Of a DNA stretch of 64,000 nt, positions 1 to 64,000 are shown in pieces; position 1 is the stretch's first letter, and the number at the start of each line of letters is the position of its first letter. Source of the stretch: Chloroflexota bacterium (GTDB lineage Bacteria; Chloroflexota; JAJPGV01); contig JAJPGV010000062.1 of assembly GCA_021325635.1 (NCBI GenBank), forward strand, positions 1 through 64,000, read 5' to 3'. The position numbers and the translations under genes are program-made. The notes under the pieces are model-generated. The model made no database searches. It saw only the letters and a program-made list of their open reading frames with translations, and had not been told where the DNA came from.

Positions 1-96
1 CCGCGGACCGAGTCGCGAAGCGTAGTCGCTGGCCGCGAGGCGCCACAGGCAGCCCGCTGCTATAGTTGTTGTTTGTCAAAAACGAAGGAGTGACCG

Positions 97-369
97 TTGC
101 CCAAAGGTAAAGGCAAGAACGCCGAAAAGCGCGCCAACGAGATGCGCCGAAATACGGAGCGCAACCGGGCCACCAAATCGATGGTGAAGACCTACCTGGC
201 CAACGCCATGGGCGCCATCGATAGCGACGTTGATTCGTCGGACAGCGCGATCATCCGGGCGCAGAAGGCGCTGGATACCGCGGCCAGCCATGGCGTCATC
301 CATCGCAACAATGCCGCCCGCCGGCTCTCCCGCCTGATGAAGCGCTTCAACAAGGCGGTCCTCGCCTAG
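97..369 (+). CDS. rpsT: 30S ribosomal protein S20
   Basis: This 90-residue basic protein is ribosomal protein S20, which binds 16S rRNA in the small subunit body. It begins PKGKGKNAEKRANEMRRN and has the alternating Lys/Arg-rich helices typical of S20, ending RLSRLMKRFNKAVLA. The length matches the family. The start is TTG at 97, supported by AAGGAG at 85-90 six bases upstream; a weak start codon behind a strong ribosome binding site may help limit expression of this protein. A TATAGT box at 61-66 could be its -10 element, but no good -35 is seen. The neighbouring holA is convergent, a common S20 arrangement. Confidence 0.97.
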   Translation: MPKGKGKNAEKRANEMRRNTERNRATKSMVKTYLANAMGAIDSDVDSSDSAIIRAQKALDTAASHGVIHRNNAARRLSRLMKRFNKAVLA

Positions 370-400
370 CTGCAGCCGGCCCGAGCGGCCCCCTCCCGGC

Positions 401-1462
401 TCAAATAGCGCCTGCTTCGACCCTCTCTTTCGCGTCCCGGTCGAGGTTGCGTGTGGAGATGTCCAGCACCAGCAACTCCAGGGTGAGACGGTCGTCCAGC
501 GGGCTGCGTTTCAGGGTGACGTCGGTATCCAGCAGCCGCTCATATACCTGCTTCAGCTGGTCCAACGTAAACTGACGCACCAATCCGCGGGTATTCCGAA
601 CCGACCAATCGGGTAGGCCAAGACGCTGGGCGATGGCCATATCCGATAGTCGTTGATCGGCCAGCTCTTTCATCAAGAGCATCGTTCGGAAACGATTGGT
701 AATAGCTCCGAGCGTTCGCAGCGGAGGGTTGGCGCTGTCGGCCAGGAGCCGCCGCAGCTGCGACAGGGCCTGTTGAGTCCGGCCCATGGCCGCGGCGTCG
801 ATCATGTCCCAGACCTTGGTCTCTTCAGCCGAAGCCACCATCTCGGCAACGTCCTGCTGCTGCACCTGCTGGCCCCCGGCATAGGCGGACAGCTTATCGA
901 TCTCGTTGCCCATCTGCAGCAGATCGGCGCCAACGTAGGTCATCAGCAGCTGAATCGCGAGCGGATGAACCGGCGTTTGGCGCAGCTCGAACTGATGCCG
1001 GATCCACTTCGCCAGGTCCGGGCCCTGCAGTGGCCGCAGCTCCCGCTCCTCCCCATGAGCCTTGGCGTACTTGTACAGCACGCTGCCGGCCGGCGCCTTG
1101 CCGCTCTCTTCCACGATCAGCACAGTGGTCTCAGGCATGCTTGGCAGGTAATCGCGCAGCACCGTTACCGGCCGTTTCTTGTCCGCCATCTCGTCCTGGC
1201 CCTCGGACGGTCGATCGTCCTCGTCGCTCTCCATGCCTTTCCGAGCCCGGCGCGTATTGGCGGCGATGAAGTTGCGAAGCAGGACCCAGCGCTTGCTGGA
1301 AAGAAAAGGGAGCGTGTTGCAGGCTTCGATGACTGCTTGCACGTCGGCGGCACCCTCGAAAACGCTGACGCCCAAGTAATCGTCGGAATCGCTCGGCGGC
1401 AGCAGAGCCTTCACCGCTTCCCTGCGACTGAGATCGTCTTCGCCATGGATGAGGTGAATCAC
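401..1462 (-). CDS. holA: DNA polymerase III delta subunit
   Basis: A 353-residue HolA homologue, the clamp-loader subunit that opens the sliding clamp. The N-terminal third carries the family pattern (IHLIHGEDDLSRREAVKAL, then NTLPFLSSKRWVLLRNF, where LPFFS/KR is characteristic). The middle contains the AAA+-like lid region (KWIRHQFELR, GNEIDKLSAYAGG), and the C-terminal helical collar follows. Length is normal for HolA (about 330-350). The start is GTG at 1462 with no clear Shine-Dalgarno. It lies just downstream of comEC in the same direction, the usual comEA-comEC-holA order, so the three may be co-transcribed. Confidence 0.9.
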   Translation of the reverse strand: MIHLIHGEDDLSRREAVKALLPPSDSDDYLGVSVFEGAADVQAVIEACNTLPFLSSKRWVLLRNFIAANTRRARKGMESDEDDRPSEGQDEMADKKRPVTVLRDYLPSMPETTVLIVEESGKAPAGSVLYKYAKAHGEERELRPLQGPDLAKWIRHQFELRQTPVHPLAIQLLMTYVGADLLQMGNEIDKLSAYAGGQQVQQQDVAEMVASAEETKVWDMIDAAAMGRTQQALSQLRRLLADSANPPLRTLGAITNRFRTMLLMKELADQRLSDMAIAQRLGLPDWSVRNTRGLVRQFTLDQLKQVYERLLDTDVTLKRSPLDDRLTLELLVLDISTRNLDRDAKERVEAGAI

Positions 1463-1513
1463 GTGGCCACAGTGTAGACGCCGGGCAGCACTGCTACCGA
1501 CTATCCCGCGCCG

Positions 1514-3925
1514 TCAAAAGCGAAGCGCAAAGCTGCCCACAGCCGCCAGATCGATGGCCTCGGCGGGATCCCCGGCCTGGCGAGCGGACGAGATGGGACG
1601 GATCCATGGCGCGTCCAGCGGCGGTCGGGCCACGGATTCCACGAACGAGGCATCGACGTCCCCCAGCGCCGGCCAATCGGCCGGCGGGAGCCGGCCGGCC
1701 AGCAGCAGCGAAAGAGGTCCCTGCTCCAGGCGCCACACCATGGTGGACCGGTCGGCCTCCGCCGCCGGAGCGCTGAACACGGTGGTCGGGCTCAGCAGCG
1801 TCAGCCGCGCCCCACCACCCAGATCGAGCTGGTCGCCTGCCTGCACGGCCAGTCTCGGCACTGCGCCGGAAACGCGGCGGAAGACGGCCGTCGGCTGTGC
1901 CACGTCGGGTTCGATGATGCCCGCCACCTTGTAGCGAGCGAAGAGCTCTTCCAAACCGGCCACGTGATCCTGCCGCGGGCTGGTGACAATCACCAGATCG
2001 ATGGCGCGCTGCCAGGGTGGGAGAATCCCGCCGAGCTCACGCAGCAGCCCGGCGCCGCTCGATCCTCCGTTGACCAGCACCGTACGGCCGTTCGGCGCCT
2101 GGATCACCGCGGCTTCGCCGGGCAGTGCGAGAAAGGTGACGGTAAGCGCCGACGGAGGCCGGCCCGCAACGAAGCTGACCACGAAGCACACCACGGCGCT
2201 GATCGTCAACGCCGCAGCACGCACCAGCCGCGACGGGCGCGCCGCGCGGAGAGGCACGGCCAAAAGAGCACCATGGCCGGTAAGCCACCAGGTCAGGATC
2301 AGCAGCGCAGCGTAGTAGACGCCCATGGCCGGAGTGGGAAAGCCCGCGACCGGCACCGCCGCGTACGGAAGGGCGGCGCTGGCATGCACGATGGCTTCCA
2401 GCAGGTTGGTGAACGCCCACGCCGGCCACAACAGGATGGCGCCCAGCAGCGGAGCCACGCTGCCAAGAAGGGCGCCCGTGCCGCCGAAGACCATGACCGG
2501 CCACAAGACTGGCATCCCCAGCAGGTTGGCCAGCGGCGAGACCAGGCTGACGATATTGAAGGAGGCGGCCAGAACCGGGAGATCGAACAGCGTAGCCGCG
2601 AGCGAGGCCGCCATCGCCGCCGCCATAGCCGTCAGGCCAAGGTGCGCCAACTGCCGCAGCCTGGACTCTGGATCGAGCGCATCGATCAAACGGAACGCGG
2701 CGCGATCGAACCTGGCACCCAGCGGCTCTGCCAGCAGGGTGATGCCGAGCACGGACAGCACCGACAGCTGGAAGCCGCCATCCCAGAGCTCCGGCGGGCT
2801 GGCGGCGATGATGACCAGCACGGCCGCCGCCAGCGCGGCCAGCTGGTCGTGCGGCCGCCCGGCCAGCGCTGCCAGCACCACGATGCCGGCCATGATCGCT
2901 GCTCGCACCGCGGATGGTGTCGCGCCGGTGAGGATGGTGTAGCCGGCGATCGCCAGCGCTACGCCCAGCAGCACGACGCTTCTCAACCAGCGCCCGCCTC
3001 CCAACCAGCGCAGCAGGAGGAGCCCGAAGGCCTGCAGCGCGGCGGCTATCAGGCTGAGCTTGAACCCGCTGATGACGATCAGGTGGACGGTTCCGGTCTC
3101 GACCAGGGCACGCTGCTCTTCGCCGGACAGGACGCTTCGCAACCCCAGCACGGTGGCAGCGAGGGTCGATGCGGCCGGATCGGGCAGCGTGCCGCTGATG
3201 GTTTGCGCCAAACGGTGGCGCAGCCGGTAGATGGCCAGCAGCACCGGATTGGCCTGCGGGTTGGCCAGATAGCTGACTCTGGGATAGCTCATCGAGGCCA
3301 CCACACCCTGCCTGGCAAGCGCGGCCCGCGAGGAAGAATCCGCATCGAGCGGCGTCAACCGGCCCTGCAGCTGCAGGTACTCGCCGTACTCGTGGGCGGG
3401 ATAATGCGGCACGCTCACCAGGATCCTGCCTTCCATTGGCTGCCAGACGTCACCGTCCCGCACCAGGACCTGGGATAGCGTGAGCGAAGTCGTCTTGGCT
3501 CGCGGAGCAGGATCGTCGACGACCAGCCCACGAAGCTGCCGCGGGCCAGCCAGCTGACGCGCGGCCAGGCTGGCTCGATCGGCCTGGGCTAAAACGCTCG
3601 CGGACCGCCACAGACCGACCTGCCCTGCCAGCAGGGCCAGGGCCAGCAGGGCCAGGGTCACTGGCACGACTGGCGCCATCGTCCTTGGAGAAGCGCCGCG
3701 GCCGATCCTCCACAGCGCAGCCCCGGCAGCGAGCGCGCACAGCAGCTCAGCGGCGATCGGGGAAGCCAATGGCAGCCCCCAGCCGGGAGCCAGGGCAACG
3801 CCCAAGCACAAGCCGATGCCCATCGCCACCACGCCACGAGCGGCAATGCTTCTCGCCATGGCGATACCCGTCGGAAGGGGAGGTTCGGGCGGCCGGGGCG
3901 GCCACGCCGTCGCGACCGCTCCCAC
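1514..3925 (-). CDS. comEC: ComEC/Rec2 DNA-uptake channel
   Basis: An 803-residue membrane protein of the ComEC/Rec2 family, the channel that passes single-stranded DNA across the cytoplasmic membrane during transformation. It shows N-terminal membrane segments, a soluble OB-like DUF4131 region (about residues 100-200), the multi-pass Competence domain (about 210-560; conserved HLIVISGFKLSLI and LTGATPSAVRA) and a C-terminal metallo-beta-lactamase-like domain. In that last domain the metal motif, normally SHxDxDH, reads TSPRQDH (about 648-654), so two ligand positions are changed. The start used is GTG at 3925, two bases after the comEA stop; an ATG at 3859 is an alternative. Confidence 0.92.
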   Translation of the reverse strand: MGAVATAWPPRPPEPPLPTGIAMARSIAARGVVAMGIGLCLGVALAPGWGLPLASPIAAELLCALAAGAALWRIGRGASPRTMAPVVPVTLALLALALLAGQVGLWRSASVLAQADRASLAARQLAGPRQLRGLVVDDPAPRAKTTSLTLSQVLVRDGDVWQPMEGRILVSVPHYPAHEYGEYLQLQGRLTPLDADSSSRAALARQGVVASMSYPRVSYLANPQANPVLLAIYRLRHRLAQTISGTLPDPAASTLAATVLGLRSVLSGEEQRALVETGTVHLIVISGFKLSLIAAALQAFGLLLLRWLGGGRWLRSVVLLGVALAIAGYTILTGATPSAVRAAIMAGIVVLAALAGRPHDQLAALAAAVLVIIAASPPELWDGGFQLSVLSVLGITLLAEPLGARFDRAAFRLIDALDPESRLRQLAHLGLTAMAAAMAASLAATLFDLPVLAASFNIVSLVSPLANLLGMPVLWPVMVFGGTGALLGSVAPLLGAILLWPAWAFTNLLEAIVHASAALPYAAVPVAGFPTPAMGVYYAALLILTWWLTGHGALLAVPLRAARPSRLVRAAALTISAVVCFVVSFVAGRPPSALTVTFLALPGEAAVIQAPNGRTVLVNGGSSGAGLLRELGGILPPWQRAIDLVIVTSPRQDHVAGLEELFARYKVAGIIEPDVAQPTAVFRRVSGAVPRLAVQAGDQLDLGGGARLTLLSPTTVFSAPAAEADRSTMVWRLEQGPLSLLLAGRLPPADWPALGDVDASFVESVARPPLDAPWIRPISSARQAGDPAEAIDLAAVGSFALRF

Positions 3926-3927
3926 CG

Positions 3928-4494
3928 CTAATCAGTGCTGGCGAGCGATCGGATGCGGGAAAGATCGGGGTCCGGCACCGGAACCAGGCGCAGATCGTCC
4001 ACGCTCTTGAACGGACCGTGCTGCCGGCGGTAGGCAACGATCCGGTTGGCCAGGGTGGAGGTGATACCCAACCCGTCGCGCAGCTGAGAGGCGCTGGCAG
4101 AGTTGATGTTCACCGCCTTGGCCGCCAGCGCCGGCATGGCTTCACCGACCAGGGGCACGTAGATCTCCTGCTCGTCCCTGACCCTGGCGGCCAGGTTGAC
4201 GCGCGGCATGTCCGCGCCCTGGACGAACCCCCCGGCGGCCGCGATCGCGTCCTCGACGCGGCTCTCGGGCAGAAGGCCGTACACGCCGGGATGAAGCACC
4301 GCACCGGTCACGTACACGCGAATTTCGGCCGGCACGGCCGTCGCCGCCGGCGCCACCCGAGAAGGCACTGCGCTGGCCGCGACCACCTGGATGGTCGAGC
4401 TGGCTGGGCCACAGCCCGCCAGCAGTGCCATCCCCAGCAGGAGGTTCAAGCCGAATCGAACAGGTCGCTTGCCTCCCATCGCGAGGGCCAGCAT
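3928..4494 (-). CDS. comEA: ComEA-like DNA-binding competence lipoprotein
   Basis: This 188-residue protein is a ComEA-type receptor that binds double-stranded DNA at the cell surface and hands it to ComEC. It has a lipoprotein signal with lipobox LLAGC near residue 27. An SLBB domain follows (about 60-120, IRVYVTGAVLHPGVYGL and AAGGFVQGAD), then a helix-hairpin-helix repeat (about 126-180, VNINSASASQLRDGLGI and GPFKSVDDL). Length is normal. The stop precedes the comEC start by two bases, so the pair is translationally linked. A sulfur-anchored rather than transmembrane ComEA is inferred from the Cys. Confidence 0.92.
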   Translation of the reverse strand: MLALAMGGKRPVRFGLNLLLGMALLAGCGPASSTIQVVAASAVPSRVAPAATAVPAEIRVYVTGAVLHPGVYGLLPESRVEDAIAAAGGFVQGADMPRVNLAARVRDEQEIYVPLVGEAMPALAAKAVNINSASASQLRDGLGITSTLANRIVAYRRQHGPFKSVDDLRLVPVPDPDLSRIRSLASTD

Positions 4495-4553
4495 ACGCCC
4501 GCTCGTTGAACGACGTCAACTGAACCGCCCTCGCAGCCTGATAGACTCGCAAG

Positions 4554-4967
4554 GTGACAAGCAGCGTCGAGTACCGATCGGCAGGCTTGGGCGCGCTCTT
4601 CTCGAGCGCGCGCTCGCTTCACCTCGATTCCGAAGGACTGCGCTACACGGCTCACGGCCAGGTGCTCGAGCTGAAGTGGTCCCAGGTGCTGGCCCTGGTA
4701 CCCGCGGCGGCGCCCGTGGCACACGATGCCCACGACGTCGACATGGTGCCGGCCATCGGCATCGTGCTGCGCGATTCGCCGAACGCCCCCGTCCTGGTCG
4801 ATGGCGTTCTGCCCAACCTCGATCACGCCATCCCCGTGCTCGATCTTGGCCGCAGGCCGCTCCTGGGCCTGAGCGCCCGGCCCGAGGACATCGTTCGGCG
4901 CGCCGCCGAGCTGGCGGAGGCCGCCGGCGTGAAGATCCTGGGCCTGCCGGCGCCTCAGTCGCGCTGA
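4554..4967 (+). CDS. Hypothetical protein, PH-like fold possible
   Basis: A 137-residue protein of unknown function, divergent from comEA (59 bases between starts). The sequence has no signal peptide or membrane segment. It starts with beta-rich text (SLHLDSEGLRYTAHGQVLELKWSQ) that resembles the opening strands of PH-like domains, and ends in an amphipathic helix (RPEDIVRRAAELAEAAGVKI). The start is GTG at 4554 with only a weak GCAAG upstream. The reverse-strand reading frame over the same span looks like a shadow. The coding call rests on codon pattern and a plausible protein-like composition. Confidence 0.6.
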   Translation: MTSSVEYRSAGLGALFSSARSLHLDSEGLRYTAHGQVLELKWSQVLALVPAAAPVAHDAHDVDMVPAIGIVLRDSPNAPVLVDGVLPNLDHAIPVLDLGRRPLLGLSARPEDIVRRAAELAEAAGVKILGLPAPQSR

Positions 4968-5030
4968 CATTCGGCGTCCCAGCCGTCTGTCAGCTCAATT
5001 AGGAGCAGCGGCTTGGGGCAGCAGCGGGAT

Positions 5031-5057
5031 CGAAAGGCCCGTTTATGCGTCCTTTCG
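5031..5057. promoter_or_regulatory. Stem-loop upstream of an ABC-importer operon
   Basis: CGAAAGG at 5031-5037 and CCTTTCG at 5051-5057 form a perfect 7-bp stem with a 13-base loop, about 80 bases before the binding-protein start. There is no T-tract after it, so it is either a weak terminator for the upstream gene or a leader/operator element of the importer operon. Confidence 0.3.
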
Positions 5058-5137
5058 GCTCCATTTACAGCGCTGCAGCATCAACCACATGTAAAATGCC
5101 TGCTCAATACTGACCGATAGCAAACGGGAGGAAAGAA

Positions 5138-6511
5138 ATGCGCAGGTTCCTCGGATCCATCGCGGTATTCAGCCTGGTGCTCGCCGCTTGTGGCGGGGCA
5201 GCCCCCGCCGGAGCGCCGGGCGCCTCCACAGGACCAGCAGGGGCGCCTTCGGCCAAGCCGTCGACCAACTCGGCGGCGACTTCCCCGGCCGCGAGTTCGG
5301 CGGCCAGCGCCAAACCCAGCGCCGCGGCCAGCGCGGCAGCGAGCGGAAGCGCGGCGGCCGCGGCTGGCGGTGAGATCAAGCTGGGCACGGCGCTGCCCAT
5401 CACCGGGGCTTTCGCCACCTCCGGCAAATATTTCCAGCAGGGCTACGAGATGGCCATTGCCGAGGTGAACGCGGCCGGCGGCGTCGACGTCGGCGGCAGG
5501 AAGATGCAGGTGACGCTCGACCTGGTCGACGACGGCAGCGACCCTACGAAGAGCCGTGCGCTGGTGGAGAAGCTCGTCACTCAGGACAAGGTGAACGCCC
5601 TGCTGGGCGGGTACGACACGTCGCTGGTCGAGCCCCAAGAAGTCGTGCCCGACCAGTACAAGATCCCAATGGTGGAAGGTGGCGGTGCCGCATCGGCCAT
5701 CTTCGGTCGCGGGTACAAGTACATCTTCGGCACACTGCAAACGATTGACCTCCTTGGCGGGCTCACCATGGACTTCCTGAAGAACGAGAGCAGCCTGGGG
5801 CATCTCCCCAAGCCCAGCAAGATCGCTCTCCTGTGGGAGAACACCGACCACGGCAAGGATTACGAGAAGGGCGTGCAGGACGCCGTCAAGGCCAACCCCG
5901 ACCTCTTCAAGGTCGTCCTCGATCAGTCGTTCGACCTGAACGGAACGGATTTCACGCCGCTCCTGACCCAGGTCAAGGGCGCCAACGCCGACATCTTCCT
6001 GTCGGACGCACATCTACCGGACTACATCGCCATGCACCGCCAGTACACCCAAATGGGCCTCAGCCACGTGCTGGTGTCCTACGGGGCACGGGGCCCCGAC
6101 CAATCAGCCCGACAGGCGCTAGGTCCGGCCGCCGACTATTTGGTCGCCGGCTTGTGGTGGTCGCCGGCGCTCGATACGCCCGCCGCACAGAAGTTCGCCG
6201 CCGCCTACAAGGCCAAGTACAACGCCACCGCCGACTGGTTCCAGGCGCTGGCCTATGACACCGCCCGAGTCATGTTTGCCGGCATCACCAAGGCCGGCAG
6301 CCTGGACGGCACCAAGGTTCGTGATGCCCTGGCCAGCCTCGACTTCAAAGACTCCGTGCTGCCAGGCGGCGAGATCAAATTCCAGGCCGACGGACGGCCC
6401 AATACCCCGTACATGATGGTCCAGAACTTGCCCAACAATCAGGTCCAGATCATCTGGCCGAAGGACATGCCCGGGTTCAAGGACGCACTGGTCCCGATGC
6501 CCAAGAAGTAG
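5138..6511 (+). CDS. Branched-chain amino-acid-type ABC substrate-binding lipoprotein
   Basis: A 457-residue periplasmic-binding-protein-type lipoprotein (Peripla_BP_6/LivJ family) that captures substrate for the LivHMGF importer encoded next. It has a signal peptide with lipobox LAAC at Cys18, followed by an Ala/Ser/Pro linker to about residue 78. The binding domain begins EIKLGTALPITGAFATSG, and SALLGGY-type hinge and DTARVMFAGI segments are present. The ATG is preceded by GGGAGGAAAGAA, a strong ribosome binding site. The substrate is not determinable from sequence: an amino acid, amide or other small organic acid is possible. The long low-complexity linker is typical of surface lipoproteins in this window (see urtA). 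Confidence 0.9.
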   Translation: MRRFLGSIAVFSLVLAACGGAAPAGAPGASTGPAGAPSAKPSTNSAATSPAASSAASAKPSAAASAAASGSAAAAAGGEIKLGTALPITGAFATSGKYFQQGYEMAIAEVNAAGGVDVGGRKMQVTLDLVDDGSDPTKSRALVEKLVTQDKVNALLGGYDTSLVEPQEVVPDQYKIPMVEGGGAASAIFGRGYKYIFGTLQTIDLLGGLTMDFLKNESSLGHLPKPSKIALLWENTDHGKDYEKGVQDAVKANPDLFKVVLDQSFDLNGTDFTPLLTQVKGANADIFLSDAHLPDYIAMHRQYTQMGLSHVLVSYGARGPDQSARQALGPAADYLVAGLWWSPALDTPAAQKFAAAYKAKYNATADWFQALAYDTARVMFAGITKAGSLDGTKVRDALASLDFKDSVLPGGEIKFQADGRPNTPYMMVQNLPNNQVQIIWPKDMPGFKDALVPMPKK

Positions 6512-6647
6512 CGCGAGATCACACTGGGGGCAGGGTGCATGAGGATAGGTCAACCGGCGCAGGCTGAGCGATGCGCCCCCACGCGCGCCGGCGCTCGACG
6601 ACAGTACCGGCGCAGCCGTCCGCACCCTGCTTCCTGATCGCCGCCGC

Positions 6648-7538
6648 GTGCACTATTCACTGGCAGACCTCACCGGCGTACTGGTTGGTGCGATCCTCAC
6701 CGCCGGCCTGTACGCCGTCATGTCGTACGGGCTGGCGCTGATCTACGGCGTCATGAAGCTGGTCAATCTCAGCCACGCCGGGACCATGATGTTCGGCGCC
6801 TTCATCACCCTCACGCTGAACCGCGCCTTCCATCTCGACCCCATTCTGGGATCGCTCGTGGTGCTGCCGCTGTTCTTCGGATTCGGGGTGGCACTGTACG
6901 CATTCGTCGTGCGGCGCATTGCCCGATCGGATCCGATCGTGTCGCTGCTGCTGCTCTTCGGCCTATGGCTGGTGCTGCAGAACATCGCCTATCTCATCTG
7001 GGGCACTCAGGATCAATCGATCGTCACGGCCTATACGTACTCCACCATCAAGATCGGCTTCCTGTCGATATCGGTGACCAGGCTGGTGGTGTTTGGCGGC
7101 GGGCTGGTTGCGCTGGCGGCGCTGGCCTGGTTCATGTCTCGGACGTATACGGGCAGGGCTATCCGCGCTGTGAGCCTCAACTATCAGGCCAGCAGGCTGG
7201 CTGGCATCGACGTCGAGCGCATCTCGGCGATTGCCTTCGGCCTGGGCACGGGGCTGGCGGCGTTTGGCGGATCGCTGCTGACGCTGCTGTTCTCGTTCAC
7301 CCCGGATTTCGGCGGGCTGTTCCAGGCCAAGGCCTTCTGTGTGATTGTTCTTGGCGGGCTCAGCAGCTTCGTCGGCGTCGCCTTTGGATCGCTGATCCTG
7401 TCGCTGGCAGAGTCATTCGGGGTGCTGTACATGCGCGCCAGCCTGCAGAATCTGATCGCGTTTGCGCTGCTGTTCATCGCTCTGGTGTTCATGCCGGGCG
7501 GCCTGATGGGCCTGTTGCAGAGCCGGAGATCCAGATGA
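6648..7538 (+). CDS. livH: Branched-chain amino-acid ABC transporter permease LivH
   Basis: A 296-residue LivH-family inner-membrane permease with about eight hydrophobic segments. Diagnostic text includes YGLALIYGVMKLVNLSHAG near residues 26-44, ALRAVS-type coupling loop TYTGRAIRAVSLNYQASRLAGID and the C-terminal PGGLMGLL. It pairs with LivM to form the channel. The start is GTG at 6648 without an obvious Shine-Dalgarno, 136 bases after the binding-protein gene. The next gene begins 21 bases after its stop. Confident at family level; substrate unknown. Confidence 0.92.
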   Translation: MHYSLADLTGVLVGAILTAGLYAVMSYGLALIYGVMKLVNLSHAGTMMFGAFITLTLNRAFHLDPILGSLVVLPLFFGFGVALYAFVVRRIARSDPIVSLLLLFGLWLVLQNIAYLIWGTQDQSIVTAYTYSTIKIGFLSISVTRLVVFGGGLVALAALAWFMSRTYTGRAIRAVSLNYQASRLAGIDVERISAIAFGLGTGLAAFGGSLLTLLFSFTPDFGGLFQAKAFCVIVLGGLSSFVGVAFGSLILSLAESFGVLYMRASLQNLIAFALLFIALVFMPGGLMGLLQSRRSR

Positions 7539-7559
7539 GAGCGCACCGCTGAGGCACAG

Positions 7560-8522
7560 GTGAGCCGTCGAGAGGCGATCGCCGCGTTGGCCTTGCTGGT
7601 GGCCCTGGTGTTGGTGCCGTTCGTGTTTAGTGGCAGCATCTACGTGCTCGACCTGGGCGTGCTGACGTTCCTATTCGTCAGCCAGGCACAAGCCTGGAAC
7701 ATCCTCGGCGGGTTCGCCGGGCAGGTTTCCTTCGGCTACGCCGCGTTCTTCGGGATCGGCGCGTACGCCACCGGCGCGCTGTGGCTGCGCGGCTGGGAAC
7801 CGCTGCTGACGCTGCCCGTCGGCGCGCTGGCAGCCGCCATCTTCAGTCTGCTCATCGGTCTGCCCGCGTTCCGTTTGACTGGCCCCTACTTCGCCATCGG
7901 CACCCTGGGCGTGGGATTGGCCATGCGCGTCGTGGCGCTGAACACCGAGGCCATCACCGGCGGAGCGTCAGGCCTTACCTTACCGACGACCATTCCTCCC
8001 AAGCTCTGGTTCTACTACGCCATGCTTGTCCTGGTGGTGGCGTGCTTCGTCATCAGCGCGGCGGTGCGCCGCTCGCGGTTGGGTATGGCCCTCACCGCGC
8101 TGCGTCTCGACCAGGCGGCGGCGGAAAGCTCGGGCGTTCACGTCGCGCTGTACAAGAACGTGGCGCACACGCTGGGCGCGGTACTGGTAGCGGTTGGCGG
8201 CGGCATTTACGCCGTCTACTTCCAGTACATCCACCCGGACCAGGTGTTCGGCTTCGAGATCAGCATCGGCATGGTCCTCATGCCCATCATCGGCGGAGTC
8301 GGGACGCTGTGGGGCCCGCTACTGGGAGGCACGCTGTACTACGCGCTCCAGGACACGCTGCTGACGGTCTTCCCGTTTGCGCATCTCCTGGTGTATGGCC
8401 TGCTGCTGATGATCATCATGCTGATCGAGCCGCGCGGACTCGTGGGCATGCTGCAGCTGCTCGGCCGGGGCCGTAAGCGGCGGCCGGCTCAGCAGACGCA
8501 GCCAGCCGCCGCGACGCCATGA
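7560..8522 (+). CDS. livM: Branched-chain amino-acid ABC transporter permease LivM
   Basis: A 320-residue LivM-family permease, partner of LivH. It has the motif [21 protein letters not shown] (split here after 20 residues: [20 protein letters not shown], about 41-60), the cytoplasmic coupling loop [20 protein letters not shown], and the C-terminal [13 protein letters not shown]. The start is GTG at 7560. The stop overlaps the livG start by four bases (ATGA at 8519-8522), showing translational coupling. The short C-terminal tail is Arg/Gln-rich and probably cytosolic. Confidence 0.92.
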
Positions 8523-9268
8523 TCGCCGCGCCCGTGGAGGACCGCTCCCAGGCGGTGCTCGAGGTCAGAGGCGTGAGCCGGCAGTTCGGAGGCCTGCGGG
8601 CGCTGGATGGCGTGGATCTGAGCGTCCTTTCCGGCGAGATCCTGGGACTGATCGGTCCGAACGGCGCAGGCAAGACGACGCTGTTCAATTGCCTCAGCGG
8701 CGTCCTTCGTCCCACGGCAGGAGTGATTCTGTTCCACGATCGCCGGATCAATGGCAGGTCACCGCATGCCCTGGTGCGCCAGGGAATCTGCCACACGCAC
8801 CAGATTCCCCGACCGTTCGCCGAGATGACCGTGCGCGAGAACGTGCTGGTGGGCGCCTATTTTGGCCGCGAGTCCGGCCACGAGGCGAACGCACGCGCAG
8901 ACGACACGCTGGCGCTCACAGGGCTCGAACGTATCGCCGGGTCGCCAGCGTCGCAGCTGACAGTGGGCCAGCGCAAGCTGCTGGAGATCTCCCGAGCGCT
9001 GGCCACCGGACCGGAGTTGCTGCTGCTGGATGAAGTATGCGGCGGACTCAATCCATCCGAGACCCAGCACGTGCTAGGCGTCATCCGGGAGATTCGGGAT
9101 CGGGGCATTACCGTGCTGTACATCGAGCACAACATGCGAGCTGTCATGAGCGTGTGCGACCGCATCGTCGTCCTCAACTTCGGCCGCAAGATCGCCGAAG
9201 GCCTGCCGCACGAGGTGGCTAACGACCCACGCGTCATCGAAGCGTACCTCGGGACCCACCACAGCTGA
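8519..9268 (+). CDS. livG: ABC transporter ATP-binding protein LivG
   Basis: A 249-residue ATPase of the LivG family that energises the LivHM channel. It shows Walker [10 protein letters not shown] (about residues 45-53), the short LivG-type signature [15 protein letters not shown] and Walker [12 protein letters not shown], followed by the H-loop YIEHNM. The NPSE sequence after Walker B is typical for LivG. It overlaps livM by four bases and livF by one (TGATG at 9266-9270), so the whole operon is coupled. Confidence 0.94.
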
Positions 9269-9978
9269 TGCTGCTGACCATTGAGAACCTGGGCGTGGTC
9301 TACGGGGAAAGCCACGCCCTGTGGAACGTTTCGCTCGGCGTCGACCAGGGCGAGATCGTAGCCCTGGTAGGAGCGAACGGCGCGGGCAAGACCACCACCC
9401 TTCGCGCCATCTCCGGACTGGTGAAGATCGTTGGCGGCAGTGTCCGCTTCGACGGCCAAGAGCTGGTCGGGCTGCCGTCCCACGCCATCGTGGAGCTGGG
9501 CGTCGTGCAGATTCCTGAGGGACGCCAGCTATGGCCGGGCATGTCGGTGCAGGAGACGCTGCAGCTCGGCGCCTACTCGGAACGGGCGCGGACCCGGCGG
9601 GAGGAAACGCTGGACGAGGTGTACCAGCTGTTTCCGCGGCTGGCGGAGCGCCGGCGGCAGGCCGCCGACACGCTGTCGGGCGGCGAGCAGCAGATGTGCG
9701 CCATTGCCCGTGGCCTCATGGCCCGACCGCGGCTGCTGATGCTCGATGAGCCGTCGCTGGGCCTCTCGCCGATCATGCTGGGCGAGGTCTTCGAGCGCGT
9801 CAAGCAGATCTCGCAGGATGGGGTCACAGTGCTGTTAGTGGAACAGAACGTCGACCAGGCGCTGAGCATGGCCAACCGCGGATACGTGCTCGAAACCGGA
9901 TCTGTGGCCTTGAGCGGCAGCGGCCAGGAGCTGCTGGCTAACGACAGCGTGCGCAAGGCCTATCTGGGCTTGGCCTGA
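9268..9978 (+). CDS. livF: ABC transporter ATP-binding protein LivF
   Basis: A 236-residue LivF ATPase, heterodimer partner of LivG. Walker A is GANGAGKTTT (about 36-45), the Q-loop IPEGRQLWPGMSVQETL follows, then signature LSGGEQQMCAIARGLMARPR, Walker B LLMLDEPSLGLSP and H-loop VEQNV. Length is standard. It is the last gene of the importer operon; a GC-rich hairpin at 9997-10015 follows the stop and separates it from the convergent ccdA. Confidence 0.95.
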   Translation: MLLTIENLGVVYGESHALWNVSLGVDQGEIVALVGANGAGKTTTLRAISGLVKIVGGSVRFDGQELVGLPSHAIVELGVVQIPEGRQLWPGMSVQETLQLGAYSERARTRREETLDEVYQLFPRLAERRRQAADTLSGGEQQMCAIARGLMARPRLLMLDEPSLGLSPIMLGEVFERVKQISQDGVTVLLVEQNVDQALSMANRGYVLETGSVALSGSGQELLANDSVRKAYLGLA

Positions 9979-9996
9979 GGCCACGGCTGAGCGGCG

Positions 9997-10015
9997 CGGC
10001 AGGCTCAGCCTGCCG
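9997..10015. terminator. Hairpin between convergent livF and ccdA
   Basis: CGGCAGGC-TCA-GCCTGCCG is a perfect 8-bp stem with a 3-base loop, placed 18 bases after the livF stop and 4 bases before the ccdA stop. It could stop transcription from both sides. No U-tract follows on either strand, so intrinsic termination would be weak or factor-dependent. Confidence 0.5.
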
Positions 10016-10018
10016 GGA

Positions 10019-10753
10019 TCACTGGGCCAGGCCCAGGCCGAATGAGGCGGTGGCCCAAGCGCTGACCGCCGCCAGCCGGCCGCTGAACACGAGCAGGCCA
10101 AGCGCCAGCAGGAGAACGCCGCTGGCCGGCGAGACTACGGGCGACCAGCGCCGGACCGCGGCCATCAAGGCGTTCCAGCGGGCGATCATCAAGCCCACGG
10201 CCACGAATGGCAGTCCCAAACCAAGGCCGTACACAAACAGCAGCGCCATGCCCTGGTACACGTGGTCGGTCTGGCTGGCCACGGCCAGGATGCCGGCCAG
10301 GATTGGCCCTATGCAGGGAGTCCAGCCAACGGCGAAGGCCGCGCCCATGGCCAGCGCTCCGAGCGGCCCTCCATTGCCGATCGAGGTGAAATCCGCTCGT
10401 TTCTCACCGTAGAGCCAGGGAATCCGGAACACACCCAGCAGGTGCAGGCCGAAGAAGACGATCAGCAGGCCCGCCAGCTTGATTACCAGCGGCCGGTAAG
10501 CCAGCAGCAGCTGGCCCACCAGGCTGGCCGAGGCGCCCAGCAGCGTGAACACGATCGCCAGTCCCAACGTGAAGGCCAGCGCCATGCCAGCGATACGCCT
10601 GCCCTTGGCCCGCGGCCCGCGCAGCTCCGCGGCCGACGCTCCGGAGATGTAGCCGAGGTAGGCAGGCACCAGTGGAATGCAGCATGGCGACACGAACGAC
10701 AGGATCCCAGCCCCAAACGCCAGTCCCAACGTCAGCAGGTTGAGTTGAAGCAA
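10019..10753 (-). CDS. ccdA: Cytochrome c biogenesis protein CcdA
   Basis: A 244-residue CcdA/DsbD-beta-type membrane thiol transporter with six predicted membrane segments. It passes reducing equivalents from cytosolic thioredoxin to extracytoplasmic thiol proteins, for example for haem attachment. The two redox cysteine motifs are visible: SFVSPCCIPLVPAYLGY near residues 18-34 and VGWTPCIGPILAGIL in the middle. The start assigned is TTG at 10753, but no Shine-Dalgarno precedes it, so the exact start is uncertain. It follows pgi in the same direction, separated by a strong inverted repeat. Confidence 0.88.
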   Translation of the reverse strand: MLQLNLLTLGLAFGAGILSFVSPCCIPLVPAYLGYISGASAAELRGPRAKGRRIAGMALAFTLGLAIVFTLLGASASLVGQLLLAYRPLVIKLAGLLIVFFGLHLLGVFRIPWLYGEKRADFTSIGNGGPLGALAMGAAFAVGWTPCIGPILAGILAVASQTDHVYQGMALLFVYGLGLGLPFVAVGLMIARWNALMAAVRRWSPVVSPASGVLLLALGLLVFSGRLAAVSAWATASFGLGLAQ

Positions 10754-10761
10754 CAGATATA

Positions 10762-10807
10762 GGGTAGAGGGTTCAGGGGAGCACCCTAGACCCGCTACCC
10801 TCTACCC
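10762..10807. repeat. 10-bp inverted repeat between pgi and ccdA
   Basis: GGGTAGAGGG (10762-10771) and CCCTCTACCC (10798-10807) are perfect inverted copies around a 26-base loop. The right arm lies inside the last codons of pgi (Gly-Arg-Gly, just before its TAG). On the transcribed minus strand this is a long hairpin right after pgi, a candidate terminator or a degenerate mobile repeat. Confidence 0.45.
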
Positions 10808-12426
10808 TTCATTCGCCGGTAGCGGCGGATCAGCGCGCTGGTGGAGCTGTCGTGGGCGAGGGGCGGCTCGGCAGGGGCTTGGAGCTCGGGGATGATACGG
10901 CTAGCCAGGGCTTTGCCCAGTTCCACTCCCCACTGATCGAAGGAGTCGATGTTCCAGATCGTGCCCTGGGTGAACACGGCGTGTTCGTACAACGCGACCA
11001 GCTGGCCGAGGATCTGGGGCGTCAGGCGCTGGCCGAGGATGGTGTTGCTCAGGCGATTACCCTCGAAAGTGCGGTGCGGCACCAGCCAGTCGGGTGTTCC
11101 TTCGGCCTTGACCTCTTCAGCAGTCTTGCCGAAGGCCAGCGCTTCGGTTTGAGCGAAGACGTTGGCCATGAGCAGGTCGTGATGATCGCCCAGAGGATTC
11201 AACGTCTCACAGAAACCGATGAAGTCGCAGGGGATGAGCCGCGTTCCCTGATGGATGAGCTGATAGAAGGAGTGCTGGCCGTTGGTGCCCGGCTCGCCCC
11301 AGTAGACCGGTCCGGTATCGTAGTCCACTCGCCGCCCATCCAACGTCACGTGCTTGCCGTTGCTTTCCATCGTGAGCTGCTGGAGGTAAGCCGGAAAGCG
11401 CTTCAGGTAGTGATCGTAGGGCAGCACGGCAACAGTCTGCGCGCCAAAGAAGTTGACGTACCACACATTCAACAGTCCCATGAGCACGGGCAGGTTGCGT
11501 TCGAACGGGGTCGTGCGGAAATGCTCGTCCATGGCGTGGAAGCCGGCCAGCATGGCGCGGAAGTTGTCCGGGCCGATGGCCACCATCGTGGACAGGCCAA
11601 TGGCCGAGTCCATCGAGTAGCGGCCTCCTACCCAGTCCCAGAAGACGAACATGTTGTCGGGATCGATGCCGAACTTGACCACTTCCTGGGTGTTGGTCGA
11701 AACCGCCACGAAGTGGCGGGCGATGGCGCGCTCGTCGCCAAGCGCCCGTAGGGTCCACTCGCGCGCGGTGCGGGCGTTCGTCATCGTCTCCAGCGTGGTG
11801 AAGGTTTTCGACGAGATGATGAACAGCGTCTCCGTGGGATCGAGATCGCGGGTCGCCTCGGCGAAGTCCGTGCCGTCGACGTTGGAGACGAAGCGGAAGA
11901 CCATGTCACGGCGGCTGTACCAGCGCAGCGCTTCATACGCCATGACCGGGCCCAGGTCCGATCCGCCGATGCCGATATTGACGACACTGCGGATCGGCTT
12001 CCCAGTGTGGCCCTTCCACCCACCCGACCGGATCTGGTCGGAGAAGCCGGCCATCTTATTCAGGACGGCGTGCACTTCCGGCACGACATCCTGGCCATCG
12101 ACGACGATGTGCTCTGTCCGAGGCGCGCGCAGGGCAACGTGCAGAACCGGGCGGTTTTCGGACACGTTTATCCTGTCCCCTCGGAACATGGCTTCGATGC
12201 GCTCGCGCAGGCCGCACTGCCTGGCCAAATCGACCAGCAGACGCAGCGTCTCGTCAGTGATGAGGTTCTTGGAGTAGTCGAGATACAGGCCGGCGCCTTC
12301 GGCGGTCAGACGCTCTCCCCGTTTTGGATCCTGGGCAAACAGGTCACGCAGGTGCAGACCCCGAGTCTGCTCGAAGTGCGCCTTGAGGCTCGGCCAGGCA
12401 GGCTGCTCCGTGAGGGACGTCGTCAT
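10795..12426 (-). CDS. pgi: Glucose-6-phosphate isomerase
   Basis: A 543-residue glucose-6-phosphate isomerase interconverting glucose-6-P and fructose-6-P in glycolysis and gluconeogenesis. Family signatures are intact: [14 protein letters not shown], the phosphate-binding [27 protein letters not shown] with the PGI signature region, and [10 protein letters not shown] carrying the catalytic Glu. It has the long E. coli-like form (about 550 residues). The start is ATG at 12426, and upstream sequence contains AAGGAG-like GGGAAGGAGCC. The stop codon lies in an inverted repeat shared with the intergenic region. Confidence 0.96.
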
Positions 12427-12585
12427 GTTCGCGGCTCCTGGATTTCGAGATGGAGGCTCCTTCCCAAGGGTAGGGGGAGGGAGAGCCAGGGTGCAAACCG
12501 GAATGGAGGCCTGAGCTTAGCCAAAATGGGGCCAGATCTCAGCGTGTTCTTAACTTTGTCCGCTAGTCTGAGTGCCAGAGGTCCA

Positions 12586-13869
12586 ATGAAGCACATGAAC
12601 ATCGTCAAACGACTTACCCTGGCGCTCGCTCTCGTTCTCATCGCCTGCGCCGCCCCCGCGCAAGCGGCGGCTGCGCCCGACGTGACGCAACCGCGCTACA
12701 TGGACGTGGCCGACGCGGCTACCGCGGCGGCAATCCAGGCGGTCATCCAGCAGGCCAACCAGGAGCAGCAGCAAGCCCTGGCCCAGAACAATCCCGGCGC
12801 TATGCAGGATACGGCCACTCCCGACTACTACAACCAACTGGTCCAGACGAACCAGGATCTGAAGACCGGCGGCGTCACGTCCATACAGCTCCTCGACCTG
12901 CGCTGGGGGCGGGTAAGCCTCACCAACGCCCAAAGCGCCCACGCAACGACGCTGGAGACGTGGCGTACCACCTATGCCGACGGCAGCGTTGACCAATCGA
13001 CCGATCGCAACGTCTACGCGCTGGTGCTGCAGAACGGCGCCTGGAAGATCCAGGCCGATCAGCATCCGGACTCAGCCGTTAATCTGCCCTTCCCCGGTGA
13101 CCCCTCCGGACAGCCTGCTCCTGCGCAGGGAGCAGCGGTCAGCGGGCAATCACTCAACTGGTCCGGCTATGAGGCCACTGGGGGCACGTACTCCGGCGTG
13201 AGCGGCTCCTGGACCGTTCCGCACGTAAGTGGCGGATCGAGCGGAGCCGATGCGACGTGGGTGGGCATCGGCGGCGTGCAGAGCCGCGACCTGATACAGG
13301 CTGGCACGGAAGCAACCGTGATGCGTGATGGGCAGGTGCACTACGACGCCTGGATCGAGATGCTTCCCCGCGCCGCTCAGACGGTGAATCTTCCCGTCAA
13401 CCCGGGCGACGTCGTCACCGCCTCGATCGCACGCCAGGACGGCAATCAATGGCAGATCTCATTGAAGAACACGACCAATGGCCAGAGCTTTCAGCAGACG
13501 GTCACCTACGACTCTTCGGCTTCGTCGGCCGAATGGATAGAAGAGGCACCCACGAGCTTCCACGGCATCGTGCCACTGGATGGCTTCGGCTCCGTGCAGT
13601 TCAGCGCGGCGGCGGCGGTCAAGAATGGCCAGTCCATGAACGCGGCGCAGGCCGGGGGCCAGCCCATCACCATGATCAACCGTTCGGGGCAGCCGCTGGC
13701 GACCCCTTCCGCGCTGGGAACCGATGGCGGCAGCTTCACGGTAAGCCGAGCGGCTGCCGGAAGCACGCAGCCGGCTGCTCCGCCGGTCGAGATACAGGTT
13801 GTGCCCGGTTTCCCGTTTGGCCAAACGGGGATTCCGAGAGCCAGAGGTTTCGGCCGCTTCCCGTTCTAG
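12586..13869 (+). CDS. Secreted peptidase G1 (eqolisin-like) protein
   Basis: A 427-residue exported protein. After a signal peptide (about residues 1-29, ending APAQA-AAA) comes an NTF2/IMS-like region (about 75-170, TPDYYNQLVQTNQDL to VLQNGAWKIQADQHP). A peptidase G1 (eqolisin, glutamic peptidase) domain follows (about 190-375). It keeps NWSGYEATGG, GSWTVPHV, TWVGIGG, the Gln of LIQAG (Q238) and the Glu of SAEWIEEAPTS (E316), the expected catalytic pair. The C-terminus is Pro/Gly-rich. ATG at 12586 was chosen because an in-frame extension upstream overlaps pgi and lacks protein character; ATG at 12595 is possible. Confidence 0.85.
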   Translation: MKHMNIVKRLTLALALVLIACAAPAQAAAAPDVTQPRYMDVADAATAAAIQAVIQQANQEQQQALAQNNPGAMQDTATPDYYNQLVQTNQDLKTGGVTSIQLLDLRWGRVSLTNAQSAHATTLETWRTTYADGSVDQSTDRNVYALVLQNGAWKIQADQHPDSAVNLPFPGDPSGQPAPAQGAAVSGQSLNWSGYEATGGTYSGVSGSWTVPHVSGGSSGADATWVGIGGVQSRDLIQAGTEATVMRDGQVHYDAWIEMLPRAAQTVNLPVNPGDVVTASIARQDGNQWQISLKNTTNGQSFQQTVTYDSSASSAEWIEEAPTSFHGIVPLDGFGSVQFSAAAAVKNGQSMNAAQAGGQPITMINRSGQPLATPSALGTDGGSFTVSRAAAGSTQPAAPPVEIQVVPGFPFGQTGIPRARGFGRFPF

Positions 13870-14024
13870 ACCGCGACAGCATAGGTCGAATGCAATCCGC
13901 CGCTTCGCGAATATTGGTAAGCCGTTATCGCCGTGTTTACGAGTGGCGGACGAGAATCGAATCGTGATGTCCGGACCGAGGCGCAGCAGTCGGTGACGTG
14001 GCCGTACAATGCAGCGACTTCTCC

Positions 14025-15335
14025 ATGAAGAACGCTACGAGCCAGCTGACCAACAGGCTGACACCGGCCTGGATGAGGCGAAGCGCGCTGCTGGCGGCCA
14101 TTGTGGCTGCGCTCGCGCTGGCCGTGCCCGCGCAGGCGCAGGTGCCTGCGGCCGATAGCGACCTGCCCGTCGGGCATTTCTTCGCTGAAACCGGCGGCAG
14201 CGCGGGCCCCCAGTTCGGCTATCGCATCACCAATGAGGGCGGCATTCCCCTCTGGTCCGAGTTCCAGCGGCTGGGTGGAGTACCGGCACTCGGCTATCCG
14301 ATTTCGCGCCGGTTCCAGCTGGACGGATACATCGTCCAGGCTACCCAAAAGGCGATCCTGCAGTGGCGCCCGGACGCAAGCCCGCCTCAGGCCATGCTCG
14401 TCAACGTATTCGACAAGCTGCATGACCTCGGATACGACGCGACCCTACAATCGAGCTACCAAATCCCGCCGCCAATCGACCCTGCACTGTTTGACCTTGG
14501 AAAATCGCCCGATCAGGTCCGAGCCGACCGGCTTGCGCTGCTGAATGGTGATCCAGCCATTGCCGCGCGCTACGACCCCTCCAATTCAGCCTCTGTGCTG
14601 TATAACGGCTTACCCACATCCACAATAGCCAATGCCGGGCCCTTCTTCGTCCTTCGGACTCAGCGCACCGCGCTGCAGCACTGGCTCGTTGATAACCCTG
14701 CGGCGGGTACACGGCGCGGGGACGTGACGTTCGTCAACGGCGGGGACATCGCCAAGCAGCTGGGCCTGGTGTCCGCCGATGGGGCCATACCGGAGACCAT
14801 CAGCGGGCTGCTGGCGACGCAGGCTGGGGTGCCGGCGCCGCCCGCCGCGGTGCCACCTCCCAGCGCTTCCGTTCCCGCCGTGGCCACGCCCGCTCCAGCC
14901 CCGCCGGCACCCACGCCTACACCCGCACCCAGCTACCAGTATCGTTCGAAGGAAGTCACCGATCCGCCGGTGGACTGCAGCGGCGATGCCACACAGAGCT
15001 CCGTGCAATGTGTGGCGTCGGCGCCGAACATCGGGTCGCAGTACATCAAGGGCCGTGTCATGAACCTCAAGGGCGACCACCTGCAATGGGTCACCATCCA
15101 GGCAACGGTAGCCGGGGTTACGTTCACTCAGCAGACCGCCGGGGACGGGACGTTCACCATCAACATCGCCGGGGCAGGCAGCCCCACGGGCAACTGCCCC
15201 ACCTACTCACTGACCTACCAGATCATGGTCCTGGACGATACCGGCGCACAGGCTTCGGACGTCCGTACGGTGACCTACGGTGGGAACTGCAACATCGCCG
15301 GGGAGTTCCACTTCGACTTCGTGAAGCTCTACTGA
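14025..15335 (+). CDS. Secreted protein with Cys-containing C-terminal domain
   Basis: A 436-residue exported protein of unknown function. It has a signal peptide (hydrophobic core LLAAIVAALALAVPAQA) and an N-terminal region of the type seen in many Chloroflexota secreted proteins (GHFFAETGG, LGYPISRRFQLDGYIVQATQKAILQW, about residues 35-110). A Pro/Ala/Thr linker (about 265-302) leads to a 130-residue domain (304-436) with four cysteines. The last domain is clearly homologous to residues 358-499 of the convergent gene at 15641 (shared RSKEVTD, QYIKGRVM, ASDVRT, AGEFHFDFV). GTG at 13998 is an alternative start; neither has a strong ribosome binding site. Confidence 0.8.
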   Translation: MKNATSQLTNRLTPAWMRRSALLAAIVAALALAVPAQAQVPAADSDLPVGHFFAETGGSAGPQFGYRITNEGGIPLWSEFQRLGGVPALGYPISRRFQLDGYIVQATQKAILQWRPDASPPQAMLVNVFDKLHDLGYDATLQSSYQIPPPIDPALFDLGKSPDQVRADRLALLNGDPAIAARYDPSNSASVLYNGLPTSTIANAGPFFVLRTQRTALQHWLVDNPAAGTRRGDVTFVNGGDIAKQLGLVSADGAIPETISGLLATQAGVPAPPAAVPPPSASVPAVATPAPAPPAPTPTPAPSYQYRSKEVTDPPVDCSGDATQSSVQCVASAPNIGSQYIKGRVMNLKGDHLQWVTIQATVAGVTFTQQTAGDGTFTINIAGAGSPTGNCPTYSLTYQIMVLDDTGAQASDVRTVTYGGNCNIAGEFHFDFVKLY

Positions 15336-15365
15336 CGGAACAGGGGTATCGGCTTCACCCAAAGC

Positions 15366-15458
15366 GTGTAGCGCGGGGGCTTGTCCCCCGCCAGCTCAGC
15401 CTCTAGCTGCCGTTAGAAGGCGAACGGGACGGGCGGGCCGCAAGGGCCCGCGCTACAC
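15366..15458. repeat. MITE/REP-like palindromic element, copy 1
   Basis: A 93-bp unit bounded by perfect 12-bp inverted termini, GTGTAGCGCGGG and CCCGCGCTACAC. Inside are three further small hairpins: GCGGGGG/CCCCCGC, CGTT/AACG and CGGGCC/GGCCCG. A second copy lies 58 bp downstream, in the same orientation. It sits between two convergent genes, 31 bases after the first stop. No transposase is encoded. Confidence 0.8.
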
Positions 15459-15516
15459 GGGCCTTGGCTTCGGAAACAGATCGCCGGAACCACACCGCGT
15501 CGGGTTGCCCCAAGCC

Positions 15517-15608
15517 GTGTAGCGCGGGGGCTTGCCCCCGCCAGCTCAGCCCTAGCTCCCGTTAGAAGACGAACGGGAACGGGCGGGCCGCAAGGGCCCG
15601 CGCTACAC
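15517..15608. repeat. MITE/REP-like palindromic element, copy 2
   Basis: A 92-bp unit with the same 12-bp inverted termini and the same internal hairpins as the copy at 15366. It differs by a few substitutions and one-base indels (for example CTAGCTCC for CTAGCTGC). Flanks are also similar (GGCTTCGGA after each copy), so the duplicated unit may be about 105 bp. The whole 305-bp gap between the convergent genes is made of these two copies plus spacers. Confidence 0.8.
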
Positions 15609-15640
15609 GGGCATCGGCTTCGGAGGCAATCGCCTTTACC

Positions 15641-17140
15641 CTAGCCTGGCACTTGGACAAAGTCGAAATGAAACTCCCCTGCCTGGGCGCAGTTGCCGCT
15701 GTAGGTGATCGTTCGAACGTCGGAAGCTGGCCGACCATCGGCGCCGACGACCCAGATGCGATACGTCAACGGGTTGGCGGAGCACAGGCCGTACGAGCCG
15801 CTGATGTCGAACGAGAACGTTCCATCGATCGCCGTTGCGCTGTCCACGCTTGTGCCATCGCTCACGTCCGCGTGCACCCGCAGTCCCAGCACGTACTCAC
15901 CGCCTGGCGTCATGACGCGGCCCTTGATGTACTGAACACCGGTATTCGGCGCCTGGGCAACGCACGGCACCGAGGTCGTGGTGTAGGTGACGGTGCCGTC
16001 CGCCGCCTGGACATAGCTGTGCCCGCACTTGACGGGTGCGTCCGTGACCTCCTTCGAGCGGTAGGTCAGGCGGCCGGCCGGCCGAACCGGCGTCGGGGTG
16101 GGCGCCGGCGCGGGCGACCCGACAGGCTGCAGGGTAATTGGCACGTTTGCGCCTCCGGGGGCGGTGAGACCTGTCTGGCTGAGGGTGAGATCGATGGGGT
16201 TCGAGCCGTAGTTGAAGAACTGCAGTGTGACGGTACCAGCGAAGCCCGACGAGTAGTTGAACTCGAGCCCGTTGGGGTCACCACGGCGCTGGGCCGACTG
16301 CAACGTGGCCGTGAACACCGGCGGCGACTGGTGCTGAACGTCAAAGATGTTGAAGCCAACTCCTGGCGCCTGCAGCGCATCCAAGCCGCCCAGCTCGGCG
16401 TCGAACGTGACGTTAGACTCGTCGCCCGGATAGTAGAAGGTCCAGGCCTGGGCCACGCCTACGTTGGCCGGGGCAGTGAGGTGGCCCTGCTGCCCGGTTG
16501 GCACGACGAGCTGCGATGACGCTGCCGCCGCCGCAGAGGGGCTGGGAGGCCCAGGCGGCGGCGAAGACGGGACGGTGGCGGTGCTGCCGGAAGGAGCGCC
16601 CAACAGCTGCACGGTAATGGGGTTCTGCGCCCCTGCGGTCGAGATGAGGCCTCCCTGCGTGATCGAGACACTGAGCGGCTTGGGCACGAAGCTGAAGAAT
16701 TGCACCGTGACGCTGCCCGCCGTTCCGGACGAATAGTTGAACTCGATGCCGCGTGGGTCATTGGGACGCTGGCTGGTCTTGGTCGTGGCGATCCAGAGCG
16801 GACTCACCGGATGCTGTGAGTCCAGCACGTTGAATCCCGCGGCGCCCGCGTAGGACGCATCCCAACCTTCGAGCTCCGCGTCAAAGGTAATCGCGGAGCC
16901 GTCGCCCGAATAGGCGAAGGACCAGCTGGCATACCAACCACCGGGGCTGGCCGGGACGTCGAAGGTCATAGCCTGGCCGGCCTGCAGTGATCCGGGAGCG
17001 CGTCCGTCCGCGGCGGCAGGCAAGGCCATCGCGGCCAGCAGGAGCAGGCCAGCGGCAGCGCCGGCCAGGGTGCGCTTGGGCAGTGTCGAGAACATCAAGT
17101 GCAATTCCATTCGTCTCATTGAACGGTCTTCTTGCTTCAA
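15641..17140 (-). CDS. Secreted protein with two tandem repeats and shared Cys domain
   Basis: A 499-residue exported protein of unknown function. A signal peptide (about 1-45, core AGAAAGLLLLAAMALPAAA) is followed by two tandem homologous domains. These span about residues 51-180 and 213-337, offset by 160. Each has the order TFDAEL, GFN(V/I)xD, DPxGxEFNYSSG and VTxQFF. A Pro/Thr linker leads to a C-terminal domain (358-499) with four cysteines, homologous to the C-terminus of the convergent gene ending at 15335. The domains look beta-sandwich-like, suggesting cell-surface or matrix proteins that interact with the same partner. Function is not assigned. Confidence 0.8.
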   Translation of the reverse strand: MKQEDRSMRRMELHLMFSTLPKRTLAGAAAGLLLLAAMALPAAADGRAPGSLQAGQAMTFDVPASPGGWYASWSFAYSGDGSAITFDAELEGWDASYAGAAGFNVLDSQHPVSPLWIATTKTSQRPNDPRGIEFNYSSGTAGSVTVQFFSFVPKPLSVSITQGGLISTAGAQNPITVQLLGAPSGSTATVPSSPPPGPPSPSAAAAASSQLVVPTGQQGHLTAPANVGVAQAWTFYYPGDESNVTFDAELGGLDALQAPGVGFNIFDVQHQSPPVFTATLQSAQRRGDPNGLEFNYSSGFAGTVTLQFFNYGSNPIDLTLSQTGLTAPGGANVPITLQPVGSPAPAPTPTPVRPAGRLTYRSKEVTDAPVKCGHSYVQAADGTVTYTTTSVPCVAQAPNTGVQYIKGRVMTPGGEYVLGLRVHADVSDGTSVDSATAIDGTFSFDISGSYGLCSANPLTYRIWVVGADGRPASDVRTITYSGNCAQAGEFHFDFVQVPG

Positions 17141-17189
17141 GCGTACGGCGCAATACCCTCGAATGCCAGCCGGCCACGAACGCCGGCGA

Positions 17190-17813
17190 TTAGATCAGCG
17201 GCTGCGGCCCCGGCTGAAATGACCGCTCGCGCTTGAATTCCCACAGGAACGGCTGTCGGAGGACCCATAGCGTGTGCTCCCATAGCTCCAGCGCCTGAGG
17301 ACCGGATGGAATGGGATCGATGACCGGACCGAACACGGCGATCTCCGAGCCTTGCAGGCGCAGTGTGGGAACGCCGAAGACGCCCAGATCTTCGACCGCC
17401 TGGGTGTGCTCGGCCGTAAGCTCCTCGATGAAGGACGGATCGTCGGCCACCTGATCCAGCAGGCTGGCCGGCAGACCGGCGGAGGTGAGGGCCGAGCGCA
17501 GCATGTCCTCCGTGACTTCCTCGCCGCGCCCATGCCTGGCCTCGCCGAAGGTCATGTAGAGCGCTTCTGCAGCGGCATTTCCACCATGCTTCCGAGCGGC
17601 CACGAACAGGCTCTCGGTCCGCAGCCGCTTCTTCAGCGCCCCCGGATCGGTGACGTAGCGGGGATTGTCCTTGTTGATCAGCGCCAGGCTGAAGATGAGC
17701 CAGCTTATGTCAACCTGACCATGCCCGGCAATCCTCCGTGCCCACAATGCGGTGCGCCAGCACCATGGACAGGTAGGGCAGAAATAGAAGTCGAGCTGCA
17801 CCGGTTCGCTCAT
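17190..17813 (-). CDS. DsbA-family (Rv2466c-like) thiol oxidoreductase
   Basis: A 207-residue thioredoxin-fold protein of the DsbA/FrnE superfamily. The active site is FCPTCPWCW near residues 10-18, a CPWC motif. The arrangement with a helical insertion and conserved FGVPTLRLQGSEIAVFGPV resembles the mycothiol-dependent nitroreductase Rv2466c. No signal peptide is present, so it is cytosolic. ATG at 17813 was chosen over an upstream in-frame ATG at 17900 because GGAG lies about nine bases before it and the domain starts directly. It is divergent from the molybdoenzyme gene at 17976. The exact thiol cofactor cannot be seen. Confidence 0.85.
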   Translation of the reverse strand: MSEPVQLDFYFCPTCPWCWRTALWARRIAGHGQVDISWLIFSLALINKDNPRYVTDPGALKKRLRTESLFVAARKHGGNAAAEALYMTFGEARHGRGEEVTEDMLRSALTSAGLPASLLDQVADDPSFIEELTAEHTQAVEDLGVFGVPTLRLQGSEIAVFGPVIDPIPSGPQALELWEHTLWVLRQPFLWEFKRERSFQPGPQPLI

Positions 17814-17975
17814 GTCACCGCTCCGATCCCAGGAAGTCTTCGGGCATTTGTAGCATCGCGGGCGCCGCCGCGCTGGGCTATCACCTAAGATTCGGACCAA
17901 CGATAAGCTCGCTGCTCACGCGACGGCGACGCCGGCAGCGAGCTTGGCGCCAAAGTACAGGTTGGAGCTGCGTGG

Positions 17976-18641
17976 ATGAGCTTCTGGCCCTTTCAGCGTC
18001 GCGAATCCCTGGACCCGGGCGTGGCCAAGCGCGTGCCGCCTGGGCAAAGCCTCACGACCAAATGGCCGGTACTGACTTACGGCGCCGTGCCGCGTTTCAA
18101 CCCCAGCGCCTGGAGCTTCCGCTGCTTCGGCCTGGTGGAAGAGGAGCAGCGCTGGAGCTGGACCGAATTCAACCAGCTGCCACGCACGAGTCTCACCTGC
18201 GACATGCACTGCGTGACCCACTGGTCCAGGCTCGATAACCGGTTCAGCGGCGTGTCGGTGCGGGAGATCCTGGCGCGGGTCAAGGTGAAACCCGAAGCTC
18301 GATACGTCATGGTGCACGCCGATCCCGACTACACCACCAACCTGGCCCTGGCCGACCTCGACGACGACGACACCCTGCTGGCCCTGGAGTATGACGATCA
18401 GCCGCTGGCACCCGAGCACGGTGGACCGTGCCGACTCCTTGTGCCCAAGCTCTACCTGTGGAAGAGCGCAAAGTGGGTTCGCGGCTTCGAGTTCCTGGAC
18501 GTGAATCCTCCAGGGTTCTGGGAGCAGAACGGCTACCACATGCACGCCGACCCCTGGACCGAAGAGCGCTACTCGGAACAGGAAACGCACGCCATGCAGC
18601 AGATGCGAGCCGAGGCCGCCCGCAAGCTGCGCGGCCGCTGA
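17976..18641 (+). CDS. Sulfite oxidase-like molybdopterin oxidoreductase
   Basis: A 221-residue soluble protein of the SUOX-fold molybdoenzyme family (YuiH-like), which holds a single molybdopterin. The conserved Mo-ligand cysteine lies in [20 protein letters not shown] (about residues 68-87). Other family text includes [33 protein letters not shown] and the C-terminal [19 protein letters not shown]. There is no Tat signal, unlike MsrP/YedY, so it is probably cytosolic; substrate unknown. GGAG about eight bases before ATG 17976 supports the start. Confidence 0.88.
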
Positions 18642-18705
18642 GGTTTCTATGCGCGGCGCGAGCATGCCGCCGGTGTATCGTGAAGCGAACGATGAGGAGA
18701 GCCAC

Positions 18706-19506
18706 GTGGCAGCGGTAAACCCTTACGAAAGCTTGGAGCTGGTCAGCCGTGAAGCGGACCAGACTTCTCGGATCATTGGCGGCCTGACGGATCAGGAGTG
18801 GGAGCATGACAGCAATTGCGCCGGCTGGAAAGTTGCCAACGTAGCTGCGCACGTCGTCCGCAACGGTGAATCCGTGCTCTTCGCCGCCCTGTCGGGAGCA
18901 TTTGGCGCACCAGCCGACGTGGAGCCGGTCCATTTTGGCGCCGCGGCCCGCCCGCGCGACGCGGAGATACTGGCCCTGGGACGGCAGTCGATGGCGGAGC
19001 TGCAGAAGGCCGAGACGGGAGCGTTCGTTGCGCTCGTGTCCCGAATGACGCCCGAGCAGCTGGACCGTCCGGCCCGACACCCGTCCGGCATCAAGACCGT
19101 GGGCTGGTTCGCCACCGTCCGGTTGGTGGAGCTGGCCTTCCATCACTGGGACATCAGGCGATCCCTGGGCGATACGGCGCCACTCGACGCTGGCCTGGCC
19201 GGCTACGCGCTCGCGTTCATGCTCGACCCGCAGCGGCCGCTTCCCTCGGTTCGCGACAAGAGCCTAGCGGAGCGGCGCATCCTCATCCGGGCCAGCGGCG
19301 GACCGTCGTGGCTGCTGACGGCTGCGCCCGGCATGTTGAAAGTTAGCGGCGGAGATGGCCCGGCGGACTTCACAGTGGAAGCGGATTCCGGCTGGCTGGC
19401 ACTGGCTATGTATGGACGAGTGCGCATCTCGGACCCAGCCTTCCATACGTCGGGCGCATCTGACGCCGCCGGCTATTTTGCCTCCGCCTTCGGCGCTCCT
19501 ATCTAG
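18706..19506 (+). CDS. Maleylpyruvate isomerase (MDMPI/DinB-like) family protein
   Basis: A 266-residue protein with an N-terminal four-helix MDMPI_N/DinB-like domain. Diagnostic segments are WEHDSNCAGWKVANVAAHV and the metal-site His in LVELAFHHWDIRRSLG (about residue 145). The C-terminal alpha/beta domain ends GDGPADFTVEADSGWLALAMYGR, typical of mycothiol-dependent maleylpyruvate isomerase relatives. GTG at 18706 is preceded by GAGGAG (18694-18699) at ideal spacing, whereas the longer in-frame ATG starts (18649, 18664) have no such site. In this family the partner thiol is often mycothiol; the actual substrate is unknown. Confidence 0.8.
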   Translation: MAAVNPYESLELVSREADQTSRIIGGLTDQEWEHDSNCAGWKVANVAAHVVRNGESVLFAALSGAFGAPADVEPVHFGAAARPRDAEILALGRQSMAELQKAETGAFVALVSRMTPEQLDRPARHPSGIKTVGWFATVRLVELAFHHWDIRRSLGDTAPLDAGLAGYALAFMLDPQRPLPSVRDKSLAERRILIRASGGPSWLLTAAPGMLKVSGGDGPADFTVEADSGWLALAMYGRVRISDPAFHTSGASDAAGYFASAFGAPI

Positions 19507-19513
19507 GACCCAA

Positions 19514-19756
19514 CTACTCGTCGAACCCGGGCCAGGTGTTCGCCGGAGCCGTTCGATCGTCGACACTGACATCGTCCGCTTGCTCGGTCGGGTCAGACAC
19601 TGTCCGGCCCTCTCGGCGCTGTGCCTCAATCCAACGCCGTAGAACGTCCGCTCGGCTGCTGCCAGTGACGGAGATACCGCCACCTGTCGCCACCCACCCA
19701 GAGCCGATCCGTCGGATTTCCGGCTTCAGCGGCTCGCTCGAATCGAGCTCCCCCAA
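19514..19756 (-). CDS. Possible small hypothetical protein
   Basis: An open frame of about 80 residues in a 365-bp gap between two rightward genes. Its reading (IRRIGSGWVATGGGISVTGS followed by RADVLRRWIEAQRREGRTV) resembles short bacterial proteins of the kind xGWxAxGxGxxVxGxxRxExVxR. The best start is TTG at 19756, after a run of eight A on the coding strand; a longer ATG-initiated frame to 19897 overlaps the start of the VOC gene. No clear ribosome binding site. It may be a real orphan gene or chance. Confidence 0.35.
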   Translation of the reverse strand: MGELDSSEPLKPEIRRIGSGWVATGGGISVTGSSRADVLRRWIEAQRREGRTVSDPTEQADDVSVDDRTAPANTWPGFDE

Positions 19757-19871
19757 AACGTTTTTTTTGCCGCAAGATCCGGGCCATTTAACCGCCCCGG
19801 CGAGTGCTTTACTTGAAGGCAGGCTTCCAGAGCGGCTGAGCGTCGAAGCCGAGAGGACAGAGGAGTTACGG

Positions 19872-20324
19872 ATGTCGATTCGAGAGTTGGGCCACATCGT
19901 CCTGTACGTTCGGGATCTGCAGCGCTCGCGGCAGTTCTACGGAGACGTGCTCGGCTGGAACGAGCTGCCTCGGGGCGAAATGCCCTTTCCGGCGGCCGCC
20001 TTCTCCTCTGGCCGCACGCATCACGAGCTCCTGCTCATCGAAGTGGGCCCGGGAGCGGCACCCATTCCCCAAGGTCGCCGCGTCGGCATGTACCACTTCG
20101 GTCTGAAAGTCGGCGAGACCGATGACGATCTCCGTGAAGTGCGGGACACCCTCCAGGCGCATGGAGTGACCATCGTTGGCGCATCAGATCACACGGTTAC
20201 CCACAGCCTGTACGTCCTCGATCCGGACGGCAACGAGATCGAGCTGTACATCGACGTGCAGCCAGCGGTCTGGAAGGAGCATCCGGAAGCCGTGTTTGCA
20301 CCCATCAAGGCGCTGACGCTCTAG
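19872..20324 (+). CDS. VOC family (glyoxalase-like) metal-dependent protein
   Basis: A 150-residue vicinal-oxygen-chelate protein with two beta-alpha-beta-beta-beta modules. Metal-ligand candidates are His8 (ELGHIVLYVRDL), His76 (MYHFGLKV) and the Glu of GNEIELYIDV near the C-terminus, as in glyoxalase I and ring-cleavage dioxygenases. Start ATG 19872 is preceded by AGGAG at 19861-19865. A longer frame upstream has no protein-like content. Substrate unknown; glyoxalase, fosfomycin-type transferase and dioxygenase roles all remain possible. Confidence 0.85.
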   Translation: MSIRELGHIVLYVRDLQRSRQFYGDVLGWNELPRGEMPFPAAAFSSGRTHHELLLIEVGPGAAPIPQGRRVGMYHFGLKVGETDDDLREVRDTLQAHGVTIVGASDHTVTHSLYVLDPDGNEIELYIDVQPAVWKEHPEAVFAPIKALTL

Positions 20325-20400
20325 CCGCTCTCGGTCCTCTCCCTCCATGCAGGGTCCTGGCCCGCTGAACGCTACCAAGCGACCACAATAGCTTCCAAAG

Positions 20401-20425
20401 GTCTGGTAGAGTGGATTTTCCAGAC
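20401..20425. promoter_or_regulatory. Small inverted repeat before coiled-coil gene
   Basis: GTCTGG (20401-20406) and CCAGAC (20420-20425) are perfect inverted copies separated by 13 bases, ending 16 bases before the next start codon and directly upstream of its ribosome binding site. It could be an operator or a 5'-leader hairpin. Confidence 0.25.
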
Positions 20426-20441
20426 TCCTGGAGGAGACACG

Positions 20442-21278
20442 ATGACCTCAGCGTCTCAACAAAACACCATCGACATCGGCTTTTCTCTGATGGAAGCGCC
20501 GCAACCTGAGTTGGAACAGGCTCCACGGATGGCCGGCCAGGTCAACGAGGGCGCCGGCGCCGAACGCCGGCTCCAGGAGCTCGAGCGCGACATCGAGCAG
20601 CTGCAGCTCGAGCTGGCGGAGATCGAACGGCGGGCCCGGGCTGCTATCGAGGCCGAAGACACGGCCAGCCTGGCCTCCTACTGGAACGGCAAGCGCCGGC
20701 TGTTGGAAACACTCACACAGCGCCAGCAGCAGCGGGCTGAAGCCGAGCGCCAGATCCAGAATGCGTTGGATGAGACGTGGGTTCGCCTGCAGGCGGACCA
20801 GGCGGCAGCCGAGCGCCTGCGGCATCAGAGCGACCGGGCGCTGAGCGAGCTCCTGACGGCCGCGGAGAGCATGCAGAACGCCGTTCGCCAGGTGGTGGAG
20901 GTGCAGGCCGAGCTGAGCCAGCAGCAGCAGGTCTGGGAAGCACACCTCGAGGAGCTCGCCCGACGTGGAGCGATCGTGCCCGGCTCGGACGGGCGTGGCG
21001 CCGCGACCAAAGCGCTGCGCTCCAGAACGCCACGAGCCAATCGCTCCGGCCGGGCCCCCATCAGGAAGTGGGCCGTCTACGATCCGGACGCCGGCAAGCT
21101 GGTCGAAACGCTGCCGGAGCTGCTGAGGCTGCTGGTGCGCTGGTATCCGACCCTGCGGACCGACGATGAGCGCGTCCGGGAATTCCTCACCTTGCCGAAT
21201 GCCGACCCGCTCCCGGAGCGGCTGAGGACAGAGCTGCGGGAAGCGGGCTTTGCGCCCGCCGACAGAGGACTGGCTTAG
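20442..21278 (+). CDS. Hypothetical coiled-coil protein
   Basis: A 278-residue soluble protein of unknown function. Residues about 35-180 are a long, Gln/Glu/Arg-rich heptad region (for example ERRLQELERDIEQLQLELAE), predicted coiled coil. A short basic linker (KALRSRTPRANRSGRAPIRK) leads to a compact C-terminal domain of about 70 residues with DPDAGKLVETLPELLRLLVRWY and FLTLPNADPLPERLRTELRE. The ATG at 20442 has an excellent site, GGAGGAGACACG. The gene stands alone between a VOC gene and a repeat element. The basic linker might contact nucleic acid; this is inference. Confidence 0.75.
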   Translation: MTSASQQNTIDIGFSLMEAPQPELEQAPRMAGQVNEGAGAERRLQELERDIEQLQLELAEIERRARAAIEAEDTASLASYWNGKRRLLETLTQRQQQRAEAERQIQNALDETWVRLQADQAAAERLRHQSDRALSELLTAAESMQNAVRQVVEVQAELSQQQQVWEAHLEELARRGAIVPGSDGRGAATKALRSRTPRANRSGRAPIRKWAVYDPDAGKLVETLPELLRLLVRWYPTLRTDDERVREFLTLPNADPLPERLRTELREAGFAPADRGLA

Positions 21279-21281
21279 GCC

Positions 21282-21411
21282 TTAGGAGTGCAGCCGGAAG
21301 GCCCGTTGCGGCCCCACTGACCACCCCAAATCGGCCGCGCCCTAGCCGGGCGAAACTGCCCCACCGGGCCGCGCCGGGCGAGCGCAGGCCGCTTGCCGGC
21401 TGCACTCCTAA
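21282..21411. repeat. MITE-like element with 16-bp terminal inverted repeats
   Basis: TTAGGAGTGCAGCCGG (21282-21297) is exactly complementary to CCGGCTGCACTCCTAA (21396-21411). They enclose about 98 bp of GC-rich sequence with no reading frame. The element fills the gap between two convergent genes, and its right terminus contains the stop codon of the leftward gene (TAG, read from 21410-21408). No target duplication is obvious. Different in sequence from the repeats at 15.4 kb. Confidence 0.7.
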
Positions 21412-21830
21412 CCTCTAGCAGGACGGACGGCGCGGGTGGGCGTAATGCGCAGGATGACCCGATCTTCGGCCACCATGTCCTGGTGATACTGCTCCCAATC
21501 GGGATGCTCGCCCCCCTCACGGAGGCGATAGTACTGCTCCAGCAGCGGCATCGCCGCTGGCAGACGGATGACTTCCGCCTGGCCATCGACGTGCATCCAA
21601 GCGCCGCCGGCCCACTTCTCCTGGATCAGGCTCAACGTCACTCGCGGCTCCCGAGCAGCGTTGCGGGCCTTGGCGGTCGACGACCGAGTCGAGATCAGCA
21701 CACGGCCCTCGTCGGCAGCATGCACCCGAACTGCCGAAGTTTGCAGGTCGCCATTGCGGCGGCGGGTGATCAGAATGGCCCGATGGGTCGTTCCGAGAAA
21801 CTCACTGACCTGGTTCAGCGCTACTTCCAT
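21408..21830 (-). CDS. PPOX-class (FMN/F420-type) oxidoreductase
   Basis: A 140-residue split-barrel flavoprotein of the pyridoxamine-phosphate-oxidase-like class. The start MEVALNQVSEFLGTTHRAIL, the central DLQTSAVRVHAADEGRVLIS and the phosphate-binding STAKARNAAREPRVTLSLI fit the F420- or FMN-dependent PPOX proteins. Start choice is uncertain: ATG 21830 gives the usual domain start; ATG 21857 and a more distal start at 21914 are possible. The stop codon comes from the terminal inverted repeat of the adjacent element. Substrate unknown. Confidence 0.8.
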   Translation of the reverse strand: MEVALNQVSEFLGTTHRAILITRRRNGDLQTSAVRVHAADEGRVLISTRSSTAKARNAAREPRVTLSLIQEKWAGGAWMHVDGQAEVIRLPAAMPLLEQYYRLREGGEHPDWEQYHQDMVAEDRVILRITPTRAVRPARG

Positions 21831-21864
21831 CTTCTCCGCCTGCGCAAATTGTCGCATTCGCGGG

Positions 21865-22623
21865 TCATGTGCGCCGAGCGAGCGCCATGACCGAAAGCCC
21901 GAAGGGCAGGCCAACCCCTCGACGCAGCGCGCCGGCTTCTACGGCGAGGCACTGCTCCAACAGCCGGTTGACGAGCGCCGGCGGCTGCCATAAGTCCGGC
22001 TCGGCCGCGCTCGGCGAACCATCCTGCCGCTGAGCAAGGCCCTCTAGCAAGCGCTTAGCCGCGGCCGGCGGAAACAGCGAGCAATTCGCCCAGCTGAGCT
22101 GCTGGACGGAGAAACCCGCCCGGGCCAGCTTCTGCCCGACCTCGCGCCGAGAATAGCGGTGCCGGGTATGCACCAGCCGGTCGTGCTGACCGCGCAGCCA
22201 ATCATGCGCCGGCAAGCGCAGCAAGAGCAGACCATCTGGCCGCAGGACTCGACGGAACTCCGCCAAGGCCTGCATCTCGCGCGGTACCCCGGCATGATAC
22301 AGCACCTCGAAGCTCGTCACCAGGTCGAACACCTCGTCACGAAACGGAAGACGCTCGACGCTGGCACGGGCCAGCCGGCCGCTGAGCCCTCTGCTCGAGG
22401 CGGGGATGAGCGCTTCCCAGGCCAGATCCACCCCGTAGACCGTCCCGAACTGCCCCAATCTGGCAGTGGTGCCGCCGGTACCGCAGCCCGCATCCAGGAT
22501 CGTGAGGTTGGACGCGCCGTTGACGGCCTGCTGCAGGACCGCGAGGGCCACACGGCGCATTCCGGAGTACCACCAATGCTCGTCCTCGCGCCGGAACATG
22601 ACCTGATACTGTTCAGCCTCCAA
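21865..22623 (-). CDS. SAM-dependent methyltransferase
   Basis: A 252-residue class I methyltransferase. The SAM motif I is ILDAGCGTGGTTARL (about residues 42-56), followed by the acidic loop VYGVDLA, motif IV VFDLVTSFEVLYH and LRRVLRPDGLLLLRLPAHDW. It is the last gene of a leftward glycan cluster and overlaps the aminotransferase gene by 11 bases. It probably methylates a sugar or lipid-linked product of that cluster. The start is TTG at 22623; ATG at 22599 is an alternative. Confidence 0.85.
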   Translation of the reverse strand: MEAEQYQVMFRREDEHWWYSGMRRVALAVLQQAVNGASNLTILDAGCGTGGTTARLGQFGTVYGVDLAWEALIPASSRGLSGRLARASVERLPFRDEVFDLVTSFEVLYHAGVPREMQALAEFRRVLRPDGLLLLRLPAHDWLRGQHDRLVHTRHRYSRREVGQKLARAGFSVQQLSWANCSLFPPAAAKRLLEGLAQRQDGSPSAAEPDLWQPPALVNRLLEQCLAVEAGALRRGVGLPFGLSVMALARRT

Positions 22624-23746
22624 CGGCCACCCTGAAGAACTGCCGGATCTGTTCGGCCACGTACAGCAGATCGTCGTCCGACAGCTGCGGATACAGGGGC
22701 AGGCTCAGGATTTCGGATGCCAGGCCCTCGGTACGTGGTAGGGAACCAGGACCACCACCAAACGAGCGGTACGGGCTTTGAAGATGCGCGGGCAGCGGGT
22801 AGTGGATGGCGCTGCCGATGCCCTTCTCGGCCAGGAACGCGCGCAGATCGTCGCGGCGATCGCCCGCTTGCACGACGTAGAGGTGATAGACGTGGCCGCC
22901 GTCGGGATCGTCGGCCGGGAGCCGAACGGCCGTGACCCCGCCGAGGGCGATGCGATAGGTTGCCGCCAGCTCACGACGAGTCGCGTTCCAGGCATCGAGA
23001 TGGGGCAGCTTGGCCGACAGCACCGCCGCCTGCAGCTCATCCAGACGGCTGTTGGTGCTGTGCAACTCGCTGGTGTACTGCTGCCGCCAGCCGTAGTTAC
23101 GCAGCAAACGAGCCTGGTCGGCTACCTCCTGGTGAGGAGTCAGCAGCGCGCCGCCATCGCCCAGTGCGCCAAGGTTCTTGGTGGGATAGAAGCTGAACGC
23201 CGCCGCATCTCCCCAGGTTCCTGCCAGCCGGCCTTGATAGCGCGCTCCGTGGGCCTGAGCGCAATCTTCAAGCACCGGCACGCCGCGCGCCCGCGCTCGC
23301 CTCAGGATGTCATCCATGGCAGCCATGCGGCCGTACAGGTGCACGACCAGGATCGCGCCGGTGTTGGTTGTGACAAGTCGATCGATCTCATTCGGATCCA
23401 TGCAGTGGCGATCCGGGTCCACGTCGCAAAACACCGGTCGGGCTCCGGCCGCGACCACAGCAGCCACTGGTGGGACGCCGGCGTTCGCCACGACCAGCAC
23501 CTCCTGGCCCGGTCGCACGCCCAGCGCCTGCAGGCCGATCCGCAATGCGTCGGTGCCTGAGCCCAGCCCGACAGCCTGGAATCGCGCCCCGTGGTAGGTC
23601 GCGAACGCTCGCTCGAAAGCTTCCCCTTCCGGACCCAGGATGAGCCAGCCGCGTTCGAGCACACGGCCAATTGCCTCGTCGATCTCGGACCTGATGGCGC
23701 CAATGCCGGGGGCCAGATTGTTGAGGGGAACCCGCCGCGGGGTCAA
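22613..23746 (-). CDS. DegT/DnrJ/EryC1/StrS aminotransferase
   Basis: A 377-residue PLP-dependent sugar aminotransferase, transferring an amino group to a keto-sugar nucleotide. Family motifs: VPLNNLAPG start, GSGTDALRIGLQALG, VLEDCAQAHGARY (PLP Asp) and FSFYPTKNLGALGDGGA with the Schiff-base Lys near residue 183. Length is standard. It starts four bases after the SDR stop, and overlaps the methyltransferase. Together with the SDR enzyme it suggests synthesis of an amino-deoxy sugar for a surface glycan. Confidence 0.92.
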   Translation of the reverse strand: MTPRRVPLNNLAPGIGAIRSEIDEAIGRVLERGWLILGPEGEAFERAFATYHGARFQAVGLGSGTDALRIGLQALGVRPGQEVLVVANAGVPPVAAVVAAGARPVFCDVDPDRHCMDPNEIDRLVTTNTGAILVVHLYGRMAAMDDILRRARARGVPVLEDCAQAHGARYQGRLAGTWGDAAAFSFYPTKNLGALGDGGALLTPHQEVADQARLLRNYGWRQQYTSELHSTNSRLDELQAAVLSAKLPHLDAWNATRRELAATYRIALGGVTAVRLPADDPDGGHVYHLYVVQAGDRRDDLRAFLAEKGIGSAIHYPLPAHLQSPYRSFGGGPGSLPRTEGLASEILSLPLYPQLSDDDLLYVAEQIRQFFRVAVGG

Positions 23747-23750
23747 GACA

Positions 23751-24806
23751 TCAACCGGGCAGATCTCCCCAGTAGAGGGAACGATACTCCCGGAAATAGC
23801 TCACCGTCCGCAGCAGCCCTTCAGCCAGGTCGACTTCGGGACGCCAGCCCAGCACCCGGCGAATCTTGCTGTCGTCGACGTAGAACGACCCAATGTCGAT
23901 AGCCTTGCGCTCTTCCGGAAACGGCACCAGCTCATAGCTGCCGGAGCCGGCCACGGCGATCAGCGTCTCGGTCACGTCGTGCAGGCTGTAGGGCCTGGTC
24001 GCGCCCAGATTGAATATCTGGCCGTTGGCCGCGTCCTCCGATCCTGCCAGCAAGAAGGCCTGGACCACGTCGTCCACGAAGACCAGGTCGCGGAGCTGCG
24101 AGCCATCCCCAAACAGACTGATCTTCTCGTTGTCCAGCACCAGCCGGACGAACCAGCCGATGAACGTCTGCCGGTTGTTTTTGACGAGCATGCGCGGGCC
24201 GTAGACGTTGGTCAGGCGAAGCACCGCTGTACGCAGCCCATAGACGTTGTTGTAGAGGATGTGGTAGCGCTCGCCAGCCAGCTTGTTGATGCCATTGACG
24301 TCGACGGGGTTTGGCGGCTGCTTCTCGTCGATAGGCAGCTGATCTTCGTTGACGCGTCCGTAGATCTGACGCGTGCTGGCGAACACGACCTTGCTGCCCG
24401 GAGCATGCCGGCGGCATGCCTCCAGCAGCGCGAGCTGGCTGCGGCAGTTGATCTCCAGGTCATTGAACGGATCGTGCATCGAGTCGACATGGCTCACCTG
24501 CCCCGCCAGGTTGAAGATGACGTCCTTGCCCTGCACGAGGCGCTCCATAGTCAGCACGTCACGGATGTCTACCTTGCGGATGGACAGGCGCGGGTGATCC
24601 TTGGCGGGATCGATGTTGAAAGGATTGCCGCCGGTCTCGGGGATGAGGGCATCTACCAGAAGCACGTTGGCGCCCAGATCGAGCAAGCGCAGAGCGAGAT
24701 TGGAGCCGATGAAACCCAGCCCTCCCGTCACCAGCACGTGCTTCCCGGCGTAGTACTGGCCGCCACCCTGCGGTATCGAGGGCCTAGACGCTATCGCAGC
24801 GTTCAT
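23751..24806 (-). CDS. NAD-dependent sugar-nucleotide epimerase/dehydratase (SDR)
   Basis: A 351-residue extended SDR protein. The Rossmann motif GGLGFIGSNLALRLL, DIRDVLTMERLV, NLAGQVSHVDSM, ASTRQIYG and VYGPRM are all typical. The catalytic YxxxK is changed: the segment reads PVDVNGINKLAGE, with Asn171 at the Tyr position and Lys175 retained. Start ATG 24806 is preferred to an upstream ATG (24863) inside the glycosyltransferase gene. It lies between the GT2 and aminotransferase genes. It may act on NDP-sugars, with a shifted general acid or a role as a binding protein. Confidence 0.88.
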   Translation of the reverse strand: MNAAIASRPSIPQGGGQYYAGKHVLVTGGLGFIGSNLALRLLDLGANVLLVDALIPETGGNPFNIDPAKDHPRLSIRKVDIRDVLTMERLVQGKDVIFNLAGQVSHVDSMHDPFNDLEINCRSQLALLEACRRHAPGSKVVFASTRQIYGRVNEDQLPIDEKQPPNPVDVNGINKLAGERYHILYNNVYGLRTAVLRLTNVYGPRMLVKNNRQTFIGWFVRLVLDNEKISLFGDGSQLRDLVFVDDVVQAFLLAGSEDAANGQIFNLGATRPYSLHDVTETLIAVAGSGSYELVPFPEERKAIDIGSFYVDDSKIRRVLGWRPEVDLAEGLLRTVSYFREYRSLYWGDLPG

Positions 24807-24813
24807 TACAGCC

Positions 24814-25722
24814 CTACTCAGGGACGGGAACGGAGCCAGGAACGAGCGCGGTTGCGGACTCACTCCCGAAATGCAGCCGGAACCACAAGCCGCCCAGCTG
24901 CCAGAACGTCCGCGCTATGCGGCGCACGTTGAAGAATTGGCTCCTCCCGTGAAGCCGCGGGTAATGGTGAACAGGCAGCTCGATGACGTTGAAGCCTCCC
25001 TGTTCGAGACGGGCGACGAGCTCCACCGTGATGCAGCCGCTGGTCGAGACGAGCGGAAAGCTCTGCAGCGCCACGCGCCGCATCAGGCGGAAGTCGCAAT
25101 CGACGTCGCGCAGGTGCAGGTTGAAAGCCAACCGCACAGCGTGGTGATAGAGACGTCCGACGACCTTGCGATACCACGGATCCTGCCGACGAAGCTTCCA
25201 ACCCTGCACGACGTCCAGGTCAGGATCGAGTGCGGCGAACAGGTCGGCCAGCTCGGCGGGATCGTACTGGCCGTCTCCGTCGGTGTAAAAGACGAGATCT
25301 TTGGTGGCATGGGCAAAACCACTCTGCAGCGCGCCGCCGTATCCCCGATTGACCTCATGCGTGACTACGCGCAGCTGGGGGAAAGCGGCCTGCAGATCTT
25401 CCAACACCTGCGCGGAGCCATCCGAGCTGCCGTCGTTGACGACGATAATCTCGTAGTCTCCGGTCAGGCGGCGGAGGGTGGCATCGACCACCGTCACCAT
25501 GTTGCCGATTGTTTCGGCGTCGTTGTAACAGGGGAAGAATGCGCTGATGGAGGGCACAACCGGATGCAGCCTGCCGTCGGCCATCCCATCCGGGCCGCCG
25601 GAAAGGCCCCTTTCAGCACTGTCGGATTCACGTAGCTGGTCGCGAACGAAGTCTCCGGTCCCCGGTGAGTCGATCAATGCAAGCCTTCCCCCGTCGTGTT
25701 GCCGTGCGCCATTCTTCACCAT
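24814..25722 (-). CDS. Family 2 glycosyltransferase
   Basis: A 302-residue GT2 enzyme of the dolichol-phosphate-mannose-synthase-like group. It keeps SAFFPCYNDAETIG, EIIVVNDGSSDGS, the metal-binding DGDGQYDP and the catalytic-region HHYPRLHGRSQFF. A hydrophobic FWQLGGLWFRL tail may associate with membrane. The start ATG 25722 gives a 46-residue unconserved leader; ATG 25584 (MADGRLHPVVPS) is a likely alternative, close to where this family normally begins. It is the first of the sugar genes and probably transfers a sugar to a lipid carrier. Confidence 0.9.
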   Translation of the reverse strand: MVKNGARQHDGGRLALIDSPGTGDFVRDQLRESDSAERGLSGGPDGMADGRLHPVVPSISAFFPCYNDAETIGNMVTVVDATLRRLTGDYEIIVVNDGSSDGSAQVLEDLQAAFPQLRVVTHEVNRGYGGALQSGFAHATKDLVFYTDGDGQYDPAELADLFAALDPDLDVVQGWKLRRQDPWYRKVVGRLYHHAVRLAFNLHLRDVDCDFRLMRRVALQSFPLVSTSGCITVELVARLEQGGFNVIELPVHHYPRLHGRSQFFNVRRIARTFWQLGGLWFRLHFGSESATALVPGSVPVPE

Positions 25723-25793
25723 TTCTTTACCAAAGGCAAGTGGCGCAGTTTCAGGAACTACGACGCAGACGATAACTCGCCGTACGAGCTATT

Positions 25794-26828
25794 TCAGCAT
25801 TTTGGCCCGTTTGCCGTCTGCTCTCGACGCCACAGCTGGCCCAACAGAGCAAACGTCCCGTCAATAGGCGTGGCGGCGGCGCTCATGAGTCCCCACTTCT
25901 TATCCGTCGGCTCAGGCCCATCGGTGCTCCACACGTAGGGCGCCCCACCAATCACCCACCTGGAGTACGTGCGGATCTCACGCCACATGTCGCCGTACCC
26001 CTGCGCCCGCGCATTCGGGCCCGAGGCGTCGGCGCCGAACTCGCTCACCAGCGCCGGCCGATCCAGACCGTTGTCGGGCCAGCTGCTCAAGAGCGAGTCG
26101 ATACGGTCGCTGTAGATGTTCATGCCGTACAGCAGCCAGGGCCGCATGTCGCCACTCTGCCGCAGCCAGTCGCTGAAGACCGGTACGAACTCGTCTTCCG
26201 CCTCGCGGTAGATCACCGGGTGGTTCGGATCGAGCGCGTGAATTTCATCGGCCAGGGCCAGATACGTGTCGCCAAAGGCGGGGTACATGTCCGGCGGCAT
26301 GGCCGAGAGCACTTCGTTACCCAAGCCCCACATGCGGAGGGCAGGGTGGTTCTTGAAACGCTCGACCTTGGCCCGGGCCGTGAGCAGCAGGTACTCCACG
26401 AACGTGGGATCGTCGTAGTTCCCGTCCGGCGGGAGGTAGAACGGCATGATCACGCCGATGCCGAAGCGGTCCGCGCTGTTCAGCGTGAGCTCGTCGAACT
26501 GATCCTGCTGAAAGCCCTTGTCATAGTCCCAGCCGGTAATGTGATTCACGCCGGCCTGGCACAGCAGCTTGAAGTCCCGGGCATAATTGGTCGCCCTCGT
26601 AGCGTCGGGCAGCGCCCGATAAATGGGGTTGTAGCCCATGCCAATGAAGACCTGCTCTCGCCCATTGACGATGTAGTGGTAACCACCGTCCGGGTACTTC
26701 AGAACCCCAACCTGTGAAGGTCCATCAGCCTGGGCCCCAGTCAAGCCCAGACCCCATGGCGAGCAGACGAGCGCCAGGGACGCGAGCAGCCACGCCTTCA
26801 GGATTCGACGCCGACGAAACAAGACCAT
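25794..26828 (-). CDS. Secreted TIM-barrel glycoside hydrolase-like protein
   Basis: A 344-residue exported protein with a signal peptide (residues 1-35; RRRR then a hydrophobic core, ending AQA-DG). The mature part is a clan-GH-A-type TIM barrel related to GH2/GH5. The acid/base pair NE is in MWGLGNEVL (E172) and the likely nucleophile in LVSEFGAD (E263). HPALRMWGLGNEV and DPNHPVIYREAED are also shared with the paralogue at 26987. GGAGG precedes ATG 26828. It probably trims or degrades an extracellular glycan; the substrate is unknown. Confidence 0.82.
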   Translation of the reverse strand: MVLFRRRRILKAWLLASLALVCSPWGLGLTGAQADGPSQVGVLKYPDGGYHYIVNGREQVFIGMGYNPIYRALPDATRATNYARDFKLLCQAGVNHITGWDYDKGFQQDQFDELTLNSADRFGIGVIMPFYLPPDGNYDDPTFVEYLLLTARAKVERFKNHPALRMWGLGNEVLSAMPPDMYPAFGDTYLALADEIHALDPNHPVIYREAEDEFVPVFSDWLRQSGDMRPWLLYGMNIYSDRIDSLLSSWPDNGLDRPALVSEFGADASGPNARAQGYGDMWREIRTYSRWVIGGAPYVWSTDGPEPTDKKWGLMSAAATPIDGTFALLGQLWRREQTANGPKC

Positions 26829-26986
26829 TACCCTACCTCCACAACAGCGAGAAAACCCTCAGCCTGTTCGTTGCATCCAACCACACCAGGCTACCATGGA
26901 GGCGGCGAGCTGCCTAGAGGCTGTGAGGCCGGCAAACCGGCTTGCCCCCACCTCTGCGCACGACCGGCCGGCGGGGTCAAGGCATC

Positions 26987-28981
26987 CTAGGGACTGGTGC
27001 TCCCGGCCAACTCGCTCGCCTGCTGTTCCAGGAAGAGGTTCGAGAGCGCGGAAATCGAGCCATCCACAGGCTTGCCGCTGCCATCGGTCAAGCCGAAATT
27101 CCTATCCAGCGGCTCCGGGCCGACCGTTGTCCAAACGTACGCAGCGCCTCCCAGCACGTTCTCGTGGTGGGCGCGGATGATTGACCAGAGCTTGCTGTAG
27201 AGCGATGGCCGCTCGCCGGGCTGAAAGCCGGCCGGACCGAATTCGGAAACGAGCAGGGGCTGCGTCCAGGTGTGCGTGGGGCCGCGAGTGAGCGCGTCGT
27301 CGATGCGGAAGGTGAAGAAATTCATGCCATACACGAACCAGGGCCGAGGCTTGCCACGCAGCGCCGCGGCTACGGGCTCCGCGTAGCGGTCCTCGGCATC
27401 GCGGTACACCACTGGGTGGTTGGGATCGATCTCGTGAATCATGTCCGCGGCCTCGATGAGGAATCCCGCAAAGGCCTGCGCGCGGTGACTGCGCATGTCC
27501 CCGATGTCGTGCAGCACTTCATTTCCCAAGCCCCACATGACCAGCGCCGGGTTGTCCTTGAAGCTTTCGACCCGTTGCCGCAAAGCCTGCAGCAGGTCAG
27601 CGCGGACCTGCGGGTCGTCGTACGCCAGGCTTGATTTCAAGTCGAACGGCAGAATCACGCCGAGGTCGTGGCGATCGGCCGCCGCCATGAGAACGTCGTC
27701 GAATTCCCGCTCGTCCCAGCCCAGGATGGTGTTGGCGCCGTAGGCTTTGATCGCCGTGAAGTCGTCGTCGTATCGGGCGGCACGCTGGTCCGGCGCCAAG
27801 CTTCCGGTCATGACGTTGTATCCGACCCCACGAATCCCCTGCGGGCGGCCATTGACGAGGTACTCGAAGCCGCCACCTTTGCGCACGATGGCCACCATGG
27901 TCGGCGGCTTGGCCGGGGCGGACGCAGCGCCGCGCCCGGTCCTGCCCGCGGAGAAGACGCGATGCTGTCTCTGCGCGTCGGCCGGAGCAGCGGCTTCCAC
28001 CGCGGCCGCTCCCGATTCCGCCAGTGGGCCATCACCAGGCCTGGCGCCACCACCTCCGCCCAGCCGCAGCGTCACCGACAGCAGCAGCGTCGCCGCCAGC
28101 GAGGCAATGGCGAAACGCAGGCCGGGCGAGGGCAAGCGCAGGCGGCCTGGCCGCCAGGCCATCCAGCGGGAGCGCGCTCGTACCAACACCATCAGACCCA
28201 GGCCAGCGCTTGCAGCCAGGTCGAGCAGAGCGAGGTTGATCGCAAATGACAGCATCCTGCCCTGCTGCACGGCAGCGTCGTACGCCTCGCTGCCCAGGTG
28301 CAGCCCTTTGGTGGCAAACATGGACAGCGCCATCTGGCCACCGCCGGTATCGGTCCACGACAAGGCGAGCAGTGAGGCCGCGCCCTGGAGCAGGCACAGG
28401 AGCGCCGCCAGGCGCCACCAGGCAGTGCAAAGGACAAAGCCGGCCAGCCCACGGCCCGATCGCCGATAGGAGGCCAGCAGCCCCGCCGCGGCAGCGAACA
28501 CCATCACCAGGCTCACCAGCACATCCACCGCCTGGATACCGACAGCCGAGCTTTCCGGAGAGAAAGCCACGCCCAGCCAAGATCCGGCGGGCAAGCCGAG
28601 CGGGGCCACGAACAGCGCCGGCGCCGCCGATGCCAGGGTGTCGCCTAACGCCCCGGCGATAGACACCCCGGTGGGATGAACGGTATCCAGCATGCCCAGC
28701 AGCAGCCGGGCGTACACCTCGTCGCCGACTCGCGCCACCACCAGCGCCTGGATTTCCGGCTGGCTGAACAGCCAGCTCATGGCAACAGACGCCAGCGCAA
28801 CGGCCAACTGCTGGCCGGCGACGACGGCCGCCCAGGTCAGGACAAGGCCGGCAGCGGGAGCCACAAAATGCCGTAGCGCGGAGCCTGCGGCCTCAACTCG
28901 AGAGGAGGAAGATCCTAGTCGAGGCAGCCCTCGATCCAGCTCGAGGCGGCCCTCAGGCGAGTCGCTAGCGACGGCGCTCAA
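26987..28981 (-). CDS. Membrane protein with C-terminal glycoside hydrolase domain
   Basis: A 664-residue protein. The first 305 residues contain about five or six hydrophobic segments (for example 41-70, 150-170, 182-205, 245-267, 288-305). A Gly/Ala/Pro linker (305-360) follows, then a 300-residue TIM-barrel domain closely similar to the gene at 25794. The catalytic candidates E488 (MWGLGNEVL) and E580 (LLVSEFGP) are conserved. It looks like a membrane-tethered paralogue of the secreted form next door. The start is uncertain: TTG 28981 lacks a ribosome binding site, and GTG 28864 just before the first membrane segment is possible. Confidence 0.78.
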   Translation of the reverse strand: MSAVASDSPEGRLELDRGLPRLGSSSSRVEAAGSALRHFVAPAAGLVLTWAAVVAGQQLAVALASVAMSWLFSQPEIQALVVARVGDEVYARLLLGMLDTVHPTGVSIAGALGDTLASAAPALFVAPLGLPAGSWLGVAFSPESSAVGIQAVDVLVSLVMVFAAAAGLLASYRRSGRGLAGFVLCTAWWRLAALLCLLQGAASLLALSWTDTGGGQMALSMFATKGLHLGSEAYDAAVQQGRMLSFAINLALLDLAASAGLGLMVLVRARSRWMAWRPGRLRLPSPGLRFAIASLAATLLLSVTLRLGGGGGARPGDGPLAESGAAAVEAAAPADAQRQHRVFSAGRTGRGAASAPAKPPTMVAIVRKGGGFEYLVNGRPQGIRGVGYNVMTGSLAPDQRAARYDDDFTAIKAYGANTILGWDEREFDDVLMAAADRHDLGVILPFDLKSSLAYDDPQVRADLLQALRQRVESFKDNPALVMWGLGNEVLHDIGDMRSHRAQAFAGFLIEAADMIHEIDPNHPVVYRDAEDRYAEPVAAALRGKPRPWFVYGMNFFTFRIDDALTRGPTHTWTQPLLVSEFGPAGFQPGERPSLYSKLWSIIRAHHENVLGGAAYVWTTVGPEPLDRNFGLTDGSGKPVDGSISALSNLFLEQQASELAGSTSP

Positions 28982-29230
28982 GGAAGGAAGCAGCAGAGAT
29001 CTGGCATCCCAAACGTATTGTGCGACGCGCCGGAATCAGGAGGCAAGCACGGCGTCCTTTTGGGCCAGGCGCCGTTCGCGATGACGAATGCGGGGTTCGA
29101 TCTCACCTGTCTCTTATGTCAAAGAGACTAGCAGCTGAAGACCAGATATCAGGGTCCGATGGCAAGAAAGAGCGCAGGGCCTCACCCGGGAGGGCGGGGG
29201 AGGCTGCCTGCGCTGTTCGGGGTTCTGCTT

Positions 29231-29884
29231 TCAGCGCCGCATCGCGGCCAGCTTGCCGGCAACAGCCACGGCCATGATGAGCACAGCAAGCGGCAGGACC
29301 ACCCACCAGGTGGGCAGGAGCGGGCCCCCAGCCCCCGTCTTGGGCAGCGCTGCCGGCGCCTGTACAGGAGCGGCTGAAGCACCGGCGGTGCTGGAGCCCG
29401 CCGCCGCGGAAGGCTTACTCGCCGCGGAGGGAGTCGCCGTCGTTGGGCTCGGGGCCACAGAGGGCGGCGCGGAAGCAGCGGCGGCGGACGGCGACGGAGC
29501 TGTCGATGCGCTTGGAGAGGCGCTGGCCGAGGCAGCGGTCGAAGCGGCCGCAACGGTGATCGTGCCTTTCATCGAGGGATGGATGGTGCAGATGTAGTTG
29601 AACGTGCCGGCTGTGTTGAAGGTGAAGCTGAACTTTTGACCGGCTTGCAGGACGCCGGAATCGAAAACGCCCTGGTCGGTGGCCGTGTGTGCCGTCGGTC
29701 CGTTGTTCGTCCAGGTCACGGTCGTGCCGAGTGGCACGCTGAGGCTAGCGGGCGTGAATTGAAAATCGGCAATGGTAACGGCGCCGGCAGTCTGGGCCAG
29801 CGCGGCGCCAGGCGCGAGACCAAGGGCCAAGACGAGCGAAGTGGCGAGGATCAGAACACGAGCTCTTCCTACGAGATGCAGCAT
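29231..29884 (-). CDS. Cell-wall-anchored cupredoxin (LPKTG)
   Basis: A 217-residue exported plastocyanin-like copper protein. After the signal peptide (1-30) comes a cupredoxin domain (about 34-112) with type-1 copper ligands His (TAHTATD), Cys (YICTIHP), His and Met (SMKG). A long Ser/Ala/Pro stalk leads to LPKTG, a hydrophobic segment (WWVVLPLAVLIMAVAVAG) and a basic tail KLAAMRR, the layout of a sortase substrate. It would carry electrons at the wall surface. ATG 29884 has AAGGAG seven bases upstream; this site lies in a small hairpin. Confidence 0.85.
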   Translation of the reverse strand: MLHLVGRARVLILATSLVLALGLAPGAALAQTAGAVTIADFQFTPASLSVPLGTTVTWTNNGPTAHTATDQGVFDSGVLQAGQKFSFTFNTAGTFNYICTIHPSMKGTITVAAASTAASASASPSASTAPSPSAAAASAPPSVAPSPTTATPSAASKPSAAAGSSTAGASAAPVQAPAALPKTGAGGPLLPTWWVVLPLAVLIMAVAVAGKLAAMRR

Positions 29885-29890
29885 GGCAAT

Positions 29891-29906
29891 CTCCTTGCGG
29901 CAAGGA
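29891..29906 (-). promoter_or_regulatory. Hairpin covering the cupredoxin ribosome binding site
   Basis: On the minus strand TCCTTG-CCG-CAAGGA forms a 6-bp stem with a 3-base loop, and its 3' arm contains most of the AAGGAG Shine-Dalgarno for the gene starting at 29884. Folding would hide the site, suggesting translational control. Short stem; may be coincidence. Confidence 0.35.
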
Positions 29907-29934
29907 TGCGGCTGCAGGAGTAGTCGACGCGGGG

Positions 29935-30306
29935 TTACGCCGAGGAGCTCAACTGAAGCGAGGCTACGAGCGCCAGCAGCTCCTCGATGTCGAAAGGCTT
30001 GACCATGACGGCCGCCGCGCCGAACCCCTGAACCTCGTTGACCTGCCGGCTGGCCGAAAGGAGCAGCACTGGCACGCTCATGGCCAGGTTCAGCTCTCGC
30101 TGGCGGACGCGAAAAGACCAGCCATCCAGGCCGGGCATCATCAAGTCCAGAACGATCAGCATCGGTGCGCGCTCAGCCAGCTTCGCCAGCGCCGACGCGC
30201 CGTCCGTAGCTTCTATGACTTCGTAGCCTTCGTCACGCAGCGCCTCGCGCAGCACGTAGCGAACACCTTCGTCGTCGTCGACAACCAGAACGCAGCGGTC
30301 AGACAC
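29935..30306 (-). CDS. Single-domain response regulator
   Basis: A 123-residue receiver (CheY-like) protein. The acidic pocket is VVDDDEG (residues 8-14), the phospho-acceptor Asp54 lies in VLDLMMPGLDGW, Thr/Ser switch is LLSAS and the Lys is in VMVKPFD. No output domain is attached. The start is GTG at 30306, within the end of the kinase gene (8-nt overlap), with GAGG just upstream; a longer frame (30402) would extend deep into the kinase. It is probably phosphorylated by that kinase and signals by protein contact. Confidence 0.9.
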   Translation of the reverse strand: MSDRCVLVVDDDEGVRYVLREALRDEGYEVIEATDGASALAKLAERAPMLIVLDLMMPGLDGWSFRVRQRELNLAMSVPVLLLSASRQVNEVQGFGAAAVMVKPFDIEELLALVASLQLSSSA

Positions 30307-31738
30307 GTGCCTCGGAATCCAGCCCGGCCGAAGACTTCGGCAGCCAGACCACGAGAGCAGTCCCGTCCTCCAGCCCGCTTTCCGCCCAGATGCGCCCTCC
30401 ATGGGCGGTCACGATCTCGCGGCAGATGTGAAGGCCCAGTCCCATCCCGGGGATGTGGCTGCTCAGCGCATTCGAGGCCCGGCCAAACGGCTCGAAGATG
30501 TGTTCTTCGCTGCCCGCCGGCACACCAATTCCCTGGTCGCTCACCGCGAGCTGCCAGCCGCCCTCTGCTTCGTCGAGAGACAGCGCGACGGTTCCTCCTT
30601 GCGGCGAGTATTTGACGGCGTTTTCGAGCAGGTTCGCCATGACCTGGTCCAACCGCTCACGGTCAGCCAGCACCGAACAGGGTGGGTTCGCCAAGCTGGC
30701 GCTGAATAGGTGCGTTTCCTCGAACTGGTTCTGCGCCCATTCCACCCAATCGGTCACGACCTGGCATAGGTCGAGCTCTCGCTTCTCCACCGGCAGCGCC
30801 CCGCTCTTCAAGCGAGCGACGTCCAGCAGGTTACCGATGAGGGCGGTGAGTTGGTCGGCGGCGCGTTCGATAACGAACAGGGTCTTTTCCACCCGATGAG
30901 GCTCGGCATAGCCACGGACATGCCAGCGCGACAGCAGCTGAGCGGAGCCTTTCAGGGTTGCAACCGGCGTCCTCAACTCGTGCGAGGCAATCCACAAAAA
31001 CTCCTCCCGGATCTTCAGGGCGGCCTCAGCAGTCGACCTAGCCTCCTGCTCGGCTTGCAGCAGACGCGTTCGTTCGGCCACTTCCGATTCGAGAGCCAGC
31101 GCCTTCTGCTCCAACAGCGCGACCGCCCGCAGCCGTTCGACGTCGTTCGAAAGCAGCGTGTAGGCTTCCGTAGGAACGACGTTGGCGTGTTTGGAACACA
31201 CTTCCCGCAGCCCGTCGACATCCGTTTCCCGGGCGAAGAGCGCCAAAGGGTAGGCACAGCGCAGGGAGAATTGGCAGCTCCTGGCCAGGCTATTCCACAG
31301 CTCTTCGACGCAAAGGGCAGCTTCGCGGTTACCGTCGGCCCAAAGGAGCGCCACCATTTCTCCGAAGGCCGCCACGCCGGCCTGCTCGCCGGGTGCGGTG
31401 GCACGCGCGCGGCCGATAACGTCACCCAGGATGCTGTTGAACAAGCCCTCGTCCGGCATGCCGGAGCGCATGAACAGCTCTAGCGTGTCGCTCGCATTCA
31501 GGGGCACGTACCAGCCCTGTCTCAGCGCCTGCGACAGGTCGATGCCGCGCCGCAACAAGCATGTCTCCAGCCCCTCACGATGCGTATCCGTCGCGATGAC
31601 TACACAGGCGTCTCCGCGGCCCAAGGCGGATCCCACAAAGGCGCCGAGACCATCGACCATAGACGGATCAGCGCGGTAGAAGTGCACGCTGTGCGTGCAG
31701 GCGCCGGATTGCAGCGAGTCCGAGAGCGGCTCCGGCAT
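30299..31738 (-). CDS. MEDS-domain sensor histidine kinase
   Basis: A 479-residue soluble histidine kinase. The N-terminal half (about 15-180) matches the MEDS sensory domain (HSVHFYRADPSMVDGLGAFV, GRGDACVVIATDTHREGLE), seen in DcmR-like regulators and proposed to bind small hydrocarbons. A coiled coil (205-245) precedes the dimerisation domain with phospho-acceptor His253 (WIASHELRTPVATLKG). The ATPase domain (N box ENAVKYS; DQGIGVP; GMGLGLHICREIV) ends the protein. ATG 31738 is supported by GGGGAG; GTG 31744 is the alternative. The following receiver gene overlaps it. Confidence 0.9.
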   Translation of the reverse strand: MPEPLSDSLQSGACTHSVHFYRADPSMVDGLGAFVGSALGRGDACVVIATDTHREGLETCLLRRGIDLSQALRQGWYVPLNASDTLELFMRSGMPDEGLFNSILGDVIGRARATAPGEQAGVAAFGEMVALLWADGNREAALCVEELWNSLARSCQFSLRCAYPLALFARETDVDGLREVCSKHANVVPTEAYTLLSNDVERLRAVALLEQKALALESEVAERTRLLQAEQEARSTAEAALKIREEFLWIASHELRTPVATLKGSAQLLSRWHVRGYAEPHRVEKTLFVIERAADQLTALIGNLLDVARLKSGALPVEKRELDLCQVVTDWVEWAQNQFEETHLFSASLANPPCSVLADRERLDQVMANLLENAVKYSPQGGTVALSLDEAEGGWQLAVSDQGIGVPAGSEEHIFEPFGRASNALSSHIPGMGLGLHICREIVTAHGGRIWAESGLEDGTALVVWLPKSSAGLDSEARV

Positions 31739-31908
31739 ATCCACGCTCCCCAGGTCGAGGACTGCTTCGAAGTCGTCCAGCTTGGATCCCTCCTACACAA
31801 ATGGGTACAGGCGCCACGCAACGCTGGAGGACCTTTTCAATTGTTCAGCTCGCCGAATCGGCGTCGACCAGCGAGCGCGAGCGTTATGCGGCGACGAATG
31901 CCGCCGGC

Positions 31909-32673
31909 TCAGCAAGACCGATGCCAGGCGCTGGACCACCATCCGCAGATCTGCTCCAGGGCGGCCCCGAGATCGAATGCCCGGCGGCCGAGAAGACGGA
32001 AGCAGTACCCGGCGCATGCAAGCTCAGACACGCCAACCTGGAGCGTCGTATCGTCCTCCCACACGCTGCACGGATCCAGCGGATCCTTCGGACCCAGGGC
32101 ATAGGCAGAGGCGAAATTGAGGTATGGACCAAGCCTCGACCGGAGGGTCGAGGAGCGCGGCAGCAGGCGCTGACGCTCTCGAGCGACCAGCGTTCCTTCG
32201 CGCCAGACGTCGGTGTCGAGACGCAGCTCGTCGTAAGCAAGCAGCTCTCCGCGCAGCGCCCTCCCCGGAGTTACGCTCTCGGCCAGCAACAGCCAGGCGG
32301 TGGTGGCCATTCGGACTTCCAGACTGGAATGGTGCTCCGCTTGCGCGTGAGGGACCAGCGGATGGGGGATAAGGCTGAGCGCGGAACGTTCGCCCAGGCT
32401 AATCGACCATCGCTGCGACGACCGGCCCGAATGGAGCTGCGTGGCCGCCTGCGTTCGGAGATCGATCCTTGCGTCCTCCTCCAGCACCACTTCCAGGTGC
32501 AGCCGGTCTCCGGCCAGCAGGCCGCCGGCGGAGCTGACGAGCGTGACGGCGAGGGCCCTACGGCAAGCCGACCAGTGTGGCCGAAGGACGCGCAGCGGCG
32601 GCTCGCAGCGCACATCCAGCAGCCTGGTCTCGCCGGACTTGCAGCCGGCGCGCAAGAAGAGCTCGCCGTTCAA
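31909..32673 (-). CDS. ureD: Urease accessory protein UreD
   Basis: A 254-residue UreD (UreH) protein, the scaffold that binds apo-urease and recruits UreF-UreG for nickel loading. It starts [17 protein letters not shown] and has the typical [29 protein letters not shown] and [22 protein letters not shown] order. TTG 32673 is chosen: it overlaps the ureG stop as TTGA, the same junction as ureF-ureG. A longer start at 32730 would overlap ureG by 61 bases. It is the last gene of the urea locus. Confidence 0.88.
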
Positions 32674-33317
32674 TGCGGGTGCGAGTGGCGCGGCGTGAAC
32701 GGCTCGGTGACGCGGTGCCCCTCCTGCCACCGCCTCAGCAGCCAGTCGGTCACTCGGTCCACGCCCACGCCGCGGCGCAGGTCGGACAGCAGCACCGGGC
32801 GGCCGGAGCGCAGTCTGTGCGCCTCGCGCTCCATCACTTCCAGTGACGCGCCAACGTGATTGGCCAGATCGATCTTGTTGATGAGCAGCAGGTCGGAATA
32901 CGTCTGCGCAGGGCCACCCTTGCGCGGGATCTTCTCGCCACCAGCGACGTCGATGACGTAGATGGTGTAGTCCACCAGCTCGGGACTGAACGTAGCCGCG
33001 AGGTTGTCGCCGCCCGACTCGATCAGGAGGACCTGCAGGGCGCCGAAGGAGGCCTCCAGATCCTCGACCGCGTTCAGGTTGATCGAGATGTCGTCACGCA
33101 CTGCCGAATGCGGACAGGCACCCGTTTCGACGCCTCGAATGCGCTCGGCCGGCAGCGATCCGGCCCGAACCAGGAAGTCAGCATCCTCACGCGTGTAGAT
33201 GTCATTCGTGATTACCGCCATGTCGAGGGTGCCGCTCAACCGCTGGCACAGGGCGTTGACGAGCGCGGTCTTGCCCGAACCTACCGGGCCCCCGATACCG
33301 AAGCGAACTGCGCTCAA
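32670..33317 (-). CDS. ureG: Urease accessory GTPase UreG
   Basis: A 215-residue SIMIBI GTPase that drives nickel delivery to urease. The P-loop is [13 protein letters not shown] (residues 7-19). The nickel-binding CPH is in [11 protein letters not shown], and [23 protein letters not shown] (G4) and a His-containing C-terminus RHSHPH are present. TTG 33317 gives the normal UreG length and overlaps the ureF stop as TTGA; the longer frame to 33374 reads into ureF. Confidence 0.95.
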
Positions 33318-34003
33318 GACAGGAACAATCGGGCGAACTGACGCTCGTGCCGCATGCCGGCCAGATCGAACCATGGGCTGAATGAGCCCGCTTCCTCTGG
33401 CAAAACCCGCAGCGAGCGGCCGACCGCCCGGCGAATGGCCGGCTTCAGCGCCTCCAACAGCTCCTGAACCACGGACTGGCTAATGCGCCCGAGGCGCTGG
33501 GCGGCAGTCAACTGCTGGCGCACTGCCTGCATGGCGTAGGCGGCGAGCCCCTCCATCAACGGTACGTCCCAGTGCCGGACTACCACCCCGAAGACAACTG
33601 GCTGATGCTCCACTCCGGCATCGGCCGTGCGCTCGGGCAATCCTCCCGGTCTCACCTTCACCGCAGCGCGTAAGAAGCCGCGGCCGACTGAGCGGGACGC
33701 CAACCGGAATTCACGCACCGGCGTCAGGACGTCCATCAAGCCGTCCAGCTCGACCAGCCGCGATACGTCTTCGGCCTGGTAAGCCACGCGCAGCAGCGGC
33801 AGCTCCAGTTCGGCGACGGCATCGGACAGGCGAGCCCGGAGCAGCGCCTCGAGGTCGAAGCTGTCCTGTGCCTGCAGCCATTCGAGGCCGAAGGAATGGG
33901 CGTAGGCGCCCGAGGGGAAGCCCGAGTCGACGAGCTGTAACAGGTCGAGCAACCGCCAGCTAGATGTTTCGTCGCGAGCAGCCGGCACAGGGCCGCGGTT
34001 CAC
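33314..34003 (-). CDS. ureF: Urease accessory protein UreF
   Basis: A 229-residue all-helical UreF, which bridges UreD and UreG and acts as fidelity factor for metallocentre assembly. Typical N-terminal motif [20 protein letters not shown] (residues 19-38) is conserved, and the C-terminus has [17 protein letters not shown] and the usual terminal residues. The start is GTG at 34003, nine bases after ureC, with AGGA upstream. The stop overlaps the ureG start. Confidence 0.93.
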
Positions 34004-34012
34004 GCAGCCATC

Positions 34013-35701
34013 CTAGAACAGGAAGTAGCGCTGGGCCATGGGCAGGACATCCGCGGGTTCGCAGGTGAGCCACTGGCCGTCCGCTTCGACGCGGTATGTC
34101 TCGGGGTCCACCGTGATTGTCGGCGTAGCCGCATTCAGTGCCATCGAGTGCTTGCCGATGTCGCGCGTGTGGGCCACGGCCATGGCCGCTTTGCGCAGGC
34201 CCAGCCGCTCCGGAACACCGGACGACAGCGCCGCGGCCGACACAAACGTCAGCGACGTCGCCTGCCGGGCCGCCGCGCCAAACATGGGCCGGTACAGGAC
34301 CGGCTGCGGTGTGGGGATAGAGGCGTTGGGATCGCCCATCGCCGCCCAGGCAATCATCCCTCCTTTGAGCACCAACTCTGGTTTCACGCCGAAGAAGGCT
34401 GGCTTCCATAGCACCAGATCGGCCAGCTTACCCATCTCCACAGAGCCCACGACGCGCGAAATACCGTGGGTGATGGCTGGATTGATGGTGTATTTGGCGA
34501 TGTAGCGCTTGATGCGAGCGTTGTCCGCCTCGCCGCTATCACCTTCGAGGGGTCCGCGCTGCAGCTTCATCTTGTGCGCCGTCTGCCAGGTTCGCATGAT
34601 GACCTCGCCAACGCGGCCCATGGCCTGGGAGTCGGAGCTCATCATGCTGATAGCTCCGAGGTCGTGCAGGATGTCCTCGGCGGCAATGGTCTCCGGGCGG
34701 ATACGAGACTCGGCAAAGGCGAGATCCTCAGGAACGTCGGCGGATAGGTGGTGGCACACCATCAGCATGTCCAGGTGCTCGCGCAGCGTGTTCACGGTGT
34801 ATGGCCGGGTGGGGTTGGTCGAAGACGGCAGTACGTTCGGCAGGCCCACAACCTTGATGATGTCGGGTGCGTGACCTCCGCCTGCCCCTTCGGTGTGGTA
34901 GGTGTGAATAGCGCGGTTGCCGATGGCGGCAATGGTGTCTTCGACGAAGCCAGCTTCGTTGAGTGTGTCGGTGTGGATCGCCACCTGCACGTCCAGGTCG
35001 TCGGCTACCCGCAGACAGGTGTCGATGGCCGCGGGCGTCGAGCCCCAGTCTTCGTGCAGCTTGAGGCCAATAGCGCCTGCCTGCACCTGTTCGGCCAGCG
35101 CTTCATAGCTGCAGGAGTTGCCCTTGCCGAGGAACCCCAGGTTTACCGGGTAGGCGTCGGCCGCCTGCAGCATACGCTCGATGTTCCACCGTCCGGGCGT
35201 GCAAGTGGTGGCGTTGGTGCCGGTAGCAGGGCCGGTGCCACCGCCAATCATGGTTGTCACACCGGACGAGATGGCCTCGTCGATCTGCTGCGGGGAAATG
35301 AAGTGGATGTGCGTGTCGATGCCGCCGGCAGTGAGGATCAGACCCTCAGCGGCGAGGATCTCGGTCCCCGCCCCGATCTCGAGCGCCGGGTCCACGCCAT
35401 CCATGACGTCACCGTTGCCGGCCTTGCCGATAGCCGTGATACGGCCACCCTTGACGCCAATGTCGGCCTTGAGCACGCCCCAGTAGTCGACGATCAGCGC
35501 GTTGGTGATGACCAGGTCCGGCACGTCCACCGACTGGCCCTGGCCCATGCCATCGCGGATGACCTTGCCGCCGCCGAACTTGGCCTCGTCGCCGTACACG
35601 CCGAAGTCGCGCTCCACCTGCGCGAACAGCTCGGTGTCCGCCAGGCGAACGCGATCGCCGGTCGTAGGGCCGTAGTGGGCGGCATAGTCACCGCGGTCCA
35701 T
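34013..35701 (-). CDS. ureC: Urease subunit alpha
   Basis: A 562-residue catalytic urease subunit that hydrolyses urea to ammonia and carbamate at a di-nickel centre. Nickel ligands are visible: IDTHIHF, the carbamylated Lys214 ([12 protein letters not shown]), and [13 protein letters not shown] and [16 protein letters not shown] histidines. The mobile flap has MVCHHLS with the catalytic His, and the metal Asp lies in [13 protein letters not shown]. Start ATG 35701 begins [20 protein letters not shown], the normal N-terminus, one base after the ureB stop; a longer frame overlapping ureB is artefactual. Confidence 0.97.
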
Positions 35702-35702
35702 C

Positions 35703-36062
35703 CTAGCGGGCATGCGCCTGGGCACGCGCCAACGCCGCGCCGCGCACGTGGGGATCAGCCAGCTCGCCGCTGGCCAGGCCGTTGATGCCACGGACGATCC
35801 GCCGCCCGGCCAAGGCCACCAACTGCACCGGCCGCTCTTCGCCCGGCTCGAACCGGACGGACGTTCCGGCGGGCACATCGAGACGGAAACCGTAGGCCAA
35901 GCGGCGGTCGAAGCGCAGCCAGCGGTTAACCTCGAAGAAGTGGCAGTGAGACCCAACCTGGACCGGACGGTCGCCGAGGTTCCGTACGTCGATCGTTCGG
36001 GTCTCACGACCCGCGTTCAGCCCTATCTCGTCGCCGAAGGTGACGACCTCGCCCGGAATCAT
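35703..36062 (-). CDS. ureB: Urease subunit beta
   Basis: A 119-residue beta subunit, structural part of the urease trimer. It begins MIPGEVV, has the signature [18 protein letters not shown] (about 37-54) and [12 protein letters not shown] near the C-terminus, both typical. Separate beta and gamma genes are the usual bacterial arrangement. It overlaps ureA by four bases (ATGA) and is followed after one base by ureC. Confidence 0.96.
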
Positions 36063-36361
36063 GGGATCGGCTGGTGCACCGTCACCAGCTTGGTGCCATC
36101 GGGAAAGGTGGCCTCGACCTGGATCTCGGGGATCATCTCCGGCACCCCCTCCATGACCTCGTCTCTCCGCAGGATGGTCTTACCGTAGCTCATCAGCTCG
36201 GACACGCTGCGGCCGTCCCGCGCCCCTTCCATGAGCTCGCTGGCAAGCAACGCCACGGCTTCGGGATGGTTCAGCTTGAGGCCCCGAGCGCGCCGCTTGC
36301 GGGCCAGCTCGGCAGCCACGAATACAAGCAACTTCTCCTGCTCACGCGGGGTCAGATGCAA
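36059..36361 (-). CDS. ureA: Urease subunit gamma
   Basis: A 100-residue gamma subunit with the standard opening [20 protein letters not shown], the conserved [20 protein letters not shown] and the closing [18 protein letters not shown]. The start is TTG at 36361, 14 bases after the urtE stop, with GGAAG at 5-base spacing. Its continuity with the urt genes joins transport and hydrolysis in one operon. Confidence 0.96.
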
Positions 36362-36374
36362 GGATGCTTCCGAG

Positions 36375-37079
36375 TCACACGGCCAGCAGATCCAGCACGG
36401 CTGGGCGGTCTAGTTCGGCTGCCGAGCTGTTCATGGCCACGATGCCTCCATCGAGCACACAATAATGGTCCGCCAAGCCCGAGGCAAAGTCCAGGAACTG
36501 CTCGGCCAGCAGCATGGAGACGCCAGTCTCCTCGCGGATCTTGCGCAGAACGGCGCGAATCTCGATGACGATCGATGGCTGAATGCCTTCGGTCGGCTCG
36601 TCGAGGATCAACAGCTTGGGCCGGGCGACCAGCGCCCGTCCGATAGCCAGCTGCTGCTGCTGCCCGCCCGACAGCATACCGGCCACGCGGCCGCTCATCT
36701 CCCCCAGCACCGGGAAGAGATCCAGCACCTCGCTCAGAGCGCCTGCCTTGCCGCCTGCCAGCGCTTCGAGGCCCACCAGCAGGTTCTCGCGCACCGTGAG
36801 CTGTGGGAAGACGAGCCGCCCCTGCGGAACGTAGCCGATACCCATCCGCGCCCGCTGGTTGGGCGGCTTGGCCGTCACCTCCACGCCCTCGAACAGCACC
36901 TGACCATGGCGTGGGCGCAGCAGGCCAACCACCGTTTTGACCAGCGTGGTCTTGCCAACTCCATTGCGGCCCAGCAGGCATAGCGCGCTGCCTGGAGCGA
37001 TGTCCAGGCTCACGTCGCTAAGCACCGTGCCCTCGCCATAGCCGACCGTCACCCGATCGAGCCCCAGCACGGAGGTCAT
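36375..37079 (-). CDS. urtE: Urea ABC transporter ATP-binding protein UrtE
   Basis: A 234-residue LivF-type ATPase of the urea importer. Walker A is [10 protein letters not shown], the Q-loop [20 protein letters not shown], signature [20 protein letters not shown], and Walker [16 protein letters not shown], the last being characteristic of UrtE. Start ATG 37079 overlaps the urtD stop as ATGA; a longer frame to 37373 reads into urtD. Position directly before ureA supports the urea assignment. Confidence 0.95.
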
Positions 37080-37828
37080 GCGGCACGGTCCTCGACGCGG
37101 CCCAGGTACACCTCCAGCACCCGCTCGTCGGCCTCCACTAGGCTCATTGGTCCTTCGACCAGCACACGGCCTTGGTGAAGGACCGTGACCGTCGCATCGA
37201 ACTGACGCACGAAGGCCATGTCGTGCTCGACGATCAGAATCGAGCAGCGGTCTCGGATCGCATGCAGCAGATCGCTGGTGCGATTGCGCTCGGCGCGGGT
37301 CAGGCCGGCCACAGGCTCGTCGAGCAGGAGCAGCTTGGGTTTCTGCATCAGGAGCATGCCGATCTCCAGCCACTGCTGCTGTCCATGCGACAGCAGCCCT
37401 GCCTTGCGATCGGCTTGGGCCCCTAGCCCCGTCATTTCCAGGATCTGGGCGAGGAGCTCGCGCACTCGCGCTCTTGCCGGGAACAGCAGATCCATGCCTC
37501 GGTCGCGATAGCTGCCCGCCACCTCGAGGTTCTCACGCACCGTCAAGCTCACGAAGACCGCGGGCGTCTGGAACTTGCGGCCCATGCCCAGCCGGGCCAG
37601 CTCGTAGGCGGGCGTGCCCAGCGCGTGGTGGCCGTCGAACAGCACCTGGCCGCCGTGCGGCCGTGTCTTGCCGGAGATAACGTCCAGCAGCGTGGTCTTG
37701 CCCGCGCCATTGGGCCCGATGAGGAAGCGCAGCTCGCCTGGTTTGAGGGCCAGGCTGAGCCCATCCAGCACCTTGATTCCGTCGAAGCTCACGTGGACGT
37801 CGCGCACGTCCAGCAGCGCCGAGCTCAC
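37076..37828 (-). CDS. urtD: Urea ABC transporter ATP-binding protein UrtD
   Basis: A 250-residue LivG-type ATPase of the urea importer. Walker A is [20 protein letters not shown], and the signature LSHGQQQWLEIGMLLMQKPK and Walker B LLLLDEPVAGLT are diagnostic for UrtD rather than generic LivG. ARLGMGRKFQTPAVF is also typical. The start is GTG 37828, overlapping the urtC stop by four bases (GTGA). Confidence 0.95.
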   Translation of the reverse strand: MSSALLDVRDVHVSFDGIKVLDGLSLALKPGELRFLIGPNGAGKTTLLDVISGKTRPHGGQVLFDGHHALGTPAYELARLGMGRKFQTPAVFVSLTVRENLEVAGSYRDRGMDLLFPARARVRELLAQILEMTGLGAQADRKAGLLSHGQQQWLEIGMLLMQKPKLLLLDEPVAGLTRAERNRTSDLLHAIRDRCSILIVEHDMAFVRQFDATVTVLHQGRVLVEGPMSLVEADERVLEVYLGRVEDRAA

Positions 37829-38961
37829 GCGCGCACCAGCTCAGCGGCGGCTTCCGCCGGGGCCGGCGCTTCTCCACGCCGTGAGGCCGCCGCCCGGAGC
37901 GCCAGCCGCCCGAGGGACTGCAACCCATTGGCCAGGCCTCCGGGAAAGATCAACACCGTGGCTACGAACAGCAGCCCGATGCCGTACTGCCACAGGTCGG
38001 GGAAAGACTCGCTCACCGCGCTCTGCGCCGCGTTGACCACTACCGCCCCGAGCACGGCTCCAATGAGCGTGCCGCGGCCGCCGACGGCCACCCAGATGAC
38101 CATTTGAATGCCGAGGATGATGCCCAGCGAGTCGGGATTGACGATACCCACCTGGGGCACGAACAGCGCGCCGGCGAGTCCGGCCATGCCCCCTGACACG
38201 CCGAACACGGCGGCTTTCAACAGCGTAGGGTTATAGCCGCTGAACCGCAGCCGCTGCTCGTCGTCACGCAGAGCGATCAGCAGGCGGCCGAAGCGCGACC
38301 GGGCCAGCCACAGGCTCAGCGCCAGGCACAGCGCGACGGCCAGCACCGTGACCCGGTAGAGCTGCACCTGCACTTCGGCATCCTTCAGGGGGTGGCCGAA
38401 GATAGTGGCAAAGTTGGTGAGGCCGTTGGTCCCACCAGTGAACGGCTGCTGGCCGATGAAGAAAGTGGTGGCCATAAAGGCCAGCGCCTGGGTGATGATC
38501 GAAAAGTACACGCCCCCGATGCGGCTGCGGCCGAGCAGGTAGGCCAGCAGCGCTCCGCACAGTCCGGGAAGGCCAACGGCCACCAGCAGCGCGAACAGGG
38601 GGTCGCCGAACGGGCGCCAGTAGCTGGGCAGCACATCCAGCCCGCTCCAACCCATGAAGTCGGGCAGCTGGCCGTGGGCCGACTCCAGCTTGAGGTACAT
38701 GCCAAAGGCATACGCTCCCAGGCCGAAGAAGACGCTCTGCCCCAGGCTGAGCAGGCCCGCGTAGCCCCAAGCCAAGTCGAGGCCCAGGGCGACCAGAGCA
38801 AAGCACAGGTACTTGGCCAGCAGGTTCAGGCGAAAGGCGGACATCATGCCCGGCACCAGGAACAGCATGGCCATGATGCCCAACGCGGCCAGCAGATACC
38901 AGGCCGCCGCTCTCACACGAGGGATCGATTCTGGAGACGTCATAGACGGCGCTCCTGTCAT
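37825..38961 (-). CDS. urtC: Urea ABC transporter permease UrtC
   Basis: A 378-residue LivM-type permease. It has LAWGYAGLLSLGQSVFFGLG near residue 65, the UrtC-specific PQFMxW-like segment LPDFMGWSGLDVLPSYWRPF, FTGGTNGLTNFATIFG, coupling loop [19 protein letters not shown] and C-terminal ILIFPGGLANGLQSL. ATG 38961 overlaps the urtB stop by four bases. About ten hydrophobic segments. The tail is Ala/Arg/Glu-rich. Confidence 0.94.
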   Translation of the reverse strand: MTGAPSMTSPESIPRVRAAAWYLLAALGIMAMLFLVPGMMSAFRLNLLAKYLCFALVALGLDLAWGYAGLLSLGQSVFFGLGAYAFGMYLKLESAHGQLPDFMGWSGLDVLPSYWRPFGDPLFALLVAVGLPGLCGALLAYLLGRSRIGGVYFSIITQALAFMATTFFIGQQPFTGGTNGLTNFATIFGHPLKDAEVQVQLYRVTVLAVALCLALSLWLARSRFGRLLIALRDDEQRLRFSGYNPTLLKAAVFGVSGGMAGLAGALFVPQVGIVNPDSLGIILGIQMVIWVAVGGRGTLIGAVLGAVVVNAAQSAVSESFPDLWQYGIGLLFVATVLIFPGGLANGLQSLGRLALRAAASRRGEAPAPAEAAAELVRA

Positions 38962-39857
38962 CGGGCTCGGGTCCGTATGAACCCGGAAGGCCGGACCTGC
39001 AGGAAGGCGATGACCGCCGCGAACACGATGACCTGGCCGATGCTGACCGAGAATTGCAGGTTGAACACGGAATCCAGTCCTCCGATGGCGCCCGCCGCTC
39101 CCATGGTGCCCAGGAGCTGCCCAACCCCTCCCAGGACCACCACCATGAAAGCCTGGACGATGTAATCCGTTCCGATAAAGGGCCCAACCGGGCCCAGCAG
39201 ACAGAGCGCAGCGCCGGCTAGCCCTGCCAGCCCTGCTCCAAGGGCGAAGGTGTAGGCGTCGATGCGATCGGTACGCACGCCCAAACAGTCGGCCATGGCG
39301 CGGTTCTGCATGGCGGCGCGGACCAGCCGGCCCAGGCTGGTCCGAAACAGGTACACGTACACCCCGGCCAGCGCGACCAACGCCAGCCCCAGGATGAACA
39401 GCCTGGCATAGGACAGCGACAGATCAGGGCCCAGTTGCAGCGCTCCGCCCAACCAGGTGGGTACTCGCACGTTCACGTTGGGGGCGCCGAAGATGTTCTT
39501 GGCGGCCTGCTCCAGCAGGAGCCCAACCCCCCAGGTAGCCAGGAGCGTATCCAAAGGGCGCTTGTACAGGAAGCGGATGAGACCGCGCTCCAGCAGCCAC
39601 CCGATCACCGCAGTGACGAGAAAGGAAGCGGGCAGAGCCAGGATGAACGCGTTCCCCGCGGCGTCGGCCCCAACCAGCGACAAGGCGACGTTGCCGCACA
39701 GGTACGCCACGTAGGCTCCAACCATGATGAACTGCCCGTGGGCCATGTTGATCACATTCATCAGGCCGAACGTGATGGCCAGTCCGATGGCTATCAGCAA
39801 TAGGATGGAGGCCACGCTCAACCCGTTGAAGATGCCCAGCAGGACCAACCCGGTCAT
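38958..39857 (-). CDS. urtB: Urea ABC transporter permease UrtB
   Basis: A 299-residue LivH-type permease, UrtC's partner. Typical text: LLIAIGLAITFGLMNVINMA, HGQFIMVGAYVAYLCG, TLLATWGVGLLLEQAAKNIF and NVRVPTWLGGALQLGPDL, the last matching UrtB proteins, and the C-terminal LQVRPSGFIRTRAR. GGAGG lies ten bases before ATG 39857. It starts 27 bases after the urtA stop. Confidence 0.94.
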   Translation of the reverse strand: MTGLVLLGIFNGLSVASILLLIAIGLAITFGLMNVINMAHGQFIMVGAYVAYLCGNVALSLVGADAAGNAFILALPASFLVTAVIGWLLERGLIRFLYKRPLDTLLATWGVGLLLEQAAKNIFGAPNVNVRVPTWLGGALQLGPDLSLSYARLFILGLALVALAGVYVYLFRTSLGRLVRAAMQNRAMADCLGVRTDRIDAYTFALGAGLAGLAGAALCLLGPVGPFIGTDYIVQAFMVVVLGGVGQLLGTMGAAGAIGGLDSVFNLQFSVSIGQVIVFAAVIAFLQVRPSGFIRTRAR

Positions 39858-39884
39858 GCCCGCTTCCCCTCCGACCTCATGCCG

Positions 39885-41258
39885 CTAGCTGCCCGTGACC
39901 GTGGAGCCCCAGGAGTAGGTCTTGAGGAACGGATCCGGCTGCAGCGCCTTGTCCCCCGAGTCCCACACCACCTTGAACTGGCCGTCGTCGCCGGCCTGGC
40001 CGATCATGGCTTTCTGGAAAATGTGCTGCGTCGCGCCGTCCAGCGTGACCTTGCCCTGGGGCGCGTCGAAGGACACCCCGTCGGCAGCCGCCCGGACCTT
40101 ATCCACGTCCGTTGAGCTGGCCTTCTCGACCTGCTTGGCCCACAGATAGACCGCGGCGTAGGCGTGCTCGATGGGATCGTCGGTCACCTTGTTGGTCCCG
40201 TAGGCCTTTTTGAAGCCGTCGACAAACTTCTTGTTGGCGTCACCGCTAACGGACTCGAAGTAGTTCCAGGCGGTGTATTGATTCTTGAAGTTGTCGACGC
40301 CTATCCCAGCGACCTCCTCCTCCGCCACGCTGACCGACATCACCGGCATGTTGTCGGCTGTGAACCCGGCGGCCTTCATCTGCTTGAAGAAGGCCACATT
40401 GCTGTCCCCATTCAGGGTGTTGAACACGACTTGCGGCTTGCTCGCCTTGATCTTGCTCACGACGGCGCTGTAATCGGTGTTGCCCAGCGGCGTGTAGTCC
40501 TCGGCCACGGTAGTGCCGCCTTCGGCTTTGAGCTGCGCCTTGATGACCTTGTTGGCAGTGCGCGGGAAGACGTAGTCGGAGCCGAGCAGGTACATATTCT
40601 TCCAGCCCTTCTCCAGTAGGAAGGTGACTGCCGGGATGATCTGCTGGTTGGGCGGAGCGGCGATGTAGAAGATGTTCTTGGACGCTTCGAGGCCCTCGTA
40701 CTGGACGGGGTAGTAGAGCAATCCGTTCAACTGCTCCACGACCGGCAGCACAGCCTTACGGCTGGCTGAGGTCCAGCAGCCGAAGATGGCCGCCACCTTC
40801 TCGTTCTGCAGCAGCAGCTTGGTCTTCTCAGCGAAGGTTGGCCAGTCCGAAGCTCCGTCCTGCACCACCGGCGTCAGCTGCTTGCCCAGCACGCCGCCAG
40901 CTTTGTTGATCTCGTCGATGGCCATGAGCGAAGCGTTCTTCACCGCGACTTCGCTGATGGCCATGGTGCCGCTGAGCGAGTTCAGCACGCCAACCTTGAT
41001 TCCTCCCGCTGCGCCTTCGGAAGCCGCGGCCGCAGCCGATGCGGCCACGGAGGGTTTGGCAGCACCCGAAGTGGCGGCGGCCGCCGAAGCCGAAGCCGGC
41101 GACGTTCCGGAGGAGGCCGGGGCTGCCGAGCTGCCACAGGCTGCCAGCAAACCCCCAACCGCGGACAGCGCCGCGGCGCCACCGGCCAGCCTGAGAAATT
41201 TGCGCCGGCTCAGATCGGGAGCGGCGTCCGAGTCATGGGAGTGCGAAGGGTCCGGCAT
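39885..41258 (-). CDS. urtA: Urea ABC transporter substrate-binding lipoprotein UrtA
   Basis: A 457-residue urea-binding lipoprotein. It carries a twin-arginine-like signal ([16 protein letters not shown]) ending in lipobox LAAC, then an Ala/Ser linker. The binding domain has UrtA-type segments [58 protein letters not shown] and [16 protein letters not shown] leader with both Tat and lipobox features is notable. ATG 41258 is preferred to ATG 41276 because AGGAGG (41267-41272) sits eight bases before it. First gene of the eleven-gene urea locus. Confidence 0.95.
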
Positions 41259-41283
41259 GTAGACTGCCTCCTGCATAGAAGTG

Positions 41284-41334
41284 GCGAACGCCGGCGCCCA
41301 CTTGGCTTCCAGGCACGGTGGTGCCGGCGTTCGC
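41284..41334. repeat. 12-bp inverted repeat in the urtA leader region
   Basis: GCGAACGCCGGC (41284-41295) and GCCGGCGTTCGC (41323-41334) are perfect inverted copies with a 27-base loop, beginning 26 bases upstream of the urtA start. In the urtA transcript this would be a stable leader hairpin; as DNA it could be an operator for nitrogen control. The rest of the 313-bp divergent gap to the sugar ABC gene shows no gene, and I could not place promoters with confidence. Confidence 0.45.
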
Positions 41335-41571
41335 TCCTATGCTATGTGCACAACCTCAAGGAACGCATCGGCAGTTTGCCCGAACAACGGCGCCGCTTCT
41401 TGTGCAGACAATACAAGGCCAACAAGCGCATCGCGCTGGGAGGCAGCGTACCGCGCCTCCAGAGGTGAACGTAGGCTCAGATCCGCTCGCGCCTTCGGTC
41501 TTCCCGCTTCGGCTCGGGAATCGAGATCGGCCCCTGCTCGGCATAACTTCTGCTTCATTACGCCATCAGCG

Positions 41572-42669
<1,098 letters not shown>

Positions 42670-42731
42670 GGACGTCAAGGGAACGGTTCTTGCGTTCTCC
42701 GCCTGAAAAACGCTCCTTACGGAGGCAATTC

Positions 42732-44117
42732 ATGGACTTCCAAAGACGGTGGCCCTCCTTCGGCGCCATGGCGGCGTGCATTCTGGTTCTCGCGGCTTGC
42801 GGCGGCGGGGCGGCAGCGCCAAGCACCAGCCCGGGCGCCGCGGCGCCGGGGACCAGCGCATCCGCCGGTGCAGCCGGATCCCCTGCCGCGTCCACGGCCC
42901 AGCGTATCGGCGGCAGCGTCTCGGTCATCGGCAGCTGGGGTGGCAGCGAGCAGGACTCATTCATGGCGATGGTTCAGCCCTTCATGGACCAGACAGGCGT
43001 CCAGGTGCAGTACGAGGGCAGCCGAGACCTCAACAGCATCCTGTCGACCCGAGTGCAGGCCGGTAATCCGCCGGACCTGGCCGGCTTGCCCGGCCCTGGG
43101 GTGATGCGCCAGTTCGGCCAGAGCGGCAAGCTGGTCGATCTGTCGAACATCCTGGACCTCAACCAGATGAAGGCGGAATACGCACCGGACTGGCTAACGC
43201 TGGGCACCGTGAACGGCAAGCTGGTTGGCATCTTCATCAAAACCGCCCTCAAGAGCGCCGTCTGGTACGACCCCAAGAACTTCACCCAGGTGGCGGGCAG
43301 CACGCCCAAGACGTGGAATGACCTGATGACGGTCTCCAACAACATCGCCGCGGGGGGGAAGGCGCCGTGGTGCATCGGCCTGGAAAGCGCGGCCACCAGC
43401 GGCTGGCCGGGCACTGACTGGATTTCCGACATCATGATGCGCTCGGCCGGGCCCGACAAGTACCGGCAGTGGTACGACGGCCAGCTGGCCTGGACATCAC
43501 CCGAGGTGAAGGATGCCTGGCAGATGTGGGGCCAGATCGTGGCTAACCCCAAGATGGTGTACGGCGGCGTGCAGTACGTGCTCACGACCAGCTTTGGCAC
43601 CGCCGCCTCGCCCATGTTCGCCAACCCGCCGGGCTGTTACATGGACCGCCAGGGCAACTTCATCACCGACTTCTACACCTCGAACAACCCTGGAGTGAAA
43701 GCCGGCACAGATTTCAACTTCTTCCCCTTCCCGGACATCAACTCGCAGTACGGCGACGTGGACCAGGTGGCGGGTGACCTGTTCGGTATGTTCAAGGACA
43801 CTCCGCAGTCGCGGGCGCTGATCAAATACCTCGTCACCCCGCAGGCCCAGGCCATCTGGGTCAAGCGCGGCGGAGCGCTCTCGCCCAACAAACAGGTGCC
43901 CGCGGGCGATTACCCCGACCAGCTCTCCAAAGAGCTGGCGCAGACGGTGGTGAATGCCAAGACGCCGCTGTTCAGCGCCGGCGACATGATGCCGGACGCC
44001 ATGCAGAAGGCCTTCTACAAAGCCGTCCTCAGCTACGTGCAGAACCCGGCGCAGATGGACAGCATCCTGGCAGGCTTGGACCAGACACGCCAGAGCGCGT
44101 ATCCCAAGCAATCCTGA
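42732..44117 (+). CDS. Sugar ABC transporter substrate-binding lipoprotein
   Basis: A 461-residue extracellular solute-binding protein (family 1, UgpB/MalE-like). A signal peptide with lipobox LAAC (about residue 23) is followed by a Gly/Ala/Ser linker. The binding domain begins VSVIGSWGGSEQDSFMAM and has NPPDLAGLPGPGVMRQF and GDLFGMFKDTPQSRALIKYL, typical of alpha-glucoside-type binders. ATG 42732 has GGAGG seven bases upstream, so the in-frame start at 42690 is rejected. Substrate not determinable; the group often binds oligosaccharides or glucosides. Confidence 0.9.
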   Translation: MDFQRRWPSFGAMAACILVLAACGGGAAAPSTSPGAAAPGTSASAGAAGSPAASTAQRIGGSVSVIGSWGGSEQDSFMAMVQPFMDQTGVQVQYEGSRDLNSILSTRVQAGNPPDLAGLPGPGVMRQFGQSGKLVDLSNILDLNQMKAEYAPDWLTLGTVNGKLVGIFIKTALKSAVWYDPKNFTQVAGSTPKTWNDLMTVSNNIAAGGKAPWCIGLESAATSGWPGTDWISDIMMRSAGPDKYRQWYDGQLAWTSPEVKDAWQMWGQIVANPKMVYGGVQYVLTTSFGTAASPMFANPPGCYMDRQGNFITDFYTSNNPGVKAGTDFNFFPFPDINSQYGDVDQVAGDLFGMFKDTPQSRALIKYLVTPQAQAIWVKRGGALSPNKQVPAGDYPDQLSKELAQTVVNAKTPLFSAGDMMPDAMQKAFYKAVLSYVQNPAQMDSILAGLDQTRQSAYPKQS

Positions 44118-44134
44118 AGCGCTGGCGAGAGGTA

Positions 44135-45106
44135 GTGGATCGCCTGTGGCTGGCAGCCGCCGTGGTAGCCGGCATCCCGCTGCTGCTGGTCGGGTACATC
44201 ACGCTGGCGGAAGGCGCGGTTTCGCGCCTTCCAGGCAGGGGCAGCGGCTGGATCCGGCCCTGGCTGTGGCTGGCGCCGGGCCTTTTCTTCATCACGGTGT
44301 TCCTCATTTACCCCACCGTGGGGACCCTGCGACTGAGCTTTCTGGGTCCGGACTCCACCCGGCCGGTGGGCCTCGCCAACTACGTCTTCGTCTTCACCGA
44401 CAAGAGCATGCTGGTTGCGCTGCGCAACAACGGCCTGTGGCTGGTGCTGTTCACGCTGTTGACGGTGGGGCTGGGTCTGCTGGTCGCGGTGCTGACGGAC
44501 CGGGTCCGCTACGAGGCCGCGGCCAAGTCGCTGGTGTTCCTGCCGATGGCGGTGTCGTTCACCGCGGCATCGGTGATCTGGAAGTTCATGTTCGACTACC
44601 GGCCGCCCGGCACGCCGCAGACCGGGACGCTCAACGCGGTGCTGTCGCTCATTCCGGGCTTTCAGCCGCGCGCGTGGCTGATCAATCCACCCCTGAACAA
44701 CGTCTTTCTGATCGTGGCCGCGGTGTGGGTCTGGACGGGCTTTTGCATGGTGATCCTGTCAGCTGCGCTGAAGGGCATCCCCAGCGAGGTCCAGGAAGCA
44801 GCCCGCGTCGACGGCGCAACCGAGTGGCAGCTGTTCTGGCGCATCACCTTCCCCCTGCTGGGCTCGACGGTGGCCGTGGCGATCACCATCATGGTCGTCT
44901 TCGCCCTCAAGACGTTCGACGTGGTGTACGTCATGACGAACGGCAACTACGACACCCAGAACACCGCCTTCGCGCAGTACGAACAGCTGTTCGTCAACCA
45001 TGACTTCGGCCACGCCGCGGCCATCGGCGTGGTGCTGCTGATAGCCATCCTGCCGGTGCTGGCCTTCAACCTGCGCCGCTTCCAGCAGCAGGAGAGCACC
45101 CGCTGA
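44135..45106 (+). CDS. Sugar ABC transporter permease (MalF/UgpA type)
   Basis: A 323-residue permease with about seven hydrophobic segments. The EAA coupling loop is present as EVQEAARVDGATEWQLFWRI (about residues 220-239). PLLGSTVAVAITIMVVFALK and VVYVMTNG follow, typical of the family. An extra N-terminal membrane segment precedes the usual start. The start is GTG 44135 with GAGAGG just upstream. Its stop overlaps the next permease start by one base (TGATG). Confidence 0.92.
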   Translation: MDRLWLAAAVVAGIPLLLVGYITLAEGAVSRLPGRGSGWIRPWLWLAPGLFFITVFLIYPTVGTLRLSFLGPDSTRPVGLANYVFVFTDKSMLVALRNNGLWLVLFTLLTVGLGLLVAVLTDRVRYEAAAKSLVFLPMAVSFTAASVIWKFMFDYRPPGTPQTGTLNAVLSLIPGFQPRAWLINPPLNNVFLIVAAVWVWTGFCMVILSAALKGIPSEVQEAARVDGATEWQLFWRITFPLLGSTVAVAITIMVVFALKTFDVVYVMTNGNYDTQNTAFAQYEQLFVNHDFGHAAAIGVVLLIAILPVLAFNLRRFQQQESTR

Positions 45107-45996
45107 TGGCGGCCATCGAGCTGCGCCGGGCCGCGGCCGTGCCGGTCGCGCCGCGGCTGGAGCGCCGGCTCGGGCGGCTGCCGCTGCACCTCGTCATCGT
45201 CGTGATCTGCGCGCTGTGGCTGCTGCCGTCGGTGGGGCTGCTGGTGTCGTCGTTCCGGCCGCCGCAGCTGGTGGCCACGACCGGCTGGTGGACCGCCTTC
45301 CATCCGCCCTTCGAATTCACCCTGCAGAACTACCGCCAGGTGCTGTCCACCTACAACATGGGCACCAGCTTCGTGAACAGCCTGCTGATCGCCGTGCCGG
45401 CGACGGTTATCCCGCTGCTGATCGCCGCTTACGCCGCCTACGCCTTTGCCTGGATGCGTTTCCCAGGGCGGCAGGGGCTGTTCTTGGTGGTGGTTGGCCT
45501 GCTGGTCGTGCCGCTGCAAACCACCTTCATCCCGGTACTGCACCTGTTCGTCCAGCTCGGGTTGGCCGGAACGTTCCTCGGCATCTGGCTGGCCCACACC
45601 GGCTACGGCCTGCCCCTGGCCATCTACCTGCTGCGCAACTTCATCGGCGAGCTCCCCAAGGACATGTTCGAATCGGCCCTGATCGACGGAGCCGGCCATT
45701 GGACGATGTTCTTCCGGCTGGTGCTGCCGACGTCGGTGGCGGCCCTGGCGTCGCTGGCCATCTTCCAGTTCCTGTGGGTCTGGAACGACCTGCTGGTGGC
45801 GCTGATCTACCTCGGCGGGCAGCCCAGCGTGGCGCCGGTGACGGTTACCATCTCCAATCTCACCAACTCGTTGGGCCAGGGCTGGCAGCTGCTGACGGCA
45901 GCCGCGTTCATTTCGATGGCGCTGCCGTTGGCGGTGTTCTTCGGGCTGCAGCGCTACTTTGCCAGCGGGCTCCTGGCTGGGTCCGTTAAAGGCTAG
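45106..45996 (+). CDS. Sugar ABC transporter permease (MalG/UgpE type)
   Basis: A 296-residue permease, partner of the preceding one. The coupling loop reads LPKDMFESALIDGAGHWTMF (about 184-203). AWMRFPGRQGLFLVVVGLLV, PLQTTFIPVLHLFVQLGL and the C-terminal PLAVFFGLQRYFASGLLAGS followed by VKG are standard for MalG-type proteins. It ends the importer operon and is convergent with the bicupin gene 15 bases away. Confidence 0.93.
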   Translation: MAAIELRRAAAVPVAPRLERRLGRLPLHLVIVVICALWLLPSVGLLVSSFRPPQLVATTGWWTAFHPPFEFTLQNYRQVLSTYNMGTSFVNSLLIAVPATVIPLLIAAYAAYAFAWMRFPGRQGLFLVVVGLLVVPLQTTFIPVLHLFVQLGLAGTFLGIWLAHTGYGLPLAIYLLRNFIGELPKDMFESALIDGAGHWTMFFRLVLPTSVAALASLAIFQFLWVWNDLLVALIYLGGQPSVAPVTVTISNLTNSLGQGWQLLTAAAFISMALPLAVFFGLQRYFASGLLAGSVKG

Positions 45997-46011
45997 GAGC
46001 CCGCTCCGCGC

Positions 46012-47130
46012 TCAGGCCGCCTTGAAGACGTAGTCCGGGTTCTTGTAAGCCTCGTCGGGCATGAGCGAGGTGAGGCCGCGCTTGGCCAGCTCCGACTCGA
46101 AGTATTCGCGGATCCAGGGGTCCTCGTGGGCGAACTCGATCTGGTTGTTGGCACGGTCGACAACCTTCTCATCATGCCCGTGGAACTGCATCATGGGATG
46201 CAGCGCCAGATAGCGGGCAGGATCGCCGGCCAGGTTGAAGTGCTGGTGGAACCATTTGTTGGGCGGCACGAACATCGACCCCTCGTGCCACGGCACGATG
46301 ACACGCTCCTTGCCCTCCTCCCACATCAGTGAAAAGCCCTCGCCGCCCGGGATGACAATGGCCCGGCCCGGTCCATGCCGGTGGGCGGGCTTGTAGGTGC
46401 GCGGCTGGAACACGGACATGTGGCAGGTCATCTCCGAGCCCGCGAACTGGATGGTCACGCTCTTGCTGCCGCCGCGGCCCTGCTGCTGGCCCAGCTTGTC
46501 CCAGGCCTGCATGTCCGGGAAGAAGTTGCCGTACCAGTAGGCGCGGCTGGCGTGCCAGAACAACCCCTCACCGCTGCCCACGAATTTGGCCTCGGAGTAG
46601 AAGTCCTGATGCCGGCTGAAGGCGCCGGCCGGAGGCTGGTACGGATTGTTCAGGAAGAAATCCGGGTCGGGCACGATCGACATGGCCACCGGCAGGTGAC
46701 TGTAGTGCAGCAGGCGCGCCGGCTTGTCGCCTTGCATGTTGACGAACTGCCGCTGGTAGCCGGCCGGCACCATATACAACGCCCGGTCCTCCCACTCGAA
46801 GCTGCGGGCGTCTCCTTCGTTGTCCGTCCAGACGTTGGTTACGCCGCGGCCGGACAGCACGTACACCACCTCGTTGATCGACATCTTGTAGGGCGGCTGC
46901 GTCTCCCCCGGCTTGATCTCGGTGATCCGCGTTTCGCTGACCCCCTGCTGGCCTTCCAGCTGGATGAAGGCCGCGTTGCACTTGCGCTCCTCCCACCAGG
47001 CCAGTTCGGCCGTGCGGCAGTCGGGTACGAAGAACCCGCGGTGCACGGGGACGCCGCGAGTGTCCATCCACTCGTCATACGCGTATTGGGTGCGCGGGGC
47101 GCTGCCAGTTGATTGCGTCTCGGCTGCCAC
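46012..47130 (-). CDS. Bicupin-type protein of unknown function
   Basis: A 372-residue protein with two cupin-like barrels. The first (about 75-150) contains PYKMSINEVVYVLSGRG; the second (about 235-310) contains YKPAHRHGPGRAIVIPGGEG followed by W HEGSMFVPPNKWFHQHFN, with several His that could bind metal. ELAWWEERKCNAAFIQLEGQ lies near the N-terminus. No signal peptide. GTG 47130 has GGAGGGG at eight-base spacing. Such bicupins include dioxygenases and isomerases, but I cannot assign a reaction. It is convergent with the sugar importer, so functional linkage is uncertain. Confidence 0.75.
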   Translation of the reverse strand: MAAETQSTGSAPRTQYAYDEWMDTRGVPVHRGFFVPDCRTAELAWWEERKCNAAFIQLEGQQGVSETRITEIKPGETQPPYKMSINEVVYVLSGRGVTNVWTDNEGDARSFEWEDRALYMVPAGYQRQFVNMQGDKPARLLHYSHLPVAMSIVPDPDFFLNNPYQPPAGAFSRHQDFYSEAKFVGSGEGLFWHASRAYWYGNFFPDMQAWDKLGQQQGRGGSKSVTIQFAGSEMTCHMSVFQPRTYKPAHRHGPGRAIVIPGGEGFSLMWEEGKERVIVPWHEGSMFVPPNKWFHQHFNLAGDPARYLALHPMMQFHGHDEKVVDRANNQIEFAHEDPWIREYFESELAKRGLTSLMPDEAYKNPDYVFKAA

Positions 47131-47204
47131 GATGGGACCCCTCCAGGCAAATGTTGTCCTCGAAGCATACCTGCCCGCCCCCTTCTTGATGGGCAGCGGC
47201 CGAA

Positions 47205-48182
47205 TCAGCCAGCCGGCAGCACCTGGATTGTCCCGGTCATGCCCAGATCGTCGTGTAAGGAGCAGAAGTAGCTGTAGGTCCCGGGCGCGGTGAAGGTGAC
47301 GTTGAACGTGGTTCCAAAGGGGAACCCGTTACCCACGAAGCCGGAGTTCACCGACTGGCCGGGCGAGCCTATGGTGGCGTGAGACGGACCATCGACTCCG
47401 GCCGGGGCGAAGGCGCCAAGCGGGCCACCCGGCGGCTCGGTCCCAAAGGTGACGGTGTGCGGGGTCTCTGGGTCACGGTTCGTCCAGGTGACCGTTTGGC
47501 CCGCCCGGACCACGAGCCTCTGCGGCAGGAAGCTGGCCACGAACACCCGCGGGTCGCCAATGCCAGCGGTCTCCTGGTTGCGTCCGGCCGAGATCGCCGC
47601 CGCCAGCCCGGCTCCGGACAGCCCAAATCCTTCCCCCACGAAGCGGGCCTTGCCGGCCAGCGCCTGAGCGTCGTAGAACGGCTGGTCGTGCGGATAGGGT
47701 GCGCCGGACTGCTGGACCTGGATCGTTCCGGTCATGCCGCTGTGTACAAGGCACACGAATTGATAGGTGCCGGCCTTGCCGAACTGCAGGCTGAGCGTTT
47801 GGCCCTGGAACAGCAGGCCTGAGTTCACATAGCCGCTGCCCTGGTAGCCCCCTGGCGGCGGCGCGGTCGGTGCCGCCACCACCGGGTTGAACTGGATGCC
47901 GCCTCCCGGGGCGGGGATCACCAGGTCCGGGCGGGGGCCTCCGGATAGGAACGTGACGGTGTGGAATTCACCGCTGTTGACCGTCCAGGTGATGGTGTCG
48001 CCGACATCGACCGTTAGGCTATCGGGCAGGAACTGAGTGACCTGGATGGCCGAAGATCCCTGGTCTCCGGCCACCGCGTTCCAGTGTGCGGGCGCTGCCG
48101 CCTGCACGCCGGCCGGAGCTGCAAGCATGGCCGCGGCGCATGCGCCGGCCAGAGCACGCGCGAGCATGGATTGGATACGCAC
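47205..48182 (-). CDS. Secreted double-cupredoxin copper protein
   Basis: A 325-residue exported protein with a signal peptide (1-28) and two plastocyanin-like domains (about 40-155 and 210-325). Domain 1 has copper ligands His (EFHTVTF), Cys (FVCLVH), His and Met (SGMTG). Domain 2 has His (TPHTVTF), Cys (YFCSLH), His and Met (LGMTG). Both sites look complete. Each domain carries an insertion between strands (the PPPGGYQGSGYVNSG and SPGQSVNSGFVGNG regions), longer than in simple plastocyanins. Probably an extracellular electron or copper carrier. The start is GTG 48182. Confidence 0.85.
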   Translation of the reverse strand: MRIQSMLARALAGACAAAMLAAPAGVQAAAPAHWNAVAGDQGSSAIQVTQFLPDSLTVDVGDTITWTVNSGEFHTVTFLSGGPRPDLVIPAPGGGIQFNPVVAAPTAPPPGGYQGSGYVNSGLLFQGQTLSLQFGKAGTYQFVCLVHSGMTGTIQVQQSGAPYPHDQPFYDAQALAGKARFVGEGFGLSGAGLAAAISAGRNQETAGIGDPRVFVASFLPQRLVVRAGQTVTWTNRDPETPHTVTFGTEPPGGPLGAFAPAGVDGPSHATIGSPGQSVNSGFVGNGFPFGTTFNVTFTAPGTYSYFCSLHDDLGMTGTIQVLPAG

Positions 48183-48294
48183 GACCTACCCCCAAAGCGA
48201 AGTCCAAGCGCGAGGGTAGACCGGAAGGCGGGACCAGGGCATCTGCCGAAACCCCCATTTCACGAGGGAGAACACGCCTCGGCCTGTGCTGTGA

Positions 48295-48735
48295 TTACCC
48301 GGTGCCGCCGGCCCGCCGCAGGGCGATGACCGGGATCGTCCGGCTGGTCTTCTCCTGGTACTCACCGAAGTTGGGATAGCGCCGGGCCTGCTCCGCGTAC
48401 AGCCGGTCCCGCTCTTCGCCCTCGAGCTGCGTGGCCTCAGCCTCATACGACTCCGCGCCGACCTCCACGGTCACCCGCGGGTTCGCCTTGAGGTTGTGAT
48501 ACCAGTCGGGATGGCGCGGCGCACCCCCTTTGGAGGCGAACACGAGCAGCCGGTCCCCGTCAGGCAGATACATGATGGGCGTGGTATGGCTCCGCCCAGT
48601 CTTGGCCCCGGTGCTGGTCAACAGGAGCACCGGCGCGCCTTCGAAGTGGCCGCCGACCTTGCCCGTGTTGGCGCGGAACTCCTCGATGATCGCGCGATTG
48701 CGATCCTTGAAACTCGGTTCGTTGGGACTAGCCAC
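48295..48735 (-). CDS. Deazaflavin-dependent (F420) nitroreductase-family protein
   Basis: A 146-residue protein of the Ddn/FDOR-B deazaflavin-dependent nitroreductase family, split-barrel fold. Family text: IIEEFRANTGKVGGHFEGAP, VLLLTSTGAKTGRSHTTPIM, LLVFASKGGAPRHPDWYHNL and NPRVTVEVGAESYEAEA. The F420-binding lysine/serine region is in SKGGAPRHPDW. GTG 48735 has GGAGG at five-base spacing. Suggests the organism makes F420; substrate unknown. Confidence 0.92.
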   Translation of the reverse strand: MASPNEPSFKDRNRAIIEEFRANTGKVGGHFEGAPVLLLTSTGAKTGRSHTTPIMYLPDGDRLLVFASKGGAPRHPDWYHNLKANPRVTVEVGAESYEAEATQLEGEERDRLYAEQARRYPNFGEYQEKTSRTIPVIALRRAGGTG

Positions 48736-48911
48736 GTTGCCTCCACCGGCGAGAAGTTACGGACGAGCTATCGCTTCCGCAGGTAAACCATATTACTACA
48801 GATACTGTATCGAGAAGGGAAGGCCGGGATCGCGGCTTGGCTGGCGTGCGTTTATACGTCGTTGCCACGCCCTTGCGTGCCCGTTGATGCACAGCAACAT
48901 AGACTGCTTGC

Positions 48912-49640
48912 GTGCTGAGCCTCGCGGCGTTCGAAGACTGGCCGTCGCTGACGGACGAGGAGACCTACCGGCGTGAGCTGAAGCGCCACCAGTTTCGGTC
49001 GCTGCAGCTGCAGCAGAAGCTTCACCGGCACAGCCGCAAGGCCGTGCTCGTCGTCGAGGGTTGGGACGCGGCCGGCAAGGGTGGCGCCATTCGCCGCCTA
49101 TGCGAAACGCTCGATCCCCGCGGCTACAGCGTCCACGCTGTTGGTCCTCCTAGCGAGGACGAGCTGGAGCACCACTACCTGTGGCGCTTCTGGCGCGACC
49201 TGCCAGCTGCCGGCCGCCTCGGCATCTTCGACCGCAGCTGGTATGGCCGGGTGCTGGTGGAGCGCGTCGACAAGCTGACGCCGGAGCACCGCTGGCGGCA
49301 GGCGTACGACGAAATCAACGAGTTCGAGCGGATGCTGGTCGATGACGGCACGCCGGTGATCAAGATCTTCCTGCACGTCAGCAAGCGTGAGCAGGCCAAG
49401 CGCTTCGAGGAGCGCAGGGACAACCCGCTCAAGTCCTGGAAGCTGACAAACTCGGACTGGGACGCGCACCGCAAGTACGACGACTACTATCAGGCCACCG
49501 ACGATATGCTGGCGCGCACCCACACCGACTACGCGCCGTGGCTCGTGGTGTCGGCCAACCGCAAGTGGTACGCCCGCATCCAGGTGCTCGACGCCTTCTG
49601 CACCGCCCTGGAAGCGCACCACGCCAAGGAGCTTCGCTAA
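48912..49640 (+). CDS. ppk2: Polyphosphate kinase 2 family protein
   Basis: A 242-residue PPK2, transferring phosphate between polyphosphate and nucleotides. Walker A is VVEGWDAAGKGGAIRRL (about residues 47-63), Walker B IFDRSWYGRVLVERVD, and the lid region KRFEERRDNPLKSWKLTNSD. A single catalytic domain is present, with length typical of class I/III forms. I cannot tell ADP from AMP preference. The start is GTG 48912 with weak upstream signal. Confidence 0.93.
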   Translation: MLSLAAFEDWPSLTDEETYRRELKRHQFRSLQLQQKLHRHSRKAVLVVEGWDAAGKGGAIRRLCETLDPRGYSVHAVGPPSEDELEHHYLWRFWRDLPAAGRLGIFDRSWYGRVLVERVDKLTPEHRWRQAYDEINEFERMLVDDGTPVIKIFLHVSKREQAKRFEERRDNPLKSWKLTNSDWDAHRKYDDYYQATDDMLARTHTDYAPWLVVSANRKWYARIQVLDAFCTALEAHHAKELR

Positions 49641-49769
49641 CCGTCAGGCCGGCCCGACCCCTCCGCCAGGCCATGGCGCGGTCACCGGCCAACGCCCATC
49701 CGCGCCGCGTAGCGCTGCTTCGGGTACCTGGCAAGGCCTACCAGGAACCGGACGGAGAAACCGGCTGCG

Positions 49770-50012
49770 CTATCCGGCTTCGAACTCGCCCGTCACCACG
49801 TACCGGAATGGCAGATCGACTGCCTCCGATTGCAGAACGTTCGCAACCTGCTTCTTGGTGAGGTCCGAATCCTCTTCCAGGTAGATGGTCAGCTGGCCCT
49901 CCGGCTCACCGACGCCGGCCACACCGTCAATGGCCAGCAATCGCGGGGAGAGGCGCTCTTTCATATCCACGTAATCGACCTCGGGAGCATCGGCCAGAGA
50001 CCGGCTGCTCAC
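49770..50012 (-). CDS. Small protein resembling the pro-domain of the adjacent protease
   Basis: An 80-residue acidic protein starting two bases after the protease stop (GTG 50012). Its layout (IDGVAGVG, LTIYLEEDS, VDLPFRYVVTGEFEAG) parallels residues 75-135 of the neighbouring trypsin-like protein (NVVGVGVG, VRFYVVRKF, LPARVNGFETDVIESGDF). It therefore looks like a stand-alone copy of the N-terminal domain, possibly an inhibitor, chaperone or partner of the protease. No signal peptide. Homology is judged by eye. Confidence 0.65.
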   Translation of the reverse strand: MSSRSLADAPEVDYVDMKERLSPRLLAIDGVAGVGEPEGQLTIYLEEDSDLTKKQVANVLQSEAVDLPFRYVVTGEFEAG

Positions 50013-50014
50013 CT

Positions 50015-51106
50015 TTAGGGTATCAACGTGACGGCCAGGTCACCAAGCACGTCGACCAGCGGATTGGCCGCGGAAAAGCCGCGTGCTGCTCCAAAGTGAA
50101 GCCCCACGGCCTGGTTCGAAGCAACATCGATGAGTAATGCGCCCGAGTCGCCGGCCGCGCTGAATGGCCCGCCGTCGCCCTGCACGAGAATCTGATTTCG
50201 AAAGACGAACTTACCGGCTGGGTACTTCATGACAATATCCACCGACGGATCCACTATCACGCCGTAGCTCAGGCCGGTGGTGCGTCCGATCTTGTGCACC
50301 CGCAGACCCTTCCGCGGCGCGATGGGGTCCGGACGAACGAGTGGCGGCATGGGCGGCACAAAGGTGCTGATGACGGCGTCGGGAGTAAGCGGCCGTGCCA
50401 GCGCGCAGTCCATGCGGTTGTACACGCCCGCATTGAGGGTGACTGTGTACGACAGAGTGCCAATCTGATCGTCGTGAGGGTCACCCTTATCGATGAGGCC
50501 CGGCTGGAAGATCGGGCTCCCGGTGGGGAGCCGGCCAGAGTCCGCGAGCACATGGGCACAGCTCAGAATGTGGGCCTCACCACTCGCGTCTCGGACCAGC
50601 GCTCCAAAGGTGCCAGCCATGGCAGAGTTGAAGCCAATCGAGCAGCCAGGCCTGGCCGGCCGCCAGCGTTCTCTCAAGCCCGGAACGCTCGCCTGAACCG
50701 CCCAGAAGTCGCCGCTCTCAATGACGTCGGTCTCGAATCCATTCACTCGAGCCGGTAACCTGAACGGCCCTGGAACCGCCTCGGGCTCGAACTTGCGGAC
50801 CACGTAGAAGCGCACTACCTCCCGCTCCTGGCCCTCTCCGCCGGTCATCTTTTCTCCGACACCCACGCCGACGACGTTTTGGCCGAACACCGGATGCAGT
50901 GGAGCGCGGCTTGGCGCCCCCCGGCTGTCCGCCGAGCCAAGCGATATGGGAGGCGAGATGTCGTACCCCAGCAGGATCGTGCTACCCAGCGCTTCGATCG
51001 AGCCGTCACCCTCGACCGGAAGGTAGGTGGCGGATGCCAGCTGCTTGGCGGCGAGAATGTCGGGAAACGTCCCGTCGGATAACCCGTAGGTCATGCCTAT
51101 CGCCAT
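50015..51106 (-). CDS. Trypsin-like serine protease domain protein
   Basis: A 363-residue protein. An N-terminal 140 residues include a small alpha/beta region (75-135); then a chymotrypsin-fold domain (150-363) with catalytic triad candidates His185 (LSCAHVLA), Asp233 (RMDCALARP) and Ser321 (SAAGDSGALLID). KIGRTTGLSYG is also typical for this Nal1-like group. No signal peptide or membrane segment, so it appears intracellular, which is unusual for trypsin folds. ATG 51106 has GGAGG at six-base spacing. Flanked by a membrane protein gene and the small gene at 49770, all leftward, likely one cassette. Confidence 0.82.
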   Translation of the reverse strand: MAIGMTYGLSDGTFPDILAAKQLASATYLPVEGDGSIEALGSTILLGYDISPPISLGSADSRGAPSRAPLHPVFGQNVVGVGVGEKMTGGEGQEREVVRFYVVRKFEPEAVPGPFRLPARVNGFETDVIESGDFWAVQASVPGLRERWRPARPGCSIGFNSAMAGTFGALVRDASGEAHILSCAHVLADSGRLPTGSPIFQPGLIDKGDPHDDQIGTLSYTVTLNAGVYNRMDCALARPLTPDAVISTFVPPMPPLVRPDPIAPRKGLRVHKIGRTTGLSYGVIVDPSVDIVMKYPAGKFVFRNQILVQGDGGPFSAAGDSGALLIDVASNQAVGLHFGAARGFSAANPLVDVLGDLAVTLIP

Positions 51107-51161
51107 GCCGATCCTCCAATCCCTGCCCCTGCCATAGGCAGCCTCACGCCGAGCCGGCGGC

Positions 51162-51728
51162 TCACGTTTGGGGTATTCGCTTCACAACTCCCTCGGCGAA
51201 GTACCCGAACAAGATGCCGACAATCGCCGCCCCAACCGCGACGAACGCTCCGTTCTGAGACACCAACGACCAGCTCTGCCACCCGCTCTGAGGAACCGAC
51301 AGGCTCCAGATGGCAAAAGCCACACAGCCGAGCAGAGCCGTGGCCCACACTCGCTTGGTCACCTTGCCCGTGGACCATGCCGCCAGCAGCACGAACAGGG
51401 GGGTGACGACGATCATGATCACCAGGAGCAGCACTGACGGGTTCTTGGTCTGGGTTGCGATGGCGGTGACACCCGGCGCATACAAAGCCAGGGTGTCGCT
51501 CGGGATCCACTTGGTGAGCTTGTCGAACACCTCCTTGAAAGGCTTCTCACCACCGTCGCCCGCTCCCTCGGCAAGCGGAGCCGGAGCCGGAGCCGGAGCC
51601 GGAGCTGCGGAGACCGGAGCCGGAGCTACCGCCGGAGCAGCCGCGGCCTCTGCCTGCAGAGCCTCCGGCTGCCCTTCCAAAATCGCAGGCCGCTGCGCGG
51701 CCTCAACGCCCATACGCCATGCCCCCAT
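51162..51728 (-). CDS. Membrane protein with Ala-Pro repeat linker
   Basis: A 188-residue protein of unknown function. Residues 22-55 are Ala/Pro-rich, encoded in part by a 6-bp tandem repeat. Residues 62-78 (KPFKEVFDKLTKWIPSD) are amphipathic, followed by about four hydrophobic segments to residue 183. No signal peptide, so the N-terminus is probably cytosolic. ATG 51728 has AGGAG seven bases upstream. It is 55 bases before the protease gene, same strand; a membrane anchor or effector in a protease cassette is one possibility. Confidence 0.7.
   Translation of the reverse strand: MGAWRMGVEAAQRPAILEGQPEALQAEAAAAPAVAPAPVSAAPAPAPAPAPLAEGAGDGGEKPFKEVFDKLTKWIPSDTLALYAPGVTAIATQTKNPSVLLLVIMIVVTPLFVLLAAWSTGKVTKRVWATALLGCVAFAIWSLSVPQSGWQSWSLVSQNGAFVAVGAAIVGILFGYFAEGVVKRIPQT
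51577..51605. repeat. GGAGCC hexanucleotide tandem repeat
   Basis: Nearly five tandem copies of GGAGCC, with related units to about 51645, encode the alternating Ala-Pro stretch of the membrane protein on the minus strand. Slippage would change linker length in steps of two residues without shifting frame. Confidence 0.7.
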
Positions 51729-51982
51729 GACAGCTCTCCTGCAGGTGTGATTCTCTCAGAGCAACCATCCGTCGAGAGTGGTTGACATCATACAGCGTCA
51801 GCCTGGTTAATGCCAGTACTCGGCTTGGTAACCCCGATTGATGAGCCGCCGCCGGTATGAGTCAAGTCAAACTTCGCGCCGGACAGGTTCTTTGGCCAGC
51901 GACACAGCGGCCTCCGACTTGGGCGAACGAGGTGCGTGTTGGCAGCGCTGGCGGCTATCCCGCGACGGCCCACCCAACTGAG

Positions 51983-52456
51983 CTACGTCGAGGCGTTCCG
52001 TTCCGCCTCGACGAGCGCCGCGAGCTTGCCGAGCGACGATCGCCAGCCGGCCTCGTTATCGGAGGGTGTCAAGCCCGGCGGCAGCCCTTCGTGCATGGCG
52101 AAGATGTCCGTGCCGCCCTCCGCGTCCACCAGGGTGATGGTGATGGTCATCTCCCCCTGCAGCGCCGGATCGGCCGTCTCGAACTCCACCGCCTCAGCCA
52201 CCTGCTGGTCAGGCACGAGCTTCAGGAAGCGCCCGTGGTGCGTGTCGGTGTGGGCGGTGGTCTTGCCGGTCCCGGTCGGCTCGTCGTAGGTCAGCGAGAT
52301 GCGAAACGAGCCGCCCTCGCGAGGCTCGAAGACGTGCACCTGGCTGGTCATACCGGCCGGCACCATCCAGCGCTGCACGGCCGCGGCGTCGAGCAGCGCG
52401 CGATAGACCAGCGCCCGAGGCGCGTTGACGTGCTGAAGGATTTGGGTGGTGGCCAT
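51983..52456 (-). CDS. SRPBCC (AHSA1/START-like) domain protein
   Basis: A 157-residue START-like protein of the AHSA1 (Aha1 C-terminal-like) group. It begins with TQILQHVNAPRALVYRALLD and keeps the order FEPREGGSFRISLTY, GRFLKLVPDQQVAEAVEFE, MTITITLVDAEGGTDIFAMH and a C-terminal helix WRSSLGKLAALVEA. The cavity binds hydrophobic ligands; function often linked to stress or an ArsR regulator, none of which is seen nearby. ATG 52456 is used rather than an upstream start with an unconserved leader. Confidence 0.88.
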   Translation of the reverse strand: MATTQILQHVNAPRALVYRALLDAAAVQRWMVPAGMTSQVHVFEPREGGSFRISLTYDEPTGTGKTTAHTDTHHGRFLKLVPDQQVAEAVEFETADPALQGEMTITITLVDAEGGTDIFAMHEGLPPGLTPSDNEAGWRSSLGKLAALVEAERNAST

Positions 52457-52540
52457 GCCTGAAACTGTGTCAGCCGCGGGGCTCCCCCGCAAGTCGCCAT
52501 GACGTGGCCGGGAAGCGACTCCTACTGCTAGCCTAAGCTC

Positions 52541-53404
52541 GTGCGGATCGCCACCTGGAACGTCAACTCGCTCAAGCAGCGAGTTCCCCGCTTCCTGCCG
52601 TGGCTCGATGAGCGACGGCCGGACGTGGTGTGCCTGCAGGAGACGAAGCTGGGCAACGACGCCTGCGTGGCGTTAGTGGGCGCCGAATGCGCCGCCCGCG
52701 GCTACGAGCTGGCGGTGCACGGCGAGGCGCAGTGGAACGGCGTGGCGATCCTGTCCCGGGTGGGCCTGGACGACGTGGTGCAGGGCATCGAGGGCGCGCC
52801 CGGATTCCCGCATCCCGAAGCGCGGGCGGTTTCGGCAACGTGTGGCGGCGTGCGCGTGCACTCGGTCTATGTGCCGAACGGTCGCGTCCCCGGTTCGGAT
52901 CACTACGCCTACAAGCTGGCCTGGCTTGCGGCCCTGAAAGACGCCGTCGGCAGCGGGCCCCAGCCGGCCATCGTGTGTGGCGACTTCAACATCGCCCCCA
53001 CCGACGCCGACGTGTTCGATCCCGCGGCCTACGTCGGACAGACACACGTCACCGTGCCCGAGCGCGAGGCGCTGGCCGGCTTGCAGCAGCTCGGACTGCA
53101 CGACGTTGTGCGCGAGCGCTGGCCAGGCCGGCGCGTATTCACCTACTGGGACTACCGCGCCGGCATGTTCCACAAAGACCTCGGCATGCGCATCGACCTG
53201 GTGCTGGCGACCGATGCCGTCGCCGGACGCGTGAAGGCGGCATGGGTAGACCGCCAGGCCCGCAAGGGCACGCTGCCCAGCGACCACGCGCCGGTCATCG
53301 TGGACCTGGACGAGGCGCCGGACGGGGACATCGGCCCCGTGGTACCGCCGCCATCAGCTCCCGCGGCCAAGCCAGGCACGACGACGCTCCCGCAAGCGCG
53401 CTGA
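52541..53404 (+). CDS. xthA: Exodeoxyribonuclease III
   Basis: A 287-residue exonuclease III/AP endonuclease of base-excision repair. It has RIATWNVNSLKQR (Asn), VVCLQETKLGND (metal Glu), VYVPNGR with catalytic Tyr, VCGDFNIAPTDADVFDP and the C-terminal RIDLVLATD and LPSDHAPVIVDLD with the Asp/His pair. The last 30 residues are a Pro/Ala-rich tail absent from the E. coli protein. GTG 52541 is the start; no strong ribosome binding site. Confidence 0.95.
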   Translation: MRIATWNVNSLKQRVPRFLPWLDERRPDVVCLQETKLGNDACVALVGAECAARGYELAVHGEAQWNGVAILSRVGLDDVVQGIEGAPGFPHPEARAVSATCGGVRVHSVYVPNGRVPGSDHYAYKLAWLAALKDAVGSGPQPAIVCGDFNIAPTDADVFDPAAYVGQTHVTVPEREALAGLQQLGLHDVVRERWPGRRVFTYWDYRAGMFHKDLGMRIDLVLATDAVAGRVKAAWVDRQARKGTLPSDHAPVIVDLDEAPDGDIGPVVPPPSAPAAKPGTTTLPQAR

Positions 53405-53483
53405 GCCCGCTTCCTGCATGCGCGGGCAGCGGCGCAACCGATCCCTGCCGGCACAGGCCGCGCGGAAGCTGTGCAGCCCGGCG

Positions 53484-53927
53484 CTACGGCTGACCGAGGT
53501 CGAAGCCGGGATTGAACATGATCTCCCACAGATGGCCGTCCGGGTCCCGGAAATAGCCTGAGTAGATGCCCCACGGACGCTCGTGAGGTTGGTCGGTCAG
53601 CGTTGCGCCGGCGGCCTTTGCCCGAGCCAGCAGCGCATCGACCGCCGCTCTGCTCGAGACGGCGTGGCCAAGGCTGAACTCGCAGCTGTGCGCCGGCCCC
53701 AAGGCCACGTTCGCGTCTTTCGCCAGCTCGCTCCGTGGATACAGAGCCAGGATGAGCCCACCCTGCAGTTGGAACATCGCCGCGGCGCCAGCCGGATGGG
53801 TGTCGTCGCCCGGGAACTCGGTGCCAACGATGCCCGTGGACTCCAGTCCCAGTCCGTCGCGGTAGAACTCGAGCGCCCTCTGGAGGTTGCCCACGGCGAG
53901 GGTGACGACATGGATACGAGGTTGCAT
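53484..53927 (-). CDS. VOC family (glyoxalase-like) protein
   Basis: A 147-residue VOC-fold protein distinct from the one at 19872. It reads HVVTLAVGNLQRALEFYRDG, FQLQGGLILALYPRSELA and WGIYSGYFRDPDGHLWEIMF, the latter containing the typical final Glu ligand. It lacks the His in the middle strand seen in glyoxalase I, so it may bind a different metal or ligand. Convergent with xthA. Substrate unknown. Confidence 0.87.
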   Translation of the reverse strand: MQPRIHVVTLAVGNLQRALEFYRDGLGLESTGIVGTEFPGDDTHPAGAAAMFQLQGGLILALYPRSELAKDANVALGPAHSCEFSLGHAVSSRAAVDALLARAKAAGATLTDQPHERPWGIYSGYFRDPDGHLWEIMFNPGFDLGQP

Positions 53928-54031
53928 CTCGCCAGGGTAGCGCGGTCGGGTGGAGGAGGCGCTGTCAGACCGTCAGCTTGGGATATCAACAGAACACCGC
54001 GTCGGTGACATCGACGTCCCACATTGGTGAC

Positions 54032-54058
54032 TGAACCGCCCCGGTTCTGGAGGCTTCG
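54032..54058 (+). repeat. Possible solo IS3-type terminus
   Basis: TGAACCGCCCCGG followed by TTCTGGAGGCT resembles, from memory, the terminal inverted repeats of some IS3-family elements. The segment also contains a small palindrome GAACCG-CCC-CGGTTC. No matching opposite end or transposase is present in the window, so at most it is a remnant. Confidence 0.25.
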
Positions 54059-54195
54059 CTTAATCCGAAACTGGCCCTCGATGAGCCACTCCGGCCCAGG
54101 GCCGCAGCTGGCTTTGGGACGGCGGGCAAGTGGTGCGTTTGGATGGGGACCGCTTTACGACAGCTGAGGCGTGCCGCCTCTACCCCGATGCGAGC

Positions 54196-54362
54196 GATAA
54201 CCAAACAGCTTCGGCCCGCCGGCCGAAAGGCTACTTGCTCGGCCAAGTGGCCGCTGGTCGATGTGCTGAACGTCTTGCGTCTCTAGACCACAGGCGAGAA
54301 GTCGCCCGGCGGAACGCGACCTCCGCCCTTTTCAGCCCCGATAACCGAACAACTCCGGCCCG
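54196..54362. repeat. Imperfect 23-bp direct repeat pair
   Basis: GATAACC(A/G)AACA(G/A)CT(T/C)CGGCCCG occurs at 54196-54218 and 54340-54362, 20 of 23 positions identical, 144 bp apart, in the gene-free region at the island edge. Could be remnants of an element or regulatory sites. Confidence 0.4.
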
Positions 54363-54518
54363 AGAAAGCGGCGCGAAGAATAGCATGCTCCCGTCGGCTG
54401 CCGTTCTCTGGTTGCGGGCTCAGCACCCTGTCCCCTCGCGACACAAAACGTGCACCTGCGCGTCGCCCATGCCCAGCTGGGCCAGCCCAACTCCACGACC
54501 ACCAGGGAGATCTTCAAC

Positions 54519-54971
54519 TTACGCAGTGACAATAGCTTCCCGGTGTATGGCGGTTTCGTCAATGCTGATCGCAATCGTGACTCCTAGGCAGCCCAGGATT
54601 CGCTGCGCGCGTTCCACCGTGATCCCGTGGTATTCGTTGCGCTCGTCGCGGGAAACTACTCCCTCACTCACATTGAGCCTATCGGCCAACTGGCGCTGTG
54701 TCAGGCCAATGGCAATGCGTGACGCGATGAGTAGACGACCGATGTCGGTCAGACGCCGAATCACCGGAATATTCCCCCGCCGTACCGCCTCATACCATGC
54801 GACTTCCTCGGCGAACTGCTGATGAAAAGACAGCAACGGCTCCATCCCGCGTTCAACTTGCTCGGCCGAGTAACCCTGGGCCTCTAGAACTTCGCGCTGG
54901 CGCTTGGCCACCTCCCGATCCTCCTCCAGGCGGCGAATAGCCTCCTGATAATCGGTCTCGTTGCGAATCAT
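54519..54971 (-). CDS. XRE-family HTH regulator (antitoxin-like)
   Basis: A 150-residue protein with an N-terminal helical region (1-75, Glu/Arg/Gln-rich, ETDYQEAIRRLEEDREVAKR) and an HTH domain (about 80-135: IASRIAIGLTQRQLADRLNV, SEGVVSRDERNEYHGITVER). ATG 54971 was chosen because AAGGAGG lies ten bases upstream; an extension to 55043 has no support. It is divergent from the helicase-HNH pair, with a palindrome between them, so it probably controls that module and itself, like restriction-modification controller proteins. A toxin partner is not seen. Confidence 0.8.
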   Translation of the reverse strand: MIRNETDYQEAIRRLEEDREVAKRQREVLEAQGYSAEQVERGMEPLLSFHQQFAEEVAWYEAVRRGNIPVIRRLTDIGRLLIASRIAIGLTQRQLADRLNVSEGVVSRDERNEYHGITVERAQRILGCLGVTIAISIDETAIHREAIVTA

Positions 54972-55064
54972 TTCAGTGTTTCCTCCTTCTCGCTCGACTA
55001 AGTAGCCAACTGGCAGGCCTCCCTCGGTGAACGCCGGCAGCACCGTCTCGACTCATGCGCCCAG

Positions 55065-55082
55065 CTTAGCGTATATGCTAAG
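55065..55082. promoter_or_regulatory. Palindromic operator candidate between HTH gene and helicase
   Basis: CTTAGC-GTATAT-GCTAAG is a perfect 6-bp inverted repeat around an AT-rich centre, midway in the divergent gap. The shape fits XRE/HigA-type operators. The nearby HTH protein is the natural candidate binder, repressing both directions. Confidence 0.5.
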
Positions 55083-55145
55083 TAGCTCAACCCGTGCTTG
55101 GGGGACTTCAGTATGGTGCGCCTAGCAAGCAGTAGGATTTTCGGG

Positions 55146-58100
55146 ATGTCGGAGTTGCGGCCGGGCGTCTATGAAGCCTTACTGACAAAGCTGCTCGCAA
55201 TGCGGCTCCCCGATGACGAGAGCCTGTATCAGCTGGCTGCGTTGGATCGCGCTGACACGCCTGCGCTGCTCGCCCGCCATCTGGCAGCCATTCTCGAGAG
55301 TGTGCTCAGGGCACCGAGCTTCGAAGCCGACCCTGAGCGTCAAATCGCCTTCTGCAACGAACTCATCGATAGCTTGTCCAGACAGGCACACCTCGATGGT
55401 CCCTTTGACGAGCTGCTGGACCAACGAGCGCGCCAGCTGCTGGAGGTTCTTCGCCCGCCCGAAACTCCGCTGGCCAAACTTGAGCCGCTCCCTCGACCGA
55501 CGATTCCGCTATCTCAGAATGCGTTGCTCGTGGCGTCAAAGCAGGAACCCGCTCTGGCTGGCGAACTGCGGCGAGAACTCGCTTCAGCAGATCGTGTGGA
55601 CCTCCTCTGTGCCTTCGTGAAATGGAGCGGCATTCGGGTGCTTCTGGACGAGCTGCGCCAGGTTCGAGCCCGCGGCGTGCCCATCCGCGTGATCACCACA
55701 ACCTATACCGGGGTGACGGAAGCACGAGCCCTCGACGAGCTGGCTGCGCTCGGTGTAGAGATCAAGGTCTGTTATGAGACGGGGTCGACGCGGCTCCATG
55801 CCAAGGCCTGGCTTTTCGAGCGCGATAGCGGGTTCTCGACTGCGTACATCGGCTCGTCGAATCTCAGCCATTCGGCGTTGCATGAGGGACTCGAGTGGAA
55901 CGTCCGGCTCACGCAAGCAGTATCGGCCTCCTTGCTTGAGCGGTTCCGCGCCACCTTTGAAACGTATTGGGCGGATCCGAGCTTCGAGCCATATGTGCCC
56001 GAGGATTTCCAGGCCGCCATCGGTCGGGCCGTTCAGAGTTTCGATACCGAGCTGGTCCCGTTCGATATCCTGCCCTACCCGTTTCAGCGGGACATGCTTT
56101 ACCAGCTAGAGGTGGAGAGGAGGCGTCACGACCGCTGGCGCAATCTGCTGGTTGCGGCGACGGGCACTGGCAAGACCGTAGTCTCGGCATTTGATTACAA
56201 GCGGCTCTCAGAGGAATGGGGTGGGGCGTCGCTGCTGTTTGTTGCTCATCGGCACGAGATCCTGAAACAGAGCCTTGCCACCTTCCGCAACGTGCTTCGC
56301 GACGGCAACTTTGGAGAGCTCATGGTCGCCGGCGAGCGTCCAACCGAAGGCCGGCATGTATTTGCCTCGATTCAATCGCTGCACGCTTTGGGTCGTTCCC
56401 GTCTGGACGCTTTCGCACGCGATGCATACGACGTGGTGGTTGTCGATGAGTTCCACCATGCGGAAGCACCGACCTATCAAAGCCTGCTCGAACGGCTCCA
56501 GCCCAAAGTCCTGCTGGGAATGACAGCTACGCCAGAGCGAGCCGATGGGCTGGACATCAAACGCTGGTTTGATGGCCACATAGCGGTCGAGCTGCGCTTG
56601 TGGGATGCGCTTGAGCAGGGGCTGCTTTGCCCGTTCCAGTACTTCGGCGTCGCGGACGACGTAGACCTCTCAGAGATCAGGTGGAGCCGCGGCGGTTATG
56701 ACCTCGGCCAGCTTGAGGGCGTTTATACCGGGAACGATGCCCGCGTGGCCAAGGTACTCAAAGCGCTAAGCGACATCGTCGAAGACCAGAGCGAGATGCG
56801 AGCTCTTGGATTTTGTGTCAGTGTGCGGCACGCCCACTACATGGCCGAGTGCTTCCAGCGCGCTGGTATTCCAGCCGTGGCAGTGTCGGCCGATTCAACG
56901 CCGACTGAGCGGTCCGATGCTCTCCAAGCCCTTCGGACGCGGGAGATAAACGTCATCTTCGCCGTGGACCTGTTCAATGAGGGCCTGGACATCCCCGAGA
57001 TCGATACGGTCTTGTTCCTCAGGCCCACCGAAAGCCCCGTCGTGTTCCTGCAGCAGCTGGGCCGAGGGCTGCGGCGGACGGACTCGAAAGCTGGACTGAC
57101 GGTCCTTGATTTCATCGGACAGCAGCATCAGCGCTTTCGGTTTGAAGAACGCTACAAGGCTTTGTTGGGCGGTGACCGGCGGCATGTTCTTCGGCAAATC
57201 GAGGATGGATTCCCCTACCTGCCGGCCGGGTGCGCCATCAATCTGGATCGCCAGTCCGAGAAGGCCATCCTCGACAATATTCGCCGCACGGTAGCCCATT
57301 TGCGGTCGCAGCTGAGCGAGCAACTGCGAGAGCTCGGCGATGTCAGTCTCCGCCAGTTCGTTGAGAAGAGCGGCTTTGCACTAGAGGACGTGTATTCGGG
57401 GAGCAACCCCGGTTGGACCGTCATTAGGCGGCAGGCTGGCTTTGTTGCTGGCAGTGGTCCCGATGAGGCGCAGCTTGGTAGGGCGCTCGGGCGGATGCTG
57501 CACATCGATGATCCGCTCCGGGTAGCCGCCTATCTCGACTGGCTATCGGATCCTCGTCCACCGGACGTCCAACGCTCGAACGAGCGAGAGCGACGCCTAC
57601 TTCAGATGCTGCACTTCGGCCTGTGGTCGGCAAGCCCGACGTCGTCATCGTTGCAGGCATCACTTGAGCGCCTCTGGTCGAACTCGAATATTGTGAGTGA
57701 GCTGCGCGAATTATTGGAACTGCTCGGCGATCGAGCGTCACGTCTCGCGCCGGAGGCCGGCCTGGAACCGGAAATCCCACTGCGGTTACACGGCCGATAT
57801 TCGCGCAATGAACTGCTGGCTGCGTTTGGTGAAACGACGGCGGAGCGACCGGCCACCTGGAGAGAAGGAGTGAAGTGGATCGAGCGCTACACGCTGGACG
57901 TATTCCTTGTGACGCTGAACAAGACCGAGCGCCACTTTTCGCCGACCACGCGCTACCGCGATTACCCGATTTCGCCGAGGTTGTTCCACTGGGAGTCGCA
58001 ATCGACCACCAGCGAGGCTTCACCGACTGGCCAGCGCTACATCCACCATGTAGAACGTGGGAGCCGGATGCTTCTCTTCGTGCGCGAGAGCAATGTCGGC

Positions 58101-58244
58101 GACAATCTCGGCGCCTCGCCGTTTGTTTTCCTTGGAACCGCCTCATATGTCCGCCACCAAGGTGAGCGGCCGATGGCAATCGTGTGGGAGCTTGAGCATG
58201 AGATGCCACCGGATTTGTTCCAGGCTGCGAAGGTCGCCGCCTAG
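55146..58244 (+). CDS. PLD-nuclease/DEAD-like helicase fusion (DUF3427 type)
   Basis: A 1032-residue protein. An N-terminal helical part (1-130) is followed by a phospholipase-D-type nuclease domain (about 135-275) with one HKD motif (His218, Lys220 in LHAKAWLF; YIGSSNLSHS). Next comes an SF2 helicase core (about 310-680) with Walker A ATGTGKT (Lys343), DEFHHA (Asp434), MTATPER and the motif VI QQLGRGLRR. The C-terminal 350 residues match the DUF3427-type tail found in such helicases. The single HKD implies dimerisation. ATG 55146 gives the usual start (MSELRPGVYEALL); ATG 55113 and TTG 55098 are alternatives. Probably a DNA-translocating nuclease in defence. Confidence 0.88.
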   Translation: MSELRPGVYEALLTKLLAMRLPDDESLYQLAALDRADTPALLARHLAAILESVLRAPSFEADPERQIAFCNELIDSLSRQAHLDGPFDELLDQRARQLLEVLRPPETPLAKLEPLPRPTIPLSQNALLVASKQEPALAGELRRELASADRVDLLCAFVKWSGIRVLLDELRQVRARGVPIRVITTTYTGVTEARALDELAALGVEIKVCYETGSTRLHAKAWLFERDSGFSTAYIGSSNLSHSALHEGLEWNVRLTQAVSASLLERFRATFETYWADPSFEPYVPEDFQAAIGRAVQSFDTELVPFDILPYPFQRDMLYQLEVERRRHDRWRNLLVAATGTGKTVVSAFDYKRLSEEWGGASLLFVAHRHEILKQSLATFRNVLRDGNFGELMVAGERPTEGRHVFASIQSLHALGRSRLDAFARDAYDVVVVDEFHHAEAPTYQSLLERLQPKVLLGMTATPERADGLDIKRWFDGHIAVELRLWDALEQGLLCPFQYFGVADDVDLSEIRWSRGGYDLGQLEGVYTGNDARVAKVLKALSDIVEDQSEMRALGFCVSVRHAHYMAECFQRAGIPAVAVSADSTPTERSDALQALRTREINVIFAVDLFNEGLDIPEIDTVLFLRPTESPVVFLQQLGRGLRRTDSKAGLTVLDFIGQQHQRFRFEERYKALLGGDRRHVLRQIEDGFPYLPAGCAINLDRQSEKAILDNIRRTVAHLRSQLSEQLRELGDVSLRQFVEKSGFALEDVYSGSNPGWTVIRRQAGFVAGSGPDEAQLGRALGRMLHIDDPLRVAAYLDWLSDPRPPDVQRSNERERRLLQMLHFGLWSASPTSSSLQASLERLWSNSNIVSELRELLELLGDRASRLAPEAGLEPEIPLRLHGRYSRNELLAAFGETTAERPATWREGVKWIERYTLDVFLVTLNKTERHFSPTTRYRDYPISPRLFHWESQSTTSEASPTGQRYIHHVERGSRMLLFVRESNVGDNLGASPFVFLGTASYVRHQGERPMAIVWELEHEMPPDLFQAAKVAA

Positions 58245-58282
58245 CCAGTTGCCCTGATAGCCGTAGAATGAGGGGCTGCTAG

Positions 58283-59212
58283 ATGGTCGGATTTATCGCG
58301 ACTACGGACTTCGATTGGTACAGCTACCTGCGGGACCAGCGTGACCTGGACGAAGTCAACTTCTGGCAGCCTTCCGGTGGTCGCGGTTTTCACGCCATAG
58401 CTCCCGGGGCTCCGTTCTTCTTTAAGCTCAAGAGCCCGCACTACGCAATTGGAGGGTTCGGCTACTTCGCACGAAACTCGGTCCTGCCTGATTGGCTCGC
58501 ATGGGACTCTTTCGGTCGTGCAAACGGCGCGCCGGACCTGCAAGCTATGCGCGAGCGCATTCGCAAATACCGTCGGCGGTTTGGCGGAGAACTTGGCGAC
58601 GGATTCCACATCGGCTGCCTCATGATTTCGCAGCCGGTCTTCTTTGAAGAGCGTGATTGGATTCCTCAGCCGCGTGACTGGGCGGCCAACATCGTATCAG
58701 GGGCCACGTACAACTTGGATTCGGGCGAGGGCCAGCGCGTGTGGCTCGAGTGCCTGGCGCGAGCGGCGACCCGACAGTCGGCGGAGATTCGAATGGTTGC
58801 TGAGGAGCGAGCCCGGTATGGAGAGCCGGTCCTGGTGCAGCCCAGATTGGGTCAGGGCACGTTCCGCATCGCCGTCACCGACGCTTACCGGCGCGCGTGC
58901 GCTGTCAGTGGCGAGCACTCGCTCCCGGTACTCGACGTGGCCCATATCAAACCGTACGGCGAGGGCGGAGAACACGAAATCAGCAATGGCTTGCTTTTGC
59001 GCACTGACATTCACCGGTTGTTCGATCGCGGTTACGTCACGGTGACACCGGATTACCGCTTCGAGGTGAGTCGGCTGCTGCGGGAGGAATACGAGAACGG
59101 TCGCACGTATTACGCTCTGCAGGGACAGCGCATTGCACTACCGCGCCTCCCGGACGACCAACCGTCGACACTCGCACTTCGATGGCACAACAATCAGGTC
59201 TTCAAGACCTAA
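58283..59212 (+). CDS. HNH restriction endonuclease with N-terminal reader-like domain
   Basis: A 309-residue protein. The N-terminal half (1-165; FIATTDFDWYSYLRDQ, FWQPSGGRGFHAIAPGAPFF, FKLKSPHYAIGGFGYF) is a conserved module of HNH nucleases, PUA/EVE-like in appearance, possibly recognising modified bases. The HNH domain (about 195-255) shows CAVSGEHSLPVLDVAHIKPY with His221 and NGLLLRTDIHRLFDRGYVTV, of the HNH_2 type. ATG 58283 has GAGGGG upstream. It starts 38 bases after the helicase stop, so both are probably one operon acting on foreign DNA. Confidence 0.87.
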   Translation: MVGFIATTDFDWYSYLRDQRDLDEVNFWQPSGGRGFHAIAPGAPFFFKLKSPHYAIGGFGYFARNSVLPDWLAWDSFGRANGAPDLQAMRERIRKYRRRFGGELGDGFHIGCLMISQPVFFEERDWIPQPRDWAANIVSGATYNLDSGEGQRVWLECLARAATRQSAEIRMVAEERARYGEPVLVQPRLGQGTFRIAVTDAYRRACAVSGEHSLPVLDVAHIKPYGEGGEHEISNGLLLRTDIHRLFDRGYVTVTPDYRFEVSRLLREEYENGRTYYALQGQRIALPRLPDDQPSTLALRWHNNQVFKT

Positions 59213-59272
59213 GGATTTGCCGTGGCTCGGACCTCACCACTGAGCTCTGTGGAGCACCTGACTTCCATACGC

Positions 59273-60271
59273 TTACTGGCGGCGGCTCGCGTCCGACACT
59301 GAGACAGCGCCTTGGGGTGCCTGTTGTGAGGCTGCCGGTGCCGTCCCTCCTGAGGAATCCAATGGCGCCGCCGTCGGTGTCGACTGGGGGGGTGCAGATG
59401 GCGAACTCGGAATGGCGTTGGCGCCCGTATTGCTGGGCGTCACGACGACGACATTAGGTGCTGATGGACTCTTGATGACGATGTAGACGCCGGCCGCGGC
59501 AAACAGCACGGCAAGGACGCCGAGGGCTGCCAATGCAAACGTGAAAAGACGGAATCCTTGCGTAGCTAGGTCTTGGGTGCGTTCAAGCGCCGCTTGTAAC
59601 TGGCCCTCGAGGGCGTCGAACTTGGCTTCAATAGCGCGCCAGCCACCCTGGAGCGGGGGGCCGTCGTGCTTTCGCAAAAAGTCTCGCAAGGAGAAAGAGT
59701 TCTGGTACTCGCCTCCTTGCGAAGGGTAGTCCCAGGCTCCTTCCCGCCATTCGGTCGTGTATGTAAATTCCACCGTGAAGACGTGGTCGCCTCGCCGCAA
59801 ATACACATCGCCCTGGGCGAAGTTGTATAGCAGTCCGAATATTCGTCCCGTGAAACCGGGGTCGATCTGCCCCTGACTGAGCAGCCCCGCGCCCTTATTC
59901 GCCAAAGTACGACGTAAATAACAGCGCCCTGTCAGGTCGCGCGGCATCTGGAGCGTTTCGAGTGTCGACACAAAGACGAAGTCATTCGCCTTCATGACGA
60001 TTGTGTCCTGCTCGTCGCTCAGAGTGCGAAAGCCGCCATCCTGGTAATACTCATTTCCCAGGCGAAGGTCGTAGCTTGCGGGACCGAACTGTTCAGCATC
60101 GGCCCCAACCAGAAGGTTAGCTTCGGCGGTTAATCGCTGAATCTCGACCCCAAGTAGTACTCCTTGTGGCATTTGCGAGGCGACCGTCTCGTAACCTCGG
60201 CTAGGGGATGCGGCTCCCGATTCGGGATCTTTGGTGTCATCTACGTCGCCGCTTTGTGGAGTCTCATCCAT
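59273..60271 (-). CDS. Membrane-anchored dCTP deaminase/dUTPase-fold protein
   Basis: A 332-residue protein. Residues 38-172 match the trimeric Dcd/dUTPase fold: QFGPASYDLRLGNEYY (62-76), LTGRCYLRRTLANKGAG (113-129), QIDPGFTGRIFGLLYNF (135-151) and LRRGDHVFTVEF. In dCTP deaminases the strand after IDPG has the catalytic Glu (LEF); here it is Leu148 in GLLYNF, so deaminase activity is unlikely. A coiled coil (208-238), one membrane segment (241-267) and a Ser/Pro/Ala-rich tail follow. It is the last gene of the leftward operon, 55 bases after the methyltransferase. Could sense nucleotides at the membrane. Confidence 0.82.
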   Translation of the reverse strand: MDETPQSGDVDDTKDPESGAASPSRGYETVASQMPQGVLLGVEIQRLTAEANLLVGADAEQFGPASYDLRLGNEYYQDGGFRTLSDEQDTIVMKANDFVFVSTLETLQMPRDLTGRCYLRRTLANKGAGLLSQGQIDPGFTGRIFGLLYNFAQGDVYLRRGDHVFTVEFTYTTEWREGAWDYPSQGGEYQNSFSLRDFLRKHDGPPLQGGWRAIEAKFDALEGQLQAALERTQDLATQGFRLFTFALAALGVLAVLFAAAGVYIVIKSPSAPNVVVVTPSNTGANAIPSSPSAPPQSTPTAAPLDSSGGTAPAASQQAPQGAVSVSDASRRQ

Positions 60272-60326
60272 GCGGATGCAGGGTAAGATCTTGGAACTTA
60301 GGCGTCAAACCCGTTTCGCGGGCATT

Positions 60327-61517
60327 TTAGAACGCATGGGTGCTCATATCGAGGACTGCTCGGAATCTCCTCATGAGAGTCGAACGTTCTCCCGCACTTG
60401 GGCTGGCTTCTTTGACTCCGTCGTCAATCGAACCACCTTGTTGCAGGATCGATAGAACAGCGGTAACCGCAGCACGTTGACCGACTTGGGCCACTCTATT
60501 CCGCGACGTCCAGAAGTCGATTCGCGACCGAAGTGGCTCGCGCGAGCTCACGCTAGGCAAAACGAACCGCGGACATTCATCCAAAGGGGCAAGGACCTCA
60601 CCGGGAGGACCTGAGGTGGCCTCTCGCAGCTTGATGACCTGGGCCCCCACGACGAAAGTCTCCCAGCTCACCTCAGCCTCAGGCTCCATAGGCGGTAACA
60701 TCGGTGCCGATCGTGTGATGCGGACGGCTACGAGGTCTCCGCGCCGCCATGGACCAGGGTCGGGAACGCCCGCCTCTGCCAATGCGCGAGCTTCAAAAAG
60801 GGGGGTTTCATATTCGATACACGACTCGCGAACAGAAGTGACTCCCGCCTCACCAGCGAACGCGAGTATCCTGTCGCGCTCGTCATTTGCACCGGGACGA
60901 GTCAGCCGTGGAAATAACGAAAACAGGACGATGCCCTTGGGCTCCGCGGCGCGCCAGGCTCGCCAGAACCAGTACATCGCGGCTTGCTCATACCATGGAG
61001 CGTCGAAGAAAACTGCTGGGAACGTATCTGGTGCGGTCCACGCGCTGATGTTCGATGTTGTGATGTCCAGACCGGTGACGTTCCGGAATCGTTCCTTGAC
61101 AAGAGGATTGGCATCCAAAAGCACGGTCTGCCGTGACTGAGAAAGCGCAGCCGCCACTGTCGGAGCGCCAATGCAAAGCATGCGCGAAATGTTTTGAGGG
61201 AGTGCAGCAAGGATTGAGTCGATTCCGCGTTGCGAGAAGTACCACTCGAAATCGATCGGGTGCAGCTCCGGATCGTAGTGTTTGCGCCCGACTGAAGCCG
61301 TCGACTGGCGCCGTTCGGCGGACCGGACATTGGTTCTTCCAAGAAGCCGCGCGTACACGATGCTGGGAAAGGCGCCGCGCACACGAGGGACGATTTCGGC
61401 GAAGGTGGCTTCAGGGAACTCACGAACAACCTGGTCTATGCGGCGATCCACGGCATCAACGTAAGCTCGGGAGACCTCAGTGACCTGTACGGCTGGAACA
61501 GAATGCGCCGCTGACAT
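60327..61517 (-). CDS. Predicted DNA adenine-type methyltransferase (DAPW motif)
   Basis: A 396-residue Rossmann-fold methyltransferase-like protein. SAM motif I appears as RMLCIGAPTVAAAL (113-126), the acidic turn as TVLLDANP, and motif IV as FFDAPWYEQAAMYWFWRAW (171-189). The DAPW there resembles the (D/N)PPW motif of N6-adenine and MT-A70-like enzymes. The first 100 residues are helical and may bind DNA. Its ATG overlaps the DUF4186-protein stop by one base (TGATG). RNA, DNA or small-molecule methylation cannot be told apart; Ala in place of the first Pro is unusual. Confidence 0.72.
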   Translation of the reverse strand: MSAAHSVPAVQVTEVSRAYVDAVDRRIDQVVREFPEATFAEIVPRVRGAFPSIVYARLLGRTNVRSAERRQSTASVGRKHYDPELHPIDFEWYFSQRGIDSILAALPQNISRMLCIGAPTVAAALSQSRQTVLLDANPLVKERFRNVTGLDITTSNISAWTAPDTFPAVFFDAPWYEQAAMYWFWRAWRAAEPKGIVLFSLFPRLTRPGANDERDRILAFAGEAGVTSVRESCIEYETPLFEARALAEAGVPDPGPWRRGDLVAVRITRSAPMLPPMEPEAEVSWETFVVGAQVIKLREATSGPPGEVLAPLDECPRFVLPSVSSREPLRSRIDFWTSRNRVAQVGQRAAVTAVLSILQQGGSIDDGVKEASPSAGERSTLMRRFRAVLDMSTHAF

Positions 61518-62059
61518 CAGTCAGTTGGCCATTTCGCGTCTATGAAAAGCATTGCCATGGACACAAGGAATTCGATTTGGTCGTCCTGAAGGTCTTGATC
61601 CCGAGGTATTCCCCACCAGAGATCGATGCATTTCCGGCAGCAACATGCCGTTGCGTGTTGCGCTCGATAGATGATGTTCCCCTCAAACGGGGTCTGCATG
61701 CCATCTCGAAATTGTTTGGCGCTTGCCACGGAGGACCGGATCCGATGGCGCACCAGGTCCCTCATGCTCTCGCGGGGCTGCTTCCCAATGCGCGCTAGTG
61801 ACGCTGGATCCAGAGGTTCCTCCCAGAAGTAGTTCCCTACCCACTCCTTCCGAAGCATCTCAATGTACGACTTCGCTTGGCTGAGGTCTCGGGCATGAGT
61901 GCTGTCCCAGTCAACAACCGCAGCGCCGCACGATTGGCAGTTGCCACGAATTGGAGATGTCTTCGCACGCGATTTTGTTCGAAGGTTGTGGAGTCCGTGC
62001 TCGCAGTCAGATTTGCCACAGAGGCCCTCAAGCTTTGGCAGTGGGGGAGGAGATGTCAT
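61517..62059 (-). CDS. Zinc-ribbon plus DUF4186-like protein
   Basis: A 180-residue cysteine-rich protein. The N-terminal part has four Cys (14, 19, 41, 44: LCGKSDCEHG, GNCQSCGAAV), a probable zinc ribbon. The C-terminal part (about 85-178) resembles DUF4186: GMQTPFEGNIIYRAQHATAC, then CCRKCIDLWWGIP and a terminal helix EFLVSMAMLFID. The Cys cluster 139-144 and His135 may bind a second metal. ATG 62059 overlaps the upstream gene by four bases. Function unknown; position suggests a partner or adaptor of the methyltransferase. Confidence 0.75.
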   Translation of the reverse strand: MTSPPPLPKLEGLCGKSDCEHGLHNLRTKSRAKTSPIRGNCQSCGAAVVDWDSTHARDLSQAKSYIEMLRKEWVGNYFWEEPLDPASLARIGKQPRESMRDLVRHRIRSSVASAKQFRDGMQTPFEGNIIYRAQHATACCCRKCIDLWWGIPRDQDLQDDQIEFLVSMAMLFIDAKWPTD

Positions 62060-63567
62060 CGTGATATTGCTCCATCCAGTGCGGCGAGCAACAGATTTCG
62101 GTCATCCGCAGGCAGCCGCCCAAGAGCCAAACGCGACAAAAGGATGTCGCGTGCGACCGACCACGGAGACGGCGAAGTCATCTGCAAGCTCGTGGCTGTT
62201 GGCCACCAGTTAGTTTGGTTTTCAGCGGAAAGCCGGTAGGCCAAATAATTGGCTAGTACGTCGGGTCGGACATCATGCGCTTTCGCAATCCGTTGTACAG
62301 CCGCCTTTAAGTTCTGCTCTGAGCGGGCACTCTGGATTGTCTCAGCCGCGAGATCATGTGCACGATTCCGCAGAAGAACTGCGTTCGCAAACTCAGTCGC
62401 CTCTTCCTCTTCCTCCGACTCCGGCTTGAGGGCCGCAATCTCGGACGTCTCGAGGATTACAGGTCGGTTCTTCGACAGGTGATGTGTGACATGGAACGAT
62501 TCATGTCCTAGGTCAACCAGCCAACCCGCTTGAAAGTCGGTCATGCGCTTCAAGGCGATGACAATTCGCCCTTCGATGCTCCAACAAGCACCAAAGAATG
62601 TGCCGTGATCGCGGAGCGGCAGTACTGCGATCCCCGCATCCCAAACGAATCGGAGCATGGTCTCAAATGTGAGAGCACCGTACTGCGCAGTGATCTGGTC
62701 GCGAAACTCATCTGGGTCGGTCGGGAGCGTCCTCGTTACGAGATCAGGGGTTGCTAGAACAACACATCGCGCCAAGAAATGCGCATACACGGAGTAAGCC
62801 TGGGCGTGAAGCTCGTTAGTGCGGCCGCGCATCTTGTATCGAACCGGACTAGTGGCCAGATTGAGTGACAGATTCTCCCCACTGAGCACCTTGGAGGTGG
62901 ACCAGTCGAAGACGCGGCTCACAGCCGCGGCAAGACGCGCGAGAACATCCTCATCGGATCCGTCTAACCGGTCTCGTACAACACCGTATGCTGGAAGAAG
63001 GCGCTTCAAAACGAGATCTCGGTCGATACCGACATGTGATAGGCGAGACATAAGCGATGACAAACTCGTTGACGAACGCGGTTCGACACTGAGATCGCGT
63101 AATGAGCATCCCATGGCTGCGAGGATGCGCTGAAGGGTCGTGAAGACCACGTCGTGACGGCCGTTCTCGATTCGTGATAGCGACTGAGGCGAGATCCCGG
63201 CTCTCTCGGCAAGCTCCTTACCTGTAAAGTTTCGGGCTTCACGAAGCTCTTTGATCCGCAGACCGACTTGCCGGGCCTGCTCGTCTGCGATCGCTGCTAA
63301 GTGATTGCTGTACGCCTTGTCCGTAAGCACCCTGACGGATGACCATGGAATCTCTACGACACCGCCTTCTGCGGGGACAGTAATCTCGTATGGACCGACT
63401 TCCAGCTGGTCCCAGTCGGGGCTACTTGAGCCAGCCGGCAGCACAGCGTGCCCTTCGACGTTTACGTGTGAGCCATCCTGAAATGACACCGACAGCTTGC
63501 CCTTGTGAAAGCTCGCAGCGGCAATCCGTTGATACTCAGGCAGATCCCAGGTATTCACGGTGGTCAT
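62056..63567 (-). CDS. DUF2442-XRE HTH-ImmA/IrrE metallopeptidase regulator
   Basis: A 503-residue three-domain protein. Residues 1-95 are DUF2442-like (SVSFQDGSHVNVEGHAV, VEIPWSSVRVLTDKAYSNHL). Residues 101-160 are an XRE helix-turn-helix (RIKELREARNFTGKELAERA, GISPQSLSRIENGRHDVVFT). The C-terminal half is an ImmA/IrrE-like zinc peptidase with HESFH (355-359) and a distal Glu (EATEFAN, about 392). Such proteins cleave repressors on DNA damage or phage signals. It overlaps the neighbours by four bases on both sides. It is the likely binder of the operator at 63820 and the switch of the operon. Confidence 0.88.
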   Translation of the reverse strand: MTTVNTWDLPEYQRIAAASFHKGKLSVSFQDGSHVNVEGHAVLPAGSSSPDWDQLEVGPYEITVPAEGGVVEIPWSSVRVLTDKAYSNHLAAIADEQARQVGLRIKELREARNFTGKELAERAGISPQSLSRIENGRHDVVFTTLQRILAAMGCSLRDLSVEPRSSTSLSSLMSRLSHVGIDRDLVLKRLLPAYGVVRDRLDGSDEDVLARLAAAVSRVFDWSTSKVLSGENLSLNLATSPVRYKMRGRTNELHAQAYSVYAHFLARCVVLATPDLVTRTLPTDPDEFRDQITAQYGALTFETMLRFVWDAGIAVLPLRDHGTFFGACWSIEGRIVIALKRMTDFQAGWLVDLGHESFHVTHHLSKNRPVILETSEIAALKPESEEEEEATEFANAVLLRNRAHDLAAETIQSARSEQNLKAAVQRIAKAHDVRPDVLANYLAYRLSAENQTNWWPTATSLQMTSPSPWSVARDILLSRLALGRLPADDRNLLLAALDGAISR

Positions 63568-63806
63568 GCCGAGGCCCCTCCAGGATTGAGTTCATCCCAG
63601 GCTGCACAGATCAGATCGAGGTTCTCCGTCAAGACCGCTCGGGCATCGCGCGGCAATGCTCCGCCGGCCACCACGACCAAGCTCGGTAGCGCCACCGCTA
63701 TCGAGTTCTCTCCCCAACGAATGTGACAGTGTGGCAACTTGTGCTGGCCTCCAACCTCGGGATACACGTATACGACATATGCTCCACAGCGAAGCACGCT
63801 TGGCAT
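63564..63806 (-). CDS. DUF4160 family protein
   Basis: An 80-residue protein of the DUF4160 type (MPSVLRCGAYVVYVYPEVGG, LPHCHIRWGENSIAVALPSL), normally adjacent to DUF2442 proteins, as here. DUF4160-DUF2442 pairs behave like small toxin-antitoxin-like units in databases, but the function is not established. ATG 63806 is preferred to TTG 63842 because the promoter occupies 63814-63842; the resulting mRNA would be nearly leaderless. It overlaps the next gene by four bases (ATGA). Confidence 0.85.
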   Translation of the reverse strand: MPSVLRCGAYVVYVYPEVGGQHKLPHCHIRWGENSIAVALPSLVVVAGGALPRDARAVLTENLDLICAAWDELNPGGASA

Positions 63807-63813
63807 CTCGACC

Positions 63814-63842
63814 AGTATAAACGTATACGTTAATGATGTCAA
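63814..63842 (-). promoter_or_regulatory. Near-consensus sigma-70 promoter of the five-gene operon
   Basis: Read on the minus strand: TTGACA (63842-63837), a 17-base spacer, then TATACT (63819-63814). The first codon begins at 63806, seven bases after the -10 box, so transcription should start at or beside the A of ATG and the mRNA would have almost no leader. Confidence 0.75.
63820..63831. promoter_or_regulatory. Perfect 12-bp palindromic operator in the promoter spacer
   Basis: AACGTATACGTT is fully self-complementary and fills the -10-proximal part of the spacer. Its core CGTATACG occurs again at 63767-63774 inside the first gene, centre-to-centre 55 bp. A repressor bound here would block RNA polymerase; the XRE protein encoded second in the operon is the obvious candidate. 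Confidence 0.6.
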
Positions 63843-63890
63843 CGCCCCGGGCTGGAGGTAACCCCGGGTGCCGCCCGTCGGCAGCCGGCC

Positions 63891-64000
63891 CTATAAGTGG
63901 GACAGAACGAGGCCCCCAAGTTCGCTGGCGTCTTCGTCCAGATCAGCTGCGTTCACGACAAGCAACCGACCGTCGTATCTATCAAAGAAGCCTTCGTAGG
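63891..64000 (-). CDS. C-terminal end of a protein cut by the window edge
   Basis: The last 35 codons of a leftward gene, ending in TAG at 63893-63891, 49 bases upstream of the promoter at 63842. The readable end (YEGFFDRYDGRLLVVNAADL) has a form seen near the C-terminus of some P-loop kinases and deoxynucleoside kinases, but the piece is too short to assign. Frame choice rests on being open to the edge and protein-like. Confidence 0.5.
   Translation of the reverse strand, partial: YEGFFDRYDGRLLVVNAADLDEDASELGGLVLSHL

Follow-up and report, generated by a model that had tools for sequence, protein, structure and literature searches.

The closest described systems each share some features with the locus studied here. 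ImmR-ImmA of ICEBs1 and DdrO-IrrE resemble it in having an XRE repressor, an M78 metallopeptidase with HExxH, and an operator at the promoter. Prokaryotic viperins (pVip), found in part with nucleotide kinases, are comparable in the combination of a radical SAM protein with a nucleotide-kinase-like partner and in a distant similarity of fold; phage defence by dNTP depletion through dCTP deaminases or dGTPases recalls the Dcd-fold protein and dGTPase-like neighbours found here; and the DUF4160/DUF2442 toxin-antitoxin system DhiTA shares a DUF4160 protein, weakly similar to DhiT, adjoining a DNA-binding partner. For their part, the (PIN)-GNAT-EVE operons carry ASCH and AAA_17 genes, the likeness lying in ASCH plus an AAA_17-type P-loop protein, XRE domains and restriction systems nearby (PMC7641849).

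The locus lies at the end of the window, the 64,000-nucleotide stretch of Chloroflexota contig JAJPGV010000062.1 that was analysed. A preliminary description had seen in it a compact five-gene operon behind one strong promoter. Five minus-strand ORFs were confirmed from the sequence (63842-63564, 63567-62056, 62059-61517, 61517-60327 and 60271-59273); the first four overlap one another by 4, 4 and 1 bases, and 55 bases separate the fourth from the fifth. The promoter was confirmed as well. The supposed boundary, however, was an artefact of the window end, which truncates the cluster: the contig carries four more genes upstream on the same strand, reaching beyond the window end, plus one divergent radical SAM gene, and the full cluster occupies contig positions 59273-68283. 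The version of the operon found here has ten genes, of which the five described earlier make up half, and shows these features:

59273-60271, minus strand: optional Dcd-like protein of 332 aa, TM helix at the C-terminus (Pfam DCD, 1.2e-15; TM segments; alignment to solved Dcd)
60327-61517, minus strand: class I methyltransferase-like protein (MT), 396 aa (same-operon homologues in 70/87 loci)
61517-62059, minus strand: zinc-ribbon-like DUF4186 protein, 180 aa (Pfam DUF4186, 3.8e-22; invariant Cys/His)
62056-63567, minus strand: XRE-ImmA/IrrE fused repressor-protease, 503 aa, HESFH motif (HTH_3, 3.4e-15; alignment to relatives)
63564-63806, minus strand (ORF open to TTG at 63842): DUF4160 protein (Pfam, 3e-6; start as in relatives)
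63814-63842, minus strand: sigma-70-type promoter, TTGACA-17-TATACT (11 of 12 consensus bases)
63817-63834, minus strand: putative operator ATTAACGTATACGTTTAT in the promoter spacer, extending into the -10 (same element in 10/11 DUF4160-type loci)
63891-64000, minus strand, cut by the window end (contig 63891-64505): deoxynucleoside-kinase-like gene (dNK)
Contig 64530-65105, minus strand, beyond the window: NMP-kinase-like gene
Contig 65102-66076, minus strand, beyond the window: TylF-like methyltransferase gene
Contig 66084-67097, minus strand, beyond the window: ASCH-DUF4186 gene
Contig 67240-68283, plus strand, beyond the window: radical SAM gene, divergent

Pfam bore out the DUF4160, HTH_3, DUF4186 and DCD families proposed earlier but not DUF2442, for which no support was obtained in the XRE protein of the window or in seven DUF4160-type relatives.

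The operon core recurred in about 85 other genomes or plasmids, scattered over more than a dozen phyla. Its order was fixed, running from DUF6932 or DUF4160 through XRE/ImmA, DUF4186, the Dcd-like TM protein where present, radical SAM, MT and ASCH to the kinase, and the genes mostly overlapped. The co-occurrence expected from the preliminary description was thus observed, XRE/ImmA and DUF4186 each being present in 79 of 87 loci and MT, missing from some, in 70. Six gene families diverged in step (Mantel r of 0.58 to 0.89, values that none of 200 permutations reached), and the radical SAM protein was the most conserved member. Since the order, the co-divergence and the operon's own 20-bp operator are kept in a dozen or more phyla, the seven-gene unit is very likely one working pathway. 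Compact seven-gene operons occur, for example, in Rhizobium sp. WYJ-E13 and, as a plasmid type, in Tolypothrix PCC 7712. Further partners came from nucleotide metabolism (dNK, Dcd-like and dGTPase-like proteins), and the MT family was also found with an adenylosuccinate-synthetase-like protein. No transporter or self-resistance gene recurred among the operon neighbours, no nuclease belonged to the operon, and searches with DUF4186, the radical SAM protein or the 20-bp operator pattern found no viral relatives.

The operon was rare and patchy, occurring in less than 1% of sampled genomes per group, and was often carried on conjugative plasmids. In agreement with the defence setting anticipated earlier, its surroundings included many defence genes, as judged against a control drawn from one phylum. 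It is a widespread, horizontally moving operon, of which the window holds a variant; the GC content of the operon region was 0.577 versus 0.646.

The element ACACAAC-N6-GTTGTGT preceded the first gene in 54 of 57 DUF6932-type loci, and ATTAAC-N6-GTTAAT was found in 10 of 11 DUF4160-type loci. The window carries the latter form between -35 and -10, identical to that of two other loci (L027 and L078) and as the only copy in the host genome; no copy was found near its separate divergent radical SAM gene. Such elements occurred elsewhere at about 0.005 per kb and were unique per genome, which, together with their frequency in both types of loci, points to a self-regulated operon. The window XRE-ImmA protein was 33 to 38% identical, over its full length, to plasmid relatives. 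It contains an XRE helix-turn-helix and an M78 HExxH, the peptidase being assigned by alignment to relatives: ImmA/IrrE scored below threshold in the window protein (Pfam E of 0.084), while the relatives pass Peptidase_M78. Its N-terminal 90 residues have no domain assignment. The XRE-ImmA switch proposed in the preliminary description is well supported at the sequence level, a dedicated operator-like element being present in the operon's promoter region.

The TTG read earlier as the DUF4160 start sits inside the -35 box, and the ATG at 63806, in agreement with the relatives, is the more likely start; it begins about 7 nt after the -10, so that the predicted transcript would be nearly leaderless. 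DUF4160 occupies the place taken in other loci by DUF6932, which shows the GS...DxD pattern of minimal nucleotidyltransferases and has a weak, domain-level match to the PADLOC candidate PDC-M63A (4e-11).

The radical SAM protein (Pfam, 9e-7) belongs to its superfamily by an invariant CX3CX2C and a GGxP-type SAM motif. Its model had a confident fold, with a Foldseek probability of 1.00 to PFL-activating enzyme and with QueE, viperin, MiaB and BlsE among the fold neighbours, and leaves the substrate unsettled; by sequence, only radical-SAM-core matches were obtained against the PDB (best E of 0.0087). The kinase family is of the UMP/CMP/adenylate kinase kind, with NMP-contact motifs present and conserved. 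The MT matched no Pfam, NCBIfam or PADLOC family and gave weak sequence matches of RsmD type (best E of 0.038). It carries DAPW in the window and DPPW in the relatives, and both the window MT and the window kinase depart from their families at near-invariant residues. DUF4186 yielded an all-helical AlphaFold model (pLDDT of 90.2) for which Foldseek found no match among the solved folds of the PDB, and one giant-virus protein matched it at 2e-4. A single ASCH sequence retrieved only unrelated alphaRep matches from the PDB; ASCH is a member of the PUA-like superfamily, which binds modified bases (PMC7641849). MT and ASCH would suit a modification of DNA or RNA as well as one of nucleotides.

We tentatively favour, with a little under even confidence, an inducible nucleotide-modification pathway under a repressor-protease switch, likely directed against phages or plasmids. 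The fused XRE-ImmA protein would sit on the palindromic operator over the promoter and keep the operon low until a signal of stress or invasion, in whose sensing the DUF6932 or DUF4160 partner may share, led the protease to inactivate the repressor. The radical SAM enzyme would then perform the key chemistry, giving a modified (deoxy)nucleotide that the NMP-kinase-like protein, plus dNK in the window locus, would phosphorylate. MT and DUF4186 may complete or assist the modification, ASCH may bind the product or its nucleic-acid form, and the optional Dcd-like or dGTPase-like proteins may bind or trim competing dNTPs. A nucleotide pathway is suggested by the kinase family with its motifs, by the dNK, Dcd-like and dGTPase-like partners and by the pairing of MT with an adenylosuccinate-synthetase-like protein, while the rare and patchy occurrence, the conjugative plasmids, the defence-gene surroundings and the deviating GC content argue for a mobile, defensive role. 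Weighing against this reading are the fit of MT and ASCH to DNA or RNA modification, the loci that lack MT, a radical SAM model that leaves the substrate unsettled, a defence control drawn from a single phylum and, in the window, the separate radical SAM gene with no operator close by and the deviations of MT and kinase at near-invariant residues. It is possible, though we hold this more doubtfully, that a new radical SAM subfamily makes a new modified nucleotide, phosphorylated and methylated by its partners, in a previously undescribed inducible immune pathway whose repressor-protease operator is conserved across phyla.

Alternatively, in the manner of restriction-modification or RNA protection, the radical SAM protein, MT and DUF4186 could act directly on the bases of DNA or RNA (tRNA/rRNA) and ASCH could read the modification, while the kinase could act on nucleic-acid ends or supply precursors. 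The weak RsmD-like similarity of the DPPW-type MT, the base-binding superfamily of ASCH (PMC7641849), the proximity of MiaB and the zinc ribbon of DUF4186 are in accordance with such a role, which we nevertheless consider unlikely, given the conserved NMP contacts of the kinase, an operon without nuclease and optional partners that are dNTP enzymes. That the operon instead makes a small nucleoside-like antibiotic or signal compound and has no connection with phage defence is improbable. While nucleoside biosynthesis uses radical SAM enzymes, methyltransferases, a kinase and a TylF-like O-methyltransferase, and BlsE is a fold neighbour, a recurring transporter or self-resistance gene is missing, the core order is constant across phyla, in which metabolite clusters differ, and the ImmA-type switch and defence surroundings also speak against it.

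The plasmid location, the weak likeness of DUF4160 to the DhiT toxin and the nucleotidyltransferase pattern of DUF6932 would suit an addiction module of plasmids or islands, with DUF6932/DUF4160 as toxin, XRE-ImmA as antitoxin and the rest as cargo. This seems quite improbable, because no family is better conserved than the radical SAM protein and all of them diverge in step, so that the other genes are not cargo. Very improbable is the model of the preliminary description, a five-gene switch-adaptor-modifier whose output is a membrane-bound Dcd-like nucleotide sensor. The TM helix was present in the window protein and in the five relatives examined, and the Dcd-like protein was found in 6 relatives, where it usually lies between DUF4186 and the radical SAM gene. 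However, it was absent from about 80 of the 87 loci; the position of the catalytic Glu (that of 4xjc) is Leu in the window and Arg or Lys in the aligned relatives; and the recurrent core includes radical SAM, ASCH and kinase genes outside the window. Its NCBIfam Dcd score (71.3 bits; 57.4 in a relative) lay below the cut-off of 92.8.

As the preliminary description had supposed, the operon corresponded to no named system in the PADLOC models, NCBIfam models or open-access papers searched; on DUF4186 and DUF6932 the open-access literature held nothing relevant, and on the combination it offered related reviews only. With PADLOC v2.0.0, MT and DUF4186 had no match and the other core genes weak domain-level matches only. 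The locus differs from dCTP deaminase/dGTPase defence in that its Dcd-like protein is optional, has no catalytic Glu and matched no PADLOC dCTP-deaminase model. In contrast to ImmR-ImmA and DdrO-IrrE, both domains are in one protein, the partner gene codes for DUF6932 or DUF4160, and the regulon has a single site. Unlike DhiTA, the window DUF4160 scored 27.1 bits against a DhiT cut-off of 100, adjoins no detected DUF2442 and heads a longer operon, and compared with the (PIN)-GNAT-EVE operons, GNAT, EVE and PIN domains were not found and the key enzyme is a radical SAM protein. The operon holds an uncharacterised radical SAM subfamily, an MT family without a Pfam model and DUF4186, without a solved-fold match, and its operator gives direct experimental access to the switch and its trigger. 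While pVip was the best PADLOC match of the radical SAM protein, the matches were very weak and limited to the core region (1e-4 and 1e-3). The viperin model, whose cut-off is 180 bits, gave scores of 19.5 and 11.0, and the seven-gene operon comes with MT, ASCH and DUF4186 and with a switch of its own. Should an antiviral nucleotide prove to be its product, the operon would stand beside viperin as a second counterpart with a different chemistry.

The five minus-strand open reading frames of the preliminary description, together with their spacing, were confirmed from the sequence. Their interpretation as a complete unit was not borne out, since four more minus-strand genes and a divergent radical-SAM gene lie beyond the window end, on a 108-kb parent contig of which the window covers bases 1-64000:

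Contig 63891-64505, minus strand, deoxynucleoside-kinase-like gene, continuing the cluster upstream
Contig 64530-65105, minus strand, NMP-kinase-like protein, upstream continuation
Contig 65102-66076, minus strand, TylF-like methyltransferase, upstream continuation
Contig 66084-67097, minus strand, ASCH-DUF4186 fusion, upstream continuation
Contig 67240-68283, plus strand, divergent radical-SAM gene, next after the fusion

The five genes thus make up one half of a 9-kb cluster of ten genes, whose two halves have GC contents of 0.577 and 0.574, versus 0.646 for the whole window. Pfam supported the assignments to DUF4160, HTH_3, DUF4186 and DCD, and the ImmA/IrrE assignment of the XRE protein was supported through its relatives, whereas DUF2442 had no Pfam support in the cluster proteins.

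Plasmid searches with the DUF4186 and class I methyltransferase-like (MT) proteins as queries retrieved the same seven-gene operon from plasmids of Tolypothrix, Aulosira, Nostoc, Roseovarius and Rhizobium, most of these plasmids being typed as conjugative. Scanning 84,980 species genomes with a radical-SAM protein alignment rendered 87 relatives (80 loci kept) in Cyanobacteriota, Pseudomonadota, Bacteroidota, Actinomycetota, Chloroflexota, Acidobacteriota, Planctomycetota, Bacillota, Myxococcota, Ignavibacteriota, Verrucomicrobiota and others, plus one Nitrososphaerota MAG. Among the 87 loci examined, which include two pieces of the window's own contig and some truncated loci, XRE-ImmA/IrrE and DUF4186 were each present in 79, the kinase in 78, ASCH in 76, MT in 70, DUF6932 in 60, DUF4160 in 13 and the Dcd-like protein in 7, so that the grouping of XRE-ImmA/IrrE, DUF4186 and MT made from the window held elsewhere. 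The most frequent order was DUF6932-XRE-DUF4186-radical SAM-MT-ASCH-kinase (n = 30), with DUF4160 able to take the position of DUF6932, and median gaps between core neighbours ranged from -26 (MT-ASCH) to +4 bases. The six main families were correlated in their pairwise distances (r, 0.58 to 0.89; 0 of 200 permutations as high), and the families therefore travel as a unit. The operon is a conserved system. It is also rare in each group sampled, occurring in 1 of 400 genomes of the window's phylum and in 1 of 300 around the Nitrososphaerota MAG, while samples centred on two further members gave 1 of 292 and 2 of 385 (centres included throughout). The window radical-SAM protein clustered with that of this MAG and with cyanobacteria (support 94, open fork), and the TylF-like gene of the MAG is 51% identical to the window's. 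At L019:11452-12306, in the same MAG, a transposase gene splits the MT gene; the other genes look intact.

The promoter proposed earlier was found as a near-consensus TTGACA-17-TATACT at 63842-63814. The TTG then taken as the DUF4160 start sits inside the -35 box, and the ATG at 63806 matches the starts of relatives; a message from this ATG would be nearly leaderless. In 54 of 57 loci headed by DUF6932, the first gene had the palindrome ACACAAC-N6-GTTGTGT nearby (at least 12 of 14 positions), at 1.71 sites per kb versus 0.0048 elsewhere in the same loci, a contrast of about 350-fold; since the operator motifs were derived from the very loci counted, the count is descriptive. The palindrome is shared even though regulators from ten of the DUF6932 loci have only 30 to 53% identity. 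In loci headed by DUF4160 the element was ATTAAC-N6-GTTAAT instead (10 of 11), with no site in the remainder of these loci, and the two forms never crossed between locus types. In the window this element occupies the promoter spacer (63817-63834) and is its sole copy in the genome. Of six other genomes, four had the perfect form at a single place, some 3.4 kb away from the radical-SAM gene, and the remaining two had imperfect copies. This single-site pattern is the trace that would be expected of a dedicated autorepressor, whose binding we infer from sequence.

Conservation is highest in the radical-SAM protein (51 to 59% between the window and plasmid copies), which has CX3CX2C, additional invariant Cys 50 and 207, and NCxGxGR. 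The nearest fold to its model (pLDDT 94.6) was PFL-activating enzyme, and QueE, viperin, BlsE and MiaB were also neighbours. By the curated viperin model, in which it scored 19.5 bits and the cut-off is 180, the protein does not classify as a viperin. For its part, the kinase family, whose profile retrieved UMP/CMP and adenylate kinases, retains a Walker A along with FG..R and DG.R motifs that we take to be NMP-contact residues. No family model matched MT; its motif I is degenerate and precedes DPPW, an arrangement with weak likeness to RsmD-type enzymes. Near-invariant residues are altered in the window MT (DAPW; Y for R at 93) and likewise in the window kinase (N for H at 98), and this MT may thus be specialised or decaying. 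DUF4186 contains a CC-x2-C motif besides a Cys/His cluster; no solved fold matched its confident model. For the window protein (61517-62059), the model had one viral fold match with E below 0.001, a predicted protein of Pithovirus LCPAC001 (2e-4). The Dcd-like protein is recurrent and has a hydrophobic helix at its C terminus; the catalytic Glu position is Leu in the window and Arg or Lys in relatives, so that a nucleotide binder or dUTPase-like enzyme is more likely than a deaminase. An HD-domain dGTPase-like gene adjoins the operon in five cyanobacterial loci (L011, L016, L017, L018 and L020).

Defence-related genes adjoin the window cluster and continue on its far side:

Window 55098-59212, plus strand, PLD-helicase-DUF3427 protein (PADLOC mREase_IV, 1e-283), then HNH protein
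Contig C13 ~69340-82000 (L004:6341-19001; the window's own contig), WYL regulator, 1146-aa RecB/Dna2-like protein, CAP12-type TIR protein, PbeA-like helicase with MzaB-like ATPase, and PLD-like gene

The HNH protein is weakly similar to phosphorothioate-DNA restriction enzymes, and the two genes are probably a type IV-like restriction pair. For 117 random flank proteins of relatives, the PADLOC matches listed included DrmA, DrmD, AbiEi, AbiD, IetA, NsnB, PD-Lambda-5, an Argonaute-linked nuclease and restriction enzymes, versus few, mostly generic superfamilies, among those listed for 111 control proteins; as each listing comprised the first 25 families and the control came from one phylum, these surroundings are support, not proof. 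Elsewhere in the window, 35275-35561 (plus strand) matched Rfam 5_ureB_sRNA (119 bits).

This autoregulated, infrequent and mobile operon of radical-SAM protein, NMP-type kinase, MT, ASCH and DUF4186, with deoxynucleoside-kinase-like, Dcd-like and dGTPase-like proteins as optional partners, fits best with an inducible pathway of nucleotide modification. The main alternative is modification of a DNA or RNA polymer instead of a nucleotide. A second operon context of MT, on three alphaproteobacterial plasmids (L015, L117 and L014), possibly represents a sister system; there all three loci pair MT with a PUA-like metallophosphoesterase, and two of them add an adenylosuccinate-synthetase-like protein together with DUF7002 or a hypothetical protein of similar size, a context which points to nucleotide chemistry. 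The pathway may serve phage defence.

In agreement with the preliminary description, in which the combination was not recognised as a named system, it was described by no PADLOC, NCBIfam or Pfam model and by no paper in the open-access literature searched. What is new by this measure is the gene system, and its mechanism may prove of known kind. Its logic is similar to that of viperin with a kinase, although its radical-SAM protein does not classify as a viperin.
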